A stretch of 64,000 bases of DNA from Rhodospirillales bacterium. Its GTDB lineage: Bacteria > Pseudomonadota > Alphaproteobacteria > Rhodospirillales > UBA2165. The position numbers were made by a program, and so were the translations under genes. The DNA lies in NCBI GenBank assembly GCA_012960465.1, contig DUBF01000164.1:1-64000 (forward strand). Reading direction: 5' to 3'. Shown here piece by piece: positions 1-64,000 of the stretch. The notes under the pieces were generated by a model. The model did no database searches and had not been told where the DNA came from. It worked only from the letters and a program-made list of their open reading frames with translations. The stretch's first letter is position 1. Each line of letters begins with the position of its first letter.

Positions 1-2
1 CG

Positions 3-704
3 GGAGATACAGTTATATTCTCTTCCCGGATAATACCGGGAAATGAGTTATCAATTTCCCGACTACAAAATAAGTTGGTTCAAAATAATGTATCTGTCAT
101 TAACGATAAGAATGGTAATATTCATGTTTCTGGTCATCCAGCAGAAGATGAATTAATTGAGATGTATCAGTATATCCGACCACAAATCGTTGTTCCCGTT
201 CATGGTGAAACGCGGCACCTTAAAAAACATGCAGAAATTGCTGAAGATTGCCAAGTTCCAGAGACTATCCTAGTCAAAAATGGTTCGGTAGTAAGGTTAG
301 CCCCAAATAATGCAGAAATCATTGACGAGGTACATGTTGGACGTTTTTCTATAGATGGGTCGAGGATTGTCTCACTTGACAGTGATGTTATCAAAGACCG
401 TAATCGCATTCTTTACAATGGCGTAGTAGTTTTGAGTTTAGTTCTAGATCAATCTGGCAATATTATGAAGACGCCGCAATTAACAACTCATGGTCTGATT
501 GAAGAAGATGAATTTGCTGCTTTATTGGAACACCTTTTGGATAAAATTGAAGATGAGCTATTTCACATGAGTGACGATGATATCATTGATGATTTAAAAG
601 TCAAAGAAGTGGCTCGCATTATTGTTCGTCGTTATTTTAGAGATCAATATAAAAAACGTCCATTAACTTCAGTCCATTTAATTAGAGTTACAGGTTCTGT
701 CTAG
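3..704 (+). CDS. rnj: Ribonuclease J, C-terminal part (5' end outside window)
   Basis: The reading frame is open from the window edge, so this is the last 233 residues of a longer gene. It encodes the end of the beta-CASP metallo-beta-lactamase nuclease RNase J, which degrades and matures RNA in the cytoplasm. The visible part begins in the beta-CASP domain (DTVIFSSRIIPGNE), continues with the motifs VHVSGHP and PVHGE, whose histidines help bind the catalytic metals, and ends in the C-terminal oligomerisation domain. A TTG at 75 lies inside the domain and is not the real start. Position ahead of proS and lolCD is common in alphaproteobacteria. Confidence 0.93.
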   Translation, partial: GDTVIFSSRIIPGNELSISRLQNKLVQNNVSVINDKNGNIHVSGHPAEDELIEMYQYIRPQIVVPVHGETRHLKKHAEIAEDCQVPETILVKNGSVVRLAPNNAEIIDEVHVGRFSIDGSRIVSLDSDVIKDRNRILYNGVVVLSLVLDQSGNIMKTPQLTTHGLIEEDEFAALLEHLLDKIEDELFHMSDDDIIDDLKVKEVARIIVRRYFRDQYKKRPLTSVHLIRVTGSV

Positions 705-817
705 TTAGTTGAATTTTAGAGGTAACACTGTTTGAATTATCATATTATTATAATTTTCTTGGATAATTAACATAAGCGGAAAGTTTTTTAAAAATTAATA
801 ATAAGTAAAAATATTGT

Positions 818-1360
818 ATGTCAACCTATTGTGAAATAGCATCAGGGCATCCGTATCATGGCCCTTACCATGAAACTGAATACGGTTTTCCTGTTGAGTC
901 TGAATCAGTGTTATTTGAACGGCTAACTTTGGAAATTTTTCAGGCAGGTTTATCGTGGCTGATCGTTTTAAAAAAACGTCAGGGTTTAAATATCGCTTTT
1001 AATAATTTTGATGTAGATCAAGTTGCAAGTTTTACTCAATTGGATATTGATCGATTGAGAAACGATTCATCTATTATCCGTAATAGATTAAAAATTGAGG
1101 CTACGATTTATAACGCTAAGTCGATTGCTTCTATTCGTCGTTCTCACGGCGGTTTTGCAAATTGGTTGTTTCAAAAAAAAACACTAAATAGAGAAGATTG
1201 GTCCAAAGTTTTTAAGCAAAATTTTAAATTTGTGGGTGAAAAAGTAGTTGGCGAATTTTTAATGAGTATTGGTTATCTAGAGGGTGCGCATCATGAAAAT
1301 TGTCCGGTATACAACAGTATTAAAGCTTTAGGCCCGGTGTGGTTTAAAAATAAAATTTAA
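818..1360 (+). CDS. tag: DNA-3-methyladenine glycosylase I
   Basis: A 180-residue protein of the Tag family, close to the usual 185-190. Tag removes N3-methyladenine from alkylated DNA and opens base excision repair. Family residues are present: zinc ligands Cys5 and His18 at the N-terminus, His158 and Cys162 (HHENC) near the C-terminus, and the active-site region FQAGLSW with Glu39 and Trp47. It stands alone, with AT-rich gaps of about 110 bases on either side, so it probably has its own promoter. It is an insertion relative to the usual rnj-proS neighbourhood. Confidence 0.9.
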   Translation: MSTYCEIASGHPYHGPYHETEYGFPVESESVLFERLTLEIFQAGLSWLIVLKKRQGLNIAFNNFDVDQVASFTQLDIDRLRNDSSIIRNRLKIEATIYNAKSIASIRRSHGGFANWLFQKKTLNREDWSKVFKQNFKFVGEKVVGEFLMSIGYLEGAHHENCPVYNSIKALGPVWFKNKI

Positions 1361-1464
1361 AAGTATTTGTAATTTGATAATTTATTTCTTTTTGGTTTTA
1401 AAATTTCTAATTTAAAGGCTATTTTCGTGCTTGATGGTAAAAAGTTCTAGAAAGGGTGTAGGGG

Positions 1465-1872
1465 TTGCGAAGTTATTTTATCATAATATTTGTTTGTCTT
1501 TGGATGGGATTGGGAGAAACTACTAATGGAGCTTCTGTAATAGTTGCCCTAGGGAACTGCAGACTATTACTGAAACATCTTGCTAAACCCGACGTTAATT
1601 TTAAAGCGGGTTATGATGTTCGAGGGGGAAAAATCAAAGTAGCTGATTATGATGATGGATTAGGATTGAAATTAGAGGACACGGTGACTTTTGATATTGG
1701 CATTGATATTGCTAATAAATATAACCTAGGTCAAAGAAACATGACTGCTACGATGACGATGGTTAATGTTACAATAAAGAATGGGCAGGTTTTTCTCAAT
1801 AACCAACTAATAACGAAAAAAGATGGGGCTGATTTAGAGACAAGATGTCAGTCAATATTAAACCTTAAGTAA
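1465..1872 (+). CDS. Small secreted protein of unknown function
   Basis: 135 residues, started here at TTG 1465, preceded by a purine-rich GGGTGTAGGGG stretch. The N-terminus is a hydrophobic stretch (FIIIFVCLWMGLG) followed by small residues, typical of a signal peptide, so the mature protein is probably periplasmic. The mature part has one conserved-looking Cys in GNCRLLLKHL, then KPDVNFKAGYDVRGGKI. From memory this resembles an uncharacterised family in Rhodospirillales with the pattern C-LL-H-PDV-Y-PG-DV-G. No enzyme motif is visible and I assign no function. Confidence 0.6.
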   Translation: MRSYFIIIFVCLWMGLGETTNGASVIVALGNCRLLLKHLAKPDVNFKAGYDVRGGKIKVADYDDGLGLKLEDTVTFDIGIDIANKYNLGQRNMTATMTMVNVTIKNGQVFLNNQLITKKDGADLETRCQSILNLK

Positions 1873-1954
1873 TATGTATTATAGACTTTTATCTCTACTT
1901 TACATACTGTCCGGCGGTTATATTAGCACTATTTAAATTTTTTTAAGGTACCTT

Positions 1955-3268
1955 ATGCGGCTTACTGATTTTTTTCTTCCTACGATAAAAGAGAACCCTA
2001 AGGAGGCACAAATTGCTTCTCATCGATTTATGTTGAGAGCAGGAATGATCCGACAATCGAGTGCCGGGATTTATTCATGGCTCCCTTTAGGGTTTCGCGT
2101 GCTAAAAAAAATAGAACAAATTATACGTGAAGAGATGGATCGAGCAGGATGCCAAGAACTCCTAATGCCAACTATTCAGCCGGCTGAAATATGGCGCGAA
2201 AGTGGGCGCTATGATGTTTATGGTAAGGAAATGCTGCGTTTAATAGATCGACATGATCGTGAAATGTTATACGGGCCGACGAATGAAGAAATGATTACGG
2301 AGATTGTTCGCTCGTCAATACGAAGTTATAAAGATTTACCTAAAAATCTATATCATCAGCAATGGAAATTTCGCGATGAGGTGCGTCCGCGCTTTGGCGT
2401 CATGAGGGGTAAAGAGTTTTTGATGAAAGATGGGTATTCTTTTGATGTGAATAAAGAAAGTGCCATAAATTCTTATAATAAAATGTTTATTGCGTACCTT
2501 AGAACATTTGCTCGTATGGATCTTAAAGCTATTCCTATGCAAGCTGATACCGGTCCGATTGGTGGTGATTTAAGTCATGAGTTCTTGGTTTTAGCTGAAA
2601 CCGGAGAGTCTGAAGTCTTTTGTCACAAAGATATTCTTAATTTTGAAGTACCCGGTCCGGATACGGATTATAGTACTGATCTCCAACCAATAGTTGATAA
2701 ATGGACCTCACTTTATGCTGCAACTGACGAAAAAGTCGATGTATCTAAACATACGGAAATTGGTGCAAGTCTTGTGTCTGCACGCGGCATTGAAGTGGGT
2801 CACATTTTTTATTTTGGTGACAAATACTCGAAAGCAATGGGAGCAACGGTTGCGGGTCCAGATGGCAACGATATTACTTTGGAAATGGGTTCCTATGGGA
2901 TTGGCGTGTCTCGTCTTGTTGGAGCAATCATTGAAGCCAGCCATGACGATAATGGTATAATTTGGCCAGACGCGGTCGCGCCTTTTAAAGTGGGCATTAT
3001 AAATCTTCGTGTTGGTGACAAATCCTGTGATATAGCTTGTGAGGAAACCTATACTAAAATGCGCGATCAATATGTTGAGGTTCTATATGATGACCGAAAT
3101 GAAAGTGTTGGGGTTAAGTTTGCTGATATGGATTTGATTGGTCTCCCATGGCAGATAGTAATTGGGCCGCGGGGGCTAAAAGAAGGTAAAGTTGAATTAA
3201 AAAATAGGTCTTCCGGTGTTAAAGAAGAGCTTTCTATTAACGATGCTCTGAATAACATTCTTGGGTAG
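1955..3268 (+). CDS. proS: Prolyl-tRNA synthetase, short alphaproteobacterial type
   Basis: 437 residues. A class II aminoacyl-tRNA synthetase that charges tRNA-Pro in the cytoplasm. Motif 1 and 2 regions (for example GPTNEEMIT and [14 protein letters not shown]) and motif 3 ([14 protein letters not shown]) are in order, followed by the anticodon-binding domain. The protein is about 130 residues shorter than the E. coli enzyme because the insertion (INS) editing domain between motifs 2 and 3 is missing, as is usual in this class. It therefore should not clear Ala-tRNA-Pro in cis and may rely on a trans editing factor elsewhere. lolC follows after 9 bases. Confidence 0.96.
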
Positions 3269-3277
3269 GGTGCAGCT

Positions 3278-4522
3278 ATGTTCTCTTCATTTGAATGGAT
3301 ACTCGCTATGAGGTACTTACGGGCGCGTCGTCAGGAAGGATTTATATCGGTCATAGCCTGGTTCTCGCTTCTTGGTATCATGTTGGGTGTTGCAACACTC
3401 ATTATTGTTATGTCTGTAATGAATGGATTTAGACAGGAATTACTAACACGTATATTAGGTGTGAATGGTCACCTAAGTGTTTATGGAAATAGTCAAAAAC
3501 TGATAAATTACAATAGTTTAGCGTTTGATATATCCAAGATAAATCATGTTATTAAAGTGACGCCGATGATTGAAGGCCAAGTAATGGCTAGTGCAAATGG
3601 TCAAGCTAAAGGCGCAGTTGTGCGAGGATTGCGTCAATCCGATATTAAAGCCCGGAAAATTTTAGCTGATAATATTGAACGAGGGTCCCTAGAAAAATTT
3701 ACAGGAAATAATTCAGTCGTCCTCGGTTATCGAATGGCTCGTAAGTTAAATCTAACCATCGACGATAAAATAATGCTTATCTCACCGCAAGGAAACGTTA
3801 CCGCTTTTGGTACTATTCCTAGAATGAAATCTTATGTAGTTACTGGGATTTTTAATGTGGGTATGCACGAATATGATAGTAGTTTTATATTCATGCCGTT
3901 AAGCGCCGCACAAATATATTTTAAACTCCCAAAGGCTATAAGTTATTTAGATATCATGATCAAAAATCCGGGCCAGGCATCTGAGTTAGCTATTAAAATT
4001 TTAGGTACTATTGGCAATAAAGTGCGCGTTTATGATTGGCAACACACAAACGCTAGTTTTTTTAATGCAATCCAGGTGGAACGGAATGTAATGTTCCTTA
4101 TTCTAACTCTGATAGTTATTGTGGCGGCTTTTAATATTATATCGAGCTTAATTATGTTGGTAAAAGATAAAGGTCGCGATATAGCCATCCTTCGTACTAT
4201 GGGTGCTACACGCACAATGATTATGCGTGTGTTTCTAATTTCTGGAGCAAGTATTGGAGCGATTGGTACGTTGGCAGGATTTGGTCTTGGAATTGCTTTT
4301 GCCATGAATATAGAGGGTATACGTCAGTTTTTACAGGGATTAACAAACACTGATTTGTTTGCAGCAGAGATTTATTTTCTCTCAAAATTGCCGGCAGTTA
4401 TCGATCCTATGGAGGTAACATTAGTAGTTTTGATGGGCCTTGGTCTTTCTTTTCTAGCAACAATTTATCCCTCTTGGAGGGCTGCTCGTCTCGATCCGGT
4501 CGAAGCTTTGCGTTATGAATAA
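3278..4522 (+). CDS. lolC: Lipoprotein-releasing ABC transporter permease LolC/LolE family
   Basis: 414 residues with the MacB/FtsX-type layout: one membrane segment at about 22-48, a large periplasmic domain, then three membrane segments at about 270-295, 315-340 and 376-402. With LolD it extracts outer-membrane lipoproteins from the inner membrane and passes them to LolA. Only one permease gene is present, so this is probably the single (LolF-type) permease of alphaproteobacteria working as a homodimer. The C-terminus [18 protein letters not shown] is the usual family ending. It overlaps lolD by 8 bases, implying coupled translation. Confidence 0.95.
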   Translation: MFSSFEWILAMRYLRARRQEGFISVIAWFSLLGIMLGVATLIIVMSVMNGFRQELLTRILGVNGHLSVYGNSQKLINYNSLAFDISKINHVIKVTPMIEGQVMASANGQAKGAVVRGLRQSDIKARKILADNIERGSLEKFTGNNSVVLGYRMARKLNLTIDDKIMLISPQGNVTAFGTIPRMKSYVVTGIFNVGMHEYDSSFIFMPLSAAQIYFKLPKAISYLDIMIKNPGQASELAIKILGTIGNKVRVYDWQHTNASFFNAIQVERNVMFLILTLIVIVAAFNIISSLIMLVKDKGRDIAILRTMGATRTMIMRVFLISGASIGAIGTLAGFGLGIAFAMNIEGIRQFLQGLTNTDLFAAEIYFLSKLPAVIDPMEVTLVVLMGLGLSFLATIYPSWRAARLDPVEALRYE

Positions 4523-5195
4523 GACGGTTTTAGAGTTACGTGGAATTGCACAAGCGTTTGACCAGGGCGATACTTCTTTGGAGGTGTTACGAAGTATTAA
4601 TCTGAACGTAAAGTCAGGGGAGATCGTCGCTCTCGTTGGTCCGTCGGGATCGGGGAAATCCACTCTGCTACAAATTGCCGGATTATTGGAACGAGCGCTA
4701 TTTGGTGAGATTTTTATTAGGGGTCAAAGCACTAAAAATTTAAATGATGATAGCCTTACTGAGATACGCCGAAATGAAATTGGCTTTGTATATCAATATC
4801 ATCATTTACTAGCCGAGTTTTCGGCTCGAGAAAATATCATTGTCCCGCAAAAAATTATGAGAATTGATAAAGAAACTGCGAGTAAGCGGGCTGATATACT
4901 TTTGGATATTATGGGTCTATCAGACCGCGCAGACCATCGACCTGCAAAATTATCTGGGGGAGAACAGCAACGTGTTGCCATAGCCCGTGCATTAGCAAAT
5001 AATCCAACTGTTCTTTTGGCCGATGAACCGACCGGTAATTTAGATTCGAATTCAGCAGATGTCGTATTTCAATTATTGTCCCAACTCGTACAGAATTCTG
5101 ACGTTGGAGCACTGATTGCGACGCATAATTCCGTACTGGCAAGTCGGATGGACCGCGTTGTGTGTCTGGAGGGCGGTTTGCTAATTGATGGCTAA
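4515..5195 (+). CDS. lolD: Lipoprotein-releasing ABC transporter ATP-binding protein LolD
   Basis: 226 residues, standard ABC ATPase length. Walker [10 protein letters not shown] is at 42-50, the signature LSGGEQQ at 146-152 and Walker B with D-loop [11 protein letters not shown] at 167-177, followed by the switch His in IATHN. It powers lipoprotein release by the permease encoded just upstream, with which it overlaps by 8 bases. The gap to dnaE (about 180 bases) is AT-rich and holds no other gene. Confidence 0.96.
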
Positions 5196-5375
5196 TGTGT
5201 CTCTACGTTCCACGATTCAAATAGAAAATATTGAAATTTTTTATTATGTTTAAGCCACTCTTTTGTTACCACTATGTAGCTGTTATTTTTAAAAAAGGTA
5301 TTTTACAAATAAACATATTAACTGATTATATTATTACGTGACTTTAATCTTAGAATCGTGAAATACTTGAAAAAT

Positions 5376-8300
5376 ATGTCACATTCTGACTTCATTCATC
5401 TTAGGGTTCATTCCTGTTATTCCCTTCTGGAAGGGGCGATAAAGATTGAAGATCTTGTCAATCGTACTAAAGATTTTAATATGCCAGCTGTTGCAATTAC
5501 GGATACCGGCAATTTATTTGGCGCACTTGAATTCTCTAAAGCTTGCATTAATGAGGGTATTCAGCCGATTATAGGTACGCAGTTAGATGTCAGCCCATTT
5601 CAGTTCACCCTTGGGCACGAAGGGCTAAGCTCCGGTAATCATCACGTTGCAATAAAAGAGCCTGATCAAATAATCTTATTGGCTCAAAATAAAATCGGAT
5701 ATACTAATCTTTTAAAACTTGTTAGTGAGTTTCATCTAGAGCCCGATGGAAACGCTGAACCCCGTACTTCGATTGAACGTCTTGACCAGTATAATGAAGG
5801 CATAATTGCGTTTACCGGGGCTTCAAAAGGGGGCGTTGGGCGGTTACTTGCAGAAGGGCAATACGACGCAGCTGAAGAATTACTGATTAAACTAAAGAAA
5901 ATCTATGGTGATAGGCTTTATGTAGAAATTCAACGTCACAATTTAGCAATAGAGTATCAAATAGAGGGGGCTTTGATAGATTTGGCCTATAAACATGATT
6001 TACCTTTGATTGCGACTAATGAATGTTTTTTTGATACTGAAGAGATCTACGAAGCGCACGATGCGCTAATTTGTATATCGGCTGGAGCATATGTGGATCA
6101 GTCTGAGAGACGCCGATTAACTGTTGAGCATCGCTTTAAATCTCCGTCTGAAATGCGTTCTCTCTTTGCCGATCTTCCTGAAGCTATTGATAATACGCTT
6201 GTCGTCGCTAGACGCTGTTCCGTAATGGCAGAGACGCGTGAACCTTTATTACCCAAAGCCCCAAAGGAAATACAAAATGGTGACTTATCGGACGATGAAG
6301 TTTTGCGCATCCTTTCTACTAAAGGTTTGCATGAACGTCTTAATCGTCAAATTTATCAAGACAAGATGGATGAAGCTGCCAAACTTCGAATTGAAAATTC
6401 TTATAAAGAGCGCCTGAGCTATGAGTTAGATATTATTAATGACATGGGTTTCTCTGGTTACTTTTTGATTGTGGCTGATTTTATTCAATGGTCAAAAAAA
6501 CGTGATATTCCTGTGGGCCCTGGTCGAGGGTCTGGAGCTGGTTCCGTTGTGGCGTGGGCGTTGACAATTACAGATCTTGATCCACTTCGTTTTGGTTTAT
6601 TGTTTGAACGTTTTTTAAACCCTGAACGTGTTTCCATGCCAGATTTTGATATTGATTTTTGTCAAGAAAGACGGGATGAAGTCATTCGTTATGTTCAAGA
6701 TAAATATGGTTATGATCGCGTAGCACAAATTATCACTTTTGGGACACTCCAGCCGCGGGCAGCTTTGAGAGATGTTGGCCGTGTTCTACAAATGCCGTAT
6801 CCTCAAGTTGATCGTATTTGTAAGTTAGTTCCCAACAATCCAACAGCACCCGTTACTTTGCAAGAAGCTATTGAGGGAGAGCCTGCATTACAAGAAGAAA
6901 TGAACGGAGATGTTCGTGTTTCGAAGCTCATCGACATTGCAATGCGTCTCGAGGGCCTTTATCGCCATGCGTCTACCCATGCGGCAGGCGTCGTGATTGG
7001 TGATCGACCATTGGACGAGTTAGTACCACTTTATCGAGATCCTCGCTCTGATATGCCTGTTACCCAGTTTTCAATGAAATATATTGAACCAGCAGGTCTA
7101 GTAAAGTTTGATTTTTTAGGTCTCAAAACACTGACTGTTATCGCTAAAACAATCGAACTATTAAAGAGCCGTGGGGTTGAGCTTGAAATCAATACTTTGC
7201 CATTTGACGATCTACCTACCTTTGATATCCTATGTAAAGGCCATACAACTGGCGTATTTCAGCTAGAGAGTTCTGGCATGCGTGACATATTACGAAGCAT
7301 GAAACCAGATAGTTTTGAAGATATTATTGCAATCGTTGCGCTTTATCGTCCTGGGCCAATGGATAATATTCCAAGTTATATTCGACGTAAACATGGTGAG
7401 GAAAAACCCGACTATTATTATCCTAATTTGGAACCCATTCTAAAAGAAACCTATGGGATTATGATTTACCAAGAGCAGGTTATGCAAATTGCTCAGGAAT
7501 TAGCCGGCTACTCCCTGGGCAGTGCTGATTTACTTCGGCGGGCAATGGGAAAGAAAATTAAAGCTGAGATGGATGCCCAGCGTAAAAATTTTGTCGAAGG
7601 GGCAGTAGCTAAAAGTGTACCGGAACAAAAAGCTTCAGAGATTTTTGCTCAAGTAGCAAAGTTTGCCGGTTATGGATTTAACAAGTCTCATGCAGCAGCT
7701 TATGCATTAGTTTCTTATCAGACAGCTTATTTGAAAGCTAATTTTCCAGTTGAGTTTATGGCCGCATCAATGACCTTGGATACGCAAAATACCGATAAAC
7801 TTAATACTTTCAAACAAGAATTAGAACTCATGGGTATTGAATTAATGTCTCCTGATATCAATAAATCAAATGTTACATTTAGTGTAGAAAATAATGGAAA
7901 AGAAAGCGCTGTCCGTTATGCCTTAGCCGCAATTAAAAACGTTGGCGAAGGGGCGATGGCGGGCTTGGTTGCTGAACGAACTGCCAATGGAGACTATAAG
8001 GATCTCGAAGATTTCGCAAATAGACTAGATACAAAAATCATTAACAAACGCCAAGTGGAGAATTTAGTCCGGTCGGGCGGACTGGACTGCCTGAACTCTA
8101 ACCGTAAGCAATTGTTTGGTGCCGTAAGCAATATTGTCAACCATGCTGGTGCTGCACAACAGGCGCGTGAAAGCCAACAAATTGGTTTGTTTGGAGTTGC
8201 GGATAATATAGTCTCTAATATCGCATTGCCTATTACAGGTGATTGGTTGGAAAGTGATCGTTTAAAAGAAGAGTCTGAGGCGATTGGCTTTTATCTCTCT

Positions 8301-8861
8301 GCTCATCCTTTGGATAGTTACGTCAATGCACTAGAACGCCTAAATATTACATCTTATGCCAAACTTGAAGAAACCAAAACATCTGGTCCGGTCAAGTTGG
8401 CGGGCATGGTTATTTCAAAAAAAGAACGTATTTCGGCGAAGGGTAATAAGTATGCTTTTGTTCAACTTTCTGATTCTTCTGGTTCCTATGAAATTACAGT
8501 TTTCTCCGATGAATTGATGGCTAGTCGAGACTTACTAGAGGCAGGCAATAAAATTATTATTGATGCTTCTGTTAATAACAAGGATCAACTTAAAATTTTA
8601 GCAAATAGAATTAGGTCACTAGACGAGTCTGCTGCAAAAATAAATACGGGACTAAAAATTTATTCCAGTGATGCAAGTGTTATGAAAGATATAAAAGACA
8701 TTCTTGAAAATGACGGGCTTGGCAATGGAAAAATTTCTTTAGTCTCAATACTGGATAAGAAAGAAATTACAATAAATTTGCCAGGTAAATTTCCCGCATC
8801 ACCTGCAATCGCACAAGCCTTAAAAGCTATTTCTGGTGTTGAAGACGTGCGCGAGGTCTGA
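5376..8861 (+). CDS. dnaE: DNA polymerase III alpha subunit
   Basis: 1161 residues from ATG 5376; an in-frame GTG at 5358 would add six residues, but starting with MSHSDFIHLRVHSCYS matches the family. This is the replicative polymerase subunit. The N-terminal PHP domain (HLRVHSCYSLLEG) has the same degenerate HLRVHS as E. coli. The catalytic motif PDFDIDF lies near residue 422. The finger and thumb regions, helix-hairpin-helix region (LVRSGGLDCL) and an OB-fold (GMVISKKERISAKG) follow. Full length, no interruption. The next gene is convergent with only 13 bases between the stops. Confidence 0.97.
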   Translation: MSHSDFIHLRVHSCYSLLEGAIKIEDLVNRTKDFNMPAVAITDTGNLFGALEFSKACINEGIQPIIGTQLDVSPFQFTLGHEGLSSGNHHVAIKEPDQIILLAQNKIGYTNLLKLVSEFHLEPDGNAEPRTSIERLDQYNEGIIAFTGASKGGVGRLLAEGQYDAAEELLIKLKKIYGDRLYVEIQRHNLAIEYQIEGALIDLAYKHDLPLIATNECFFDTEEIYEAHDALICISAGAYVDQSERRRLTVEHRFKSPSEMRSLFADLPEAIDNTLVVARRCSVMAETREPLLPKAPKEIQNGDLSDDEVLRILSTKGLHERLNRQIYQDKMDEAAKLRIENSYKERLSYELDIINDMGFSGYFLIVADFIQWSKKRDIPVGPGRGSGAGSVVAWALTITDLDPLRFGLLFERFLNPERVSMPDFDIDFCQERRDEVIRYVQDKYGYDRVAQIITFGTLQPRAALRDVGRVLQMPYPQVDRICKLVPNNPTAPVTLQEAIEGEPALQEEMNGDVRVSKLIDIAMRLEGLYRHASTHAAGVVIGDRPLDELVPLYRDPRSDMPVTQFSMKYIEPAGLVKFDFLGLKTLTVIAKTIELLKSRGVELEINTLPFDDLPTFDILCKGHTTGVFQLESSGMRDILRSMKPDSFEDIIAIVALYRPGPMDNIPSYIRRKHGEEKPDYYYPNLEPILKETYGIMIYQEQVMQIAQELAGYSLGSADLLRRAMGKKIKAEMDAQRKNFVEGAVAKSVPEQKASEIFAQVAKFAGYGFNKSHAAAYALVSYQTAYLKANFPVEFMAASMTLDTQNTDKLNTFKQELELMGIELMSPDINKSNVTFSVENNGKESAVRYALAAIKNVGEGAMAGLVAERTANGDYKDLEDFANRLDTKIINKRQVENLVRSGGLDCLNSNRKQLFGAVSNIVNHAGAAQQARESQQIGLFGVADNIVSNIALPITGDWLESDRLKEESEAIGFYLSAHPLDSYVNALERLNITSYAKLEETKTSGPVKLAGMVISKKERISAKGNKYAFVQLSDSSGSYEITVFSDELMASRDLLEAGNKIIIDASVNNKDQLKILANRIRSLDESAAKINTGLKIYSSDASVMKDIKDILENDGLGNGKISLVSILDKKEITINLPGKFPASPAIAQALKAISGVEDVREV

Positions 8862-8874
8862 CCTTGACAACTGT

Positions 8875-9564
8875 TTACCAAGTAGCACATTGTTGCGTTA
8901 GAATTTTATAGCTTAGTGGCGTATCTATTTGTCTATTGCGGTATTTCATGGCTTGTTCGATCGGCGATTGTACTTTGCCAATTTTGTCTCTCATGTTTTT
9001 GAATGCTGCTTCACTAGCCTTTTTAGATGTTGATGCGATGCCCGGTGAAAGATTACGGATTATATACCATAATTTTTTATTGAACACGCGTTCTAGACTG
9101 TTTAATCCTGTATAGTAAGTTGTGACGTGTTCGTGTTCATGATCGATGATTGCCGCATATTGACAAGAATCACGTGGATATTTTCCTAGAACATAAACGT
9201 CTAGTTTTATGACCCTTATTTTTATATCTACTGAAATTACACGGGTGCAAAAAAGATCCGAAAAAACTTGATTGGTTTGGCCGATTATTTTTGCGGAAAT
9301 AGATTGTCTTGTAGAAGTTAATCCAAGTACTTGTTGGTTTGATTGTTGTCCAATTTTTTTTTCGGCTATTTGGTGAAGCTTTTTTAGGCTTATACCGAGA
9401 TGGTAGCTAATATTTTTGGGGATAATTTTTACTGAGAAACTAATTTTCCCTTTAATAGCCGGGCAGGGCTGTCTGGCTTGTGTTTTCATACAAAAGCTAG
9501 ACAATATGGATAAAATAAAAAGTTGAAACATAATTAGGCTTTTTAATTTTTTCATATAGGACAT
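8875..9564 (-). CDS. Secreted protein of unknown function with an HEHEH motif
   Basis: The frame is open up to 9732, but the segment before MSYMKKLKS looks like upstream DNA and the hydrophobic stretch after it looks like a signal peptide (LIMFQLFILSILSSF), so I place the start at ATG 9564 (9555 is also possible). The mature part has several cysteines (QPCPAI, FCTRV, DSCQY, QQCATW) and the motif IIDHEHEHV, which resembles a zinc-peptidase-like helix but lacks the classic HExxH spacing with a clear third ligand. Function unknown. It lies divergently from rpsB and ends 13 bases from dnaE. Confidence 0.55.
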   Translation of the reverse strand: MSYMKKLKSLIMFQLFILSILSSFCMKTQARQPCPAIKGKISFSVKIIPKNISYHLGISLKKLHQIAEKKIGQQSNQQVLGLTSTRQSISAKIIGQTNQVFSDLFCTRVISVDIKIRVIKLDVYVLGKYPRDSCQYAAIIDHEHEHVTTYYTGLNSLERVFNKKLWYIIRNLSPGIASTSKKASEAAFKNMRDKIGKVQSPIEQAMKYRNRQIDTPLSYKILTQQCATW

Positions 9565-9715
9565 CAATATTATTTTCAATGAAGCTTTATTCAAGCATTG
9601 TTTCAAATTAATCACAAAATTTTTTATAGGTTCATAATGAACTAATTTCCCTTTTATCCTTGCAATAATTGCTAAAAACGCATAGACAATCGGCTTTAAA
9701 TCCACACATGGACTT

Positions 9716-9749
9716 AGCGGTGATAGTGCCAATTCACTATGTAATCGCT
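9716..9749 (+). promoter_or_regulatory. Hairpin in the rpsB 5' leader, possible S2 autoregulatory element
   Basis: Two stacked stems can form: AGCGGT with ATCGCT (one G-U pair) and ATAGTG with CACTAT, separated by a 1x3 internal loop and capped by CCAATT. It lies 61 bases before the rpsB start. Feedback on rpsB-tsf by S2 through the mRNA leader is known in gammaproteobacteria; extending that here is inference. Confidence 0.35.
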
Positions 9750-9810
9750 CCGGTGTTTTGAATAGCTCGAAATAGCGTCCATGGAGGTCTAACCGGAATA
9801 GGAAAAAAAT

Positions 9811-10662
9811 ATGGCTTTACCAACATTTACTATGCGCCAAATGCTTGAAGCTGGCGTTCATTTCGGGCACGTAACCCGGCGCTGGGATCCAAAGATGGAA
9901 GAATTTATCTTCGGAACCCGGCAAGGTGTTCACATTCTTGATCTTCAGCAAACGGTCCCGATGTTGTATCGGGCAATGCAGGCCGTCAACGAGGTCGTTG
10001 CGGCAGGCGGTCGCGTTTTGTGGGTCGGTACAAAACGTCAGGCCGGGCAACCAGTTGCGGAAGCATCAAAACGTTGCGGGCAATATTATGTTAATCATCG
10101 CTGGCTCGGTGGAATGATGACAAATTGGAAAACTATTTCTAATTCAATTCGTCGTTTAAAGACACTTGAAGAACAGTTGAGTGAAAGTAATGAGGAAATA
10201 ACAGGTCTAACCAAAAAGGAAATGCTTAAATTAACAAGAGAACATGAAAAATTGGACCGTTCATTAGGTGGCATTAAAGATATGGGTGGATTGCCTGATA
10301 TAGTATTTGTACTTGATACTAATAAGGAGAGTATTGCGGTAGCGGAAGCTAATAAACTAGGGATCCCGGTGATTGGAATACTTGACAGTAATTCAAATCC
10401 AAGTGGGATTGACTATCCTATTCCTGGTAATGATGATTCTATACGGGCAATAAATTTTTATTGCGATATGATTGCTGGTTCTGTTTTGTCTGGTATACAA
10501 ACTGAAATGGCTGTTTCCGGAGCGGATATAGGTGAATTAGAAGTTGCGCCTACTGACGATCTTCAAGGAGAAATGGCTGCTGAAGTTTCGACGGAAGTCA
10601 TCGCTACTAAGGATACTACAGACTTGCCGGCCAAAGAAACAGAGCAGGAAGTAACGTCATAA
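9811..10662 (+). CDS. rpsB: 30S ribosomal protein S2
   Basis: 283 residues. S2 binds the 30S subunit at the head-body junction with bS1. The family start [14 protein letters not shown] and the conserved stretches [12 protein letters not shown] and LPDIVFVLD are clear. A C-terminal acidic tail of about 45 residues after the S2 fold is typical of alphaproteobacterial S2. It begins a forward block that runs to lpxB, with tsf 37 bases downstream. GC content is visibly higher in the first 300 bases than in flanking DNA, as expected for a highly expressed gene. Confidence 0.97.
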
Positions 10663-10699
10663 TTACAGCTGTTCTTTATAAATAAAATAGGGGTTATAA

Positions 10700-11626
10700 A
10701 TGGCAGAAATTACTGCTGCTTTAGTAAAAGAGTTGAGAGAGATTACCAGTGCTGGCATGATGGATTGTAAAAAGGCGTTGAATGAAAATGATGCTGACAT
10801 TGAATCTTCAGTAGATTGGCTACGATCGCAAGGTCTGGCAGCAGCTGCAAAGAAATCAGGAAGAGCTGCATCTGAGGGTCTCGTTGGCGTTATGACATCC
10901 GGTAGTAAAGGCGCTATTATAGAACTAAACTCTGAAACTGATTTTGTAGCTCGTAACGGGGCGTTTCAGGAATTTGCTGAGAACATTTGTAAAACAGCTC
11001 TTGATGGCGATGGGGATGTTGAAACTTTAAAGAAGGCTGATTACGTTGATGGAGATACTATCGATGAACAGCTTACGCATAAAATTGCCATAATTGGCGA
11101 AAATATGAATTTGCGGAGATCATCTATTCTAGAAGTTCAGGATGGTGTAGTGGTTAGCTATATGCATAATGCCATTAAGGTTGGGCTAGGTAAAATAGGC
11201 GTTTTAGTTGCGTTAGAATCGTCTGGAGATGAGACGGAACTTAATGCATTAGGTAAACAAATCGCGATGCATGTTGCCGCGGCAAACCCTTTGGCACTAT
11301 GTCGCGATAATGTTAATCAATCTGATCTTGAGAGAGAAAAGGTTATATTAATGGAACAAGCCCGTGATTCGGGAAAGTCTGAAGAAATTATTGAAAAAAT
11401 GGTTGAGGGACGCCTGCGTAAATATTACTCAGAAATTTGCCTGCTTGAGCAATCTTTTGTAGTTGATCCGGATATTACGGTTCAAAAAGCTGTTGAAATG
11501 GTAGCCTTAAAGGTTGGTGTTCCAATAAAAATAGCAGACTTTATACGCTTTTCTCTTGGTGATGGCGTTGAAAAGGAAGAAGAGGATTTCGCTGCTGAAG
11601 TTGCAGCCGTGGCCGGCGGATCATAG
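10700..11626 (+). CDS. tsf: Elongation factor Ts
   Basis: 308 residues. EF-Ts recycles EF-Tu by exchanging GDP for GTP. The N-terminal UBA-like module (VKELREITSAGMMDCKKAL), the TDFVARN motif that contacts EF-Tu, and the C-terminal module (LLEQSFVVDPDITVQ) are present in order. It follows rpsB as in most bacteria, preceded by a GGGGTTATAA leader. Two hundred bases without an obvious terminator separate it from pyrH, so pyrH may have its own promoter. Confidence 0.97.
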   Translation: MAEITAALVKELREITSAGMMDCKKALNENDADIESSVDWLRSQGLAAAAKKSGRAASEGLVGVMTSGSKGAIIELNSETDFVARNGAFQEFAENICKTALDGDGDVETLKKADYVDGDTIDEQLTHKIAIIGENMNLRRSSILEVQDGVVVSYMHNAIKVGLGKIGVLVALESSGDETELNALGKQIAMHVAAANPLALCRDNVNQSDLEREKVILMEQARDSGKSEEIIEKMVEGRLRKYYSEICLLEQSFVVDPDITVQKAVEMVALKVGVPIKIADFIRFSLGDGVEKEEEDFAAEVAAVAGGS

Positions 11627-11827
11627 CGAATATAAGCTTGCAGATAACATGTTCTTGCATACTAATCTGTGAGAGTTTTGTTAATTCTTCTATTTTTTAA
11701 TCTTTAGTAATTTTGCGTTCTTTAGTTGGAGGATAATCTGCTACAATGCGATGGTTATAATCGCCGTCCTTATACACCCGGTTACGTCTTAGCTGTGAAT
11801 GGAATAATTTAAAAGGAAAGCTGAGCC

Positions 11828-12553
11828 ATGATCTCAAAAAAGCTAAAGTACAAACGAGTTTTGTTAAAGCTCTCTGGTGAAGCCTTAATGGGTGAAAGTG
11901 AGTTTGGTTTTGATCCAAAGGCAATGGAGCGTATCGCACATGAAGTGAAAACGGTTCGTGACATGGACGTCCAAGTTTGTATGGTAATTGGTGCAGGTAA
12001 TATTTTTAGGGGCTTAAAAGGGGTTTCGGCTGGTTTAGACCGGTCAAGTGCCGATTATATGGGTATGTTGGCCACCGTAATGAACGCAATCGGAATTCAA
12101 TCCGTTTTGGAAAGATTGAGTGTTACAACCCGCGTACTTTCTGCTATTCCGATGTCTGATGTATGTGAGCCATATATCCGTCGCCGTGCTGAACGTCATA
12201 TGGAAAAAGGCCGTGTGGTTATTTTTGCAGCAGGTACTGGCAACCCTTATTTCACAACTGATACAGCTGCTGCGTTGCGAGCGGCCGAGATGAGTTGTGA
12301 TGCGCTTTTAAAAGGTACGCAAGTAGACGGTGTCTATAGTGCAGACCCCAAGAAAGACTCCTCTGCCGAACGTTATGATACACTTAGATATCTTGACGTA
12401 TTAGCTCGAGATTTAAAAGTTATGGATGCTTCTGCTATTTCGTTATGTCGAGAGAATTCTATCCCAATCATTGTTTTTTCGATACATTCGACAGGAGCAT
12501 TTGCTGATGTTATAGCGGGTAAAGGAAAATTTACAGTAATTTGTGAAAGATAG
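11828..12553 (+). CDS. pyrH: UMP kinase
   Basis: 241 residues. PyrH phosphorylates UMP to UDP, a bacterial-type amino acid kinase fold enzyme. [33 protein letters not shown] and the substrate loop [15 protein letters not shown] are the family landmarks. A strong AAAGGAAAG ribosome binding site precedes ATG 11828. frr follows after 6 bases. Confidence 0.97.
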
Positions 12554-12559
12554 GATTAG

Positions 12560-13120
12560 ATGGATTACAACTCCGAAAAAAAAGATATTCAGCGGCGGAT
12601 GGAGCGCGCTCTTGAGGTTCTTTTCCGGGAATTCAATGGACTAAGGACGGGGCGGGCATCAGTTAGTTTATTGGAGCCAATTACTGTTGATGCCTACAAT
12701 CAACAAATGCCCATGGATCAGGTGGGGAATATTGGTACGCCCGAGCCTCGGATGTTAACAGTCCAGGTCTGGGATAAAGGTTTGGTTTCTAGTGTTGAAA
12801 AAGCCATCCGTGAATCGGATCTTGGCTTGAACCCTGCTTCTGATGGTCAGCTAGTGCGAATTCCAATTCCTCCGCTTAATGAAGAACGTCGAGTTGAGAT
12901 TACTAAAATAGCCGGTAAATATGCTGAGGAGACCCGAGTGGCTCTGCGTAATGTCCGTCGCCACGCTATGGACGAGATGAAGAAAGCAGAAAAAGATGGC
13001 GATATTTCTAAAGATGAACACCATGATTATGATGGAGAAATTCAAGAAATTACTGACGAATTTGTTAAGAAAGTTGACGAGGCTCTCTTCAATAAGGAAC
13101 AGGAGATAATGCAGGTTTGA
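12560..13120 (+). CDS. frr: Ribosome recycling factor
   Basis: 186 residues, the usual length. RRF splits post-termination ribosomes with [28 protein letters not shown] and [10 protein letters not shown] are family signatures. The stop codon shares one base with the uppS start at 13120, so the pair is probably translationally coupled. Confidence 0.97.
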
Positions 13121-13153
13121 TGACTGCAAAATTTATGATGACTGCAGAATTAT
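13118..13153 (+). repeat. Imperfect 18-bp tandem duplication at the uppS start
   Basis: Two adjacent 18-base copies starting TGATGACTGCA (13118-13135 and 13136-13153) match at 15 of 18 positions. The first copy overlaps the frr stop and uppS start; the second repeats the ATG-containing sequence in frame, giving uppS a duplicated start region ([11 protein letters not shown]). Confidence 0.7.
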
Positions 13154-13872
13154 CTCCCAGAAATGTTAACTTTGTTATTCCGACACATGTAGCTATTATC
13201 ATGGATGGCAACGGTAGGTGGGCAAAGGCTCGCGGATTGCCTAGAATAGCTGGGCATAAAGAGGGGGCAAGTGCCGTAAAGTTAGCAATTGAAAGTGCAA
13301 TCAAGTATGGAGTTCGCTATCTAACACTTTTTAGTTTTTCCTCAGAAAATTGGAAGCGGCCGGCCGACGAAATCAGTGATTTAATGGGACTTCTTCGCAG
13401 ATATCTTAGAAGCGAAATAGCGGAACTTCACAAAAATGATATTAGATTGCGAGTTATTGGTGATCGCTTGGACTTAAACTCTGATATTGTTGATTTAATT
13501 GAAGATTGTGAGAGACGTACGGTAAAGAACACAACCCTCGATTTGGTAATTGCATTAAGTTATGGCAGCCGCAAGGAACTTACTAATGTCGTGAAAAATC
13601 TAGCAAAAAAATCTGTTACTGGAGAAATAAGCGTAGATGAAATTGATGAATCTATGATTACGCAATGTCTTGAAACTAGTGATATACCTGATCCTGATCT
13701 GCTTATCCGTACTAGTGGTGAAAAAAGAATTAGTAACTTTTTGCTTTGGCAGTTAGCTTATGCCGAATTAGTTTTCATCGATTGTTTATGGCCGGATTTT
13801 AACGAAACTGAGTTTACGAGCGCTATCTCTGAGTTTAGCCGTCGTGAAAGACGGTTTGGGTCCACCGTTTAA
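13120..13872 (+). CDS. uppS: Isoprenyl (undecaprenyl) diphosphate synthase
   Basis: 250 residues from ATG 13120; ATG 13138 (or 13135) is a possible alternative because of the tandem repeat. UppS condenses isopentenyl diphosphate onto farnesyl diphosphate to make the C55 carrier of cell-wall and glycan synthesis. Motifs: HVAIIMDGNGRWAKARG with the catalytic Asp, LFSFSSENWKRP, and the C-terminal PDPDLLIRTSGEKR. An AGGAG site inside the end of frr can serve either start. It is followed by cdsA and dxr, both also in lipid precursor synthesis. Confidence 0.96.
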   Translation: MTAKFMMTAELSPRNVNFVIPTHVAIIMDGNGRWAKARGLPRIAGHKEGASAVKLAIESAIKYGVRYLTLFSFSSENWKRPADEISDLMGLLRRYLRSEIAELHKNDIRLRVIGDRLDLNSDIVDLIEDCERRTVKNTTLDLVIALSYGSRKELTNVVKNLAKKSVTGEISVDEIDESMITQCLETSDIPDPDLLIRTSGEKRISNFLLWQLAYAELVFIDCLWPDFNETEFTSAISEFSRRERRFGSTV

Positions 13873-13900
13873 CCGATAATATACTGGTAAAAACTAATCA

Positions 13901-14566
13901 ATGATAATTCGAGCTCTTTCAGCAGTTGTAATGGTGGCGTTTGTATTAGGTGCGATACATGTAGGATCCCCATACTTTGAAGTACTGACGGCATTAATCG
14001 GATTTTTGGCGATGGTGGAATGGTATAGATTAATTTTTTTTAACCGACCTAAGATTCCAAATTTTATGTTCATGATAATTGGAATGGGTTATATATCGAT
14101 GCCTTGTTTAATTTTGGTCTGGTTGAGAAACAATGGCCCACATGGGGAATATTTTATTATGTGGTTCTTTGTCATTATTTGGTCTACAGATATAGGGGCC
14201 TATTTATTTGGTAATAGTATTGGTGGTGTTAAATTGGCGCCCAAAATAAGCCCCAACAAAACTTGGGCTGGTTTCTTTGGAGGGATGGCTTCTGCCCTTA
14301 TAGCTAGTTCGCTTTTGAATTCTTTTTTATACCCACTAACGAGTATGCTTATCGCTATTTTGGGATGTATTTCAATTTCAATTGTAGGGCAAATCGGTGA
14401 TTTATTGGAATCTTGGTGTAAACGACGATTGGGTGTTAAAGATACAGGTAAATTAATTCCTGGCCACGGTGGTATTTTGGATAGAGTGGATTCCATTTTA
14501 TTAAGTGCTCCTGTTGCAGGATTTCTCGCAATTATTTTTCAAACTCACGAATTTCCATGGAGATGA
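13901..14566 (+). CDS. cdsA: Phosphatidate cytidylyltransferase
   Basis: 221 residues, at the short end of the family, with about seven membrane segments. CdsA makes CDP-diacylglycerol from phosphatidate and CTP at the inner membrane. The family signature is complete: SWCKRRLGVKDTGKLIPGHG followed by GILDRVDS. The upstream pieces SNKTWAG-like (SPNKTWAGFFGG) and STDIGAYLFG also fit. It overlaps dxr by 10 bases. Confidence 0.94.
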   Translation: MIIRALSAVVMVAFVLGAIHVGSPYFEVLTALIGFLAMVEWYRLIFFNRPKIPNFMFMIIGMGYISMPCLILVWLRNNGPHGEYFIMWFFVIIWSTDIGAYLFGNSIGGVKLAPKISPNKTWAGFFGGMASALIASSLLNSFLYPLTSMLIAILGCISISIVGQIGDLLESWCKRRLGVKDTGKLIPGHGGILDRVDSILLSAPVAGFLAIIFQTHEFPWR

Positions 14567-15756
14567 AAATCCTTCAAACTATAAAAACTAGTAGTCAAAA
14601 GAAGCGTTGCGTCACTATATTAGGCTCAACGGGTTCGGTCGGTTGCAGCACTCTAAATTTGATAAAGTATGCATCCAAACGTTTCGAAGTTGTGTCGCTG
14701 ACGGGTAATGAAAATGTGCAATTATTAATCGAACAAGCAAAAATATTTGCGCCAAAATTTGCCGTTATAGGAAATGAAGAACTCTATGATGAACTGAAGG
14801 CTGGACTAGCTGGAACTGCAGTCAGGGTAGCTGCGGGAAAAGCGGCATTGTGTGAAGCTGCGGAAATGAATTCCGATATAGTCATTGCTGGTATTGTTGG
14901 TATTGCGGGACTCCTTCCAACCCTAGCGGCAGTAAAACGCGGAGCCGTAATAGCTTTAGCTAACAAAGAGTGTTTGGTTTGCTCAGGCTCTCTGTTTCTT
15001 GATGAAGTTGAACGCAGTGGGGCGACGTTGTTACCCATCGATTCAGAACATAATGCAATTTTCCAAATTTTTGATTTTAATCAGGTTGGAAGTGTAGATC
15101 GCATAACGTTGACGGCTTCAGGAGGCCCATTTTTTCGAAGTTCCTTAAAAGATATGGAGAACGTTACACCTGCTCAAGCTATTAACCATCCAAATTGGGA
15201 TATGGGTGCTAAAATATCGGTGGATTCTGCGACCATGATGAATAAAGGTCTGGAGTTAATTGAAGCCTTCTACCTATTTCCAATTAAAAAAGAACAAATT
15301 AATATTTTGGTGCATCCACAATCAGTTATTCACAGTATGGTAAGCTATAAAGATGGTTCGGTTCTTGCTCAAATGGGGACCCCAGATATGCGAACACCGA
15401 TTTCTTATGCGCTTGCGTGGCCTTATCGGATGAAAACGCCTGCCCAAAGGCTTGATCTTAGTAAAATAAGTCAATTAAACTTTCAAAAACCCGACTTAAA
15501 GCGCTTCCCAGCATTGTCATTAGCGCGAGATGCCTTGAAAATGGGAGACGCTATGCCTACAATATTAAATGCAGCGAATGAGGTTGCAGTGAGTTGTTTT
15601 CTTGAGGAAAGGATTGGCTTTCTCGATATTATGCGTGTAACAGAGGAAGTTTTGAATCAAATTCCGAATATAGTCCTGAATAATGTAGATGATATAACAT
15701 TTTGTGATTTAACAACCCGCAAAAAGGCAGAAGAAATCGTATTTGCACTGGCTTAA
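14557..15756 (+). CDS. dxr: 1-deoxy-D-xylulose 5-phosphate reductoisomerase
   Basis: 399 residues. Dxr converts DXP to MEP with NADPH, the committed step of the non-mevalonate isoprenoid pathway that supplies UppS. NADPH motif GSTGSVGCSTL, ANKECLV, metal and substrate residues in PIDSEHNAIFQ, and VDSATMMNKGLELIEA are all intact. ATG at 14557 or 14563; the former overlaps the end of cdsA. Confidence 0.97.
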   Translation: MEMKILQTIKTSSQKKRCVTILGSTGSVGCSTLNLIKYASKRFEVVSLTGNENVQLLIEQAKIFAPKFAVIGNEELYDELKAGLAGTAVRVAAGKAALCEAAEMNSDIVIAGIVGIAGLLPTLAAVKRGAVIALANKECLVCSGSLFLDEVERSGATLLPIDSEHNAIFQIFDFNQVGSVDRITLTASGGPFFRSSLKDMENVTPAQAINHPNWDMGAKISVDSATMMNKGLELIEAFYLFPIKKEQINILVHPQSVIHSMVSYKDGSVLAQMGTPDMRTPISYALAWPYRMKTPAQRLDLSKISQLNFQKPDLKRFPALSLARDALKMGDAMPTILNAANEVAVSCFLEERIGFLDIMRVTEEVLNQIPNIVLNNVDDITFCDLTTRKKAEEIVFALA

Positions 15757-15798
15757 TTTTAAGATAAACACCTCATTTTGAGGGTTTTAGAGGATAGA

Positions 15799-16983
15799 AT
15801 GGATATAACAAGTCTTATTTTAATGAAGCTAAGTTTTCTTTGGGAAGTTGGCATCCCGTTTTTAGTAGCTTTAACGATACTAGTTTTCATACATGAATTA
15901 GGCCATTTCATGGTAGCAAAATGGTGTAACGTGAAAGTCGAAGTATTTTCAATTGGTTTTGGGCCGGAACTTTATGGCTGGGATGATCAAGCCGGTACTC
16001 GATGGAAAATTAGCGCTATCCCTTTAGGTGGTTATGTAAAAATGTTCGGGGAGAGTGAAACTATACTAGAGCTAGAAGGGACAGAAAAAAAAGAACGCTC
16101 AATGACTACTGAAGAAGAAAAAGTATCTTTCCATCATAAAACTTTATTGCAGCGTGCATCTGTTGTCGTTGCAGGACCTCTCATCAATTTCATGTTTGCG
16201 ATATTTGCCTTTGCAGCTCTTTTTGTTTTTATGGGCCTGCCGGAACCAGTTTCAGACAGGCAGCTAGCAATTGTTGGGAATGTTTTGTCGGGTAGCGCTG
16301 CGGATGCTGGAGGGCTTAAATCTGGGGATCAAATTATCAAGATTGATAATAGCAATATCACGTATTTTGCAGAATTACAGAGAATTATTCAATCTAGACC
16401 TAATGTAAGAATTTTTGTCGAGATATTACGAAACGGCGAAAATGTTAATTTTGATTTTGTAACTGGGTCGAAAAGCGTAAAAAATAGTGCCGGCAATGCT
16501 GAGGAACATGGTCTATTAGGCATTTCGGTTCAACCAGGAGAAGTCAAATATGATAAAAAAAATCCAGTTGAAGCTATTTTGCTTGGTTTTGAGCGGACCT
16601 ATTTTTTTACGGTCCGTATCCTTGAGTATATCCGGGATATCATCACGGGTAAGCAGTCTGCGGATCAACTAGGTGGCGTATTACGAATTGCCCAAATCTC
16701 AGGCGAGGTAGCTGAACTCGGTATTGCAAGCTTTATCTCTTTTTTAGCCGTTCTTTCTATAAACCTGGGTTTAATCAACTTATTTCCGATCCCGTTACTG
16801 GATGGTGGTCATCTAGCTTTCTATGCGATTGAAGCGATTAGAGGTCGCCCGTTAGGTCCGAAGGCCCAAGAATATGGATTTCGGGTTGGCCTTGGTTTGG
16901 TTGGAGCTTTATTTTTGTTTGTTACGTGGAATGATCTTGTGTATTTAAAGTTTTTTGAAGCGATTGCAAAAATTTTAACCTAA
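15799..16983 (+). CDS. rseP: Site-2 intramembrane zinc protease RseP
   Basis: 394 residues from ATG 15799, chosen because AGAGG lies at good spacing; an upstream TTG at 15778 is less likely. RseP cleaves transmembrane segments of anti-sigma factors and remnant signal peptides. The first membrane helix carries the zinc motif FIHELGHF, a PDZ domain follows (GNVLSGSAADAGGLKSGD), and the last part carries the third metal ligand in NLFPIPLLDGGH. Its position between dxr and bamA is conserved in proteobacteria. Confidence 0.96.
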   Translation: MDITSLILMKLSFLWEVGIPFLVALTILVFIHELGHFMVAKWCNVKVEVFSIGFGPELYGWDDQAGTRWKISAIPLGGYVKMFGESETILELEGTEKKERSMTTEEEKVSFHHKTLLQRASVVVAGPLINFMFAIFAFAALFVFMGLPEPVSDRQLAIVGNVLSGSAADAGGLKSGDQIIKIDNSNITYFAELQRIIQSRPNVRIFVEILRNGENVNFDFVTGSKSVKNSAGNAEEHGLLGISVQPGEVKYDKKNPVEAILLGFERTYFFTVRILEYIRDIITGKQSADQLGGVLRIAQISGEVAELGIASFISFLAVLSINLGLINLFPIPLLDGGHLAFYAIEAIRGRPLGPKAQEYGFRVGLGLVGALFLFVTWNDLVYLKFFEAIAKILT

Positions 16984-17076
16984 AGTTTGTATTTATTTTT
17001 TGTTTATTTCGGAATTGCGTGATTTAAGTTGTAATTTGCTTTAAAATTTAAGAAGAGCCTATTTGGGAGTTGAAAG

Positions 17077-19350
17077 TTGCATTGGATTAGATTAATTGCC
17101 CTTGGTACCTCAGTTATCATGGTTGTATTGGTACCTTTGCCGACCCTTGGGCAGAATGCAGATGTAATCAAAGAGATCGTCGTTCAAGGTGTGAAGCGAA
17201 TCGAGAGTGATACTGTGCGTTCTTATATACTACTTCAAGAAGGGGACTTGTTTGATAGACGTAGGATTGATCAATCGCTTAAAAGTTTATATGCGACGGG
17301 ATTATTTGCTGATGTATTAATTAGTCAAGAAAGAAAATCGCTTATTGTTCAAGTCGTGGAAAATCCGATTATTAATCGGATCGCATTTGAAGGCACTGAT
17401 CATATTGAAGAGGTTGATTTACAAAAAGAGATTGTTTTGCGTCCCAGAGTTGTTTTTACCCGTACAAAAGTTCAAGCTGATGTTAAGCGGGTTCTTGAGA
17501 TTTACCGGCTAAGTGGGCGTTTTTCCACTTCAGTAGTACCCAAAGTAATCCAGCTTCCACAAAATCGTGCAGATCTTATATTTGAAATTAACGAAGGGCC
17601 GTTAACAAAAATTGAACGTATAAGGTTTGTTGGTAATAGGTTCGAGAGTGATTCGGATCTTCGTGGTGTTATTCGAAGCAAACAGAACCGGTGGTATCGA
17701 TTTTGGACCTCCGACGATACATATGATCCCGATCGTTTAGCCTTAGATCGAGAATTATTACGGCGTCATTACTTATCGAAAGGTTTCGCAGGTTTTCGCG
17801 TTAGGTCAGCTGTCGGTGAGTTAACACCGGATGGAAAAGCCTTTTATATAACATTTAGTATTAACGAGGGAGCACGTTATAATTTTGGTATAGTTGATGT
17901 GGCGGCTGATATCAGGGACCTTGATACCAAATTAATAGCTGGGCTGGTAGGGTTTAAGAAAGGCGATAGATTTGATAATAGAAAGATAGAAAAGGCTGTT
18001 GATGCTATAACGGACGCTGTTGGTAATCGTGGTTTTGCTTTTGTCGAAGTAAAACCTGGACTTAACCGAGATCAAAAACATAAAAATGTTGATGTAACAT
18101 TTAATGTTAGAGAAGGGCCGCGTGTTTTTATTGAGCGATTTGATATAACGGGTAATGTGCGGACAATAGATAAAGTAATTAGGAGGGAAACTCAAATAGC
18201 CGAAGGGGATGCATTCAGCGCATCAAAATTACGCCGTGGACGTCAAGCTATTCAAGATTTAAACTTTTTTAATAAAGTTGATTTCAAAAGAGTAGTAGGA
18301 AGTTCTCCTGATAAGGCTGTTATTAAAATCGATGTCGAAGAAAAATCAACCGGTTCTCTGACTTTTGGTGTCGGATATTCTACGGATGTCGGTGCACTTT
18401 TCGATTTGGGCTTAAAAGAAAATAATTTGTTGGGTAAAGGACAGCAACTGGCATTTAACGGTTCTTTTGCCAGTGAAAAATCTACAGGTAACATTTCGTT
18501 TACCGAGCCCTATTTCTTAGATCGGGATATAGCTGCAGGTATTGATGCTTATCATGTTGTCCAAGATTTTCAATCTTCAAAATCTCATGATACGAAGAAA
18601 ACAGGGCTCGGTTTGCGTGCAGGGTTTCCAGTTGCATCCAACTTACGTCAGCGTTGGCGCTATAAAATAGAATCAGCAAGAATTGAAAATGTTTCGACTT
18701 CTGCGTCTAATTTGATTAAAGCCCAAGCAGGTTCTCGAACGTTGTCAGAAGTTGGTCATAATTTGACTTATAATAAGCTGAATAGTCGCATTACCCCAAC
18801 AGATGGTTTTCTTCTCGGCATGACTAATGACGTGGCTGGATTGGGTGGTAATATTCGGTATTTTCGAAACAAAGTTAAGGCCACCCAGTATAATGAACTT
18901 TTTGAAAATTGGGTTTTCAGTGTTAAGGGCGAAATGGCCCATATTCTCGGGATTGGCCAAGATGTAAAAATTGTTGATCGGTTCACACTTGGTGGGCGCA
19001 ACTTACGTGGTTTTACTGGGGCTGGCATTGGCCCTCGAGATATATCCACTAACGATTCTTTAGGTGGAGAATGGCGTTATAATGGTTCCGCTCAATTGTT
19101 ATTTCCTTTAGGTCTGCCCAATGAACTTGGTATTTCTGGACGAATATTTAGCGATTTTGGTAGTTTAGGAGAAGTCAATCCGTCAAACTCGAACATTAAA
19201 GACTCTGGCAGTATTAGAGCATCAGTCGGTACAGGTATTGGCTGGGTATCTCCTTTTGGTCCTGTTAATGTTGACTTCGGTTGGGCCCTAGCAAAAGAAA
19301 GTTATGATAAGACGGAGAAAATGAGGTTTAATTTTGGAACGAGGTTCTAA
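17077..19350 (+). CDS. bamA: Outer membrane protein assembly factor BamA
   Basis: 757 residues starting at TTG 17077, with GGGAG seven bases upstream. A signal peptide (GTSVIMVVLVPLPTLG) precedes five POTRA domains (about 25-345) and a C-terminal 16-strand barrel ending in FNFGTRF with the expected terminal Phe. BamA folds and inserts outer membrane proteins. The barrel holds the RGF motif region (GGRNLRGFTGAGIGPRD). skp begins one base after the stop, so the chaperone and the insertase are co-expressed. Confidence 0.97.
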   Translation: MHWIRLIALGTSVIMVVLVPLPTLGQNADVIKEIVVQGVKRIESDTVRSYILLQEGDLFDRRRIDQSLKSLYATGLFADVLISQERKSLIVQVVENPIINRIAFEGTDHIEEVDLQKEIVLRPRVVFTRTKVQADVKRVLEIYRLSGRFSTSVVPKVIQLPQNRADLIFEINEGPLTKIERIRFVGNRFESDSDLRGVIRSKQNRWYRFWTSDDTYDPDRLALDRELLRRHYLSKGFAGFRVRSAVGELTPDGKAFYITFSINEGARYNFGIVDVAADIRDLDTKLIAGLVGFKKGDRFDNRKIEKAVDAITDAVGNRGFAFVEVKPGLNRDQKHKNVDVTFNVREGPRVFIERFDITGNVRTIDKVIRRETQIAEGDAFSASKLRRGRQAIQDLNFFNKVDFKRVVGSSPDKAVIKIDVEEKSTGSLTFGVGYSTDVGALFDLGLKENNLLGKGQQLAFNGSFASEKSTGNISFTEPYFLDRDIAAGIDAYHVVQDFQSSKSHDTKKTGLGLRAGFPVASNLRQRWRYKIESARIENVSTSASNLIKAQAGSRTLSEVGHNLTYNKLNSRITPTDGFLLGMTNDVAGLGGNIRYFRNKVKATQYNELFENWVFSVKGEMAHILGIGQDVKIVDRFTLGGRNLRGFTGAGIGPRDISTNDSLGGEWRYNGSAQLLFPLGLPNELGISGRIFSDFGSLGEVNPSNSNIKDSGSIRASVGTGIGWVSPFGPVNVDFGWALAKESYDKTEKMRFNFGTRF

Positions 19351-19351
19351 A

Positions 19352-19933
19352 ATGAATATTTTCTTCAAATTTATTATTTCCATTTTGTTTATAGTTTCTG
19401 CCCTGTCTGGCTCGAATACAGTTTATTCGGCCGATAAACCAGAGGGTCTTAAGATGGGGGTGGTCGATGTAACCAGAGTAACCCGGGGATCTTTGTTGGC
19501 GAAAGACATTGCTCGACAAATTGATGCCAAACGCAGAAAATTCATGAATGAAATTAAAACGGATGAGGCTGCTCTTAGAGCACTTGATGATGAATTACAA
19601 AAGAAACGCGTTATTTTATCCCGAGATGCTTTTGCCGAAGAAAAGCGTAAATTTATTGTAAAAAGGACCGCTCTCAATAGAATGGTTCAGGCAAGGAATC
19701 AGGAGTTATTAAAATTTCGACGGGGTGCCGATCTTTATTGGAATAAAACTATGCAAAAAGCTTTAATTGATGTGGTAAGAAAATATCGTTTCAATTTTGT
19801 TTTTCGATATACACCTGAGCTTATTCTTGTGCGACCTGACAAATTAGATATTTCAAACCTTGTTTTAGATAAGCTGAATAAAAATATATCAAAATACACC
19901 ATCACTCCCCCCGCAGCTAAATCGGAAAAATAA
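19352..19933 (+). CDS. skp: OmpH/Skp-family periplasmic chaperone
   Basis: 193 residues from ATG 19352; a TTG six codons earlier lies inside bamA. A signal peptide (FIISILFIVSALSG) is followed by the mature start MGVVDVTRV, a helical, charged central region typical of the Skp tentacles (about 55-125), and a closing strand. Skp holds unfolded outer-membrane proteins for BamA. lpxD starts 3 bases after the stop. Confidence 0.88.
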   Translation: MNIFFKFIISILFIVSALSGSNTVYSADKPEGLKMGVVDVTRVTRGSLLAKDIARQIDAKRRKFMNEIKTDEAALRALDDELQKKRVILSRDAFAEEKRKFIVKRTALNRMVQARNQELLKFRRGADLYWNKTMQKALIDVVRKYRFNFVFRYTPELILVRPDKLDISNLVLDKLNKNISKYTITPPAAKSEK

Positions 19934-19936
19934 TTT

Positions 19937-20956
19937 ATGGCTGATCCCCGCTTTTTTGAAGTTGAGGGACCATTTAACCTAGAACAGTTGGCTCAGATCA
20001 GTGGTTCAAAAATCGGAGGAAATGAAAAGAAGAATATTCAGTTTCTGGATATCGCCCCGCTCACATCCGCGACTAATAGTGAAGTGAGCTTCATAGAAAA
20101 TTTGCGCTATATTAGTGATTTTTTATCTACCGAAGCTGGTGCGATTTTAATTGCTCCAAACTTGGTCGATAAGGCCCCTCCTAAAGCAGCTCTTCTTATT
20201 TCAGAAAATCCTTATTTAGGATATGCAAAATTAACTCAGGCATTTTATCCCATTTTTGCGAAACAAGTTGGACATATTGACATAGGAGCTAGTATACACT
20301 CTTCAGCAGAAATTGGTAAAGATGTGGTTATAGAAACTGGTGCTGTTGTTAGAGAAAAAACCAAAATTGGTAAAGAAAGTTGTATTGCTGCAAATACGTA
20401 TATTGGGTCCGGAGTAGAGATAGGTCGAAACTGTCATATAGGCCCTAACGCCACTCTTACACATTGTATTCTTGGCGATGAAAATATTGTTCATCGTGGC
20501 GTTTGCATAGGACAGGATGGATTTGGGTTTGCCCCAGGAAAACCCAATCATACCAAAATCAGTCAATTGGGCAGGGTCATTATAGGTGATGGAATAGAGA
20601 TAGGAGCAAATACTACGATTGATCGCGGGTCTGGTGTAGATACGAAAATTGGCGATGGAACCAAAATTGATAACCTGGTACATATTGCTCACAATGTGCA
20701 AATTGGAAAGAGTTGCTTTATTACAGCTCAAAATGGATTTGCTGGAAGTGCAAAAATTGGAGATTTTGTCTCCTTTGGTGGTCAAGCGGCGGTTACAGGA
20801 CATGTTACTGTTGGTGATGGAGCTCAAATTAGCGGAAAGAGTGCCGTCACCAAGGATATTGCCGCGGGGGAAACGGTTGCCGGTATTCCAGCCCAAAATG
20901 CTAGAATTCATTGGAAAGGTCTTGCAACTCTTAAAAGATTAGTCAGAGAGAAATGA
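19937..20956 (+). CDS. lpxD: UDP-3-O-(3-hydroxyacyl)glucosamine N-acyltransferase
   Basis: 339 residues. LpxD adds the N-linked hydroxyacyl chain in lipid A synthesis. An N-terminal uridine-binding domain is followed by a long left-handed beta helix of hexapeptide repeats (IGKDVV, IGKESC, IGSGVE, IGRNCH). The catalytic His lies in NLVHIAHNVQIG. It overlaps fabZ by four bases (ATGA). Confidence 0.97.
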   Translation: MADPRFFEVEGPFNLEQLAQISGSKIGGNEKKNIQFLDIAPLTSATNSEVSFIENLRYISDFLSTEAGAILIAPNLVDKAPPKAALLISENPYLGYAKLTQAFYPIFAKQVGHIDIGASIHSSAEIGKDVVIETGAVVREKTKIGKESCIAANTYIGSGVEIGRNCHIGPNATLTHCILGDENIVHRGVCIGQDGFGFAPGKPNHTKISQLGRVIIGDGIEIGANTTIDRGSGVDTKIGDGTKIDNLVHIAHNVQIGKSCFITAQNGFAGSAKIGDFVSFGGQAAVTGHVTVGDGAQISGKSAVTKDIAAGETVAGIPAQNARIHWKGLATLKRLVREK

Positions 20957-21435
20957 GGTTGAAAATGGATTCAAATGTAATTATTTCCAATGATTCGGCA
21001 ATCGATATTGAAAAAATTATGAGGATGATACCGCATCGATATCCTTTTTTGATGATTGATCGAGTATCGGATCTCATTTCTGAAGAAAGCGCCATAGGCC
21101 ATAAAAATGTGACGTTTAATGAACCACATTTTCAAGGACATTTCCCAAATAAACCAATTATGCCGGGAGTACTAATAGTCGAAGCTATGGCCCAGACTGC
21201 CGCAATATTGGTAGTTCATTCCATGGGCGGTGTAAGCGAGGATACGCTCGTTTATTTTATGTCCGTTGAAAATGCTAAATTCCGACAACTAGTAACACCT
21301 GGAGATGTGTTGGAAATTCATGTTAAAACTAAACAACATAGAAAAACCGTGTGGAAGTTTGAGGGGATAGCCAAAGTTAATGATAACGCAGTTGCCGAAG
21401 CTACCTTTACAGCGATGATAGTGAACAATGAGTGA
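20953..21435 (+). CDS. fabZ: 3-hydroxyacyl-ACP dehydratase FabZ
   Basis: 160 residues from ATG 20953 (20965 is possible). FabZ dehydrates 3-hydroxyacyl-ACP in fatty acid elongation and thereby competes with LpxA/LpxD for substrate, which explains the conserved clustering. Hot-dog fold signatures: catalytic His in MIPHRYPFLMIDRV and Glu in PGVLIVEAMAQTAA. It overlaps lpxA by 8 bases. Confidence 0.97.
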   Translation: MRLKMDSNVIISNDSAIDIEKIMRMIPHRYPFLMIDRVSDLISEESAIGHKNVTFNEPHFQGHFPNKPIMPGVLIVEAMAQTAAILVVHSMGGVSEDTLVYFMSVENAKFRQLVTPGDVLEIHVKTKQHRKTVWKFEGIAKVNDNAVAEATFTAMIVNNE

Positions 21436-22228
21436 AATTCATCCAACAGCTATTATCGAAGATGGAGCTTCAATTGGAGTAGACGTTAAAATTGGTCCTT
21501 ATTGTTTTATCGGTAGTAATGTGGTCTTAGCCGATAGAATTAATCTAGGGTCTCATGTGGTAATATCGGGGCTTACACAGATTGGGGAGGGTACGCATAT
21601 TTTTCCTTTTGCATCCATCGGTCACAATCCCCAAGATCTTAAATATAAAGGAGAACCTTCTAGGCTTGAAATTGGTTGTAATAATGTAATCCGAGAACAT
21701 GTAACGATGAACCCCGGTACTCAAGGTGGTGGCTTATTAACTAAAGTTGGCGATAATTGCTTATTCATGGTGGCTTCGCATATTGCTCATGATTGTACAG
21801 TTGGCGATAACGTTATTCTTGTTAATAATGCGACACTTGGTGGGCATGTTAAAATTGGTGATTTTGCTATAATTGGGGGACTGGCCGCAGTTCACCAGTT
21901 TGTTAGAATTGGTCGCCATTCTATGATTGGCGGGTGTTCAGGTGTGGAGAATGATGTTATTCCTTATGGCTCGATTGTCGGTAATCGAGGCTACCTATCA
22001 GGTTTAAATTTAGTTGGCCTCAAGCGACGTGGTTTTTCCCGTGATATTATTCATGATTTGCGCCGCGCTTACCGACTTTTATTTTCTCAAGAAGGTACTC
22101 AGGCAGAGAGAATGGCAGATGTTTCGGAACTTTTTTCAGACATAGAGCCTGTGATGGAAATTTTAGATTTTATGGGCGTAGAATCTTCTCGAGCTATTTG
22201 CCAGCCGTTGCTTGAGGATGCAGCCTAA
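21428..22228 (+). CDS. lpxA: UDP-N-acetylglucosamine acyltransferase
   Basis: 266 residues. LpxA performs the first acylation of lipid A synthesis. The protein begins IHPTAIIEDGASIG, has the hexapeptide-repeat helix, the catalytic His region MVASHIAHDCTVGD, and the C-terminal helical domain. Its tail overlaps the start of lpxI. Confidence 0.97.
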   Translation: MSEIHPTAIIEDGASIGVDVKIGPYCFIGSNVVLADRINLGSHVVISGLTQIGEGTHIFPFASIGHNPQDLKYKGEPSRLEIGCNNVIREHVTMNPGTQGGGLLTKVGDNCLFMVASHIAHDCTVGDNVILVNNATLGGHVKIGDFAIIGGLAAVHQFVRIGRHSMIGGCSGVENDVIPYGSIVGNRGYLSGLNLVGLKRRGFSRDIIHDLRRAYRLLFSQEGTQAERMADVSELFSDIEPVMEILDFMGVESSRAICQPLLEDAA

Positions 22229-23057
22229 ACTCGGCATCATTGCAGGTGGAGGAAACCTGCCGCAGAAGATTATTGATGTGTGTCAGGCCTGTGGCCGTGC
22301 TTATTACGTTATTGGTATTGAAGGTTATGCGTTACCCGACGTTTTAGAAGGTACGCCGCATAGCTGGGTTAATATCGCTAAAGCCGGTTCAGGATTTAGA
22401 ATTTTAAAAAAAGAGCAGGTCAGCGAAGTTGTCTTGATTGGTGACGTCAAGGTTCCTTCGTTGATCAAAGCAAGGCCTGATTATCGAACACTAAAAATTT
22501 TTGGAAGGAATGCCTTAAGATCCCTATTTAATCTCACTGGTGATAATAGTCTTCTAATGTTACTTGCATCTGAATTTGAAAAGGAAGGTATTAAAGTAAT
22601 CGGCATCCATGATATTCTCGATAATCTATTGGCAGCGGAAGGTTTGTTGGGTGCCATCAGCGTTCCCGATGAATTTTTATCCGATATTAAATTTGGCATT
22701 ACAGCTGCACTTGATTTGGGTTTGCGTGACGCAGGCCAAGCCGTAATTGTTAAATCTGGTCTTGTTATAATTGAAGAAGGAAAAGATGGCACTGCACAAA
22801 TGATTAAAGATAGCCGAAATGCTACACCCAACGGCAGCGGTGGAGTGTTGGTTAAGATTAAAAAACCAAAGCAAGATCGACGAATGGATTTACCCACTAT
22901 TGGAGTGATGACTGTTTTGGACGTCAGTGAAGCCGGATTATCGGGAATTATTATCCAAGCTGGGGAAACTATAATTATTGATCTAGAAACTGTTATTTCA
23001 GTTGCAAATGAAAAGGGTATCTTCATTAAAGCGCTTAATTTAAACCCAGGATATTAA
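22218..23057 (+). CDS. lpxI: UDP-2,3-diacylglucosamine pyrophosphatase LpxI
   Basis: 279 residues from ATG 22218, overlapping the end of lpxA; a TTG at 22212 is possible. LpxI (DUF1009) cleaves UDP-2,3-diacylglucosamine to lipid X, replacing LpxH in alphaproteobacteria. It begins LGIIAGGGNLPQ, continues with VLIGDVKVPSL and RNALRSLFN, and ends with the LpxI C-terminal domain (PTIGVMTVLDVSEAGLSG). lpxB begins immediately after the stop. Confidence 0.94.
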   Translation: MQPKLGIIAGGGNLPQKIIDVCQACGRAYYVIGIEGYALPDVLEGTPHSWVNIAKAGSGFRILKKEQVSEVVLIGDVKVPSLIKARPDYRTLKIFGRNALRSLFNLTGDNSLLMLLASEFEKEGIKVIGIHDILDNLLAAEGLLGAISVPDEFLSDIKFGITAALDLGLRDAGQAVIVKSGLVIIEEGKDGTAQMIKDSRNATPNGSGGVLVKIKKPKQDRRMDLPTIGVMTVLDVSEAGLSGIIIQAGETIIIDLETVISVANEKGIFIKALNLNPGY

Positions 23058-24200
23058 ATGAGAAAGCCTCATATTTATTTAATTGCCGGAGAACCATCGG
23101 GGGATAGGTTAGGAGCGTGTCTTATTGCAGCTTTAAAGCAACACACAGGCGGTCAGTGCCAAGTTTCAGGTATAGGGGGACCTGAAATGGAAAAGCAAGG
23201 ATTACGTAGTCATTTTCCAATGTCCGAATTGTCTGTAATGGGCTTTACAGAGGTGTTACCGAGGCTTCCAAATTTGCTCAGGCGGATTAGAGGTGCTGTT
23301 AAACACATCTTGGCTAATAATCCTGACGTAGTCGTAACAATTGATTCTCCAGATTTTTCATTACGTATTGCAAAGAAACTCCGTGGAAAAAATATTTCAC
23401 TGATCCACTACGTCGCACCATCAGTTTGGGCATGGAAGCCTGGTCGAGCAAAAAAACTAGCAAGTTTAGTTGATCACTTATTAACATTGTTACCTTTTGA
23501 ACCGCCCTACTTTGAGCGGGAAGGTTTAATAAGCTCATTTGTAGGGCATTCGGTAATAGAAAGTGGGGCAGATCAAGGAGATGGTATTGACTTTCGCGAA
23601 CGCTATAATATTTCTCCCGATGCTAAAGTTTTATGTCTCTTACCGGGGAGCCGTCTTAGTGAAGTTAAAAGACTTTTACCTATTTTAGGTGAGGTAGTAG
23701 CTCGCCTCAATAATTCAAAACTACATCTTTTAATGCCGATAGTGGAAAATGTTAGTAGGGAAATAAGGCAAGAAATCTCGTCGTGGAGAAACACTCCAAG
23801 AATTATTAACGATGATAGTGAAAAATTTGCAGCTTTTGCAGCTTCGGATGCGGCAATTGCTGCTTCGGGTACTGTTGCTCTAGAGTTAGCATTAGCAAAA
23901 GTACCCTATGTAACAGTATATAAATTGAATCCGTTAACTGCTCTAATTGCACGAAGTATGATCAAAACGCCGTTCTTTAATATCATTAATATTTTATTGG
24001 GACGTGAATCGGTTCCTGAATTAATTCAGGAAAATTGTAAAAGTGATATAATACTGCCGTATATATCGGAATACCTTAATGGTTCGGATGCAGCAGCAGC
24101 ACAAATTGAAAGTTTTACAGATGCTGTAGCTCAATTAAAGTATGGTGATGAAAATCCTAGCGATAAAGCTGCAACAGTAGTACTTGATTTAATCCGGTGA
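23058..24200 (+). CDS. lpxB: Lipid-A-disaccharide synthase
   Basis: 380 residues, GT19 family. LpxB joins lipid X and UDP-diacylglucosamine into the lipid A disaccharide. Markers: [65 protein letters not shown] and [11 protein letters not shown]. It closes the bamA-skp-lpxD-fabZ-lpxA-lpxI-lpxB series. Confidence 0.97.
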
Positions 24201-24222
24201 TTTTAGAGTAGGTGGAGCGAAA

Positions 24223-24630
24223 ATGAGAGATTTAAAAAAGAAGTTTAGGCTATTACATACTATGATCCGAGTTCTAGATCTGGATAAATCTATAGATTTT
24301 TATACACGTCATCTTGGTATGAAACTTTTACGTCGAACAGATTTTGTGGGTGGTCGGTTTACCCTTGCTTTTGTGGGTTATGGTGACGAAACTGATACAG
24401 CCGTGATTGAACTTACCCACAATTGGGACCAGGTTGATCATTACGATCAAGGCAATGGATTCGGACACTTGGCAATTGGGGTACCCGATGCCGATGCGGT
24501 TTGCAAAGCTATGGAAATGGATGGGGTTAATGTTCCAAGGGCAGCCGGCCCTATGAAGGGAGGTTCACGCGTTATCGCTTTTGTTGAGGATCCAGATGGG
24601 TATAAGATTGAATTGGTTCAGCGTGATTAG
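24223..24630 (+). CDS. gloA: Lactoylglutathione lyase (glyoxalase I)
   Basis: 135 residues. GloA converts the methylglyoxal-glutathione hemithioacetal to lactoylglutathione. Metal ligands of the fold are visible: His in [10 protein letters not shown], Glu in AVIELTHNW, His in GFGHLAIGV, and Glu in [12 protein letters not shown] 24223 has a GGTGGAGCG site upstream. It is 22 bases after lpxB and convergent with gltA. Confidence 0.93.
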
Positions 24631-24669
24631 TTTTTGTGATTTAGTTCAAGCTAAAATATTGGGTATGTG

Positions 24670-25974
24670 TTAGCGTTTTTTTAAAGGAATGTAATCGCGA
24701 ATTGTTTCTCCAAGATAGAGCTGTCGTGGTCGACCAATTTTTTGTGTAGGGTCTTCAATCATTTCATTCCATTGTGAGATCCAACCGACAGTTCGAGCTA
24801 CGGCGAATAGAACGGTGAACATTGATTCTGGTATTCCTATAGCCTTAAATATTATACCAGAATAAAAATCTACGTTCGGATATAATTTGCGTTCAACAAA
24901 GTACTCATCCTCAAGCGCGATACGTTCTAACTCCATAGCAAGATCTAAAAGGGGTTCGTCTTTTATACCGAGCTCGTTTAGAACTTCATGACACGACTGC
25001 TGCATAACTTTTGCGCGCGGATCAAAATTTTTATAAACCCTGTGACCAAAGCCCATCAGACGAAAAGGGTCATTTTTGTCTTTAGCCTTATTCACATATT
25101 TCGGAATATTATTAATGTTTTCAATTTCGTTTAACATTATTAGAACCGCCTCGTTTGCACCACCGTGAGCTGGTCCCCAAAGAGATGCAATTCCAGCTGC
25201 TATACAAGCAAATGGATTGGCTCCACTGGATCCTGCTAAACGCACCGTAGAAGTGGAAGCGTTTTGCTCATGGTCGGCATGGAGTATAAGTATTCGATCC
25301 ATTGCTTTGCATAATATGCGGCTCACGTTATAGTCTTCGGCCGGCGTAGCAAACATCATATGCAAGAAGTTTTCCGCGAAACCGAGATCATTGCGCGGTG
25401 AGATAAATGGTTGACCGATCGAGTATTTGTACGCCTGGGCGGCAATAGTTGGTACTTTAGCTATCAGGCGATAGGAAGAAACCATGCGATGGTGTGGATC
25501 ATTTATGTCTAAACTATCATGATAAAATGCTGCGAGTGCGCCCACAACTCCACACATCACGGCCATTGGATGTGCATCGCGTCTAAAACCGTGGAAAAAT
25601 GTATTAAATTGTTCATGCAACATTGTGTGGTTAGTAATATCGCTGACAAATTTTGTTTTTTCTTCGTTATTTGGTAACTCACCATAAAGCAATAAGTAAC
25701 ATGTTTCTAAATAATTAGAATGTTCTGCTAGTTGGTCTATTGGATATCCCCGGTATAAGAGAATACCCTCATCTCCATCAATATAGGTGATTTTAGATTC
25801 ACAACTACCAGTTGATGTAAAACCAGGGTCATAAGTGAAACAATCTGTATCCGCATAGAGACGACGTACATCAATTACTTTAGGGCCGACTGTACCTTCA
25901 ATCACAGGTAGGTCCCATGAGTTGCCATTTGAGTTATTTTTCAACGTGAATGTTTGCGGGTCTTTAGTTGGCAT
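24670..25974 (-). CDS. gltA: Citrate synthase
   Basis: 434 residues, the type II (E. coli-like hexameric, NADH-sensitive class) length. It condenses acetyl-CoA with oxaloacetate to open the TCA cycle. [17 protein letters not shown] and [17 protein letters not shown] hold the catalytic His residues, and the catalytic Asp lies in PNVDFYSGI. It is the last gene of the reverse block and converges on gloA. Confidence 0.97.
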
Positions 25975-26092
25975 GGTTTTATTCCAATTTTTTATATGTT
26001 TTGAGCAGATTTGCTGACGGTTATATGAATTTTTAAACCAAGAATGTCAAGCAAAGTACTGAATTTTAGTAATTTTTAGGCCTTTTTTCAAT

Positions 26093-27502
26093 TTATAAAA
26101 CGTCATCTATACGGCCTAAAGTTTCTTCTTTTCCCAGTACTTTCATCACTTCAAATATGCCAGGAGCTGGCATTGTGCCGCATAGAACCGAGCGAAGAGG
26201 TTGGGCAATTTTACCTAGACCGGTTTCAGACTGCTCAGCCAGTAAATGTATTTCTTTTGTTAAATTTTCATCGGTCCATGGTTCTAAAACGACTAACTTA
26301 TCACGTACTTTTTTGATAATATTTAGTCCATTTCTATCTAAGATCTTATTAGATTTTCCTTCAATTTTTATAGGCCTATTAACGCAATAAATTAAAGCAT
26401 TATCAATTAGTTCTCTAATGTTATTAATTCTAAATTTTAGGTTTTCAATTCCGTTTTTAAGACGATTTTCCACTTCTCTTGATAATTCAGTTTTAAGTAA
26501 TTTTGAAATTTCTGGCTGAATTAGACTAATAAGCCGTTTGTTATCGCATTTTTTTATATAATGACCATTTAAGTTGTTAAGTTTATCTAAATCGAAGCGA
26601 GCAGGTGACTTGCCAACATTAGTTATATCAAACCATTTGATTGCATCCTCTTGGCTAATTATTTCATCGTTGCCATGGGACCAGCCTAGGCGTAGTAAGT
26701 AATTATTCACAGCTTCAGGAAGAAAGCCCATTTCTCGGTATGCATCAACCCCTAGTGCACCGTGACGTTTAGATAATTTTCCACCATCAGCACCATGGAG
26801 TAGCGGCATATGGGCAAAAATTGGAAGATCCCAATCCATTGCTTTATAAATTTGGATTTGACGAAATGTATTTGTTAGGTGATCGTCGCCTCTTACTACA
26901 TGAGAAATATTCATATCATGATCATCAACCACAACAGCCAACATATAAGTAGGAGTTCCATCCGCTCGTATTAGTATCATATCGTCCAAGGTTCTATTAG
27001 AGACAGTTACGGAGCCTTGAATAGCATCTCTGAATGAGGTATCGCCTTTAAGTGGAACTTTAAGGCGGACAACAGGGGCAATGTTACTAGGAGCGCTTAA
27101 TGGATCTTTATCACGCCAGAATCCATTATAAAGGCGACTACTACCCTGGGCTCGAGCTTTTTCGCGCATATCAACAAGCTCTTCTGGTGAACAGTAGCAG
27201 TGGTATGCTTTTCCTTTAGCTAAAAGTTCATTAGCTATAATGGTATGGTTCTTTTGACGTTCAAATTGAGAATAAGCTTCATCATCCCAATTAATTCCAA
27301 GCCAATTTAAACCTGTGAAAATAGCGTCCACCGCTTCGCTGGTGGAGCGTTTGCGATCCGTGTCTTCAATACGTAATAAAAATTTTCCACCTTGATTTTT
27401 GGCTATTAACCAGTTGAAAAGGGCCGTACGGGCGCCACCAATATGCAAAAACCCCGAGGGTGAGGGCGCAAAACGTGTAATAATCTTGGACAAATTTTTC
27501 AA
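26093..27502 (-). CDS. gltX: Glutamyl-tRNA synthetase
   Basis: 469 residues, class I synthetase. It has the HIGH-type motif GFLHIGGAR near residue 18, the KMSKS-type motif GGKLSKRHG near residue 240, and a C-terminal helical anticodon domain. Alphaproteobacteria often have two GltX proteins, one charging tRNA-Gln for later amidation; which this is cannot be told from sequence alone. The position next to lexA is conserved, but comEC, often between them, is missing: only 133 bases lie upstream to lexA. Confidence 0.96.
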   Translation of the reverse strand: MKNLSKIITRFAPSPSGFLHIGGARTALFNWLIAKNQGGKFLLRIEDTDRKRSTSEAVDAIFTGLNWLGINWDDEAYSQFERQKNHTIIANELLAKGKAYHCYCSPEELVDMREKARAQGSSRLYNGFWRDKDPLSAPSNIAPVVRLKVPLKGDTSFRDAIQGSVTVSNRTLDDMILIRADGTPTYMLAVVVDDHDMNISHVVRGDDHLTNTFRQIQIYKAMDWDLPIFAHMPLLHGADGGKLSKRHGALGVDAYREMGFLPEAVNNYLLRLGWSHGNDEIISQEDAIKWFDITNVGKSPARFDLDKLNNLNGHYIKKCDNKRLISLIQPEISKLLKTELSREVENRLKNGIENLKFRINNIRELIDNALIYCVNRPIKIEGKSNKILDRNGLNIIKKVRDKLVVLEPWTDENLTKEIHLLAEQSETGLGKIAQPLRSVLCGTMPAPGIFEVMKVLGKEETLGRIDDVL

Positions 27503-27635
27503 CCTATTTGGAATTTACTTAAATTATATTTTCTTTTTGAATAGGATTTTGATGACTGCCTGGTTAAATAAGACTTTGTGGGTTAGATCATTAGCCCATT
27601 CGATATAGTTATACTATTCTACGATTTGAATTATA

Positions 27636-28310
27636 CTAATGATATGTCCGAAATAATCCAACTAATTTTCCCTGAATTCGAATACGGTCCGGTCCATATA
27701 TTTGGGTTTCATAATTCATATTTGCAGGCTCTAGGGCAATTGTGTCACCTTTCTTGCGAATTCGTTTTAATGTTGCCTCCTCATCATCAATAAGTGCGAC
27801 AATAATGGTCCCATTTTGGGCTGTATCGCAATTTTCTATAACTACCGTGTCACCGTCATATATACCGGCTTCGATCATAGAATCACCTTGTACTTCTAAG
27901 GCGTAACGATCATCACGTCCTTCCATATTTGATGGGATAGCAATATAATTTGTATGATCGCTGATCGCTTCTATCGGTGTTCCTGCAGCAATTTTACCTA
28001 GAAACGGTATTACTGAAGTGTCGTTTGCTGATGCTGGCTGTTTATCGGCATGGCGAAAATCACCTTTAATTAAATTTGTCGATTCTTTGTGTAAATTTTT
28101 TGGAAGCTTTATAATTTCCAAAGCCCGTGCTCGATGAGGGAGTCGACGAATAAATCCTCTTTCTTCTAAGCCTGTAATTAAACGATGAATGCCTGACTTA
28201 GATTTAAGGTCTAGCGCATCTTTCATTTCATCAAAAGACGGGGATACGCCAGAACTGCGTAATTTTTGGTCGATAAAGGTAATTAACTCGTATTGTTTTT
28301 TAGTCAACAT
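27636..28310 (-). CDS. lexA: SOS repressor LexA
   Basis: 224 residues. It has a winged helix DNA-binding domain ([27 protein letters not shown]) and an S24 self-cleavage domain: cleavage site region [11 protein letters not shown], catalytic Ser in [13 protein letters not shown] and Lys in [16 protein letters not shown]. It represses DNA-damage genes until RecA promotes cleavage. A perfect alphaproteobacterial SOS box lies upstream at 28434-28448, indicating autoregulation. Confidence 0.97.
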
Positions 28311-28433
28311 AAATAATACCCCATTTTGCTATTATGTCCCTATTTTTGATTTGTTATAAAGACCCTTAAACATAATATTATTAGTTAGATTACCTGTTAC
28401 GCAAAATATAGAACAAAACAAAAACTCATTCAT

Positions 28434-28448
28434 GTTCTAATTTAGTTC
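28434..28448. promoter_or_regulatory. LexA binding site (SOS box, GTTC-N7-GTTC)
   Basis: The direct repeat GTTC-TAATTTA-GTTC fits the alphaproteobacterial SOS box exactly. It lies in the gap between moeA and lexA, 124 bases before the lexA start, where LexA would be expected to control its own gene. Confidence 0.8.
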
Positions 28449-28492
28449 TTATTCAAGGTCAATAATAAAAACATAGAACCTTCTATTAAAAT

Positions 28493-29719
28493 TTAAAAAG
28501 TGTAATCTAAACGGATAATTTTAACACTTTCACCTTTGGATATGGCATTAGCAAAAGGTAGACGGAGTACTAGACATTGAGCTTTCGCGTAATTTGCAAG
28601 CATCGAGCTATCTTGTTGATCAAAAGGTATTGCGATTATATCTCCTGCCTTATTAAATGATATTTTTGCCCTTAAATAATCCTGTCTTTTATCATTTTTA
28701 TTCAAGTCACATCCAAGGATGGCGGTTTCTGTCCTAGAACTAACGACCTCCATGCCTAACATTTTATTGATAGCCGGTAAAAGGAAAAGGGTCGCCGTGA
28801 CACCAGCAGACACGGGGTTTCCCGGTAACCCTAACATTGGAATCCCTAAAATATGCCCAAATATAAGCGGTTTCCCGGGCCGCATTGCAACTCGACTAAA
28901 GGTAATGTCCAAACCTGCTTTGCCGAGGACAGACTTAACTAAATCATAATCACCGACAGATGCTCCACCAATCGTTATTAGCATATCAAGTCCGGAAAGT
29001 TTGGAAATAATTTCTTTGAGTGAGCTAGGATCATCTTTGGCAATTCCTAGATTAATCGGTATGCCCCCACTTGCCGTGACCATAGCGGCTAAACCAAGAC
29101 TATTTGAACTAATAATTTGATCTGAACCTATCGCTTCACCGGGCAAAACAAGCTCATCACCTGTAGACAAAATTGCTATGCGGGGTTTGCGGGTTACTTT
29201 TAGCCACGGTATGTTCATCGCCGCCGCGAGTGCAATATTTCTTGAATTTAAGCGTATCCCAGTTTTGAGTAGTGTCTGGCCTATTTTAAAATCTAGTCCG
29301 GCTGGACGAATGTATTTGCCAATGGGTGCCGCCTCTTTAATAATAATTTTTTTACCTAATTTTTCCGTGTCTTCTTGTATTATTATTGCATTGGCACCCT
29401 CTGGTATAGTGGCACCAGTATAAATGCGGACAGTTTGCCCCGCCTGAATTTTACCAAAAAAACTTCTTCCAGCAGCCGATTCCCCAACTTGAGTTAGTGT
29501 TGTAGGGATTGTTTCTAAGTCATCCGCTAATACGGCGTATCCATCCATTGCAGACACTGCAGATGGTGGTTGCGTAAACCTTGATATTAGGTCTTCCGCT
29601 AAAACGCGATCTTGCGCTTGCGCGATAGATATTTGTTCATAATCTAGTTGCTTGATACCCAGTAACACGTTCTTTAGGGCATCATCAACAGCAAGCATCC
29701 CACTATTTAATTCTGACAT
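28493..29719 (-). CDS. moeA: Molybdopterin molybdenumtransferase MoeA
   Basis: 408 residues. MoeA inserts molybdate into adenylylated molybdopterin to make molybdenum cofactor. Markers: SAMDGYAV, YTGATIPEGANAII, LSTGDEL, TIGGASVGDYDLV and GLPGNPVS. It follows moaC with a 12-base gap in the trpD-trpC-moaC-moeA run. The organism therefore probably has at least one molybdoenzyme. Confidence 0.96.
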   Translation of the reverse strand: MSELNSGMLAVDDALKNVLLGIKQLDYEQISIAQAQDRVLAEDLISRFTQPPSAVSAMDGYAVLADDLETIPTTLTQVGESAAGRSFFGKIQAGQTVRIYTGATIPEGANAIIIQEDTEKLGKKIIIKEAAPIGKYIRPAGLDFKIGQTLLKTGIRLNSRNIALAAAMNIPWLKVTRKPRIAILSTGDELVLPGEAIGSDQIISSNSLGLAAMVTASGGIPINLGIAKDDPSSLKEIISKLSGLDMLITIGGASVGDYDLVKSVLGKAGLDITFSRVAMRPGKPLIFGHILGIPMLGLPGNPVSAGVTATLFLLPAINKMLGMEVVSSRTETAILGCDLNKNDKRQDYLRAKISFNKAGDIIAIPFDQQDSSMLANYAKAQCLVLRLPFANAISKGESVKIIRLDYTF

Positions 29720-29731
29720 TCTTTGTTGCTC

Positions 29732-30223
29732 TTATACACTCTTAAATTCACCTGATTTTCCGCCAGTTTTATGAGTTAAACGAATATCACCAATACGCAT
29801 GCCTCGGTCAACGGCCTTGCACATGTCATAAACCGTAAGTGCTGCAATTGATACAGCAGTTAGTGCTTCCATTTCAACACCGGTTTGACCTGTAAGTTTG
29901 CAGGTTGAAATTATGTCTATGGCATTTCTTTGCATGTCAGTGGCTAATTCTAGTTTCACGGATGTGAGGTTTAGAGGATGGCATAGTGGAATTAGATCAG
30001 GCGTTTGCTTCGCAGCCATAATCCCAGCAAGTTGTGCTATTGAGAGTACATCGCCTTTTTTTATGTCTTTACTGTTAATGAGTGCGAGTGTTTTCGGCAG
30101 CATATATACTGAGCCCATCGCTGATGCAGTTCGTTCTGTTCTGTCTTTTTCAGAAACATCCACCATAATGGCGTTACCATTTGAATCAATATGTGTTAAA
30201 TCACTCATATCAGTATCTTTCAA
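29732..30223 (-). CDS. moaC: Cyclic pyranopterin monophosphate synthase MoaC
   Basis: 163 residues. With MoaA, MoaC converts GTP to cyclic pyranopterin monophosphate, the first step of molybdenum cofactor synthesis. [29 protein letters not shown] and [20 protein letters not shown] are diagnostic. Two bases separate it from trpC. Confidence 0.97.
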
Positions 30224-30225
30224 TT

Positions 30226-31029
30226 CTAAGTTTGATTTTCTATTCCAAGCAGGCGTTTTGTTGCGCCTTCCACATCTTGCTCACGCATGAGGGATTCGCC
30301 TACCAGAAAGGAGCTTATGCCAATCGCGTGCATACGTAACAAATCTTTATGGCTGTAAAGCCCGGACTCACTAACAATAATTGTATTTTCATCTATCAAG
30401 GGGGCCAAAATTTCTGTCATTCTAAGATCTACCTCTAAAGTTTTAAGATTACGATTATTAATGCCGATTAATGCAGGAGAGAGTTTTAACGCACGCTTTA
30501 ATTCTTTGGGGGTGTGGACTTCAATTAATGCATCCATAGCCAGTTCATGAGCAATTGCAATAAAATCAGTTGCTTCTTCGTCGTCAATGCATGCCATAAT
30601 AATTAATATGCAATCAGCACCAATCACTCGTGACTCAATCACTTGATAAGGATTAATAATAAAATCTTTTCGTATAATTGGCAGATCAACTGTACTTCGA
30701 GCTTGCTTTAGGAATATGTTGGCTCCTTGAAAATAAGGTTCGTCTGTGAGTACGGATAGGCAGGTTGCCCCACCTAATTTATACGATTGCGCCAATGCTG
30801 CTGGATTGAAATTCTTACGGATAAGGCCTTGCGATGGGGATGCTTTTTTTATTTCCGCTATCAAACCGAAGCTATTTGCATTCTTTGCATCTTGAAGGGC
30901 ATTTATGAAGCCTCTAGGTGGTTCAATTTCATTTATTTGATTCAGCAGGGTAGCCTCAGAAATATTTGACTTCTGTTTGGCTACATGTTCGCCTTTTATT
31001 TTACATATTTCCTGGAGGACGTTGCCCAA
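30226..31029 (-). CDS. trpC: Indole-3-glycerol phosphate synthase
   Basis: 267 residues, a TIM barrel that closes the indole ring in tryptophan synthesis. Markers: [58 protein letters not shown] and SESGL. It is a stand-alone TrpC (not fused to TrpF) and sits 2 bases after trpD. Confidence 0.97.
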
Positions 31030-31031
31030 GT

Positions 31032-32060
31032 TTAATCCCCATCTTTATTAAGATTGGTGATTTTAACTAATTTATCTAGTGTCGTTTTTGCTCTTCCGTT
31101 ATCGATTGCTTCGGCAGCAATTTCAGCACCTTCTTTTAAACTTTTCGCTTTATCGGCGATTAGGAGCGCTGCTGCAGCATTAAATATAACAATATCTCTA
31201 TAAGCCGAAAGTTTGCCATTCAGCATTAATTTAACAGCCGCCGCATTATATGACGCGTTACCGCCTTTTAGATTTTTGAGTTTTGTTTTAGGTAGGCCAG
31301 CATCCTTGGGGTTAACTTCAAAGCTAGTAATTTTTCCATTTTTAAGTTCTGAAACGAAGGAAGGTCCTGTTGTGGTTAGCTCATCGGTGCCATCAGAACC
31401 GTGCATCACCCAAGCCCGCTCGCTACCAAGTTTTTTAAGTGTTTCAGCAATCGGTACGACCCATTTTTTAGAGAAAACGCCGGTAAGCTGTCGTTTTACG
31501 CCTGAAGGATTGCATATTGGTCCAAGTAAATTAAAAATTGTTCTCGTGGCAAGTTCAACGCGAGGGCCCGCAACGTGACGCATAGCACTATGGTGACGTG
31601 GTGCCATTAAAAAGCCAATATTTACCTCCCAGATAGATTTCTTTACTAGTTCAAAATCGGCATTATTATTGACCCCCAACGCTGACAGAGTATCAGCTGC
31701 TCCGGATTTTGAGGATAAGGCGCGGTTACCATGTTTGGCGACTGGTATACCACAAGCGGCCACTACTAATGCAGCGCCAGTTGAAATATTATAAGTACCA
31801 GATCCGTCACCACCAGTTCCCACGACATCTATAGCATTTTTAGGAGCTTTGATATGTATTGCTTTGGCCCGCATTGCCTTTGCCGCACCGGTTATTTCAT
31901 CGACGGTTTCCCCTCTGACTCTAAGGGCCATTAAAAAACCGCCAATCTGTGATGGCGTTGCATCGCCTGACATAATTATATTAAAGGCCTTCTCTGCCTC
32001 ATTTGTCGTTAATGATGCACCATCTGCAATTTTAGCTATATAGGATTTCATATCGGTCAT
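31032..32060 (-). CDS. trpD: Anthranilate phosphoribosyltransferase
   Basis: 342 residues. TrpD joins anthranilate to PRPP. The PRPP loop VGTGGDGSGTYNIST and the HGNRALSSKSG and RHHSAMRHV segments are intact. It is the first gene of the reverse run. The anthranilate synthase genes trpE and trpG, usually upstream in this neighbourhood, are not in the window. Confidence 0.97.
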   Translation of the reverse strand: MTDMKSYIAKIADGASLTTNEAEKAFNIIMSGDATPSQIGGFLMALRVRGETVDEITGAAKAMRAKAIHIKAPKNAIDVVGTGGDGSGTYNISTGAALVVAACGIPVAKHGNRALSSKSGAADTLSALGVNNNADFELVKKSIWEVNIGFLMAPRHHSAMRHVAGPRVELATRTIFNLLGPICNPSGVKRQLTGVFSKKWVVPIAETLKKLGSERAWVMHGSDGTDELTTTGPSFVSELKNGKITSFEVNPKDAGLPKTKLKNLKGGNASYNAAAVKLMLNGKLSAYRDIVIFNAAAALLIADKAKSLKEGAEIAAEAIDNGRAKTTLDKLVKITNLNKDGD

Positions 32061-32518
32061 GTTTAACCATTTTCTCCAAGAATTAACTTTAATGGTATAT
32101 AATTATATAATTGTTAATAGGGTAGAATAAGTTTCCCTGTTTTGATAAGACGCTTTTAGAGGTCAATATACCATATTTAAAGTCAATTCTTTATTCATAA
32201 TAGCCCTGACCTAAAAACAATTTTAAAATTCCCAAAAATTACTTACCGGATTGATTTTAAGCAACAATGCAAGGAGATGCAAAATACGTCAAGCGATCTA
32301 TTAGTCCTTTAAATTTATTGGTATAATTATAGTTTGACGTTGTAAAAGGTGAGATGTTTATAATGAGAATGGTATTTTTACTGTAAAGTAATTGAATATG
32401 GTAAAATGGGGGCCGTTAACTTAAGCGGATGCGAATAATTGGTAATTTACTCTGAGGTTACGTCATTGCTTTGTGTTGAATTTTTAAAAATTTTGTATAG
32501 TAATTGTAGAGGTTTTCG
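32061..32518. other. Gene-free gap of 458 bases between divergent trpD and the deacetylase
   Basis: AT-rich DNA that must hold the promoters for trpD (reverse) and the deacetylase (forward). I see no coding frame, no tRNA and no leader peptide with tandem Trp codons. The small palindrome TATAATTATA is the only symmetry noticed and is not informative in such AT-rich DNA. It occupies the place where trpE-trpG often lie. Confidence 0.6.
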
Positions 32519-33664
32519 TTGGCGCCAGTAAGATCAAATAATTTAGCAATAAAAATCCGACATCATGTCTCTAGAAAGTTGATAATAATTGGTCTGCTAT
32601 TTCTTATTATTGTCCTTGTTACATCGTTAAACATGAAAGCTAATATTAAAAATCAAGGCTATTCAATTCAGCTGTTATCGGTGATAGATATTTCAGCCTT
32701 TGCCAATCCATCAAAAAAAGTAATCTCGGTTATTGGAAAGAGTAGGGCAGAATTAGAACTACCAGAACAAGGTTCTCAAATTAAACCAGACATTATAAAA
32801 CCATATGAAGAGACTTTGCCGGACCAAGTATTTGAACCCGAATTAATAATCGTTCCTAATGATGTAACCCAACAAGAAAAAAGCGAACCAGTCTTAGTTG
32901 ATCCAGCGTTAAAAAATACCTGGCGGAAAAATGCGGTTCAACTCAGCGAGATGCCCGTTGGTCCAAAAATAGCCATCGTTATTGATGATGCTGGTTTAGA
33001 TAAAAAAAGGACCGCTGCAGTAATAGGTTTGACGGCTCCAGTGACCATATCCTTTTTGACTTATGGAGAGGGTTTACCTGAACAAGCTCGGTTAGCCCGG
33101 AAGGCAGGTCATGAGATAATGGTCCACATGGCAATGGAACCTTTGAATAAATCTATGGATCCTGGGCCTAATGTCTTGCTTACTGAAAGTTCGCCAAATA
33201 AAACGTTGGAACGTCTCCGTTGGGGTTTAGAGCGTTTTGACGGTTATGTTGGCATCAATAATCATATGGGCAGTCTATTTACATCTGATACAGATGGGAT
33301 GGAAGTTGTCATGCAAGAACTCAAACGGCGTGGACTTTTATTTTTAGATTCTCGGACATCAGTAAAAACAGTGGGTGCTTCAATCGCGCTTGCTTATAAT
33401 GTACCTTTTACACAGCGGAATATCTTCTTGGATAATGAAGCTACTGTTCCGGCAATAAACAAACAACTTCGAATAATGGAACTATTTGCTATAAGAAACG
33501 GTTATGTCGTGGCCATAGCCCATCCCAGAGATGCAACAATCCAAGCTTTATCTCAATGGCTAGCTGTCATCGCTGAGAGAGGGTTTGTTCTAGTGCCGAT
33601 CAGCACAATAGTTGCGAAGCAGCAAGGTTTGTCTCCTATAAATTTAGGTAATCTAGCGTATTAA
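32519..33664 (+). CDS. Divergent polysaccharide deacetylase (YibQ/DUF610 family)
   Basis: 381 residues from TTG 32519 with TAGAGG upstream. A membrane anchor at about 20-40 is followed by a poorly conserved linker and then the deacetylase-like NodB fold: KIAIVIDDAGLDK, GHEIMVHMAMEP, INNHMGSLFTSD, FLDSRTS and VAIAHPRD. The DDAG, HMAMEP and NNHMGS elements keep likely metal ligands. The biological substrate of this family is not established to my knowledge; a periplasmic glycan is the usual guess. Confidence 0.88.
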   Translation: MAPVRSNNLAIKIRHHVSRKLIIIGLLFLIIVLVTSLNMKANIKNQGYSIQLLSVIDISAFANPSKKVISVIGKSRAELELPEQGSQIKPDIIKPYEETLPDQVFEPELIIVPNDVTQQEKSEPVLVDPALKNTWRKNAVQLSEMPVGPKIAIVIDDAGLDKKRTAAVIGLTAPVTISFLTYGEGLPEQARLARKAGHEIMVHMAMEPLNKSMDPGPNVLLTESSPNKTLERLRWGLERFDGYVGINNHMGSLFTSDTDGMEVVMQELKRRGLLFLDSRTSVKTVGASIALAYNVPFTQRNIFLDNEATVPAINKQLRIMELFAIRNGYVVAIAHPRDATIQALSQWLAVIAERGFVLVPISTIVAKQQGLSPINLGNLAY

Positions 33665-33694
33665 TAGGGTTAGTATACTGCTTAAATTTTTCTA

Positions 33695-35587
33695 CTAAAA
33701 AGCAGAATCAACCGTAGCACTATTAATGGTTACGCCAAGTTTTTTACGCAAAGCGTTTGCAAATTGGATCGACAAGTCATTCGTAATATTTTCTTGAAGT
33801 TGCTGTTTAAGTGCCGCCAACCCCTTTTTATTAGTGTCTAGATTTGCTGGATTAATTGTCTGAATTTGTGCAATAAAACTAGCATTGTCCGTAGCCGCTG
33901 AAACAACGTCTTTGCCTTTGGCTTTAAATAAAGCGCTAATTAGTTCGCCGGGCAATTGAATTTTTAACCCTGCACCTGTGCGAAGAAACTCCGAACTTGT
34001 TTGCATTTTGACATTTAATTCCTTCGCAATACCCGCAAGTGTAGTGGCCTGCTTAAGGCGGTTGGTTAAAGACTGAACTTTTTTTTCTGCGGCTATTGCT
34101 TGTTGGTTTAGCCGCCAGGCACTTTCTATGTCAGAGCGAATTTTCTTAAAAGGTCTAAGTACTGGGGCTCTTATTTCATTTACGTGAAGAATAAAATACC
34201 CTGAATCACCAAAATCTGTAAGAGCGCTGTCTTGATCTTGTTCTGTACTAAATGCAACTTGAAGAATAGCTGGATTAAGACCTTGAATTTTCTTATTCGC
34301 CATGTTGAAGCCTTTGGCATTAACTGCTGAAATTTTACGAATTGTAAAGTTTAGTCGTTTTGCTGCTTCCTCGATTGTTGACCCGCTGCCTAGCTCATCC
34401 TCAAAATTGTTTGAGAGATTGTAGAGTGCATCAACAGCTTTTTCTGTCGCTATTGACTTTTTTAATTCAGCTTTAACTTCAAATAACATTTTTTGTTTCG
34501 CCAGTGTAATTTTAGATACTCGTAAAATATGCCAGCCAAGGGGACTTTTTACGGGTGAGCTTATGGTATTTTCTAGTATCTTAAAGGCAGTGTCGGTGAG
34601 CTCTTTAATGGGCAGTTGGCTGCGAGTTAACGTACCAAGCTCGAGTGTTTGTGGGTCAAGATTAGCTAAATCTTTAGCAACTATTTCAAATTTACCGCCT
34701 GCGATAATTTTTTTATATATTTCATCTGATTTAGTCTTGTCTGAAACGAGTATTTGTTGGATTTTTCTAGTTTCCGGTGTTTTAAATTCATCAATTCTAT
34801 CATCATAAGATTCTTTTATTTCTATGTCCGAGACCTTAATTTCATCAACTATATCTTTAGTTTGTAATTGAACCAGCGTAATCGCACGAAATTCTGGCGC
34901 CGTGAATTGCCGCGCATTATTTTCATGAAATCTTCTTAAGCCTTCTACAGTGGCCTTGGCAATTTTTCGAATTGAACTATGTTCTATTTTTATGAAATTC
35001 ATCGAACGTTTCTCATTTCGATATTTATACATTGATTCTAAAAGTGGCCGTGGAACAGCTTGGCCGATATTTATGCCACTTAAAAACTGGTTTTGTAGAA
35101 GTTGCCTTTTGTACAATAGTATATAACTATCTTCGCTTAAACCGGCTCGCTGGATCGTCTCGTTAAATCGAAGGCGGTCAAATGTCCCACTTGGAGATTT
35201 AAAACGGTCATCATCCCGGATTTCACGCGAAACAAGGTCATCGTTTATGAGGAGACCCATTTCTTTAGCTCCTTCGGCAAATATTTTACGCTGAATTAAC
35301 GAGTTTAAAACATTTTCTGTGACACCCATCGCCTTGGCTTTTTGTGCTGTGAAATTATCACCAAGAACCGCCTGTAGACGGCTTACTTGAAACTGAACTT
35401 CACTTCGAAAACTTGCTAAGGTTATTTTGCTTTTTCCAACAGTCGCCACCGCTTCATCATCTTGTTGTGGCGCGACATAGTCACCAATACCCCAGACACC
35501 AAAACTTAAAATTAGCAGCGCGAGGAGAACTTTAGCTCCCCACCCCAGAAGCTTCTCCCGGAATGTTTTATTCTTGATTTCAGGCAT
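33695..35587 (-). CDS. Peptidyl-prolyl isomerase PpiD-like (SurA N-domain, membrane anchored)
   Basis: 630 residues. An N-terminal cytoplasmic stub precedes one membrane segment at about 14-33 (AKVLLALLILSFGVWGIGDYV), then a SurA-type N domain, and a parvulin-type domain (residues about 250-370: RKIQQILVSDK, LGTLTRSQLP, SPVKSPLGWHILRV), then a long C-terminal chaperone domain. The likely role is folding of secreted proteins near the Sec translocon. It converges on the deacetylase and is divergent from tpiA. Confidence 0.92.
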   Translation of the reverse strand: MPEIKNKTFREKLLGWGAKVLLALLILSFGVWGIGDYVAPQQDDEAVATVGKSKITLASFRSEVQFQVSRLQAVLGDNFTAQKAKAMGVTENVLNSLIQRKIFAEGAKEMGLLINDDLVSREIRDDDRFKSPSGTFDRLRFNETIQRAGLSEDSYILLYKRQLLQNQFLSGINIGQAVPRPLLESMYKYRNEKRSMNFIKIEHSSIRKIAKATVEGLRRFHENNARQFTAPEFRAITLVQLQTKDIVDEIKVSDIEIKESYDDRIDEFKTPETRKIQQILVSDKTKSDEIYKKIIAGGKFEIVAKDLANLDPQTLELGTLTRSQLPIKELTDTAFKILENTISSPVKSPLGWHILRVSKITLAKQKMLFEVKAELKKSIATEKAVDALYNLSNNFEDELGSGSTIEEAAKRLNFTIRKISAVNAKGFNMANKKIQGLNPAILQVAFSTEQDQDSALTDFGDSGYFILHVNEIRAPVLRPFKKIRSDIESAWRLNQQAIAAEKKVQSLTNRLKQATTLAGIAKELNVKMQTSSEFLRTGAGLKIQLPGELISALFKAKGKDVVSAATDNASFIAQIQTINPANLDTNKKGLAALKQQLQENITNDLSIQFANALRKKLGVTINSATVDSAF

Positions 35588-35813
35588 TATATCACCAATG
35601 TTAATATAACAACAAAGTTTAAATATTTATTAGTTACTTATACTAATTTAAAATTTAACGTTAAGGCGCCGCATCATAAGAGCGAGTAACCTCCTTAGCA
35701 ACACCTTCGGTGATTGATCAAATCTAAGTCATAAAACTCGAGTTAAGGTCGTAGTGGCTTCATTGAAAACTCTGTGGTAGAAAAATATAATTCTAAAAAA
35801 TTAAGGAGTAGAT

Positions 35814-36581
35814 ATGAGTTTTAAACGGCGTCCTTTGATTGCAGGTAATTGGAAAATGAATGGTCTTTTAGATTTTGTCAAAAACTTAGCAGGTGTTTTG
35901 GCCGACAAAGTCGATCAAAACGATCCTACACATTTTGATATGCTTATTTGCCCGCCAGCAACTTTACTACATCCAATAAAAATTCTGGTTGGTAAATCCG
36001 GCCTTTTATTAGGTGGGCAGGATTGTCATATGGCTAAAAGTGGTGCCCATACTGGTGACATTAGTGCCGAAATGTTGAAAGATTTAGGATCTAGTCATGT
36101 AATAGTGGGACATTCAGAACGTCGTGTTGATTATAATGAAACAAATGAAGTAGTTAAGTCTAAAGCCGAAGCTGCTTTAGGGGTGAATTTAACGGCAATT
36201 ATTTGTGTTGGCGAAACAGAAGCAGAGCGTAATCAAGGTATAACTGTCGATGTTGTTAAAAGTCAGATTTTAGGATCTATTCCCGAGCGCGCGACTGCAG
36301 AAAATATAATTATTGCCTATGAACCCGTTTGGGCGATTGGCACTGGACAAACGCCGACAAAGGGCCAGGTTCAGGAGGTTCACGTTCTAATTCGTAAAAC
36401 GTTGGGTGATAAAATTGGTTTGAAGGAGGCTGAGCAGACGCGTTTACTATACGGTGGCTCTGTTAAGCCCAGTAATGCCATTGAATTAATGGATTTAAAT
36501 GATGTTGATGGGGCTCTTGTTGGAGGTGCGAGCCTCTCCCCAATAGATTTCTGGGTTATTGCCGAAAGTTGTCCTAAATAA
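35814..36581 (+). CDS. tpiA: Triosephosphate isomerase
   Basis: 255 residues. Catalytic residues are visible: Lys in AGNWKMNG, His in VIVGHSERR and Glu in AYEPVWAIGTG, with the phosphate-binding GGSVKPSNA. It interconverts DHAP and glyceraldehyde 3-phosphate. AAGGAG lies upstream of ATG 35814. It starts the forward central-metabolism block. Confidence 0.98.
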   Translation: MSFKRRPLIAGNWKMNGLLDFVKNLAGVLADKVDQNDPTHFDMLICPPATLLHPIKILVGKSGLLLGGQDCHMAKSGAHTGDISAEMLKDLGSSHVIVGHSERRVDYNETNEVVKSKAEAALGVNLTAIICVGETEAERNQGITVDVVKSQILGSIPERATAENIIIAYEPVWAIGTGQTPTKGQVQEVHVLIRKTLGDKIGLKEAEQTRLLYGGSVKPSNAIELMDLNDVDGALVGGASLSPIDFWVIAESCPK

Positions 36582-36690
36582 TTTGCTAAATGTTGCAATA
36601 CCGTATAAAACCCGGCTGAATTTACATGCTTGAATAATTGTAAAGTATACTTGTAAATTTTACGAGAAAAAATTGGGATGGAACGATTTC

Positions 36691-37035
36691 ATGGAAGCTG
36701 TAATTATTGTAGTTCACTTATTACTGGCGGTTGCCATGATACTTTTAGTGTTGATGCAACAAAGTGAGGGAGGTCTTGGCGGTATGGGCGGAGGCTCATC
36801 TTCAGGAGGTGGCATGGGTGGTTTTATGACCAGTCGCGCGACAGCAAATTTGCTGACGCGCTCCACTGGTATTTTGGCGACTGGCTTTTTTATTACCTCT
36901 ATGGCTCTTTCTATTATGGCGGATCAAGGACGTGAGAAAGGGTCAATATTAGATAAACAAATAGGGCCTGCGAATCAAACTCAAGTTCCGGTAACTCCGT
37001 CCGTTCCAAGTATTCCGCGAGTACCAAATAAATGA
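36691..37035 (+). CDS. secG: Preprotein translocase subunit SecG
   Basis: 114 residues from ATG 36691, which begins the family pattern MEAVIIVVHLLLAVAMI; an in-frame TTG at 36673 is less likely. Two membrane helices flank the Gly-rich loop QSEGGLGGMGGG and SRATANLLTRSTGIL. SecG speeds SecYE-mediated export. The tail is Pro-rich. It is followed by a strong hairpin terminator. Confidence 0.93.
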   Translation: MEAVIIVVHLLLAVAMILLVLMQQSEGGLGGMGGGSSSGGGMGGFMTSRATANLLTRSTGILATGFFITSMALSIMADQGREKGSILDKQIGPANQTQVPVTPSVPSIPRVPNK

Positions 37036-37064
37036 TTAAAAAACCTGTAAATATCAAGGTTTTT

Positions 37065-37099
37065 AAAGAGGTGGCAGAAATGCCGCCTCTTTTGTTTTT
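37065..37099 (+). terminator. Rho-independent terminator after secG
   Basis: AAAGAGGTGGC pairs with GCCGCCTCTTT (11 pairs, one U-G) around the loop AGAAAT, then TGTTTTT. A second AT-rich hairpin, AAAAACCT with AGGTTTTT (37039-37064), directly precedes it. pyrG begins 34 bases after the terminator. Confidence 0.85.
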
Positions 37100-37129
37100 A
37101 TCCTTGGTATTGCTAATATATAAATTTGA

Positions 37130-38758
<1,629 letters not shown>

Positions 38759-38765
38759 TGTTATT

Positions 38766-39611
38766 ATGAGTTTGCCTAAAGTTGTAAAAGTTGGACCTTA
38801 TTCAATTGGAAATGATCGTAAGATTAATATCTTAGCTGGACCTTGCGCCATGGAGAGCCGTTCGCACGCGTTAGAGATGGCCCTTGCGCTTAAGGAATTA
38901 GCGGTTCAATTTGACGTCGGCATAATTTATAAATCTTCTTATGATAAAGCTAATCGAACTAGTGTCTCAAGTAATCGTGGTATTGGGATATCAGAGGCTG
39001 TACCCATATTTGCTGACATCAAGGAAATCACGGGTTTGCCCGTTGTGACTGATGTTCATAGTGCAAATGAATGTGCCATTATCGGCGAGGTCGTTGATGT
39101 AATTCAGATCCCGGCATTTCTATGCCGTCAGACCGATTTGCTTATAGCTGCTGGGAACACAGGTAGGGCACTAAATATAAAAAAAGGGCAATTTTTAGCG
39201 CCTTGGGATATGGCCAATGTGGTAAAAAAAGTGGAGAGTACTGGTAATACGAATATTATGCTTTGTGAGCGTGGGGCAACTTTTGGATATAATACGTTGG
39301 TTTCGGATATGAGGTCATTACCAATAATGGCTAAAACTGGCTATCCAGTAATATTTGATGCGACCCATTCGGTGCAGCAGCCTGGGGGAGAAGGAAGCAC
39401 TTCTGGTGGAGATCGGGAGTATGCGCCCGCACTGGCACGTGCTGCCGTCGCGGTTGGTGTTGCAGGCATTTTTATGGAAACACACCAAAATCCCGATTCC
39501 GCACCCAGTGATGGGCCGAATATGATTTATTTAAATAAGCTAGCTGGGATTATTGAAACGCTATTAGAAATTGATGTTATCTCTAAGAAAAATCTAGTAA
39601 CTTCTAGATAA
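38766..39611 (+). CDS. kdsA: 3-deoxy-D-manno-octulosonate 8-phosphate synthase
   Basis: 281 residues. KdsA condenses PEP and arabinose 5-phosphate to KDO 8-phosphate for the lipopolysaccharide core. Markers: LAGPCAMESRSHA, YKSSYDKANRTS, TDVHSA, IQIPAFLCRQTDLL, MLCERGATFGYNTLVSDMRS and DATHSVQQPG. The Cys in MLCERG region and the FLCRQ loop leave open whether it is the metal-free or metal-dependent class. Confidence 0.97.
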   Translation: MSLPKVVKVGPYSIGNDRKINILAGPCAMESRSHALEMALALKELAVQFDVGIIYKSSYDKANRTSVSSNRGIGISEAVPIFADIKEITGLPVVTDVHSANECAIIGEVVDVIQIPAFLCRQTDLLIAAGNTGRALNIKKGQFLAPWDMANVVKKVESTGNTNIMLCERGATFGYNTLVSDMRSLPIMAKTGYPVIFDATHSVQQPGGEGSTSGGDREYAPALARAAVAVGVAGIFMETHQNPDSAPSDGPNMIYLNKLAGIIETLLEIDVISKKNLVTSR

Positions 39612-39771
39612 TATTTATTTACTATAAAATATTTGACGAATATTTAAATTGAATATGCTTCACCGTAACGGATTCAAATTAAATTTACTTTTATTGAAAT
39701 TGCCGAGTTTTAATAACTCAAATATATTTAAAAGCCTAAATTAATAGGGCTAAATTATGTTAAGGAAGTAA

Positions 39772-41049
<1,278 letters not shown>

Positions 41050-41454
41050 TCGTTATGAAAGTTTTACGCAAAATATAGTTGGTCTAACCTTATATTATTT
41101 TGTGGTTGGCACATTTTAACCGGTTGTGATTAAATTTAACGTTTAGTGCCTTTAGTTTAAAAAATCATTTAGTCAAATAAATAAAAATAAAAAATTCTAT
41201 TTTATATTAATGTTATATTAATATTTAAGAATCATATTCGATTTCCACAAAAGAGTTCGGCAGAAAAGTCCGATCAAAGCTAAATATGGATGGCTTAATT
41301 CTCCTCCAGTATGTACCAGGGGGAAACCCGTCCCAGGTTATCATTATTTCGTTGATCATGCGTTAAAGTTTAAACTTATCGCGGTTAATCTCTCTATTTA
41401 CCGCATTTAACTGGATCAGAGTAGTGATAACGGCAGAACGCCGATTGGGGAACT
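41050..41454. other. Gene-free gap of 405 bases between eno and ftsB, possibly with a structured RNA
   Basis: The first half is very AT-rich. From about 41250 composition shifts to mixed GC and several pairings appear: TCCTCC with GGGGGA around an 11-base loop (41311-41333 region), GATCAA with a later TTGATC, a 12-base palindrome AAGTTTAAACTT at 41366-41377, GCGGTTAA with TTTACCGC at 41381-41404 (one mismatch), and CGGC with GCCG just before ftsB. I recognise no known RNA family. It could be an ftsB leader, a small RNA, or chance. Confidence 0.35.
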
Positions 41455-41766
41455 ATGAAGTTTCTAACTGAGTTACGCTTGCGATCCAGTCACATAATTG
41501 GGCCTGTTATCGGATCGTGTTTAATATTTTATTTTATTTATCATGCCGTTCAAGGTGATAGGGGTTTGATCGCATTCTGGCAATTAACTAAACAAGTTAC
41601 CCAGGCAAAAAACACACATTCGATATTGAGCCGCAAACGTGCCCGGATTAAAAACCGCGTAACCTTATTAAATCCACATAGTCTGAATAGTGATATGTTA
41701 GAGGAACGTGCACGTTTTATGCTGGGATATAGTAAGCCCGGTGAGATCGTTATATTTCGAAATTAA
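41455..41766 (+). CDS. ftsB: Cell division protein FtsB/DivIC family
   Basis: 103 residues. One membrane helix at about 17-34 (GPVIGSCLIFYFIYHAV) is followed by a short coiled coil and the family end LEERARFMLGYSKPGEIVIF. FtsB-type proteins bridge FtsQ and FtsL in the divisome. A DivIC-family gene between eno and pdhA is standard in alphaproteobacteria, which supports the call for a short protein. Confidence 0.88.
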   Translation: MKFLTELRLRSSHIIGPVIGSCLIFYFIYHAVQGDRGLIAFWQLTKQVTQAKNTHSILSRKRARIKNRVTLLNPHSLNSDMLEERARFMLGYSKPGEIVIFRN

Positions 41767-41852
41767 TCGTCGATAATTTAAAGGTATTTATTTCGTAATA
41801 TCGGCTCTGGGAACAGAGTTTGCATTATAGACGCGGATTTAATTTGCCTTAA

Positions 41853-42482
41853 TTACACTAGCGGTAGCATTATAAAATCTCTGAAACCTTTGCGTTTAGA
41901 AAGACGATTTAACCACGCTTTTAAGTTAGGTAAATCGGGCCATTTCATAAAATCTTCTGGTAGTGCGTAATAACGATATATTGCACAGCCGGCTGGAATG
42001 TCTCCCATTGAAAATTTATCTCCTGCAATAAAAGATCTATCGGATAAAAAATCATTTAGGAGTGAGGTTTCTCGGTGACAGATTTTTATGTTTTTGCAAA
42101 TAAAATTCAGATCGCGGTGTTTTGGTTTAATCCGAATAAGTCCCCAAAATACTGGGCGAAGGGCGTTCCAGAGATCTGTTGCCTGCCATTCCATCCAACG
42201 TTCAGCTTCGGCGCAGGCTTCTGGTTCAGTAGGGTACAGTTTGCCTTCCGGATAGGAATGAGCAAGATAGCGAACGATTGCGTTGGATTGGCGCAATAAA
42301 GTACCATTATCATCAAAAGTTGGTATTTGCGCTGCAGGGTTGAATTTGCGGTAATTAGGTGAATCGATTGAGCTAACAGTTCCATTTTTGTCTACCCACT
42401 CAAATTCAAGACCAATTTCTTCTAAAGTCCAAGCAACTTTTTGGACATTGATAGAAGAAACCCTTCCATATAAACGGCGCAT
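41853..42482 (-). CDS. Glutathione S-transferase family protein
   Basis: 209 residues. An N-terminal thioredoxin-like domain (MRRLYGRVSSINVQKVAWTL, then AAQIPTFDD and RQSNAIVRYLA) and an all-helical C-terminal domain (ERWMEWQATDLW, FSMGDIPAGCAIYRYY). The Ser in RVSSINVQK is the likely glutathione-activating residue. The substrate is unknown. It is on the opposite strand to its neighbours, interrupting the ftsB-pdhA run. Confidence 0.88.
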   Translation of the reverse strand: MRRLYGRVSSINVQKVAWTLEEIGLEFEWVDKNGTVSSIDSPNYRKFNPAAQIPTFDDNGTLLRQSNAIVRYLAHSYPEGKLYPTEPEACAEAERWMEWQATDLWNALRPVFWGLIRIKPKHRDLNFICKNIKICHRETSLLNDFLSDRSFIAGDKFSMGDIPAGCAIYRYYALPEDFMKWPDLPNLKAWLNRLSKRKGFRDFIMLPLV

Positions 42483-42816
42483 TAAAATCCTGATCAGACA
42501 ATTTAGTAACTTCTAAATTATAATTTCTAAAAGGTTAGGTACGGTTTGCCAATATGTTTAATAAAGATAGAGGTTTTAGAGTTTAATCTTGCGTAAAAGA
42601 CGTTTGTAGTTGTCATATATTTCCAGCTATCTATAAAGTTAATCAATATTTAGTTAATTATAAAATTATTGTTGCAAAACAATAGGTTCAGGTGCATCGT
42701 GCATTTGGATTTACCATCAAATCAAAGCCTTAAAATACTTTTATATTTTCATTTGGTCCTGAATTTATATAGGGAAAATGTATTATTTAATACTGGGTCT
42801 GCTTAATTAAAAAAGG
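42483..42816. other. Gene-free gap of about 340 bases between the GST gene and pdhA
   Basis: A divergent, AT-rich intergenic region with no coding frame. It should hold promoters for the GST gene and for the pdhABC-lpdA block. The one feature noticed is the inverted repeat listed separately at 42667-42684. Confidence 0.55.
42667..42684. promoter_or_regulatory. Perfect inverted repeat upstream of pdhA, possible operator
   Basis: TATTGTT and AACAATA are exact 7-base arms around GCAA. It lies about 140 bases before pdhA, a place where a regulator of pyruvate dehydrogenase could bind. No regulator is identified, and AT-rich DNA makes chance repeats more likely. Confidence 0.3.
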
Positions 42817-42825
42817 ATGGCTAGT

Positions 42826-43869
42826 ATGGCCAAAGAAACTAGTAAACGCAAAAAAATAAAAAAACGTAAAGTTATAAAAAAGTCGCCACGGTTACAACCA
42901 ACTTCTACTCCAGAAGAATTACTTAACTACTATAAAGATATGCTTTTAATTAGACGCTTTGAAGAAAAGGCGGGGCAGTTATACGGCATGAGTATGATTG
43001 CTGGTTTTTGTCATTTGTATATTGGGCAAGAAGCCGTTGTTGTTGGAATGCAAGCTGCTGCCAATAGAGAGATTGATACCGTTATTACTAGTTATCGTGA
43101 TCATGGTCACATGTTGGCTAGTAATATGGATCCGAAAGGAGTGATGGCTGAGTTAACAGGAAGAAGTGGCGGGTACTCTAAAGGCAAAGGCGGATCCATG
43201 CATATGTTTAGTCGCGAGAAAAATTTTTTCGGAGGACACGGAATTGTTGGTGCTCAAGTACCAATAGGAACCGGCCTAGGGTTTGCTCACAAATACAAAA
43301 AAGATGGTGGTGTTTGCATGACTTATTTTGGTGACGGTGCATCTAATCAAGGACAGGTTTTTGAATCTTTCAACATGGCGTCTCTTTGGAACTTACCTGT
43401 CGTTTATGTTATTGAAAACAATCGTTATGCAATGGGTACTTCTGTTAAGCGAGCGTCCTCTAATCAAGAACTTTTTTCTAGGGGAGAAGCTTTTGGTATT
43501 CCAGGAGTTAGCGTTGATGGAATGGATGTTTTGGCGGTAAAAGAAGCAGGAATAAAAGCTTTGAAATATGCGCGCTCTGGAAAGGGTCCTTTCATTTTAG
43601 GTATGCAGACATATCGTTACCGAGGGCACTCGATGTCCGATCCAGCAAGATATCGTAGTCGAGAAGAAGTTAGTAAGGTTCGTTCTGAACGTGATCCTAT
43701 TGATCGGGTACGTCAATATGTTCTTGATGCAAAAGCTACAGATGAAGAAGGTCTAAAGAAAATTGATAGCGATGTTAAGACGCTAGTTTCCCATGCTTCG
43801 GAATATGCGCAAGAGAGCCCTGAGCCAGATATTTCCGAGTTGTATACTGATATACTTATCGAAATTTAA
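42826..43869 (+). CDS. pdhA: Pyruvate dehydrogenase E1 alpha subunit
   Basis: 347 residues from ATG 42826, preferred over ATG 42817 because the AAGGA ribosome site touches the first ATG but is well spaced for the second. A very basic N-terminus (KRKKIKKRKVIKK) is typical of alphaproteobacterial PdhA. The thiamine diphosphate motif is GDGASNQGQVFESFN with NNRYAMGTS; the phosphorylation-loop equivalent is YRYRGHSMSDPARYR. With PdhB it decarboxylates pyruvate and reductively acetylates lipoate. Confidence 0.97.
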   Translation: MAKETSKRKKIKKRKVIKKSPRLQPTSTPEELLNYYKDMLLIRRFEEKAGQLYGMSMIAGFCHLYIGQEAVVVGMQAAANREIDTVITSYRDHGHMLASNMDPKGVMAELTGRSGGYSKGKGGSMHMFSREKNFFGGHGIVGAQVPIGTGLGFAHKYKKDGGVCMTYFGDGASNQGQVFESFNMASLWNLPVVYVIENNRYAMGTSVKRASSNQELFSRGEAFGIPGVSVDGMDVLAVKEAGIKALKYARSGKGPFILGMQTYRYRGHSMSDPARYRSREEVSKVRSERDPIDRVRQYVLDAKATDEEGLKKIDSDVKTLVSHASEYAQESPEPDISELYTDILIEI

Positions 43870-43885
43870 TAATAAAGAGAGTTAG

Positions 43886-45250
43886 ATGGCTAATCAAATA
43901 CTTATGCCCGCATTGTCACCAACGATGACAGAAGGAACACTCGTTAAGTGGCTTGTGAATGAAGGTGATATCGTTCAATCCGGCGATGTTATAGCTGAAA
44001 TTGAAACAGATAAAGCGACCATGGAACTCGAAGCTATTGACGATGGAGTGTTGGGTAAAATTTTTGTCCAGGAAGGTACCGAAGGTATTGCTGTAAATAC
44101 ACCTATAGCTGTCATCACTGCAGACGATGAGGATTTAACATCAGTTGAAGAGAATATATCAAAAAAGGCTGAAGAGCCTGGCTCATTGGAACAACCTCAG
44201 AAGGCTCAGTCTGAACCGGTTTCTCCCGTAACGGAAACTATAGTTGGAAAATTTAATTTAGGCACAAAGAATTTAATAACCGTACGAGAGGCATTACGAG
44301 ATGCAATGGCTGAAGAAATGCGACAGGACGAAACGGTGTTTCTGTTGGGTGAAGAAGTCGCTGAATATGAAGGTGCTTATAAAATTTCTCAAGGACTCTT
44401 AGAAGAGTTTGGTGAAAAACGTATTATTGATACACCCATTACCGAGCATGGATTTGCGGGCCTCGGTGTAGGCGCTGCTTTTGGTGGTTTACGTCCCATT
44501 GTTGAATTTATGACTTTTAATTTTGCTATGCAGGCTATGGATCATTTGATTAACTCAGCAGCAAAAACCCTTTACATGTCTGGCGGACAAATGGGCTGTC
44601 CGATTGTCTTTCGCGGTGCAAACGGAGCTGCAGCAGGTGTAGCCGCACAGCATTCACAATGTTACGCAAGTTGGTATGCACATATACCAGGGCTTAAAGT
44701 TTTAGCGCCTTATTCAGGTGAAGATGCCAAGGGATTATTGAAGTCTGCCATCCGAGATCCTAATCCGGTAATTTTTTTGGAAAATGAAATTCTTTATGGC
44801 CAGACTTTTGATGTCCCTGATGATAAAGATTTTACTGTGCCGATAGGAAAAGCTAAAATTGAACGAGAGGGTACAGATGTAACTGTTGTTACTTTTTCTA
44901 TTATGGTAGGGCTTGCACTTGAAGCGGCTGAGGCGCTTGCAGAACAAGGAATTAATGCCGAAGTGATAAACCTTAGAACAATCCGGCCTTTGGATGTTGA
45001 GACGATTGTTAATTCTATAAAGAAAACTAACAGAGTGATCAGTATTGAAGAAGGCTGGCCTGTCGCCGGGATTGGGTCAGAAATTGCAGCGATAAGTATG
45101 GAACATGCGTTTGATTATTTAGATGCTCCGTTGCTCCGAGTATGTGGGGAGGACGTGCCAATGCCTTATGCTAAGAATCTCGAAGCTGCAGCCCTTCCTG
45201 ATATTGAAAAAGTGATAACAGCGGTAAAAACCGTGTGTTATAAAGAATAG
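43886..45250 (+). CDS. pdhB: Pyruvate dehydrogenase E1 beta subunit with N-terminal lipoyl domain
   Basis: 454 residues. Residues 1-80 are a lipoyl domain ([20 protein letters not shown], then IETDKATME with the lipoylated Lys43). A linker of about 50 residues rich in Glu, Pro and Ser leads to the E1-beta transketolase domain ([56 protein letters not shown]). Such a fused lipoyl domain is known in alphaproteobacteria. Here it seems to be the only lipoyl domain of the complex encoded in this cluster. Confidence 0.97.
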
Positions 45251-45259
45251 GGGAAAGCA

Positions 45260-46231
45260 ATGAACTCACCTATTACTGGATCTGAATTTGCCGCTGGTGA
45301 TCCTGCCGGAATTACTGGCAAAGAAAAGCGGGTATTAGCAAGCCCCCTCGCAAAACGGCTAGCTAAAGATGTTGGTGTTAATTTAAATCTACTCAGTGGA
45401 ACGGGTCCACACGGACGAATTGTCAAAAGTGACGTTGAGGCGGGTGTGACGAGAGGGACGGTTCAAATTTCTAGTAGATTAGACAAAAACCCCTCAAATT
45501 TTACTTCCGCTTTGCCAGCTATGTTGCCAACGGGTGGAAGTTATACAGAAATTCCAAATTCGAGTACTCGAAAAATTATCGCTGATCGCTTAACGTCAAG
45601 TTCGCGAGACATTCCGGCTTATATGGTTACTGTAGATTGTCTCATAGATCGATTATTGGAAATGCGTTCAGATTTAAACGGCAGGGCTCAGGAAGGTGAG
45701 AAAATATACAAGATATCGGTAAATGATTTTATTATTCGAGCTACAGCATTGGCTATGCGTAAGGTGCCACGTGTAAACACATCTTGGACAGAGTCCGCTA
45801 TTTTGCAATATGATAATATCGATATATCTGTCGCTGTTTCTACACCTGACGGACTTATTACCCCAATAATTCGAAATGCGGATCAAAAAGGTTTAGCTGA
45901 CATATCTATTGAAATGAAACAACTGGCTCTCCGGGCCCGTAACAATAAATTGTTACCCGAAGAGTTTCAGGGCGGTGGTTTCACTATATCTAATTTAGGT
46001 ATGTACGGTGTAAAAGAATTTACTTCAATTATTAATCAACCTCAATCTTGTATACTTTCTATCGGCGCTGGAGAGCAGCGTCCAACTGTAATTGATGGAG
46101 CCCTTGGAATTTCAACTGTAATGAGTTGTACACTAACATCTGATCATCGGACCGTAGATGGTGCATTAGCAGCCGAATTTATGCACGTCTTCAAAGTTAT
46201 GGTTGAAGATCCACTTACAATGTTATTGTGA
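45260..46231 (+). CDS. pdhC: Dihydrolipoamide acetyltransferase E2 lacking a lipoyl domain
   Basis: 323 residues, about 100 fewer than usual. The protein starts almost directly with the peripheral subunit-binding domain (about 25-62: VLASPLAKRLAKDVGVNL, GTGPHGRIVKSDVEA), then a linker and the catalytic domain (about 95-323) with the active-site SDHRTVDGA. No lipoyl domain (no DKA motif) is present, and only 9 bases separate it from pdhB, so none is hidden upstream. Acetyl groups would have to come from the lipoyl arm on E1-beta. ATG 45260 has GGGGAAAG upstream. Confidence 0.93.
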   Translation: MNSPITGSEFAAGDPAGITGKEKRVLASPLAKRLAKDVGVNLNLLSGTGPHGRIVKSDVEAGVTRGTVQISSRLDKNPSNFTSALPAMLPTGGSYTEIPNSSTRKIIADRLTSSSRDIPAYMVTVDCLIDRLLEMRSDLNGRAQEGEKIYKISVNDFIIRATALAMRKVPRVNTSWTESAILQYDNIDISVAVSTPDGLITPIIRNADQKGLADISIEMKQLALRARNNKLLPEEFQGGGFTISNLGMYGVKEFTSIINQPQSCILSIGAGEQRPTVIDGALGISTVMSCTLTSDHRTVDGALAAEFMHVFKVMVEDPLTMLL

Positions 46232-46240
46232 GTGGATGAA

Positions 46241-47641
46241 ATGGCTACATCAAATTATGACGTCATCATTATAGGTAGCGGGCCAGGAGGATATGTAACG
46301 GCTATACGGGCCGCGCAACTTGGGTTTAAAACCGCAGTGGTTGAGCGTTCGCAATTAGGTGGTATTTGCTTAAATTGGGGATGTATCCCAACTAAAGCTT
46401 TATTACGTACATCCGAAATTTACCGAAATATTAAAAATGCTGAAGAGTACGGTTTAAAAGTAAATGGTTTGGAATTTGATCTCCAGAAAATAGTTAAACG
46501 TTCTAGAGCCATTTCCGGGCAACTTTCTCAAGGTGTAGGATACCTTTTAAAGAAAAATAAAGTTGATGTGATAATTGGTCATGGCAAATTAGTCGGTAAA
46601 GGCAGAATTACGGTTGAAAAAGAAAAAAATAAAGTTGAGGATCTAACGGCTGAACACATCATACTCGCAACAGGGGCAAGGGCGCGCTCATTACCTGGAA
46701 TGGAACCAGATGGTAAAATGGTATGGAGCTATAAAGAGGCCATGGTTCCTGATGAGTTACCGAATTCTATATTAATTATTGGATCGGGAGCAATTGGTAT
46801 AGAGTTCGCAAGTTTTTATCAAACGTTCGGGGTTGATGTCACTGTTGTTGAAGTATTACCGCGTATTTTACCCGTAGAAGATGAAGAAATATCTGCTTTA
46901 GCTCAACAGGTATTTGAAAAAGATGGGTTAAAGATCATGACTTCCACCTCTGTAAAATCGTTAAAGAAAGCTTCGAAAAATATTACCGCTACGATTGAAA
47001 ATGGAGAAGGTTTATCAAAAATAATCGTTGATCGCGTGATTATGGCCGTTGGAATTACTGGAAATTTTGAACAACTGGGTCTTGAAAATACACAAGTAAA
47101 AGTTGATAAAAATCACGTTGTGATCAATGAATGGTGTGAGACGAATGAACCTGGTATTTATGCCATTGGCGACCTTGCGGGGCCTCCTTGGCTTGCCCAT
47201 AAGGCAAGCCATGAAGGGACAATTTGTATTGAGAAAATTGCGGGAAAGGATGGAATAAAACCACTTAATACTCTTCATATCCCGGGGTGTACTTATTGCC
47301 ATCCCCAGATAGCAAGTGTGGGGATGACGGAAAGTGCCGCCAGGAAACAAGGCTTTGAAGTTAAGATTGGTAAATTTCCATTTAAGGGTAATGGTAAAGC
47401 AATAGCTCTTGGTGGACCTGAGGGTCTAATAAAAACGATATTCAACGCAAAGACTGGCGAAATGCTGGGTGCACATATGTTAGGAACAGAGGTTACCGAA
47501 CTAATTCAAGGATACGCGGTTGGTATGTCGCTTGAGACGACCGAAGTTGAGCTGATGGAGACTGTGTTTCCGCATCCAACGCTCTCTGAAATGATGCATG
47601 AATCTGTTTTGGATGCTTATGAAAGGGCAATCCATTTCTAG
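46241..47641 (+). CDS. lpdA: Dihydrolipoyl dehydrogenase
   Basis: 466 residues from ATG 46241, with GAGTGGATG upstream; a GTG at 46232 is less likely. FAD-binding IIGSGPGGYVTAIRAAQLG, the redox disulfide GGICLNWGCIPTKAL, NAD-binding IIGSGAIGIEFASFY, and the C-terminal catalytic His in FPHPTLSEMMHESV are intact. No N-terminal lipoyl domain. It reoxidises dihydrolipoamide for pyruvate dehydrogenase and perhaps other complexes. Confidence 0.97.
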   Translation: MATSNYDVIIIGSGPGGYVTAIRAAQLGFKTAVVERSQLGGICLNWGCIPTKALLRTSEIYRNIKNAEEYGLKVNGLEFDLQKIVKRSRAISGQLSQGVGYLLKKNKVDVIIGHGKLVGKGRITVEKEKNKVEDLTAEHIILATGARARSLPGMEPDGKMVWSYKEAMVPDELPNSILIIGSGAIGIEFASFYQTFGVDVTVVEVLPRILPVEDEEISALAQQVFEKDGLKIMTSTSVKSLKKASKNITATIENGEGLSKIIVDRVIMAVGITGNFEQLGLENTQVKVDKNHVVINEWCETNEPGIYAIGDLAGPPWLAHKASHEGTICIEKIAGKDGIKPLNTLHIPGCTYCHPQIASVGMTESAARKQGFEVKIGKFPFKGNGKAIALGGPEGLIKTIFNAKTGEMLGAHMLGTEVTELIQGYAVGMSLETTEVELMETVFPHPTLSEMMHESVLDAYERAIHF

Positions 47642-47786
47642 GCTTTTGTCGTATTTATGTTTTATTAATACACATTTCCGTTTTAAGTTTAACCTATGTA
47701 AAGATTTAGCTAAAATTTTGTATACCGGTTTAAATTTGTTGGTAACAAGTTTTGGTTATAAATAATAACCGATAAAAGTGATATTT

Positions 47787-48728
47787 ATGAGCAATTTTCA
47801 AAAACTAAGGCATCCTCAATTTAAGAACATCCAAGAGCGACCAAGTGGACGTAAACCCAGTTGGATAAGAGTTAAAGCCCCAAACTCACTAGCTTACGGC
47901 GAGACAAAACGCCTTATGAAAGATCTCAATCTGAATACAGTCTGTGAGGAAGCTGCATGCCCTAATATTGGCGAATGTTGGTCACAGAAACATGCGACCG
48001 TTATGATTTTAGGTAACATATGTACGCGTGCTTGTTCATTTTGCAACGTTATTACGGGAAAACCCGGTCCGGTTGATTTATTGGAGCCCGAGAACGTCGG
48101 CATAATGGCGCTTAAAACGGGTCTTAAACATATGGTGATCACTTCAGTTGATCGAGATGATCTGGTGGATGGTGGTGCGGAACATTTTGCGAAGTGTGTT
48201 TCTAAAGTGCGCGAACTAGCGCCTGGAACAACAGTGGAAGTTTTAACACCAGATTTTAAAAATAAGAATGGGGCATTAGACATAGTAATTGCCGCCAGAC
48301 CAGAGGTTTTTAACCATAATTTAGAGACAGTACCAAAGCTATATAAGAATATTCGACCAGGGTCGGACTATTTTCACTCTCTGAGCCTTTTAGAAAAAGC
48401 GAAAGAGTTGGACCCAGAGGTCTTCACTAAATCAGGGATTATGGTCGGGCTCGGAGAAAGTAGAGATGAAGTTATTCAGGTTATGGATGATCAAAGGTCG
48501 GCAAATGTGGATTTTCTAACAATTGGTCAGTACCTTCAGCCAACACTTCGTCACGCAAAAATTGACCGTTATGTGACCCCCGAGGAGTTTGTTGAGTACG
48601 AAGAAATAGCTTATTCAAAGGGCTTTTTGAAAGTTTCTTCAAGTCCATTGACACGGTCGTCTTACCACGCAGATGAAGATTTTCAGGCTCTTCGTGAAGT
48701 ACGTCTTAAAACCATAGCGTTAAGCTAA
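47787..48728 (+). CDS. lipA: Lipoyl synthase
   Basis: 313 residues from ATG 47787. A radical SAM enzyme that inserts two sulfurs into octanoyl-lipoyl domains. The auxiliary cluster motif [12 protein letters not shown] and the radical SAM motif CTRACSFC are present, as is the C-terminal Ser in [12 protein letters not shown]. Its product is needed by the E1-beta lipoyl domain encoded upstream. ratA starts 2 bases after the stop. Confidence 0.97.
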
Positions 48729-48730
48729 TC

Positions 48731-49168
48731 ATGCCAACCCACGCGGAAAAACGTAATTTATCGCACTCATCACAACACATGTTTGATCTAGTATCAGACG
48801 TAGAAAAATATCCTAAATTTTTGCCTTGGTGTGTTGGTGTCCGACTAAAAAAACGGACAAGTGAACAGATCACAGCTGAAATGATGATTGGTTACAAAAT
48901 GTTTCGTGAAAAATTTTCATGTCGAGTTGAATTAAAATCTCATAATATAATTGATGTAGTCTATGAGGATGGTCCTTTTAAGTACCTAAATAATCATTGG
49001 ATTTTCATAGACGAAGAAGACGGTACATGTACTGTTGACTTTTTTGTAGATTTTGAATTTAATTCGCCGCTTTTACAAAAGTTGATCGGAGTTGTTTTCA
49101 ATGAGGCTGTTAAAATAATGGTGCATGCATTTGAAAAGAGGGCCGATGCTATCTACGGGCACGATTAG
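48731..49168 (+). CDS. START-like ubiquinone-binding protein (Coq10/RatA family)
   Basis: 145 residues with the SRPBCC fold: HSSQHMFDLVSDVEKYPKFLPWC, then VYEDGPFKYLNNHW and the C-terminal helix KIMVHAFEKRADAIYG. In mitochondria Coq10 delivers ubiquinone; E. coli RatA also affects ribosome association. The role as a ubiquinone chaperone is inferred from family and from its common place after lipA in alphaproteobacteria. Confidence 0.9.
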   Translation: MPTHAEKRNLSHSSQHMFDLVSDVEKYPKFLPWCVGVRLKKRTSEQITAEMMIGYKMFREKFSCRVELKSHNIIDVVYEDGPFKYLNNHWIFIDEEDGTCTVDFFVDFEFNSPLLQKLIGVVFNEAVKIMVHAFEKRADAIYGHD

Positions 49169-49198
49169 TTTTCAAATACTGGGTTAATGACAAAAATT

Positions 49199-49684
49199 TT
49201 AAACTTGGCTTAACATTATTTCAATTGCCTTTTTTATTGTAGAAACTCTGATTTTGTCCCGATTTCCATCGAATGTATAACACTTACTTACAGTGTCTCT
49301 CCCATCTCGGGCGGATGCTATGTAAACAGTTCCAATAGGTTTTTCGTGTGTACCGCCAGCGGGTCCAGCAATGCCTGTTACGGATACTGTTAATTGAACA
49401 GGCGCGTTCTTGAGAGCTCCTTCGCACATTGCTATTGCTACGGTTTCACTAACTGCACCACGGGCAATAATCATATCAATTGGCACATCTAGCATTTCAA
49501 CCTTTGCATTGTTTGAATATGTGTTAAAGCCCCGCTCAAAAACATCTGATGAACCTGAAATGGAGGTAAGGCAACCCGCTATTAATCCTCCAGTACAACT
49601 CTCAGCTGTAGCGATTTTGATGTCCTGGTTTCTACAACTGGAAATAAGCTTATTAGTTAGTTCAGTAAGTTCTTTTGGAAACAT
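49199..49684 (-). CDS. pncC: CinA C-terminal-type protein, nicotinamide-nucleotide amidase family
   Basis: 161 residues, the stand-alone CinA C domain. Signatures ATAESCTGGLIAGCLTSISG, GFNTYSNNAKVEML, and VSVTGIAGPAGGTHEKPIGTVYI are clear. Members deamidate NMN to nicotinic acid mononucleotide for NAD recycling. It follows pgpA with a 12-base gap on the reverse strand and converges on the Coq10-family gene. Confidence 0.92.
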   Translation of the reverse strand: MFPKELTELTNKLISSCRNQDIKIATAESCTGGLIAGCLTSISGSSDVFERGFNTYSNNAKVEMLDVPIDMIIARGAVSETVAIAMCEGALKNAPVQLTVSVTGIAGPAGGTHEKPIGTVYIASARDGRDTVSKCYTFDGNRDKIRVSTIKKAIEIMLSQV

Positions 49685-49696
49685 AAGAGATCAACC

Positions 49697-50215
49697 TTAA
49701 GTATAATTTTGGTATATGATTTGGCCTACTAAAAGAAAGATACCAGCATAAATAGCGGCGATAGCATCGTCTAACATGATACCTAAGCCCCCTTTTATAT
49801 TCTTATCAGCCCAGGAAATTGGCCAAGGTTTATATATATCGAAAAGGCGAAAAAGAATAAATCCAAAGAAGTACAAAATAATGTTTGGGGGTACTGCTAG
49901 TAGGGTGATCCACTGGCCAACGACTTCATCTATAACAATTTCGGAAGGATCAGTTACACCCATTTCGTTTGATGTAACGTTTGATGCCCAAATGCCAACT
50001 ATAAACATCAAAATTGCTATAGTTGCTAATAATTCAACATTTCCCCAAAAGGCGATTGCGTAGCCAATTGGAAGTGCAAAGATCGATCCCCAGGTTCCTG
50101 GAGCTTTAGGCAATGAGCCAGCACCAAACCAGATGGCCAAAATCCTCGCAGTATTATTTAAGTTTTTTGAAGGGCCTATATTCTCGATTCGCTTCATATT
50201 CCCATTCATTTCCAA
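49697..50215 (-). CDS. pgpA: Phosphatidylglycerophosphatase A
   Basis: 172 residues. PgpA dephosphorylates phosphatidylglycerophosphate at the inner membrane. It begins with the family pattern WFGAGSLPKAPGTWGS, has three to four membrane segments, and the acidic motif DEVVGQW with FRLFDIYKPWP and GLGIMLDDAIAA. A pgpA-pncC pair is common in alphaproteobacteria. Confidence 0.95.
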   Translation of the reverse strand: MEMNGNMKRIENIGPSKNLNNTARILAIWFGAGSLPKAPGTWGSIFALPIGYAIAFWGNVELLATIAILMFIVGIWASNVTSNEMGVTDPSEIVIDEVVGQWITLLAVPPNIILYFFGFILFRLFDIYKPWPISWADKNIKGGLGIMLDDAIAAIYAGIFLLVGQIIYQNYT

Positions 50216-50490
50216 TTATGGATTAAATTTTATTATCTCGTTGAGGGTTAATTCTCATCGGACGTTAGCACAAAGTAGCCTAATTTTTGAATAATATTGT
50301 AATAAAGTAAGACTTTTATTGATTTTTGCTATGCTAAAACCTTTTAATTCAATATTTTTGTGAGTTGGCCCTCTTGCATCAAATGTTAGGAACGGATACT
50401 TTTGTAGTGTATTATGATCGTTAATTTTATGATGTTTTAATTTAATCAAAACACTCGCAACGGAACAAAAAAACGTTAAAGAAGGTATTA

Positions 50491-51816
50491 ATGCACTTAC
50501 AAAATTTACAAAATGTAGTTAATCAATTAGTTATTTGGTTGGCCCGTTTTTATCCACAGTTTGAAATTCTGTTTCGTACCGATGGTAAAATCAATCATAT
50601 AAAAATATCAAGAAAGTTGCAGCTATCCATATTTGTTGTGATTTTTATCGGAGTTGGATGGTCAACTTTTGCTTCATTTAATTTTTTTATCAACAATGAA
50701 GTTGTTACCGCCAAAACCAAGGAAATTATTAAAGCCCGTATGGCGTATAGGGGGTTACTGTCTGAGGTTAATGATTATCAAGATAAATTCTCGAATTTAA
50801 CTGCTGATCTTAGCAAAAACCATGGTTTGATGCTAAACTTGGTGGAAAAAAATGCCACCCTACAGCAAAATGTTAAATCGGCTGTTAACAAATTAGAAAC
50901 CTCTAAATCACGACATAAGCATATCGTTTTGGCTCGGACAAATTTAAAAGAAAAGCTTACTAATATTCAAATTGAATTAAAATCCTTAAATAATCATAAT
51001 TTTAGTCTAAAAGGAAATCTTAGTTCAGTTACAACGGACCTAGAAAGTGCACTTTCAGAAAGAAATAGAGCGCGTTCTAATGGCGAAAAGTTATCGCAAA
51101 CAGTTATAAAATTACAAAATGATTTAGAGGTGTTAAATAAATCGGAAAATGCGATTTTGCAGAAATTAACTGATAGTACGAAGGAAGATATTCAAGATAT
51201 CCGTTACGTACTCAAACGTACTGGTTTAAATGTTAAAAGATTAATAAGTGTGCAAGTTAATATTACCAATAAAAAAGCAGGACTAGGTGGGCCTTTTGTG
51301 GCTTATAAGCCGTCAATAAAACCGGCCCAGAATCTGCAATCTAAGATACTTAATCTAAATAACTATCTAAAAGAACTCGAGGAATTAAAAGGTTTAATGA
51401 AAAAGCTGCCGCTTTCTACTCCTCTTAACTATTATCAAATTTCAAGCCATTTTGGGAAACGCCGGGATCCAATTAATAAAAGGTGGGCGGTTCATACCGG
51501 TCTTGATTTTAGTGGTTATAAAAATTCAAGGGTCTATGCAACCGCCCCCGGAAAAGTAACCTTTGCAGGAAGAAACGGCAAGTATGGAAAGCTAATCGAG
51601 ATTGATCACGGTCTCGGCTTTAAAACCAAGTACGGACATTTAAATAAGATTCTTGTTAAACATGGCCAAAAAGTAGATTATCGTGCTAAGATTGGTTTGA
51701 TGGGGAGCACTGGCCGGAGTACTGGACCACACCTACACTACGAAATACTAGTGAAAGGTAGACATCATAATCCATGGCGTTTAATTAAGGCTGGAAGATA
51801 TGTTTACAAAAGGTAA
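50491..51816 (+). CDS. M23 family metallopeptidase with N-terminal coiled coil
   Basis: 441 residues. A cytoplasmic stub, one membrane segment at about 48-70, a long heptad-rich coiled coil (about 75-235), and a C-terminal LytM/M23 domain. The zinc site is intact: SSHFGKRRDP, His and Asp in HTGLDF near residue 335, and HLHYE. It should cut peptidoglycan cross-bridges in the periplasm, like MepM. The next gene, a bactofilin, overlaps its end by 17 bases; M23-bactofilin pairs are a known arrangement linked to cell-shape control. Confidence 0.93.
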   Translation: MHLQNLQNVVNQLVIWLARFYPQFEILFRTDGKINHIKISRKLQLSIFVVIFIGVGWSTFASFNFFINNEVVTAKTKEIIKARMAYRGLLSEVNDYQDKFSNLTADLSKNHGLMLNLVEKNATLQQNVKSAVNKLETSKSRHKHIVLARTNLKEKLTNIQIELKSLNNHNFSLKGNLSSVTTDLESALSERNRARSNGEKLSQTVIKLQNDLEVLNKSENAILQKLTDSTKEDIQDIRYVLKRTGLNVKRLISVQVNITNKKAGLGGPFVAYKPSIKPAQNLQSKILNLNNYLKELEELKGLMKKLPLSTPLNYYQISSHFGKRRDPINKRWAVHTGLDFSGYKNSRVYATAPGKVTFAGRNGKYGKLIEIDHGLGFKTKYGHLNKILVKHGQKVDYRAKIGLMGSTGRSTGPHLHYEILVKGRHHNPWRLIKAGRYVYKR

Positions 51817-52264
51817 TAAAGAAAATGTAAGAAACCGCCTACCGAAGGTACCTTGTCCACCTTCGCTTTTGAGCATGGATGTTGACTTTACAGGGGATAT
51901 TCACAGTGATGGTGAATTACAGATTGATGGTGTTGTAAATGGCAATATAGTTGCTAACGTATTGATTATTGGCGAAACGGCTCAAATTATCGGTGAAATT
52001 ACGGCCGAGAGTGCTCGTATCTATGGTCGTGTTACAGGACAAGTTCAAGCTAACTCTGTATCGCTAGCAAAGACGGCACACATTTTAGGTGATGTTCTTC
52101 ACGGCAATATAGCGATTGAACAGGGGGCCTTCCTCGAAGGACATTGTCGAAGATTAGAAGTTAAAAAAAAATCAAGTGATAGCGGTTTGAAGCTTCTAGT
52201 TAAAGGCGTTGCAAAGGATAAAACTGATCAACCTCCAAAGAATCCAATGGCTGAACTAGTCTAA
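51800..52264 (+). CDS. Bactofilin
   Basis: 154 residues with the central beta-helical DUF583 domain (MDVDFTGDIHSDGELQIDGV, then repeats such as GEITAESARIYGRVTGQV and LGDVLHGNIAIEQGAFLEG). Bactofilins polymerise without nucleotide into membrane-linked filaments that position cell-wall enzymes. It overlaps the M23 peptidase gene by 17 bases, which supports a joint role. Its TAA interlocks with the TAG of the convergent dehydratase gene in the four bases CTAA. Confidence 0.95.
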   Translation: MFTKGNKENVRNRLPKVPCPPSLLSMDVDFTGDIHSDGELQIDGVVNGNIVANVLIIGETAQIIGEITAESARIYGRVTGQVQANSVSLAKTAHILGDVLHGNIAIEQGAFLEGHCRRLEVKKKSSDSGLKLLVKGVAKDKTDQPPKNPMAELV

Positions 52265-53250
52265 ACGCTATACTTTCCATCTAAAACGTCTTTAAATGTG
52301 GATGCATCGATATTGCCACCGCTGCATACTATACCGACGACTTCCCCTTCAGTATCGATTTTACCAGATAAAATCGCGGCAAGGGCCACAGCACCGCCAG
52401 GTTCAACTATAATTTTATATTCTTCAAAGGCTGTTTGTATAGCTTTGGCAGTCTCTGCTTGAGTTACCACTAATCCGCCGGCTAAAAGCTTTTTATTCGT
52501 TTTAAACGTCAATTTTCCTGGAGTTTCAATCAAAAGAGCATCGCAGAATGAATTTAATTCTGGTTTAATATATTGCCGTTTACCAGATTTAAGTGACAAT
52601 GCCGTATCGTTATATCCTTCTGGCTCTACGCAATAAATCAGCGTATTTTGGCTTCGTTCCTTGAGCGCTATAGCATTGCCAGAAATTAAACCTCCGCCAC
52701 TACACGGGGCTAATAAATAATTTAATTTTGTATTTTGGTTTTTGACTTGATCGCAGAATTCTAGGCCGAGTGTACCCTGACCTGCCATAATCTCTGGTGC
52801 ATCATAGGGTGGAACAAGAATTGCCCCGGTTTTTTTGATAATTTCTTCAGCTATTTCGACCCTATTCGCATCTGTTCTATTGTATAAGATTATGTTAGCT
52901 CCATCATCTCGTGTATTATCTATTTTAATCTTTGGCGCATCTGAAGGCATGATGATAGTAGCCTCTATCTTTAGTATCCTTGCGGCTCTAGCAACGCCTT
53001 GTGCATGATTACCAGAAGAAAAAGCAACAACGCCGCTTTTTTTTTGATTGTCTGTTAAACTAGATATCATATTAAAGGCCCCCCTAAATTTAAACGATCC
53101 AGTTCGTTGCAGGTTTTCAGCCTTGATTAAAACACGACAATTAAGTCGAGAATTAATCCGTTCCGACTCTAGTACAGGCGTTTTCACTGCGTAACCATCT
53201 AATCTCTTAGCAGCTAATTCAATATCTTTGACTGTTGGGGTATTCTCCAA
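52261..53250 (-). CDS. PLP-dependent threonine/serine dehydratase family enzyme
   Basis: 329 residues, fold type II. The PLP lysine lies in TGSFKFRGAFN, and SSGNHAQGVA and the Gly-rich phosphate loop APCSGGGLISGNAIA are present. It ends without an ACT regulatory domain, so it is not the long biosynthetic IlvA type. It may be a catabolic threonine or serine dehydratase, a 3-hydroxyaspartate ammonia-lyase or a serine racemase; sequence alone does not decide. It follows slt on the reverse strand after 23 bases. Confidence 0.9.
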   Translation of the reverse strand: MENTPTVKDIELAAKRLDGYAVKTPVLESERINSRLNCRVLIKAENLQRTGSFKFRGAFNMISSLTDNQKKSGVVAFSSGNHAQGVARAARILKIEATIIMPSDAPKIKIDNTRDDGANIILYNRTDANRVEIAEEIIKKTGAILVPPYDAPEIMAGQGTLGLEFCDQVKNQNTKLNYLLAPCSGGGLISGNAIALKERSQNTLIYCVEPEGYNDTALSLKSGKRQYIKPELNSFCDALLIETPGKLTFKTNKKLLAGGLVVTQAETAKAIQTAFEEYKIIVEPGGAVALAAILSGKIDTEGEVVGIVCSGGNIDASTFKDVLDGKYSV

Positions 53251-53273
53251 AGTATAAGCTCCAAACTTTGTAA

Positions 53274-55262
53274 CTAGTCTTTTTGAATAGATAAGTTTTT
53301 ATTCTTATTAAGGTAGGTTCGATAGACATTAAAATTTTCAATCACTCGTTGAACATAATTGCGGGTTTCCTTAAATGGGATCATTTCTACCCAATCAATT
53401 TCATCGACACCTATATTTCTGGGATCACCGTTTCTTTTTATCCAAGTGTTTGCGCGTGAAGGACCGGCATTGTAGGCCGTTAACGAGAGTATGCGGGACC
53501 CATTAAATTGGTTAAGTAATCCAGAGAGGTATATCTGACCAAGTTTAAGATTATAATTAATATCTGTTGTCAAATTATGTTTGTGGTAAGGAATCTTATA
53601 TTTTTTTGCGATACGCTTAGCTGTGGTCGGCATTATTTGCATTAAGCCGCGGGCACCAGCATGGCTAACAGCTTTAATATTAAAAGCGCTTTCTTGCCGA
53701 ATAAGTGCGTAAAGAAAGGCCAAATCAATCACGGTGTTTTCGAAAATGTTAAGAACTGGATATCCTTCCCGCATAAGGGTAATGCCCCGACGATAAGCTT
53801 GTTTTGCGGTATAAACTGCCAAATCCGGACGTCCGCTTTCGCGGGCTAGTATTGCAACGTTATTATGCCATGTAGCTGAGGATTTTATCTCATTCAATTT
53901 TTTAATAAATGGACGTATAAAATCAGTCATCTTGGCTTTTCCAAGTACATTTACCACTTTGACCAATTCATTTGTTTTAAACTTATGGTTGTCTTTGTCT
54001 TTGATCTGGTCTCCCTCAGGAATAATAATTGCACGACTAAAATTGAGTTTTGCATTGGCGTGCTGGCCATAATATGTCAAATGATATGCTGCAGCTTTTT
54101 TATACCAACTTTCTATTTTTTTTTGATCTTTCGATGTCTCAGAGGCTCGACCTGCCCAGTATGCACCGCGTGCGCGACTAATTGGATATTGAGAGCCTTT
54201 AAATACAGCTATGAAGTGATTTAGGGCGACACTACTTTCATTTAAAAACCTCAAGGCAATCCATCCAGCTAACCATTCGGCTTCGACAAATGATTTCCCA
54301 TAATGCAAGCCATGATTGCTTGCAATATTATAGGCTTGGCTTATGTGACCAGCTTGTAGAAAACGCCGGGTAAGAATTTCTTTTTCGTTCCACAACCGGA
54401 CCGAATGATCTAGGGTATTTGGTAAATCTTTTAACATTTTAATGGCATCATTATTGCGTCCTTTGCGTCTCCGCCAACGAAGACGTTCAAAAACAAGTCC
54501 TGGGTCATTTAATAGTTTTTTAGGAACTTTAGAAATAGCACGGTCTACTGAACCTCGATATCGTCTTAGTGTGATACGTGCGAAGGCTAAGGCACGGTAA
54601 TCTTTGTTCACTTTATGTAACATTCTTCTTACGGGATAGTATCGGCCTTTCCATAGCAAACGATCAAGCCGATCAAGATGATCTTGACGTGTTAGATAGC
54701 GTCGGTACCTTTTGTAGAATTGACGTTCTTGTTTTGCTCCAAAATTACCTTCAACCCAAGTTTTCCGTAAGATTTTGACAGCTTCAGATTTTCGTGACAC
54801 CTTTAATAAAGCTTCTCCCAAACGGATACCTCCATCTGTTGTAATTGGGGTATGATCTTTAAACCAGACAATAACATGTTCGGGGTTCATCCTAGGTTTC
54901 ATGGACTCTTCCACTCGTTGGCGGAGACGTGTCATTAGAGGCCAGTTGGGATTTTCTTTTATCAATTTAACGATTTCATGAAATGTTGCCCCTGAATTAG
55001 GGGATACGCAGTATTTCCAAAACAATGCTTTTCTTAAGAGTGGGTTTTCAATTTTAAAAATATTCTTTTTTACCATTTCCCAATTTGGTTTATCTATTGT
55101 TTTCTGTATAATATTTACAGCAGAAATGTCTGATTTTGAGAGTTTAATTGGCTTGTTGGTTGGTTTTTGAATATTATTAGCAGATGCGGTATTCCCTAAT
55201 AATTCAAAGGTTGTTAATACCGTAAACAGAACATATAGACCAATTAATTTGCAAAATCGCAT
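53274..55262 (-). CDS. slt: Soluble lytic murein transglycosylase
   Basis: 662 residues. A signal peptide (LIGLYVLFTVLTTFELLG) is followed by a superhelical alpha domain of about 480 residues and the C-terminal SLT lysozyme-like domain with catalytic Glu near residue 520 in LIRQESAFN, then SHAGARGLMQIMPTTA and LTAYNAGPSRAN. It cleaves peptidoglycan glycan strands to anhydro-muropeptides. It is divergent from dapA, as in many alphaproteobacteria. Confidence 0.95.
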   Translation of the reverse strand: MRFCKLIGLYVLFTVLTTFELLGNTASANNIQKPTNKPIKLSKSDISAVNIIQKTIDKPNWEMVKKNIFKIENPLLRKALFWKYCVSPNSGATFHEIVKLIKENPNWPLMTRLRQRVEESMKPRMNPEHVIVWFKDHTPITTDGGIRLGEALLKVSRKSEAVKILRKTWVEGNFGAKQERQFYKRYRRYLTRQDHLDRLDRLLWKGRYYPVRRMLHKVNKDYRALAFARITLRRYRGSVDRAISKVPKKLLNDPGLVFERLRWRRRKGRNNDAIKMLKDLPNTLDHSVRLWNEKEILTRRFLQAGHISQAYNIASNHGLHYGKSFVEAEWLAGWIALRFLNESSVALNHFIAVFKGSQYPISRARGAYWAGRASETSKDQKKIESWYKKAAAYHLTYYGQHANAKLNFSRAIIIPEGDQIKDKDNHKFKTNELVKVVNVLGKAKMTDFIRPFIKKLNEIKSSATWHNNVAILARESGRPDLAVYTAKQAYRRGITLMREGYPVLNIFENTVIDLAFLYALIRQESAFNIKAVSHAGARGLMQIMPTTAKRIAKKYKIPYHKHNLTTDINYNLKLGQIYLSGLLNQFNGSRILSLTAYNAGPSRANTWIKRNGDPRNIGVDEIDWVEMIPFKETRNYVQRVIENFNVYRTYLNKNKNLSIQKD

Positions 55263-55445
55263 TAGTTTTTTTACTCCAAGGCTATAGTTATATACGAGTT
55301 TCTTGTCTATATGAGTCTAGATAATAGGCCAAGTCCTCAATTACATAATAGTTAAATTAGACGAAATAATAAGTTATAACGGTAACGTTTCTTGCACCAA
55401 ACAGTTGCTGGATCTATGTTCATTACTAAATCTTGGGAGAAAATA

Positions 55446-56321
55446 ATGTTTAAAGGATCTTTTGTCGCTTTAATCACACCGTTTATCGATGGTAAGTTTG
55501 ATGAAAAAACATTTCGTAATTTTGTAGAATGGCAAATCGCAGAAGGGACAAATGGACTAGTTCCTGTTGGTACCACGGGTGAATCGCCAACGCTTAGCCA
55601 TAAAGAACATATGAGAGTTGTCGAGGTTTGCATTGAAGTTGCGGCAGGGCGGGTGCCCGTTATCGCAGGAGCGGGATCAAACTCTACAGAGGAAGCTATC
55701 TTATTAACCCAACACGCAAAAAACGCTGGCGCTGATGCGGCACTAGTCGTGACCCCTTATTACAACAAGCCTACTCAGGAAGGCCTCTTTCGCCATTATG
55801 AGGCTATACAAAGTCAGGGAGATATTCCCATAATTATCTATAATATTCCAGCAAGAAGTATTGTTGATATGTCAGTTGAAACGATGGCACGTTTATCAAA
55901 GTTGCCAAATATAGTCGGAGTAAAAGATGCTACCAGTGATCTCAATCGCCCAATATTGACTTCAGCAGCATGTGGACAAAATTTTTGTCAACTTTCGGGA
56001 GAAGATGGAACAGCCATTCCATTTAATGCTGGAGGCGGGCACGGGTGTATTTCGGTTACTGGAAATATCGCGCCCAAGCTATGTGCCATGATGCAAGCGG
56101 CCTGGTTTGAGGGCAATGTTAAAGAAGCAATGGAGTTACAAAATACCCTTATGCCGATCCATTCCGCAATGTTTTGTGAGACCTCACCCGGCCCTGTTAA
56201 ATATGCGGCTGAGTTATTAGGTCATGGGTCTGCGTATGCTCGCCTGCCAATCTGTGAGATTGATGAGAGTAGTAAGAAAAAAATCGAGCGCGCACTTAAG
56301 GGGGCTGGTATTCTCTCCTAG
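55446..56321 (+). CDS. dapA: 4-hydroxy-tetrahydrodipicolinate synthase
   Basis: 291 residues from ATG 55446, which has GGGAG at good spacing and starts [13 protein letters not shown] like other DapA proteins; an in-frame TTG at 55392 is upstream DNA. DapA condenses pyruvate and aspartate semialdehyde for lysine and diaminopimelate. [18 protein letters not shown], the Tyr in YNIPARS and the Schiff-base Lys in [10 protein letters not shown] are all present. Confidence 0.97.
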
Positions 56322-56332
56322 GGTACAGAATT

Positions 56333-56809
56333 ATGGCTAAAAAGAAAAAATCTGATGAAAATATTGCTGCACGAAATCGTAAGGCACGTCACAATTACTT
56401 TATTGAGGATAATATTGAGGCCGGAATTATGTTGCAAGGTACCGAGATTAAGTCAATTCGGAATGGTCGCTCAAGCATTGAGGAGTCCTACGCGTCAGAA
56501 GAAAATGGTGAGTTGTTTTTAGTTAACGCTTATATTCCAGAGTATCAGGCCGGGGGTCGAGATCAGCATGAGACGCGTCGTCCAAGAAAATTATTACTGC
56601 ATAAAAAAGAACTGGTAAAAATGATCAATGCTGTTAACCGGGAAGGCGCAACTATTATTCCTTTATCACTTTATTTTAACAAACGCGGTATGTTAAAGGT
56701 AGATCTTGGCATAGCTAAAGGAAAGCGCCAATATGATAAACGACAGACGGAGAAGAACCGAGACTGGAAACGCGATCAAGATAGGATTATCCGTGACAAA
56801 AATATATAA
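56333..56809 (+). CDS. smpB: SsrA-binding protein SmpB
   Basis: 158 residues. SmpB brings tmRNA to stalled ribosomes for trans-translation. Markers: RNRKARHNYFIEDNIEAGI, GTEIKSIRNGR, LFLVNAYIPEY, RPRKLLLHKKEL, and a basic C-terminal tail KGKRQYDKRQTEKNRDWKRD. It lies 11 bases after dapA, the usual alphaproteobacterial pair. No tmRNA gene was found in the window. Confidence 0.97.
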   Translation: MAKKKKSDENIAARNRKARHNYFIEDNIEAGIMLQGTEIKSIRNGRSSIEESYASEENGELFLVNAYIPEYQAGGRDQHETRRPRKLLLHKKELVKMINAVNREGATIIPLSLYFNKRGMLKVDLGIAKGKRQYDKRQTEKNRDWKRDQDRIIRDKNI

Positions 56810-56827
56810 TATAATATTATTTTCAAT

Positions 56828-57523
56828 TTATCTTTTTTTAAATTGTGTTTTACCAAACAGAATTTCACGTTCTGCGCTGGTAAAATTACCAGAAGGACGC
56901 TCATTGGCTAATACTTCAAACCCTCTTTTTACCGCGGGTCGATCGTGAATTAGTTCTACCCATTTTTTTACGTTAGGATAGTCATTTTCATCTACACCGC
57001 GGCGCTCAAACCCCTGGGCCCATGGATGCGTTGCTATATCTGCAATTGTATATTCATCGCCTGCTAGATATTCAGTGTTTGCTAATTGTTTATCCATTAC
57101 CCCGTAAAGACGCTTAGATTCATTATCATAACGGTTGATAGCATAAGGAATTTTATCAACAGCATAATGCGAAAAGTGGTTTGATTGTCCAAACATTGGT
57201 CCAACACCGCCCATTTGAAACATGAGCCATTGCAGAGTTTCGTATTTGTGTCGCATATCTCCAGGTAGAAATTTGTTCGATTTCTCAGCCAGATAAATTA
57301 AAATAGCACCAGACTCAAAAAGTGAAATAGGCTTGCCATCGGGTCCTTCACTATCTGTTATTGCCGGTATTCTATTATTGGGGGATATTTTTAAGAATTC
57401 AGACTCAAATTGTTCACCTTTTCCTATATCTATTGGGTGTGCAGTATATGCCAAGTTACATTCCTCCAACATGATATGAACTTTTCGGCCATTCGGTGTC
57501 GCCCAAGAGTAAACATCTATCAT
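56828..57523 (-). CDS. Glutathione S-transferase family protein (YfcG/nu-class-like)
   Basis: 231 residues. The start YSWATPNGRKVHIMLEE, then NRIPAITD and ESGAILIYLAEKS, is the thioredoxin-like domain; ADIATHPWAQGF lies in the helical domain. The TPNGRKV segment resembles the disulfide-bond reductase YfcG subgroup. Substrate unknown. It opens a reverse-strand accessory block inserted between smpB and the NYN-folK-rpoZ run. Confidence 0.9.
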   Translation of the reverse strand: MIDVYSWATPNGRKVHIMLEECNLAYTAHPIDIGKGEQFESEFLKISPNNRIPAITDSEGPDGKPISLFESGAILIYLAEKSNKFLPGDMRHKYETLQWLMFQMGGVGPMFGQSNHFSHYAVDKIPYAINRYDNESKRLYGVMDKQLANTEYLAGDEYTIADIATHPWAQGFERRGVDENDYPNVKKWVELIHDRPAVKRGFEVLANERPSGNFTSAEREILFGKTQFKKR

Positions 57524-57625
57524 TTTATAAATCCTTTAGGGTCTGTTTACTTGATTCGTTCATCAAAGAATTAGGTATTTGGTTAGAGCTTTCATTTTAG
57601 TAAATTATATACTCTTATTCATAAA

Positions 57626-58246
57626 TTAGCCGTTAAAACGAGGGCTAGCTTTTTCAAATTCGGATTGAAGTTCATTATATGTTTTTATAGCTGGAAATTG
57701 TGGAAATTCTGTGATGACATTTTCTGGAGCATTAAATAAAAAACCGTAATCGGCCTCACTCAACATTGAAGTGTCATTGTAGGAATCACCGGCGGCATAC
57801 ACCGTATAATTAAGCGAATTAAATGCCTGTACGGCCTCGCGCTTATGATCCTTCATTCGAAGGTGGTAGTTAGTGATTTTCCCATCTGAGTTAGTCTCGA
57901 GGCGATGGCAGAATAGCGTTGGCCTTCCAAGTTTTTGCATAAAGGGCTCGGCAAATTCGTAAAAAGTATCTGATAGTATAACAACTTGAAAATTTTCACG
58001 AAGTTTATTCAAGAATTCAAGAGCACCTTCTAGCGGCTCAAGGCTATTTATTACATCTTGGACTATTGAAAGACCTAGATTATTTTCATTCATGATACGT
58101 AGCCGTTGCTGCATCAACTCATTATAATCTGGTATATCGCGGGTTGTGGCGCGGAGAGCCTCGATCCTAGTTTTCTCCGCTACATTAACCCATATTTCAG
58201 GAATAATAACACCTTCAAGGTCAAGACAAACAATTTCCAAGTACAA
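57626..58246 (-). CDS. thrH: ThrH-type phosphoserine/homoserine phosphotransferase
   Basis: 206 residues, HAD superfamily. The catalytic Asp lies in CLDLEGVIIPEIW, the family-specific DLEG version of DxDG; further HAD motifs are VILSDTFYEF, a Lys in MKDHKREAV, and YAAGDSYNDTSML. In Pseudomonas ThrH has phosphoserine phosphatase and phosphoserine:homoserine phosphotransferase activity. A route for serine or threonine synthesis is inferred. Confidence 0.92.
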   Translation of the reverse strand: MYLEIVCLDLEGVIIPEIWVNVAEKTRIEALRATTRDIPDYNELMQQRLRIMNENNLGLSIVQDVINSLEPLEGALEFLNKLRENFQVVILSDTFYEFAEPFMQKLGRPTLFCHRLETNSDGKITNYHLRMKDHKREAVQAFNSLNYTVYAAGDSYNDTSMLSEADYGFLFNAPENVITEFPQFPAIKTYNELQSEFEKASPRFNG

Positions 58247-58340
58247 TCTCCATTAAGATGCCGCGCTATAATAATACAGCCAGAATATACCACAACGAAA
58301 CGATTGAGAAAACGTAATGTGATTAAATTCCGATATGTAT

Positions 58341-59399
58341 TTATGTTTCGACAAAATTTGGGATTACTTTTTTACCGAAAAGTCTCATTGAAGATTCAGC
58401 ATGTTCAACAGATAAATCATTGAAATTAATTTGAAGGGAAGCAATTTCAAAACCACCGGTTAACTCTATGTAAGCACTAATTTGTTCATTTATATCGTCT
58501 GGCGTTCCTACAAAAGCTGCACCTTTTTCAACTTGACTTTCAAACGTCTCCTTTGAAAGTTGTTCTATAATTTTGTCGTAGCCTGGATAATCAACTGAGT
58601 TACTGCCAGTAAGCCACGGTGATGCTGAAGCCACTATTGATTCTAAATAACGGTTCAAAGGATCTCGTGATATTTCGTATGCTCGCTCTCGGTCTTCATG
58701 ACAGAACATATGATGAGCTAACATTACTTGCCCTTTTCCTTTATGACCTGCGTCTTGCCAAGCATGACGATAAATTTCAATGAGTTCGTTCATTTTACCG
58801 CCAGTCAGCGGTATGGCCATAATGTTAAAACCCATTTTACCTGCAAATTCAAAGGATGTAGGCGTAATTAGAGCCGCGATCCAGATTGGTGGTCGAGGTC
58901 GTTGAACCGTGCGAGGCGTAACCGTAATGTTTTTAAAGCTATGAAATTTACCATCCGATGAAACGTTCTCCTTTTCAAGTAGTTGTTGAACTTGTTCGAG
59001 GCCCTCCGAAAAACGGGCTTTACTCTCATCAAGGGTACGCCCAAATCCATCAAATTCATGTGGTAAGAATGCACGAGCAAAGCCACATTCTAATCGACCA
59101 CCTGAAATTGCATCTAGCATTCCAATTTCTCCGGCTATTTTTAATGGATTATTGAATATCGGGAGAACTGCTCCAGTTATGAGCCTCGCATTTTTAGTTT
59201 GCATTGCAGCAGCTGCAAGAAATACGTGAGGGTTTGGTGAGTAACCACCATAACTAACAAAATGATGTTCCACCGTCCGAATATGTGTGTACCCAAACTC
59301 ATCAGCAAGAGAAGTTAGGTGTAGGCACTCTCTCCAATATTGATCTGCTTGTTTTTGTTCTGGACTAACATCGGGGAAAAATTGTATTCCGAATTTCAC
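58341..59399 (-). CDS. Luciferase-like (LLM class) flavin-dependent oxidoreductase
   Basis: 352 residues with the bacterial luciferase TIM-barrel pattern: IRTVEHHFVSYGGYSPNP near residue 41, GAVLPIFNNPLKIAGEIGML, ISGGRLECGFARAF and RPRPPIWIAA. Such enzymes use FMNH2 or F420; the substrate is not predictable. It ends about 95 bases before thrH and probably shares transcription with the uracil-DNA glycosylase gene upstream. Confidence 0.9.
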   Translation of the reverse strand: MKFGIQFFPDVSPEQKQADQYWRECLHLTSLADEFGYTHIRTVEHHFVSYGGYSPNPHVFLAAAAMQTKNARLITGAVLPIFNNPLKIAGEIGMLDAISGGRLECGFARAFLPHEFDGFGRTLDESKARFSEGLEQVQQLLEKENVSSDGKFHSFKNITVTPRTVQRPRPPIWIAALITPTSFEFAGKMGFNIMAIPLTGGKMNELIEIYRHAWQDAGHKGKGQVMLAHHMFCHEDRERAYEISRDPLNRYLESIVASASPWLTGSNSVDYPGYDKIIEQLSKETFESQVEKGAAFVGTPDDINEQISAYIELTGGFEIASLQINFNDLSVEHAESSMRLFGKKVIPNFVET

Positions 59400-59417
59400 T
59401 TAATAAGTCTCTGTCAG

Positions 59418-60056
59418 TTATAGGTATGTCAAAATTCTCTTAAATACATCATGAAACATATTCTCAGTCAATCGTCCCGTATTCGTATTATATCGTGAGC
59501 AATGATAGCTATCGGCAAGTACGAATTTATCTAATTCATGAAAAGCGTTATGGCCAAATTTATAGATTGATTTAGGTTTTTCTATGATGGTTAAAATTGC
59601 TCCATGGGCTAAACCCCCAAGAGCAAGAACTACTCTTAGGTTTTCCATAGTTTCTAATTCACTGATGAGAAACGGCGCACAATTTTTTATTTCAGATCCA
59701 TTGGGTTTATTCTCGGGTGGTAAGCATCTAACTGCATTTGTAATTCTACAATTATTAAGAACCAAACTGTCTTGTATCTGTCTTTCATATTTGCCTCTGG
59801 CGAGGCCAAATTTTACCAACGTTGAATAAAGTAAGTCCCCTGCGTGATCACCAGTAAAGACCCTACCAGTTCGGTTTGCTCCTTTTAAACCGGGAGCTAA
59901 GCCAACAATTAATAACTTCGCATTTATATCCCCAAAAGAATTTACTGGGCCATTATGCCAACTTGGTTCCTTTGCTCTATTTTGTAAAATCAATGACCGT
60001 AACCGGGTGCAACGACTACATTCATGATTAGGCTTTGTTGGCAGTTTCCTAGACAT
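59418..60056 (-). CDS. Uracil-DNA glycosylase, family 5 (UDGb) type
   Basis: 212 residues. An iron-sulfur UDG: Cys13 and Cys16 (ECSRC) with Cys111 and Cys126 (VRCLPP and KNCAPF) are the probable 4Fe-4S ligands. Motif 1 is GLAPGLKGANRTGRVFTGD, lacking the Asp or Asn catalytic residue of family 1 and 4 enzymes, as in family 5. Motif 2 is YHCSRYNTNTGRLT. It removes uracil and perhaps other deaminated bases from DNA. Confidence 0.92.
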   Translation of the reverse strand: MSRKLPTKPNHECSRCTRLRSLILQNRAKEPSWHNGPVNSFGDINAKLLIVGLAPGLKGANRTGRVFTGDHAGDLLYSTLVKFGLARGKYERQIQDSLVLNNCRITNAVRCLPPENKPNGSEIKNCAPFLISELETMENLRVVLALGGLAHGAILTIIEKPKSIYKFGHNAFHELDKFVLADSYHCSRYNTNTGRLTENMFHDVFKRILTYL

Positions 60057-60200
60057 AAATCATGTATTCCCGTAAATTCTCTCTTCATTATCTTCGAATA
60101 TTTTGTGGATAGCCTCAAGTTATCGCAATATTCGTTTAAAACATTGAATTCTATTAACTAGCGGTATCCATTCGTAAATCTTCTGTGTTTTCTTCTTTAT

Positions 60201-60722
60201 TTAGCTAATCAAATTTCTTAGATCATCGAGTTCTATAAAATAATCTGATTGACGTCGTAATTCATCCGCTATCATTGGTGGCTTAGAATTTGCGGTACTG
60301 ACAACGGTCACACGTTTGCCTTTTCGTTGTGTTGCCTCTATCAAACGACGAAAATCACCATCCCCAGAAAACAGAACAATGTGGTCGAGGTGATCAAGCA
60401 TTTCCATTACATCAATCGCAAGTTCTACGTCCATATTGCCTTTTATTCTTCGACGGCCACTTTCATCGATAAATTCTTTTGTTGATTTGGTTACTATGGT
60501 ATAGCCATTATAGTCTAACCAATCGACCAATTTACGAATAGGTGAAGGATCCTGTTCCTCAATGAGAGCTGTATAATAAAAAGCTCTTATAAGATTTGCT
60601 TTTTTTTCAAAATATTCGAGCATACGTTTATAATCAATCTCGAACTCTAGAGCTTTAATGGAGGCATGCAGATTTGCACCATCGATGAAAAGAGCAATTT
60701 TATCATTTAAATTGAATGTCAT
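60201..60722 (-). CDS. NYN/PIN-like domain protein (LabA/DUF88 family)
   Basis: 173 residues. The acidic residues of the NYN nuclease fold are present: ALFIDGANL, GNMDVELAIDVME and LFSGDGDFRRLI, ending TVVSTANSKPPMIADELRR. A ribonuclease role is expected for the fold but the target is unknown. It is divergent from folK across 183 bases; a NYN-domain gene near folK-rpoZ is common in alphaproteobacteria. Confidence 0.93.
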   Translation of the reverse strand: MTFNLNDKIALFIDGANLHASIKALEFEIDYKRMLEYFEKKANLIRAFYYTALIEEQDPSPIRKLVDWLDYNGYTIVTKSTKEFIDESGRRRIKGNMDVELAIDVMEMLDHLDHIVLFSGDGDFRRLIEATQRKGKRVTVVSTANSKPPMIADELRRQSDYFIELDDLRNLIS

Positions 60723-60905
60723 AAGATTGGTTACTTTCGTTTCTTTTAATGTACTAAGAATTTATTAGAATACACTAATATAAATATTCTTTGATTTATA
60801 ATGATAGTTTTATTTTATAATTTCTTCTTTTAGAGTTGAGTTTCTTTATTTAATCAATGTTTTGGTAAAAATCTTCAAACAGTATTAGCATAAAAAGGGG
60901 CTTAA

Positions 60906-61397
60906 ATGATCTTCATAGGAATTGGGTCCAACCTTACGTCAGATAATTATAACTCTAAGCTAGATGCCTGCAGGGGTTCTATTGAATTACTAAGAAGAAA
61001 TAATATAGAAATTTCCTCTCAATCCAGTTGGTATGAAACTTTACCTATTCCAGCTTCCTCTCAATCGAATTTTATAAATGGAGTTATCAGTGTGAAAACT
61101 CATTTGGACAGCTCATATTTATTAGATTTACTATTAACAATTGAAGCTCAAATGGGGAGAAAGAGAGGCGTAAAAAATGCAGCCCGAATTATTGATTTAG
61201 ACTTAATTGCTTATAATTGTGAGATAGTTGAGACTGAAACTTTGACTTTACCCCATCCACGATTATCGCAACGGGCATTTGTTGTTCGACCGATAGCTGA
61301 AATTGCACCTGATTGGAGACATCCTGTTTTGGGGTTAAAGATAAATGAGGTTTTAACTACCTTATCTGATCAAAAAATAACGCGTCTTTCTTATTGA
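60906..61397 (+). CDS. folK: 2-amino-4-hydroxy-6-hydroxymethyldihydropteridine diphosphokinase
   Basis: 163 residues. HPPK transfers pyrophosphate from ATP to the pterin in folate synthesis. Markers: IGIGSNL, SSWYETLPIP, FINGVISV, EAQMGRKRG, ARIIDLDLIAY and LPHPRLSQRAFVVRPIAEI. ATG 60906 follows an AAAGGGG ribosome binding site. rpoZ follows after 130 bases. Confidence 0.97.
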   Translation: MIFIGIGSNLTSDNYNSKLDACRGSIELLRRNNIEISSQSSWYETLPIPASSQSNFINGVISVKTHLDSSYLLDLLLTIEAQMGRKRGVKNAARIIDLDLIAYNCEIVETETLTLPHPRLSQRAFVVRPIAEIAPDWRHPVLGLKINEVLTTLSDQKITRLSY

Positions 61398-61527
61398 ATA
61401 GCTTGTTTTTTCTGAAAACCAGCTTATACAGTCTCATTTATTAAAGCTTGAAACCGTATTGTGTTCATTTGAATTATGGCTTTATAAATTGTTGTAGAAG
61501 AGGTTGGTAATTAAAGGGGATTGAGTT

Positions 61528-61911
61528 ATGGCTCGAGTTACTGTTGAAGATTGTATAGACAAATTAGATAATCGTTTTGAACTTGTAATGATTGCTGCTC
61601 GACGAGCTCGCATGCTCTCTTCAGGCGCCGAGCTCACCGTAGAGCGCGATAATGATAAAAACTGCGTTGTCGCGTTACGTGAAATTGCTGAAGAAACTAT
61701 AGATGTTCTGGAAATTGAAGAAAATTTAGTACAAGGACTTCAAAAATATGTGGAACCAGACGAGCCAGATGAATCAGAAATGGATCTGTTGTCTACGGAA
61801 GATGAATTTGGGAAGGATGCAGCCGTGAATATTGCAGCAATTGGAGTTACACCAGATGGACCTAAAAAGCCAAATTTTGATGATAATATAGAGGAAGAGG
61901 ATGATTACTAA
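61528..61911 (+). CDS. rpoZ: RNA polymerase omega subunit
   Basis: 127 residues with an acidic C-terminal tail usual for alphaproteobacteria. The omega core is [20 protein letters not shown], then [10 protein letters not shown] and ALREIAEE. Omega aids assembly and stability of RNA polymerase. AAAGGGG lies before ATG 61528. relA/spoT, which commonly follows, is absent; a terminator ends the unit at about 62016. Confidence 0.96.
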
Positions 61912-61979
61912 TAAGAGAATTATTTTATAGTTTTCATATGGCTAAAAAGTAAATCCAAAATATTTTGACCAAGTGCATT

Positions 61980-62016
61980 AAAAAAGGCTCGCTGAATTAT
62001 AGCGAGCCCTTTTTTT
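61980..62016. terminator. Bidirectional rho-independent terminator between rpoZ and the PrdB-like gene
   Basis: GGCTCGCT and AGCGAGCC form a perfect 8-base stem around GAATTAT. A run of six A precedes it and C plus seven T follows it, so it can end transcription from both rpoZ (forward) and the convergent selenoprotein gene (reverse). Confidence 0.92.
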
Positions 62017-62030
62017 ACGATATATTTTCT

Positions 62031-63257
62031 TCAAACGTGTTTAAGCATCGCGTTAGGAACAAAGTTTGTACGGCCTATCAATTGAAGTGTTTTGCTCTCA
62101 TGATCAAGACAAATAGCACGTATTTTAATTAATAACTTTCCCGCTAGTGTTTCTCCATAAAACCAATTTTCTAACTGTCCGTCAGAGATGTTTGTTGGAC
62201 GAGCCATCGCAGATTGAAAGTAAAAATGTTTAAGATCATCGGCTGTTAATTTAAGAGCCCTACTAATCGGCTGGTCCGATAAAAAGCTCTCTATTTGAGG
62301 ATCTTCAACAAAACTTACTAGAATATCTACAATTTCTTCAGGCGAGTGGGACGTCAGACCATCTAATCTTCGCCCACCGGACGACGCGATGGACTCCTGA
62401 TACCATGGGTGTAACAAAACTATCTCCTGTTTTAAATCAAGTGCTAGATTTTGAATATCGGTTAAATCATTTCTTGGTTTGGCCAAGTTGACCGGGCAGG
62501 TCCACCCCTCATTTTCTTCTTCACTGACATTATGATCTGCTGGCGAAGAGACAAAGTCCTCAATTAACGGACCATCATTTCGCTCTAATAGTTTGAGAAC
62601 ATCGAATAAAACACGTTGTTGTAGATCGGGCTTATTTGGCGGCCCAAATGGCCGCCCTAGTTCGAAGGGCACGAATAGAGCGCGTGGAGGGCGCATTCCC
62701 TCAGTATGCTTACGGACTAAACTGATTTGGGTTGTTGGTATTCCCTCACGTTCTAAATAATGAGCTAGCCCGCCAACGGCGCGCGTGCATTGAGGTCAAA
62801 CTCCAGCTAAAACCGCTCCGTCAACTCCATCTGCTTTTAAAAGCTGTGCAAGATCCTTCGCAACCGCTTCATGAGCCATCGGTGGGGTAGCCCCCATAAA
62901 TGCATAGTGGTAGCCTGCTACTTCACCGATTTTACCATCGGCTTTTAGTTCATTTAAGCGATCAATAGGGAACATGACATTCAAATCTTGTTGAAATCCG
63001 GTACGATCAAAGTTTGTTGATACATGGCTCATAATAAGATCATTCATATTCGCATCGTTTGGAATAATGCGGTATTCCCCAATACCTGGGGTAAATACTT
63101 TATCTTCTCTTCTATGTAATCCAGCAGTGGTTATGATCGAAATTTTACGCTTCGATAAAGGAGGGCCCTCAACGCAAGGCGTGTTTTGATAGTTTGGTAA
63201 ATCTTGGTTTACAATCATATCTCGCTGTGTTTCCGGCATGTCGGATAAATATACCAT
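62031..63257 (-). CDS. PrdB/GrdB-family selenoprotein (in-frame TGA = Sec154) with C-terminal extension
   Basis: Two same-frame open segments (63257-62799 and 62795-62031) are separated only by TGA at 62798-62796. Read through as selenocysteine, the product has 408 residues. Residues 1-228 follow the D-proline reductase PrdB / glycine reductase GrdB family: TTAGLHRREDKVF (43-55), MSHVSTNFDR, NVMFPIDRL (93-101), GYHYAFMG (115-122), AGVUPQCTR (151-159) and VPFELGRPFGPPNKPD. The Sec sits at the family's catalytic position in a UxxC motif and at PrdB-like distance (153 residues) from the start. A GU-loop hairpin lies just 3' of the TGA. Residues from about 229 form an extension of some 180 residues that I do not recognise. 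PrdA/GrdA/GrdC partners are not in the window, so the reductase substrate is unknown. AAGGAAAA precedes the ATG. Genes here freely end in TGA, so TGA is not reassigned to Trp. Confidence 0.85.
62768..62784 (-). promoter_or_regulatory. Putative bacterial SECIS hairpin in the PrdB-like gene
   Basis: Reading the reverse strand, GCGCGCC and GGCGGGC pair (four pairs, a G-G mismatch, two more pairs) around the loop GUU. The apical GU lies at nucleotides 19-20 after the UGA, matching the geometry needed by SelB in bacterial selenoprotein mRNAs such as E. coli fdhF. Confidence 0.7.
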
Positions 63258-63358
63258 TGATTTTCCTTTTCCATTTTATTTAGCGTCATTAAGTTGCAAT
63301 TATCTTATTTTTAAATATTTGGCCTGTGATAAATAAAAAGTTATCGGTTCATTTATAT

Positions 63359-64000
63359 TTAGCTCTCTTTCCACCAGCAATCACGCATATAAGCGGTAAA
63401 TTCTTGTGGATTAATTTTTGTAGATATAGAAAAGGATGCCATTAATGACCCTTGCTCTATATCGACTTCTAAAACATCTGTAAATCTATTCCAAAAATTA
63501 AAAAATCCAGATACAAAAGATAATTCAACAATCTGACTTTCATTATAATATACTTTTAAATTCTTTAGAGCTTCATGATGTTGCGGCGGTTTTCCAGGGG
63601 AGCCTTGATATAATTTATCGGTCATTACTTCCGCCCATCTCATCGCAGCTTTTTCTTCGACAGTGAACATTTTGGAATTCATATAATCCCCAGAAACAGC
63701 TTGGATTAGTTCTTCGTTAAAATTTAACGCTCGACCGAGCGTTTCGTTATGACCAGTTCAATATGCACAGCCATTTAGAGTTGAAGTTTTTAAAATTACG
63801 AGGCACTTTGTTTTAACCGGCAGGTTTTCAGTTATTTCTTCTCTGAGGCTTGAAACAATAAATCCAAATAAAATCTGCATCAGCTTTGGAGCGTGAGAGC
63901 CAACACGAACCGCGTTTGCCACCCGTCCAAATAGTATTTTTGAATGGGTAAAAATAGTATTTTGTTCTGTTGTAGACTCTTGATCGTTAGGTATAGAAAT
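63359..64000 (-). CDS. AhpD/carboxymuconolactone decarboxylase-family selenoprotein (CxxU), 5' end outside window
   Basis: The frame is open from the window edge to 63359 except for TGA at 63760-63758; 213 residues are visible. Around the TGA the protein reads LNGCAYUTGHNETLG, which is the AhpD active-site motif CxxC-xx-H with selenocysteine in place of the second Cys. The flanking helices (GRVANAVRVGSHAPKLMQ, KCLVILKTSTLNG and MFTVEEKAAMRWAEVMTD) also match the family. A perfect hairpin with a GU loop follows the TGA. AhpD-type proteins reduce peroxiredoxins or act as peroxidase-like disulfide reductases; the actual partner is unknown. It lies 101 bases upstream of the PrdB-like gene on the same strand, consistent with one operon. 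The ATG at 63682 downstream of the TGA is internal to the domain. Confidence 0.87.
63726..63743 (-). promoter_or_regulatory. Putative bacterial SECIS hairpin in the AhpD-like gene
   Basis: AACGCTCG and CGAGCGTT are exact complements around GT, so the RNA can form a seven-pair stem capped by GGUC. The GU lies at nucleotides 23-24 after the UGA. Stem length, GU loop and spacing all fit a bacterial SECIS element; a perfect 18-base hairpin is otherwise unusual inside an AT-rich coding region. Confidence 0.85.

Follow-up and report, generated by a model that had tools for sequence, protein, structure and literature searches.

A probable selenoprotein related to PrdB and GrdB in a Rhodospirillales genome with no detected PrdA, GrdE or GrdA

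Proline and glycine reduction both require a pyruvoyl subunit, PrdA or GrdE (PF09338). A selenoprotein family under the name of PrdB was listed from marine data in 2005 and again in 2008 (PMC1088965, PMC2398784), and therefore a selenocysteine (Sec) gene of this kind is, as such, already known. In these reports, "proline reductase PrdB" accounts for 42 genes from the Sargasso Sea (PMC1088965), the same-named family for 235 GOS genes with the pfam07355 domain and a UxxC motif (PMC2398784) and, in a further survey, PrdB for 6.4% of marine selenoprotein genes (PMC9402790). Metagenome surveys thus place it with the marine selenoproteins of highest abundance (PMC2398784, PMC9402790), which is puzzling for aerobes. 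The protein analyzed here shares with this marine family the Pfam domain, the UxxC motif and Sec, as compared at the level of domain and motif. The accessible text of the marine papers names proline reductase and does not report the missing PrdA, the long clade or the AhpD-like CxxU partner described below.

The window, that is, the whole stretch of DNA that was analyzed, comprises 64,000 nucleotides of a Rhodospirillales bacterium (assembly GCA_012960465.1, contig DUBF01000164.1, positions 1 to 64,000). The gene under study lies close to its end:

62031..63257, minus strand: the long PrdB-like gene for the selenoprotein, comprising 408 codons and the final TGA stop
62796–62798, minus strand: in-frame TGA, Sec at residue 154 in the motif GV-U-PQCTR, from homologue comparison
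62787..62789, minus strand: Cys157, presumed resolving Cys of UxxC, invariant in both homologue alignments
62764..62788, minus strand: SECIS hairpin, from its fold, the bSECIS rules, codon conservation and a compensatory pair
61986..62008, no strand: hairpin resembling a terminator, with runs of T on either strand, just past the PrdB-like gene, from a pattern scan

Recoding of the in-frame TGA

With TGA read as Sec, positions 63257–62034 of the minus strand encode 408 amino acids, and the frame then ends at an ordinary TGA stop (62031–62033). The initial annotation had described a frame continuous around a single TGA, with GV-TGA-PQCTR across it, and this is borne out by a translation containing exactly one internal TGA; its coordinates were correct as well, only the minus strand having been omitted. 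Without recoding, a plain ORF finder returns two ORFs of 153 and 221 amino acids, just as had been predicted for a standard gene finder. This pair of ORFs is what speaks for a pseudogene, for an error in the sequence, or for two genes split by a true stop. Against such a view, the TGA is found at exactly the Sec154 codon in 113 of 116 homologues (copies from class genomes plus GTDB loci, some loci being in both sets, with 107 distinct TGA copies), both halves of the gene are conserved, a SECIS is present, and the remaining three homologues carry Cys at exactly this codon. The homologues, which come from Alpha-, Beta-, Gamma- and Deltaproteobacteria, Chloroflexota and Nitrospinota, thus have Sec or Cys at the TGA position rather than random stops. 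Because of them we consider the broken-gene view already refuted and leave it practically no chance; as judged from these comparisons, the PrdB-like gene is a real gene and not a broken frame.

The distribution of the gene follows that of the Sec machinery. Full-length homologues were found in 33 of the 385 class genomes, 30 of which have TGA at the same codon, and a scan of GTDB genomes yielded 80 loci, all with TGA at the Sec154 codon. Of the 30 genomes carrying a TGA copy, 29 had selA above the cut-off, as against none of the three carrying a Cys copy (Fisher p 7e-4). Conversely, the TGA gene is carried by about half of the sampled Sec-using class genomes (29 of 56 with selA) vs. 1 of the 329 others (p 6e-27), and it may partly explain why these bacteria retain Sec machinery. 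The one genome with a TGA copy and no detected selA (G264, copy at G264:C98:1572-2759, loci L051 and L087) holds that copy on a contig of only 6 kb, which may be misbinned.

A search of the source genome for selA, selB, selC and selD recovered all four, each over its cut-off, and the lack of selA, selB or selC envisaged as a counter-argument in the initial annotation is not seen. selB and selA are adjacent, and the gene for tRNA-Sec lies on the same contig (77.5 bits). As a separate observation, this tRNA gene (G000:C123:6803-6893) is about 8.5 kb away from selB and not nested inside it, nesting having been described for some alphaproteobacteria (PMC8124441). selD (G000:C109:49958-50887) itself contains an in-frame TGA, which suggests that SelD is probably a selenoprotein here too.

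The hairpin spans nucleotides +8 to +32 after the UGA, with a predicted MFE of −12.6 kcal/mol, an upper stem of 4 bp and a GUU apical loop at +19 to +21 (62777–62775), 18 nt after the UGA; its inner stem begins at +12, in line with the hairpin with GU in the loop that had been placed 12 bases past the TGA. Published bSECIS rules specify a loop of 3–9 nt, a stem of 4–16 bp, G in the first two loop positions, a distance of 16–37 nt after the UGA and an MFE of −7.5 or lower (PMC13188914). The hairpin falls within every one of these limits. The Rfam search gave no SECIS match at this position. The fold is exceptional among synonymous-codon shuffles (z −2.9, p 0.01) and unremarkable among plain dinucleotide shuffles (z −0.24). 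Since a short G+C-rich hairpin is common under the dinucleotide null, the case for the SECIS rests on comparative tests. In these, the stem codon for Thr at +4 is ACG in 101 of 107 distinct sequences and that for Ala at +6 is GCC in 102 of 106, with 36 and 42, respectively, expected from the genes' own codon use, and these are the two strongest codon biases among all conserved columns. Moreover, the stem pair +13/+27 is C-G in 88 sequences and U-A in 15, a compensatory exchange given here in raw counts uncorrected for kinship. The three Cys homologues have no comparable hairpin signal.

We regard the comparative evidence for the SECIS and for Sec as decisive. Together, the 113 TGA homologues and the sel genes support the Sec read-through proposed initially, and the UGA at 62796–62798 is almost certainly read as Sec by SelB, aided by the hairpin just downstream. 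A reading of TGA as Trp was set aside: TGA is confined to one codon, Cys occupies that codon in relatives devoid of selA, and ordinary TGA stops end other genes, the PrdB-like gene included.

Relation to PrdB and GrdB

The protein was divided into two domains:

62529..63164, minus strand: N-terminal alpha/beta (Rossmann-like) domain, residues 32–243, from PF07355, BLASTP and AlphaFold2
62037..62456, minus strand: C-terminal all-helical domain, residues 268–407, from AlphaFold2; absent from PrdB

Similarity to PrdB and GrdB, together with the UxxC motif, had been noted at the outset and was recovered by alignment. In BLASTP, Peptoclostridium PrdB was 36% identical across 220 residues, and the alignment placed Sec on Sec and the Cys of UxxC on its counterpart. 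PF07355, the GrdB profile, matched residues 34–151 at 40.2 bits, above its gathering score of 22, over profile positions 223–345 of 347 only. The homology to PrdB is real. Membership in PrdB or GrdB, on the other hand, fails, given the low PrdB score, a separate clade, the extra C-terminal domain, the UxxCT motif and the missing PrdA, GrdE and GrdA. In particular, the score against the PrdB equivalog of NCBIfam, TIGR04483, was 106.4 bits, far below its cut-off of 300. PrdB, the 26-kDa subunit of D-proline reductase, has about 240 residues and UxxCH (UGTCH), whereas the protein described here has 408 residues, UxxCT (more fully, UPxCT) and the helical C-terminal domain; compared with GrdB, the N-terminal two thirds of the profile are missing. 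In a tree, the long forms, Sec and Cys alike, are split from PrdB and the short forms by a 100/100 branch, the tree containing long branches and a divergent copy, L175, also falling on the long-form side. In L175 (G034:C16), a second and possibly damaged copy of the long gene on a very long branch, only residues 17–194 align. Tandem second copies of the long gene were also seen at L105, L107, L120, L135, L148 and L150, and most of them again end at TGA where the first copy does.

Short alphaproteobacterial PrdB-like proteins, annotated as "glycine/sarcosine/betaine reductase selenoprotein B family protein", resemble the long form in the N-terminal domain and in having Sec or Cys at the same place. 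They differ in length (about 300 residues), in motif (UPVCH or UPLDH) and in lying on the opposite side of the 100/100 branch. Several deserve mention in their own right. The short genes L176, L179, L184 and L186 carry Sec in UPLDH, a motif lacking the usual resolving Cys, and L178 has the Cys form CPLDH. The source genome holds a short paralogue with Cys in place of Sec (CPVCH; L093:2197-3090, G000:C92), oriented divergently to two genes of the YeeE/YedE-like family, which has been linked with the transport of sulfur or selenium.

Homology to PrdB with aligned Sec is also what favors a true subunit of D-proline or glycine reductase working with an unrecognized partner. We searched for such partners: PF09338, covering the PrdA/GrdE pyruvoyl subunit, was not found in the source genome and nine relatives, the Peptoclostridium control giving E 6e-204, and GrdA (PF04723) was not found in the source genome, its positive control having worked. 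Combined with the separate clade and the PrdB score of 106 against a cut-off of 300 in an aerobic genome, these results make a reductase subunit very improbable, and we take that view as already largely refuted. COX1 is present in the source genome, which is consistent with aerobic respiration and with the aerobic alphaproteobacterial setting assumed in the initial annotation, and the suggestion made there that the substrate is probably a different one stands, PrdA/GrdE and GrdA being absent. As the carriers lack the needed partner and form their own clade, the usual "proline reductase" label is probably wrong, and hence misleading. Within the literature surveyed, the distinct long clade and the tested absence of PrdA/GrdE and GrdA appear to be new; so do the Sec/Cys switch that tracks selA, the proximity to sel genes and the CxxU partner.

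The AlphaFold2 model has a pLDDT of 90.3 over the whole protein, with Sec at the start of helix 155–170, and the C-terminal domain folded alone reaches 90.4. The C-terminal domain had no Pfam match, and in Foldseek neither the whole model nor this domain alone had a hit under E 0.001. VIA-align gave a best Z of 8.0 for the N-terminal domain, against generic Rossmann-like folds, and of 4.5 for the C-terminal domain among the solved structures examined. Nor was any meaningful relative detected among PDB sequences when the protein, its profile or PrdB served as the query. Since the structural matches are weak or generic, we draw no function from the fold. Besides the UxxC cysteine, R63, H78, D84 and E169 are invariant in both homologue alignments, and the first three are common to this protein and PrdB.

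Gene neighborhood and proposed function

Immediately upstream lies a second selenoprotein gene, which extends past the end of the window:

63359..64000, continuing to contig position 64009, minus strand: AhpD-like (CMD) selenoprotein gene, PF02627, one TGA at CAYU, 216 amino acids
63758..63760, minus strand: in-frame TGA of this gene, Sec84 of CxxU; TGA is found there in CMD genes at 13 loci
63726..63743, minus strand: candidate SECIS hairpin of this gene with a GGUC loop, from the predicted fold; the same hairpin occurs in related loci

The gap between the AhpD-like and the PrdB-like gene is 101 bp on the same strand, and the two are likely in one operon. A second AhpD-like gene with CNYU, divergent from the first, lies just beyond the window (contig 64182–64841; L022:3182-3841). 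Each of the two divergent genes has one in-frame TGA at CxxU and a hairpin with a GGUC-type loop, and three Sec genes, the PrdB-like and the two AhpD-like ones, are thus found within about 2.8 kb. Among the CMD matches near PrdB-like genes, 22 of 25 have TGA at CxxU, across 13 loci (the source locus included) from Alpha- and Betaproteobacteria, Nitrospinota and one unassigned bacterium. Selenoprotein pairs of the Prx-like/AhpD-like and Prx/SelW kinds are known from earlier work (PMC2398784); the accessible literature contained no PrdB-like/AhpD-like pair.

The invariant UxxC, together with the invariant R63, H78, D84 and E169, points to a redox role, and the best reading of the sequence data is a thiol/selenol-dependent reductase, which the CxxU partner may recharge. 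We hypothesize that Sec154, placed where a helix of the alpha/beta domain begins, would act as a nucleophile on a small substrate already bearing its own leaving or electrophilic group; with a substrate activated in this manner, no Schiff base to a pyruvoyl subunit would be needed. Cys157 would then form an Se–S bond, releasing the product, and a thiol donor would reset the enzyme. At the source locus, the donor could be the neighboring AhpD-like CxxU selenoprotein, a step proposed by analogy with the described pair of GrdA, which has CxxU, and GrdB, which has UxxC (PMC13188914). Gene order and motif are what suggest that the AhpD-like protein may play this part. As about 90% of the PrdB-like loci have no adjacent CMD gene, this protein cannot serve as the sole donor, and the proposed partnership may prove mistaken. 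Taken as a whole, a genuine selenoprotein, distantly related to PrdB and GrdB, without a pyruvoyl subunit and acting by the mechanism above, has in our estimate a probability of roughly 50%. A bolder version, in which a selenol relay with the AhpD-like neighbor would drive an undescribed, pyruvoyl-free reductive cleavage in aerobes and the marine "proline reductase" selenoprotein would be this very enzyme, is put forward tentatively, as one that we would sooner expect to fall than to hold. The protein encoded next door is a candidate electron donor for the true reaction.

Two other functions have to be weighed against such a reductase. The UxxC motif and the CxxU AhpD-like neighbors would also suit a thiol peroxidase or general antioxidant paired with AhpD-like proteins in the manner of AhpC with AhpD. 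The best structural neighbors of the Sec domain, however, are Rossmann-like and not thioredoxin folds, and R63, H78 and D84 being common to PrdB suggests binding of a specific small molecule; we hold a peroxidase to be rather unlikely. The same low standing is given to an enzyme of selenium handling, for instance by reducing or liberating a selenium compound for use by SelD, a role that the wider neighborhood brings to mind. The PrdB-like gene often adjoins selD, selA or selB: in 12 of 29 genomes, selA is no more than 20 kb away (binomial p ~2e-13 at 2% chance), an Ndh-SelD gene stands beside it in 22 of 110 loci, and a GST gene is also a recurrent neighbor. Yet Cys forms exist in three genomes without selA, in the source genome, neither selABC nor selD shares a contig with the PrdB-like gene, and a selenoprotein may be encoded near sel genes as a mere client, without having a role in selenium metabolism. 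The other neighbors vary (selD, GST, CoA transferase, SDR, coxL-like) and accordingly indicate no single pathway, and the thiol/selenol-dependent reductase is retained as the preferred reading.

Two further features were observed on the contig. Upstream of the Sec cluster, L022:4170-7752 encodes three tandem MFS (Bcr/CflA-like) transporters, which are kept in several related Rhodospirillaceae loci. Elsewhere, positions 9703–9811 match the rpsB sRNA family of Rfam (RF01815, 46.6 bits).
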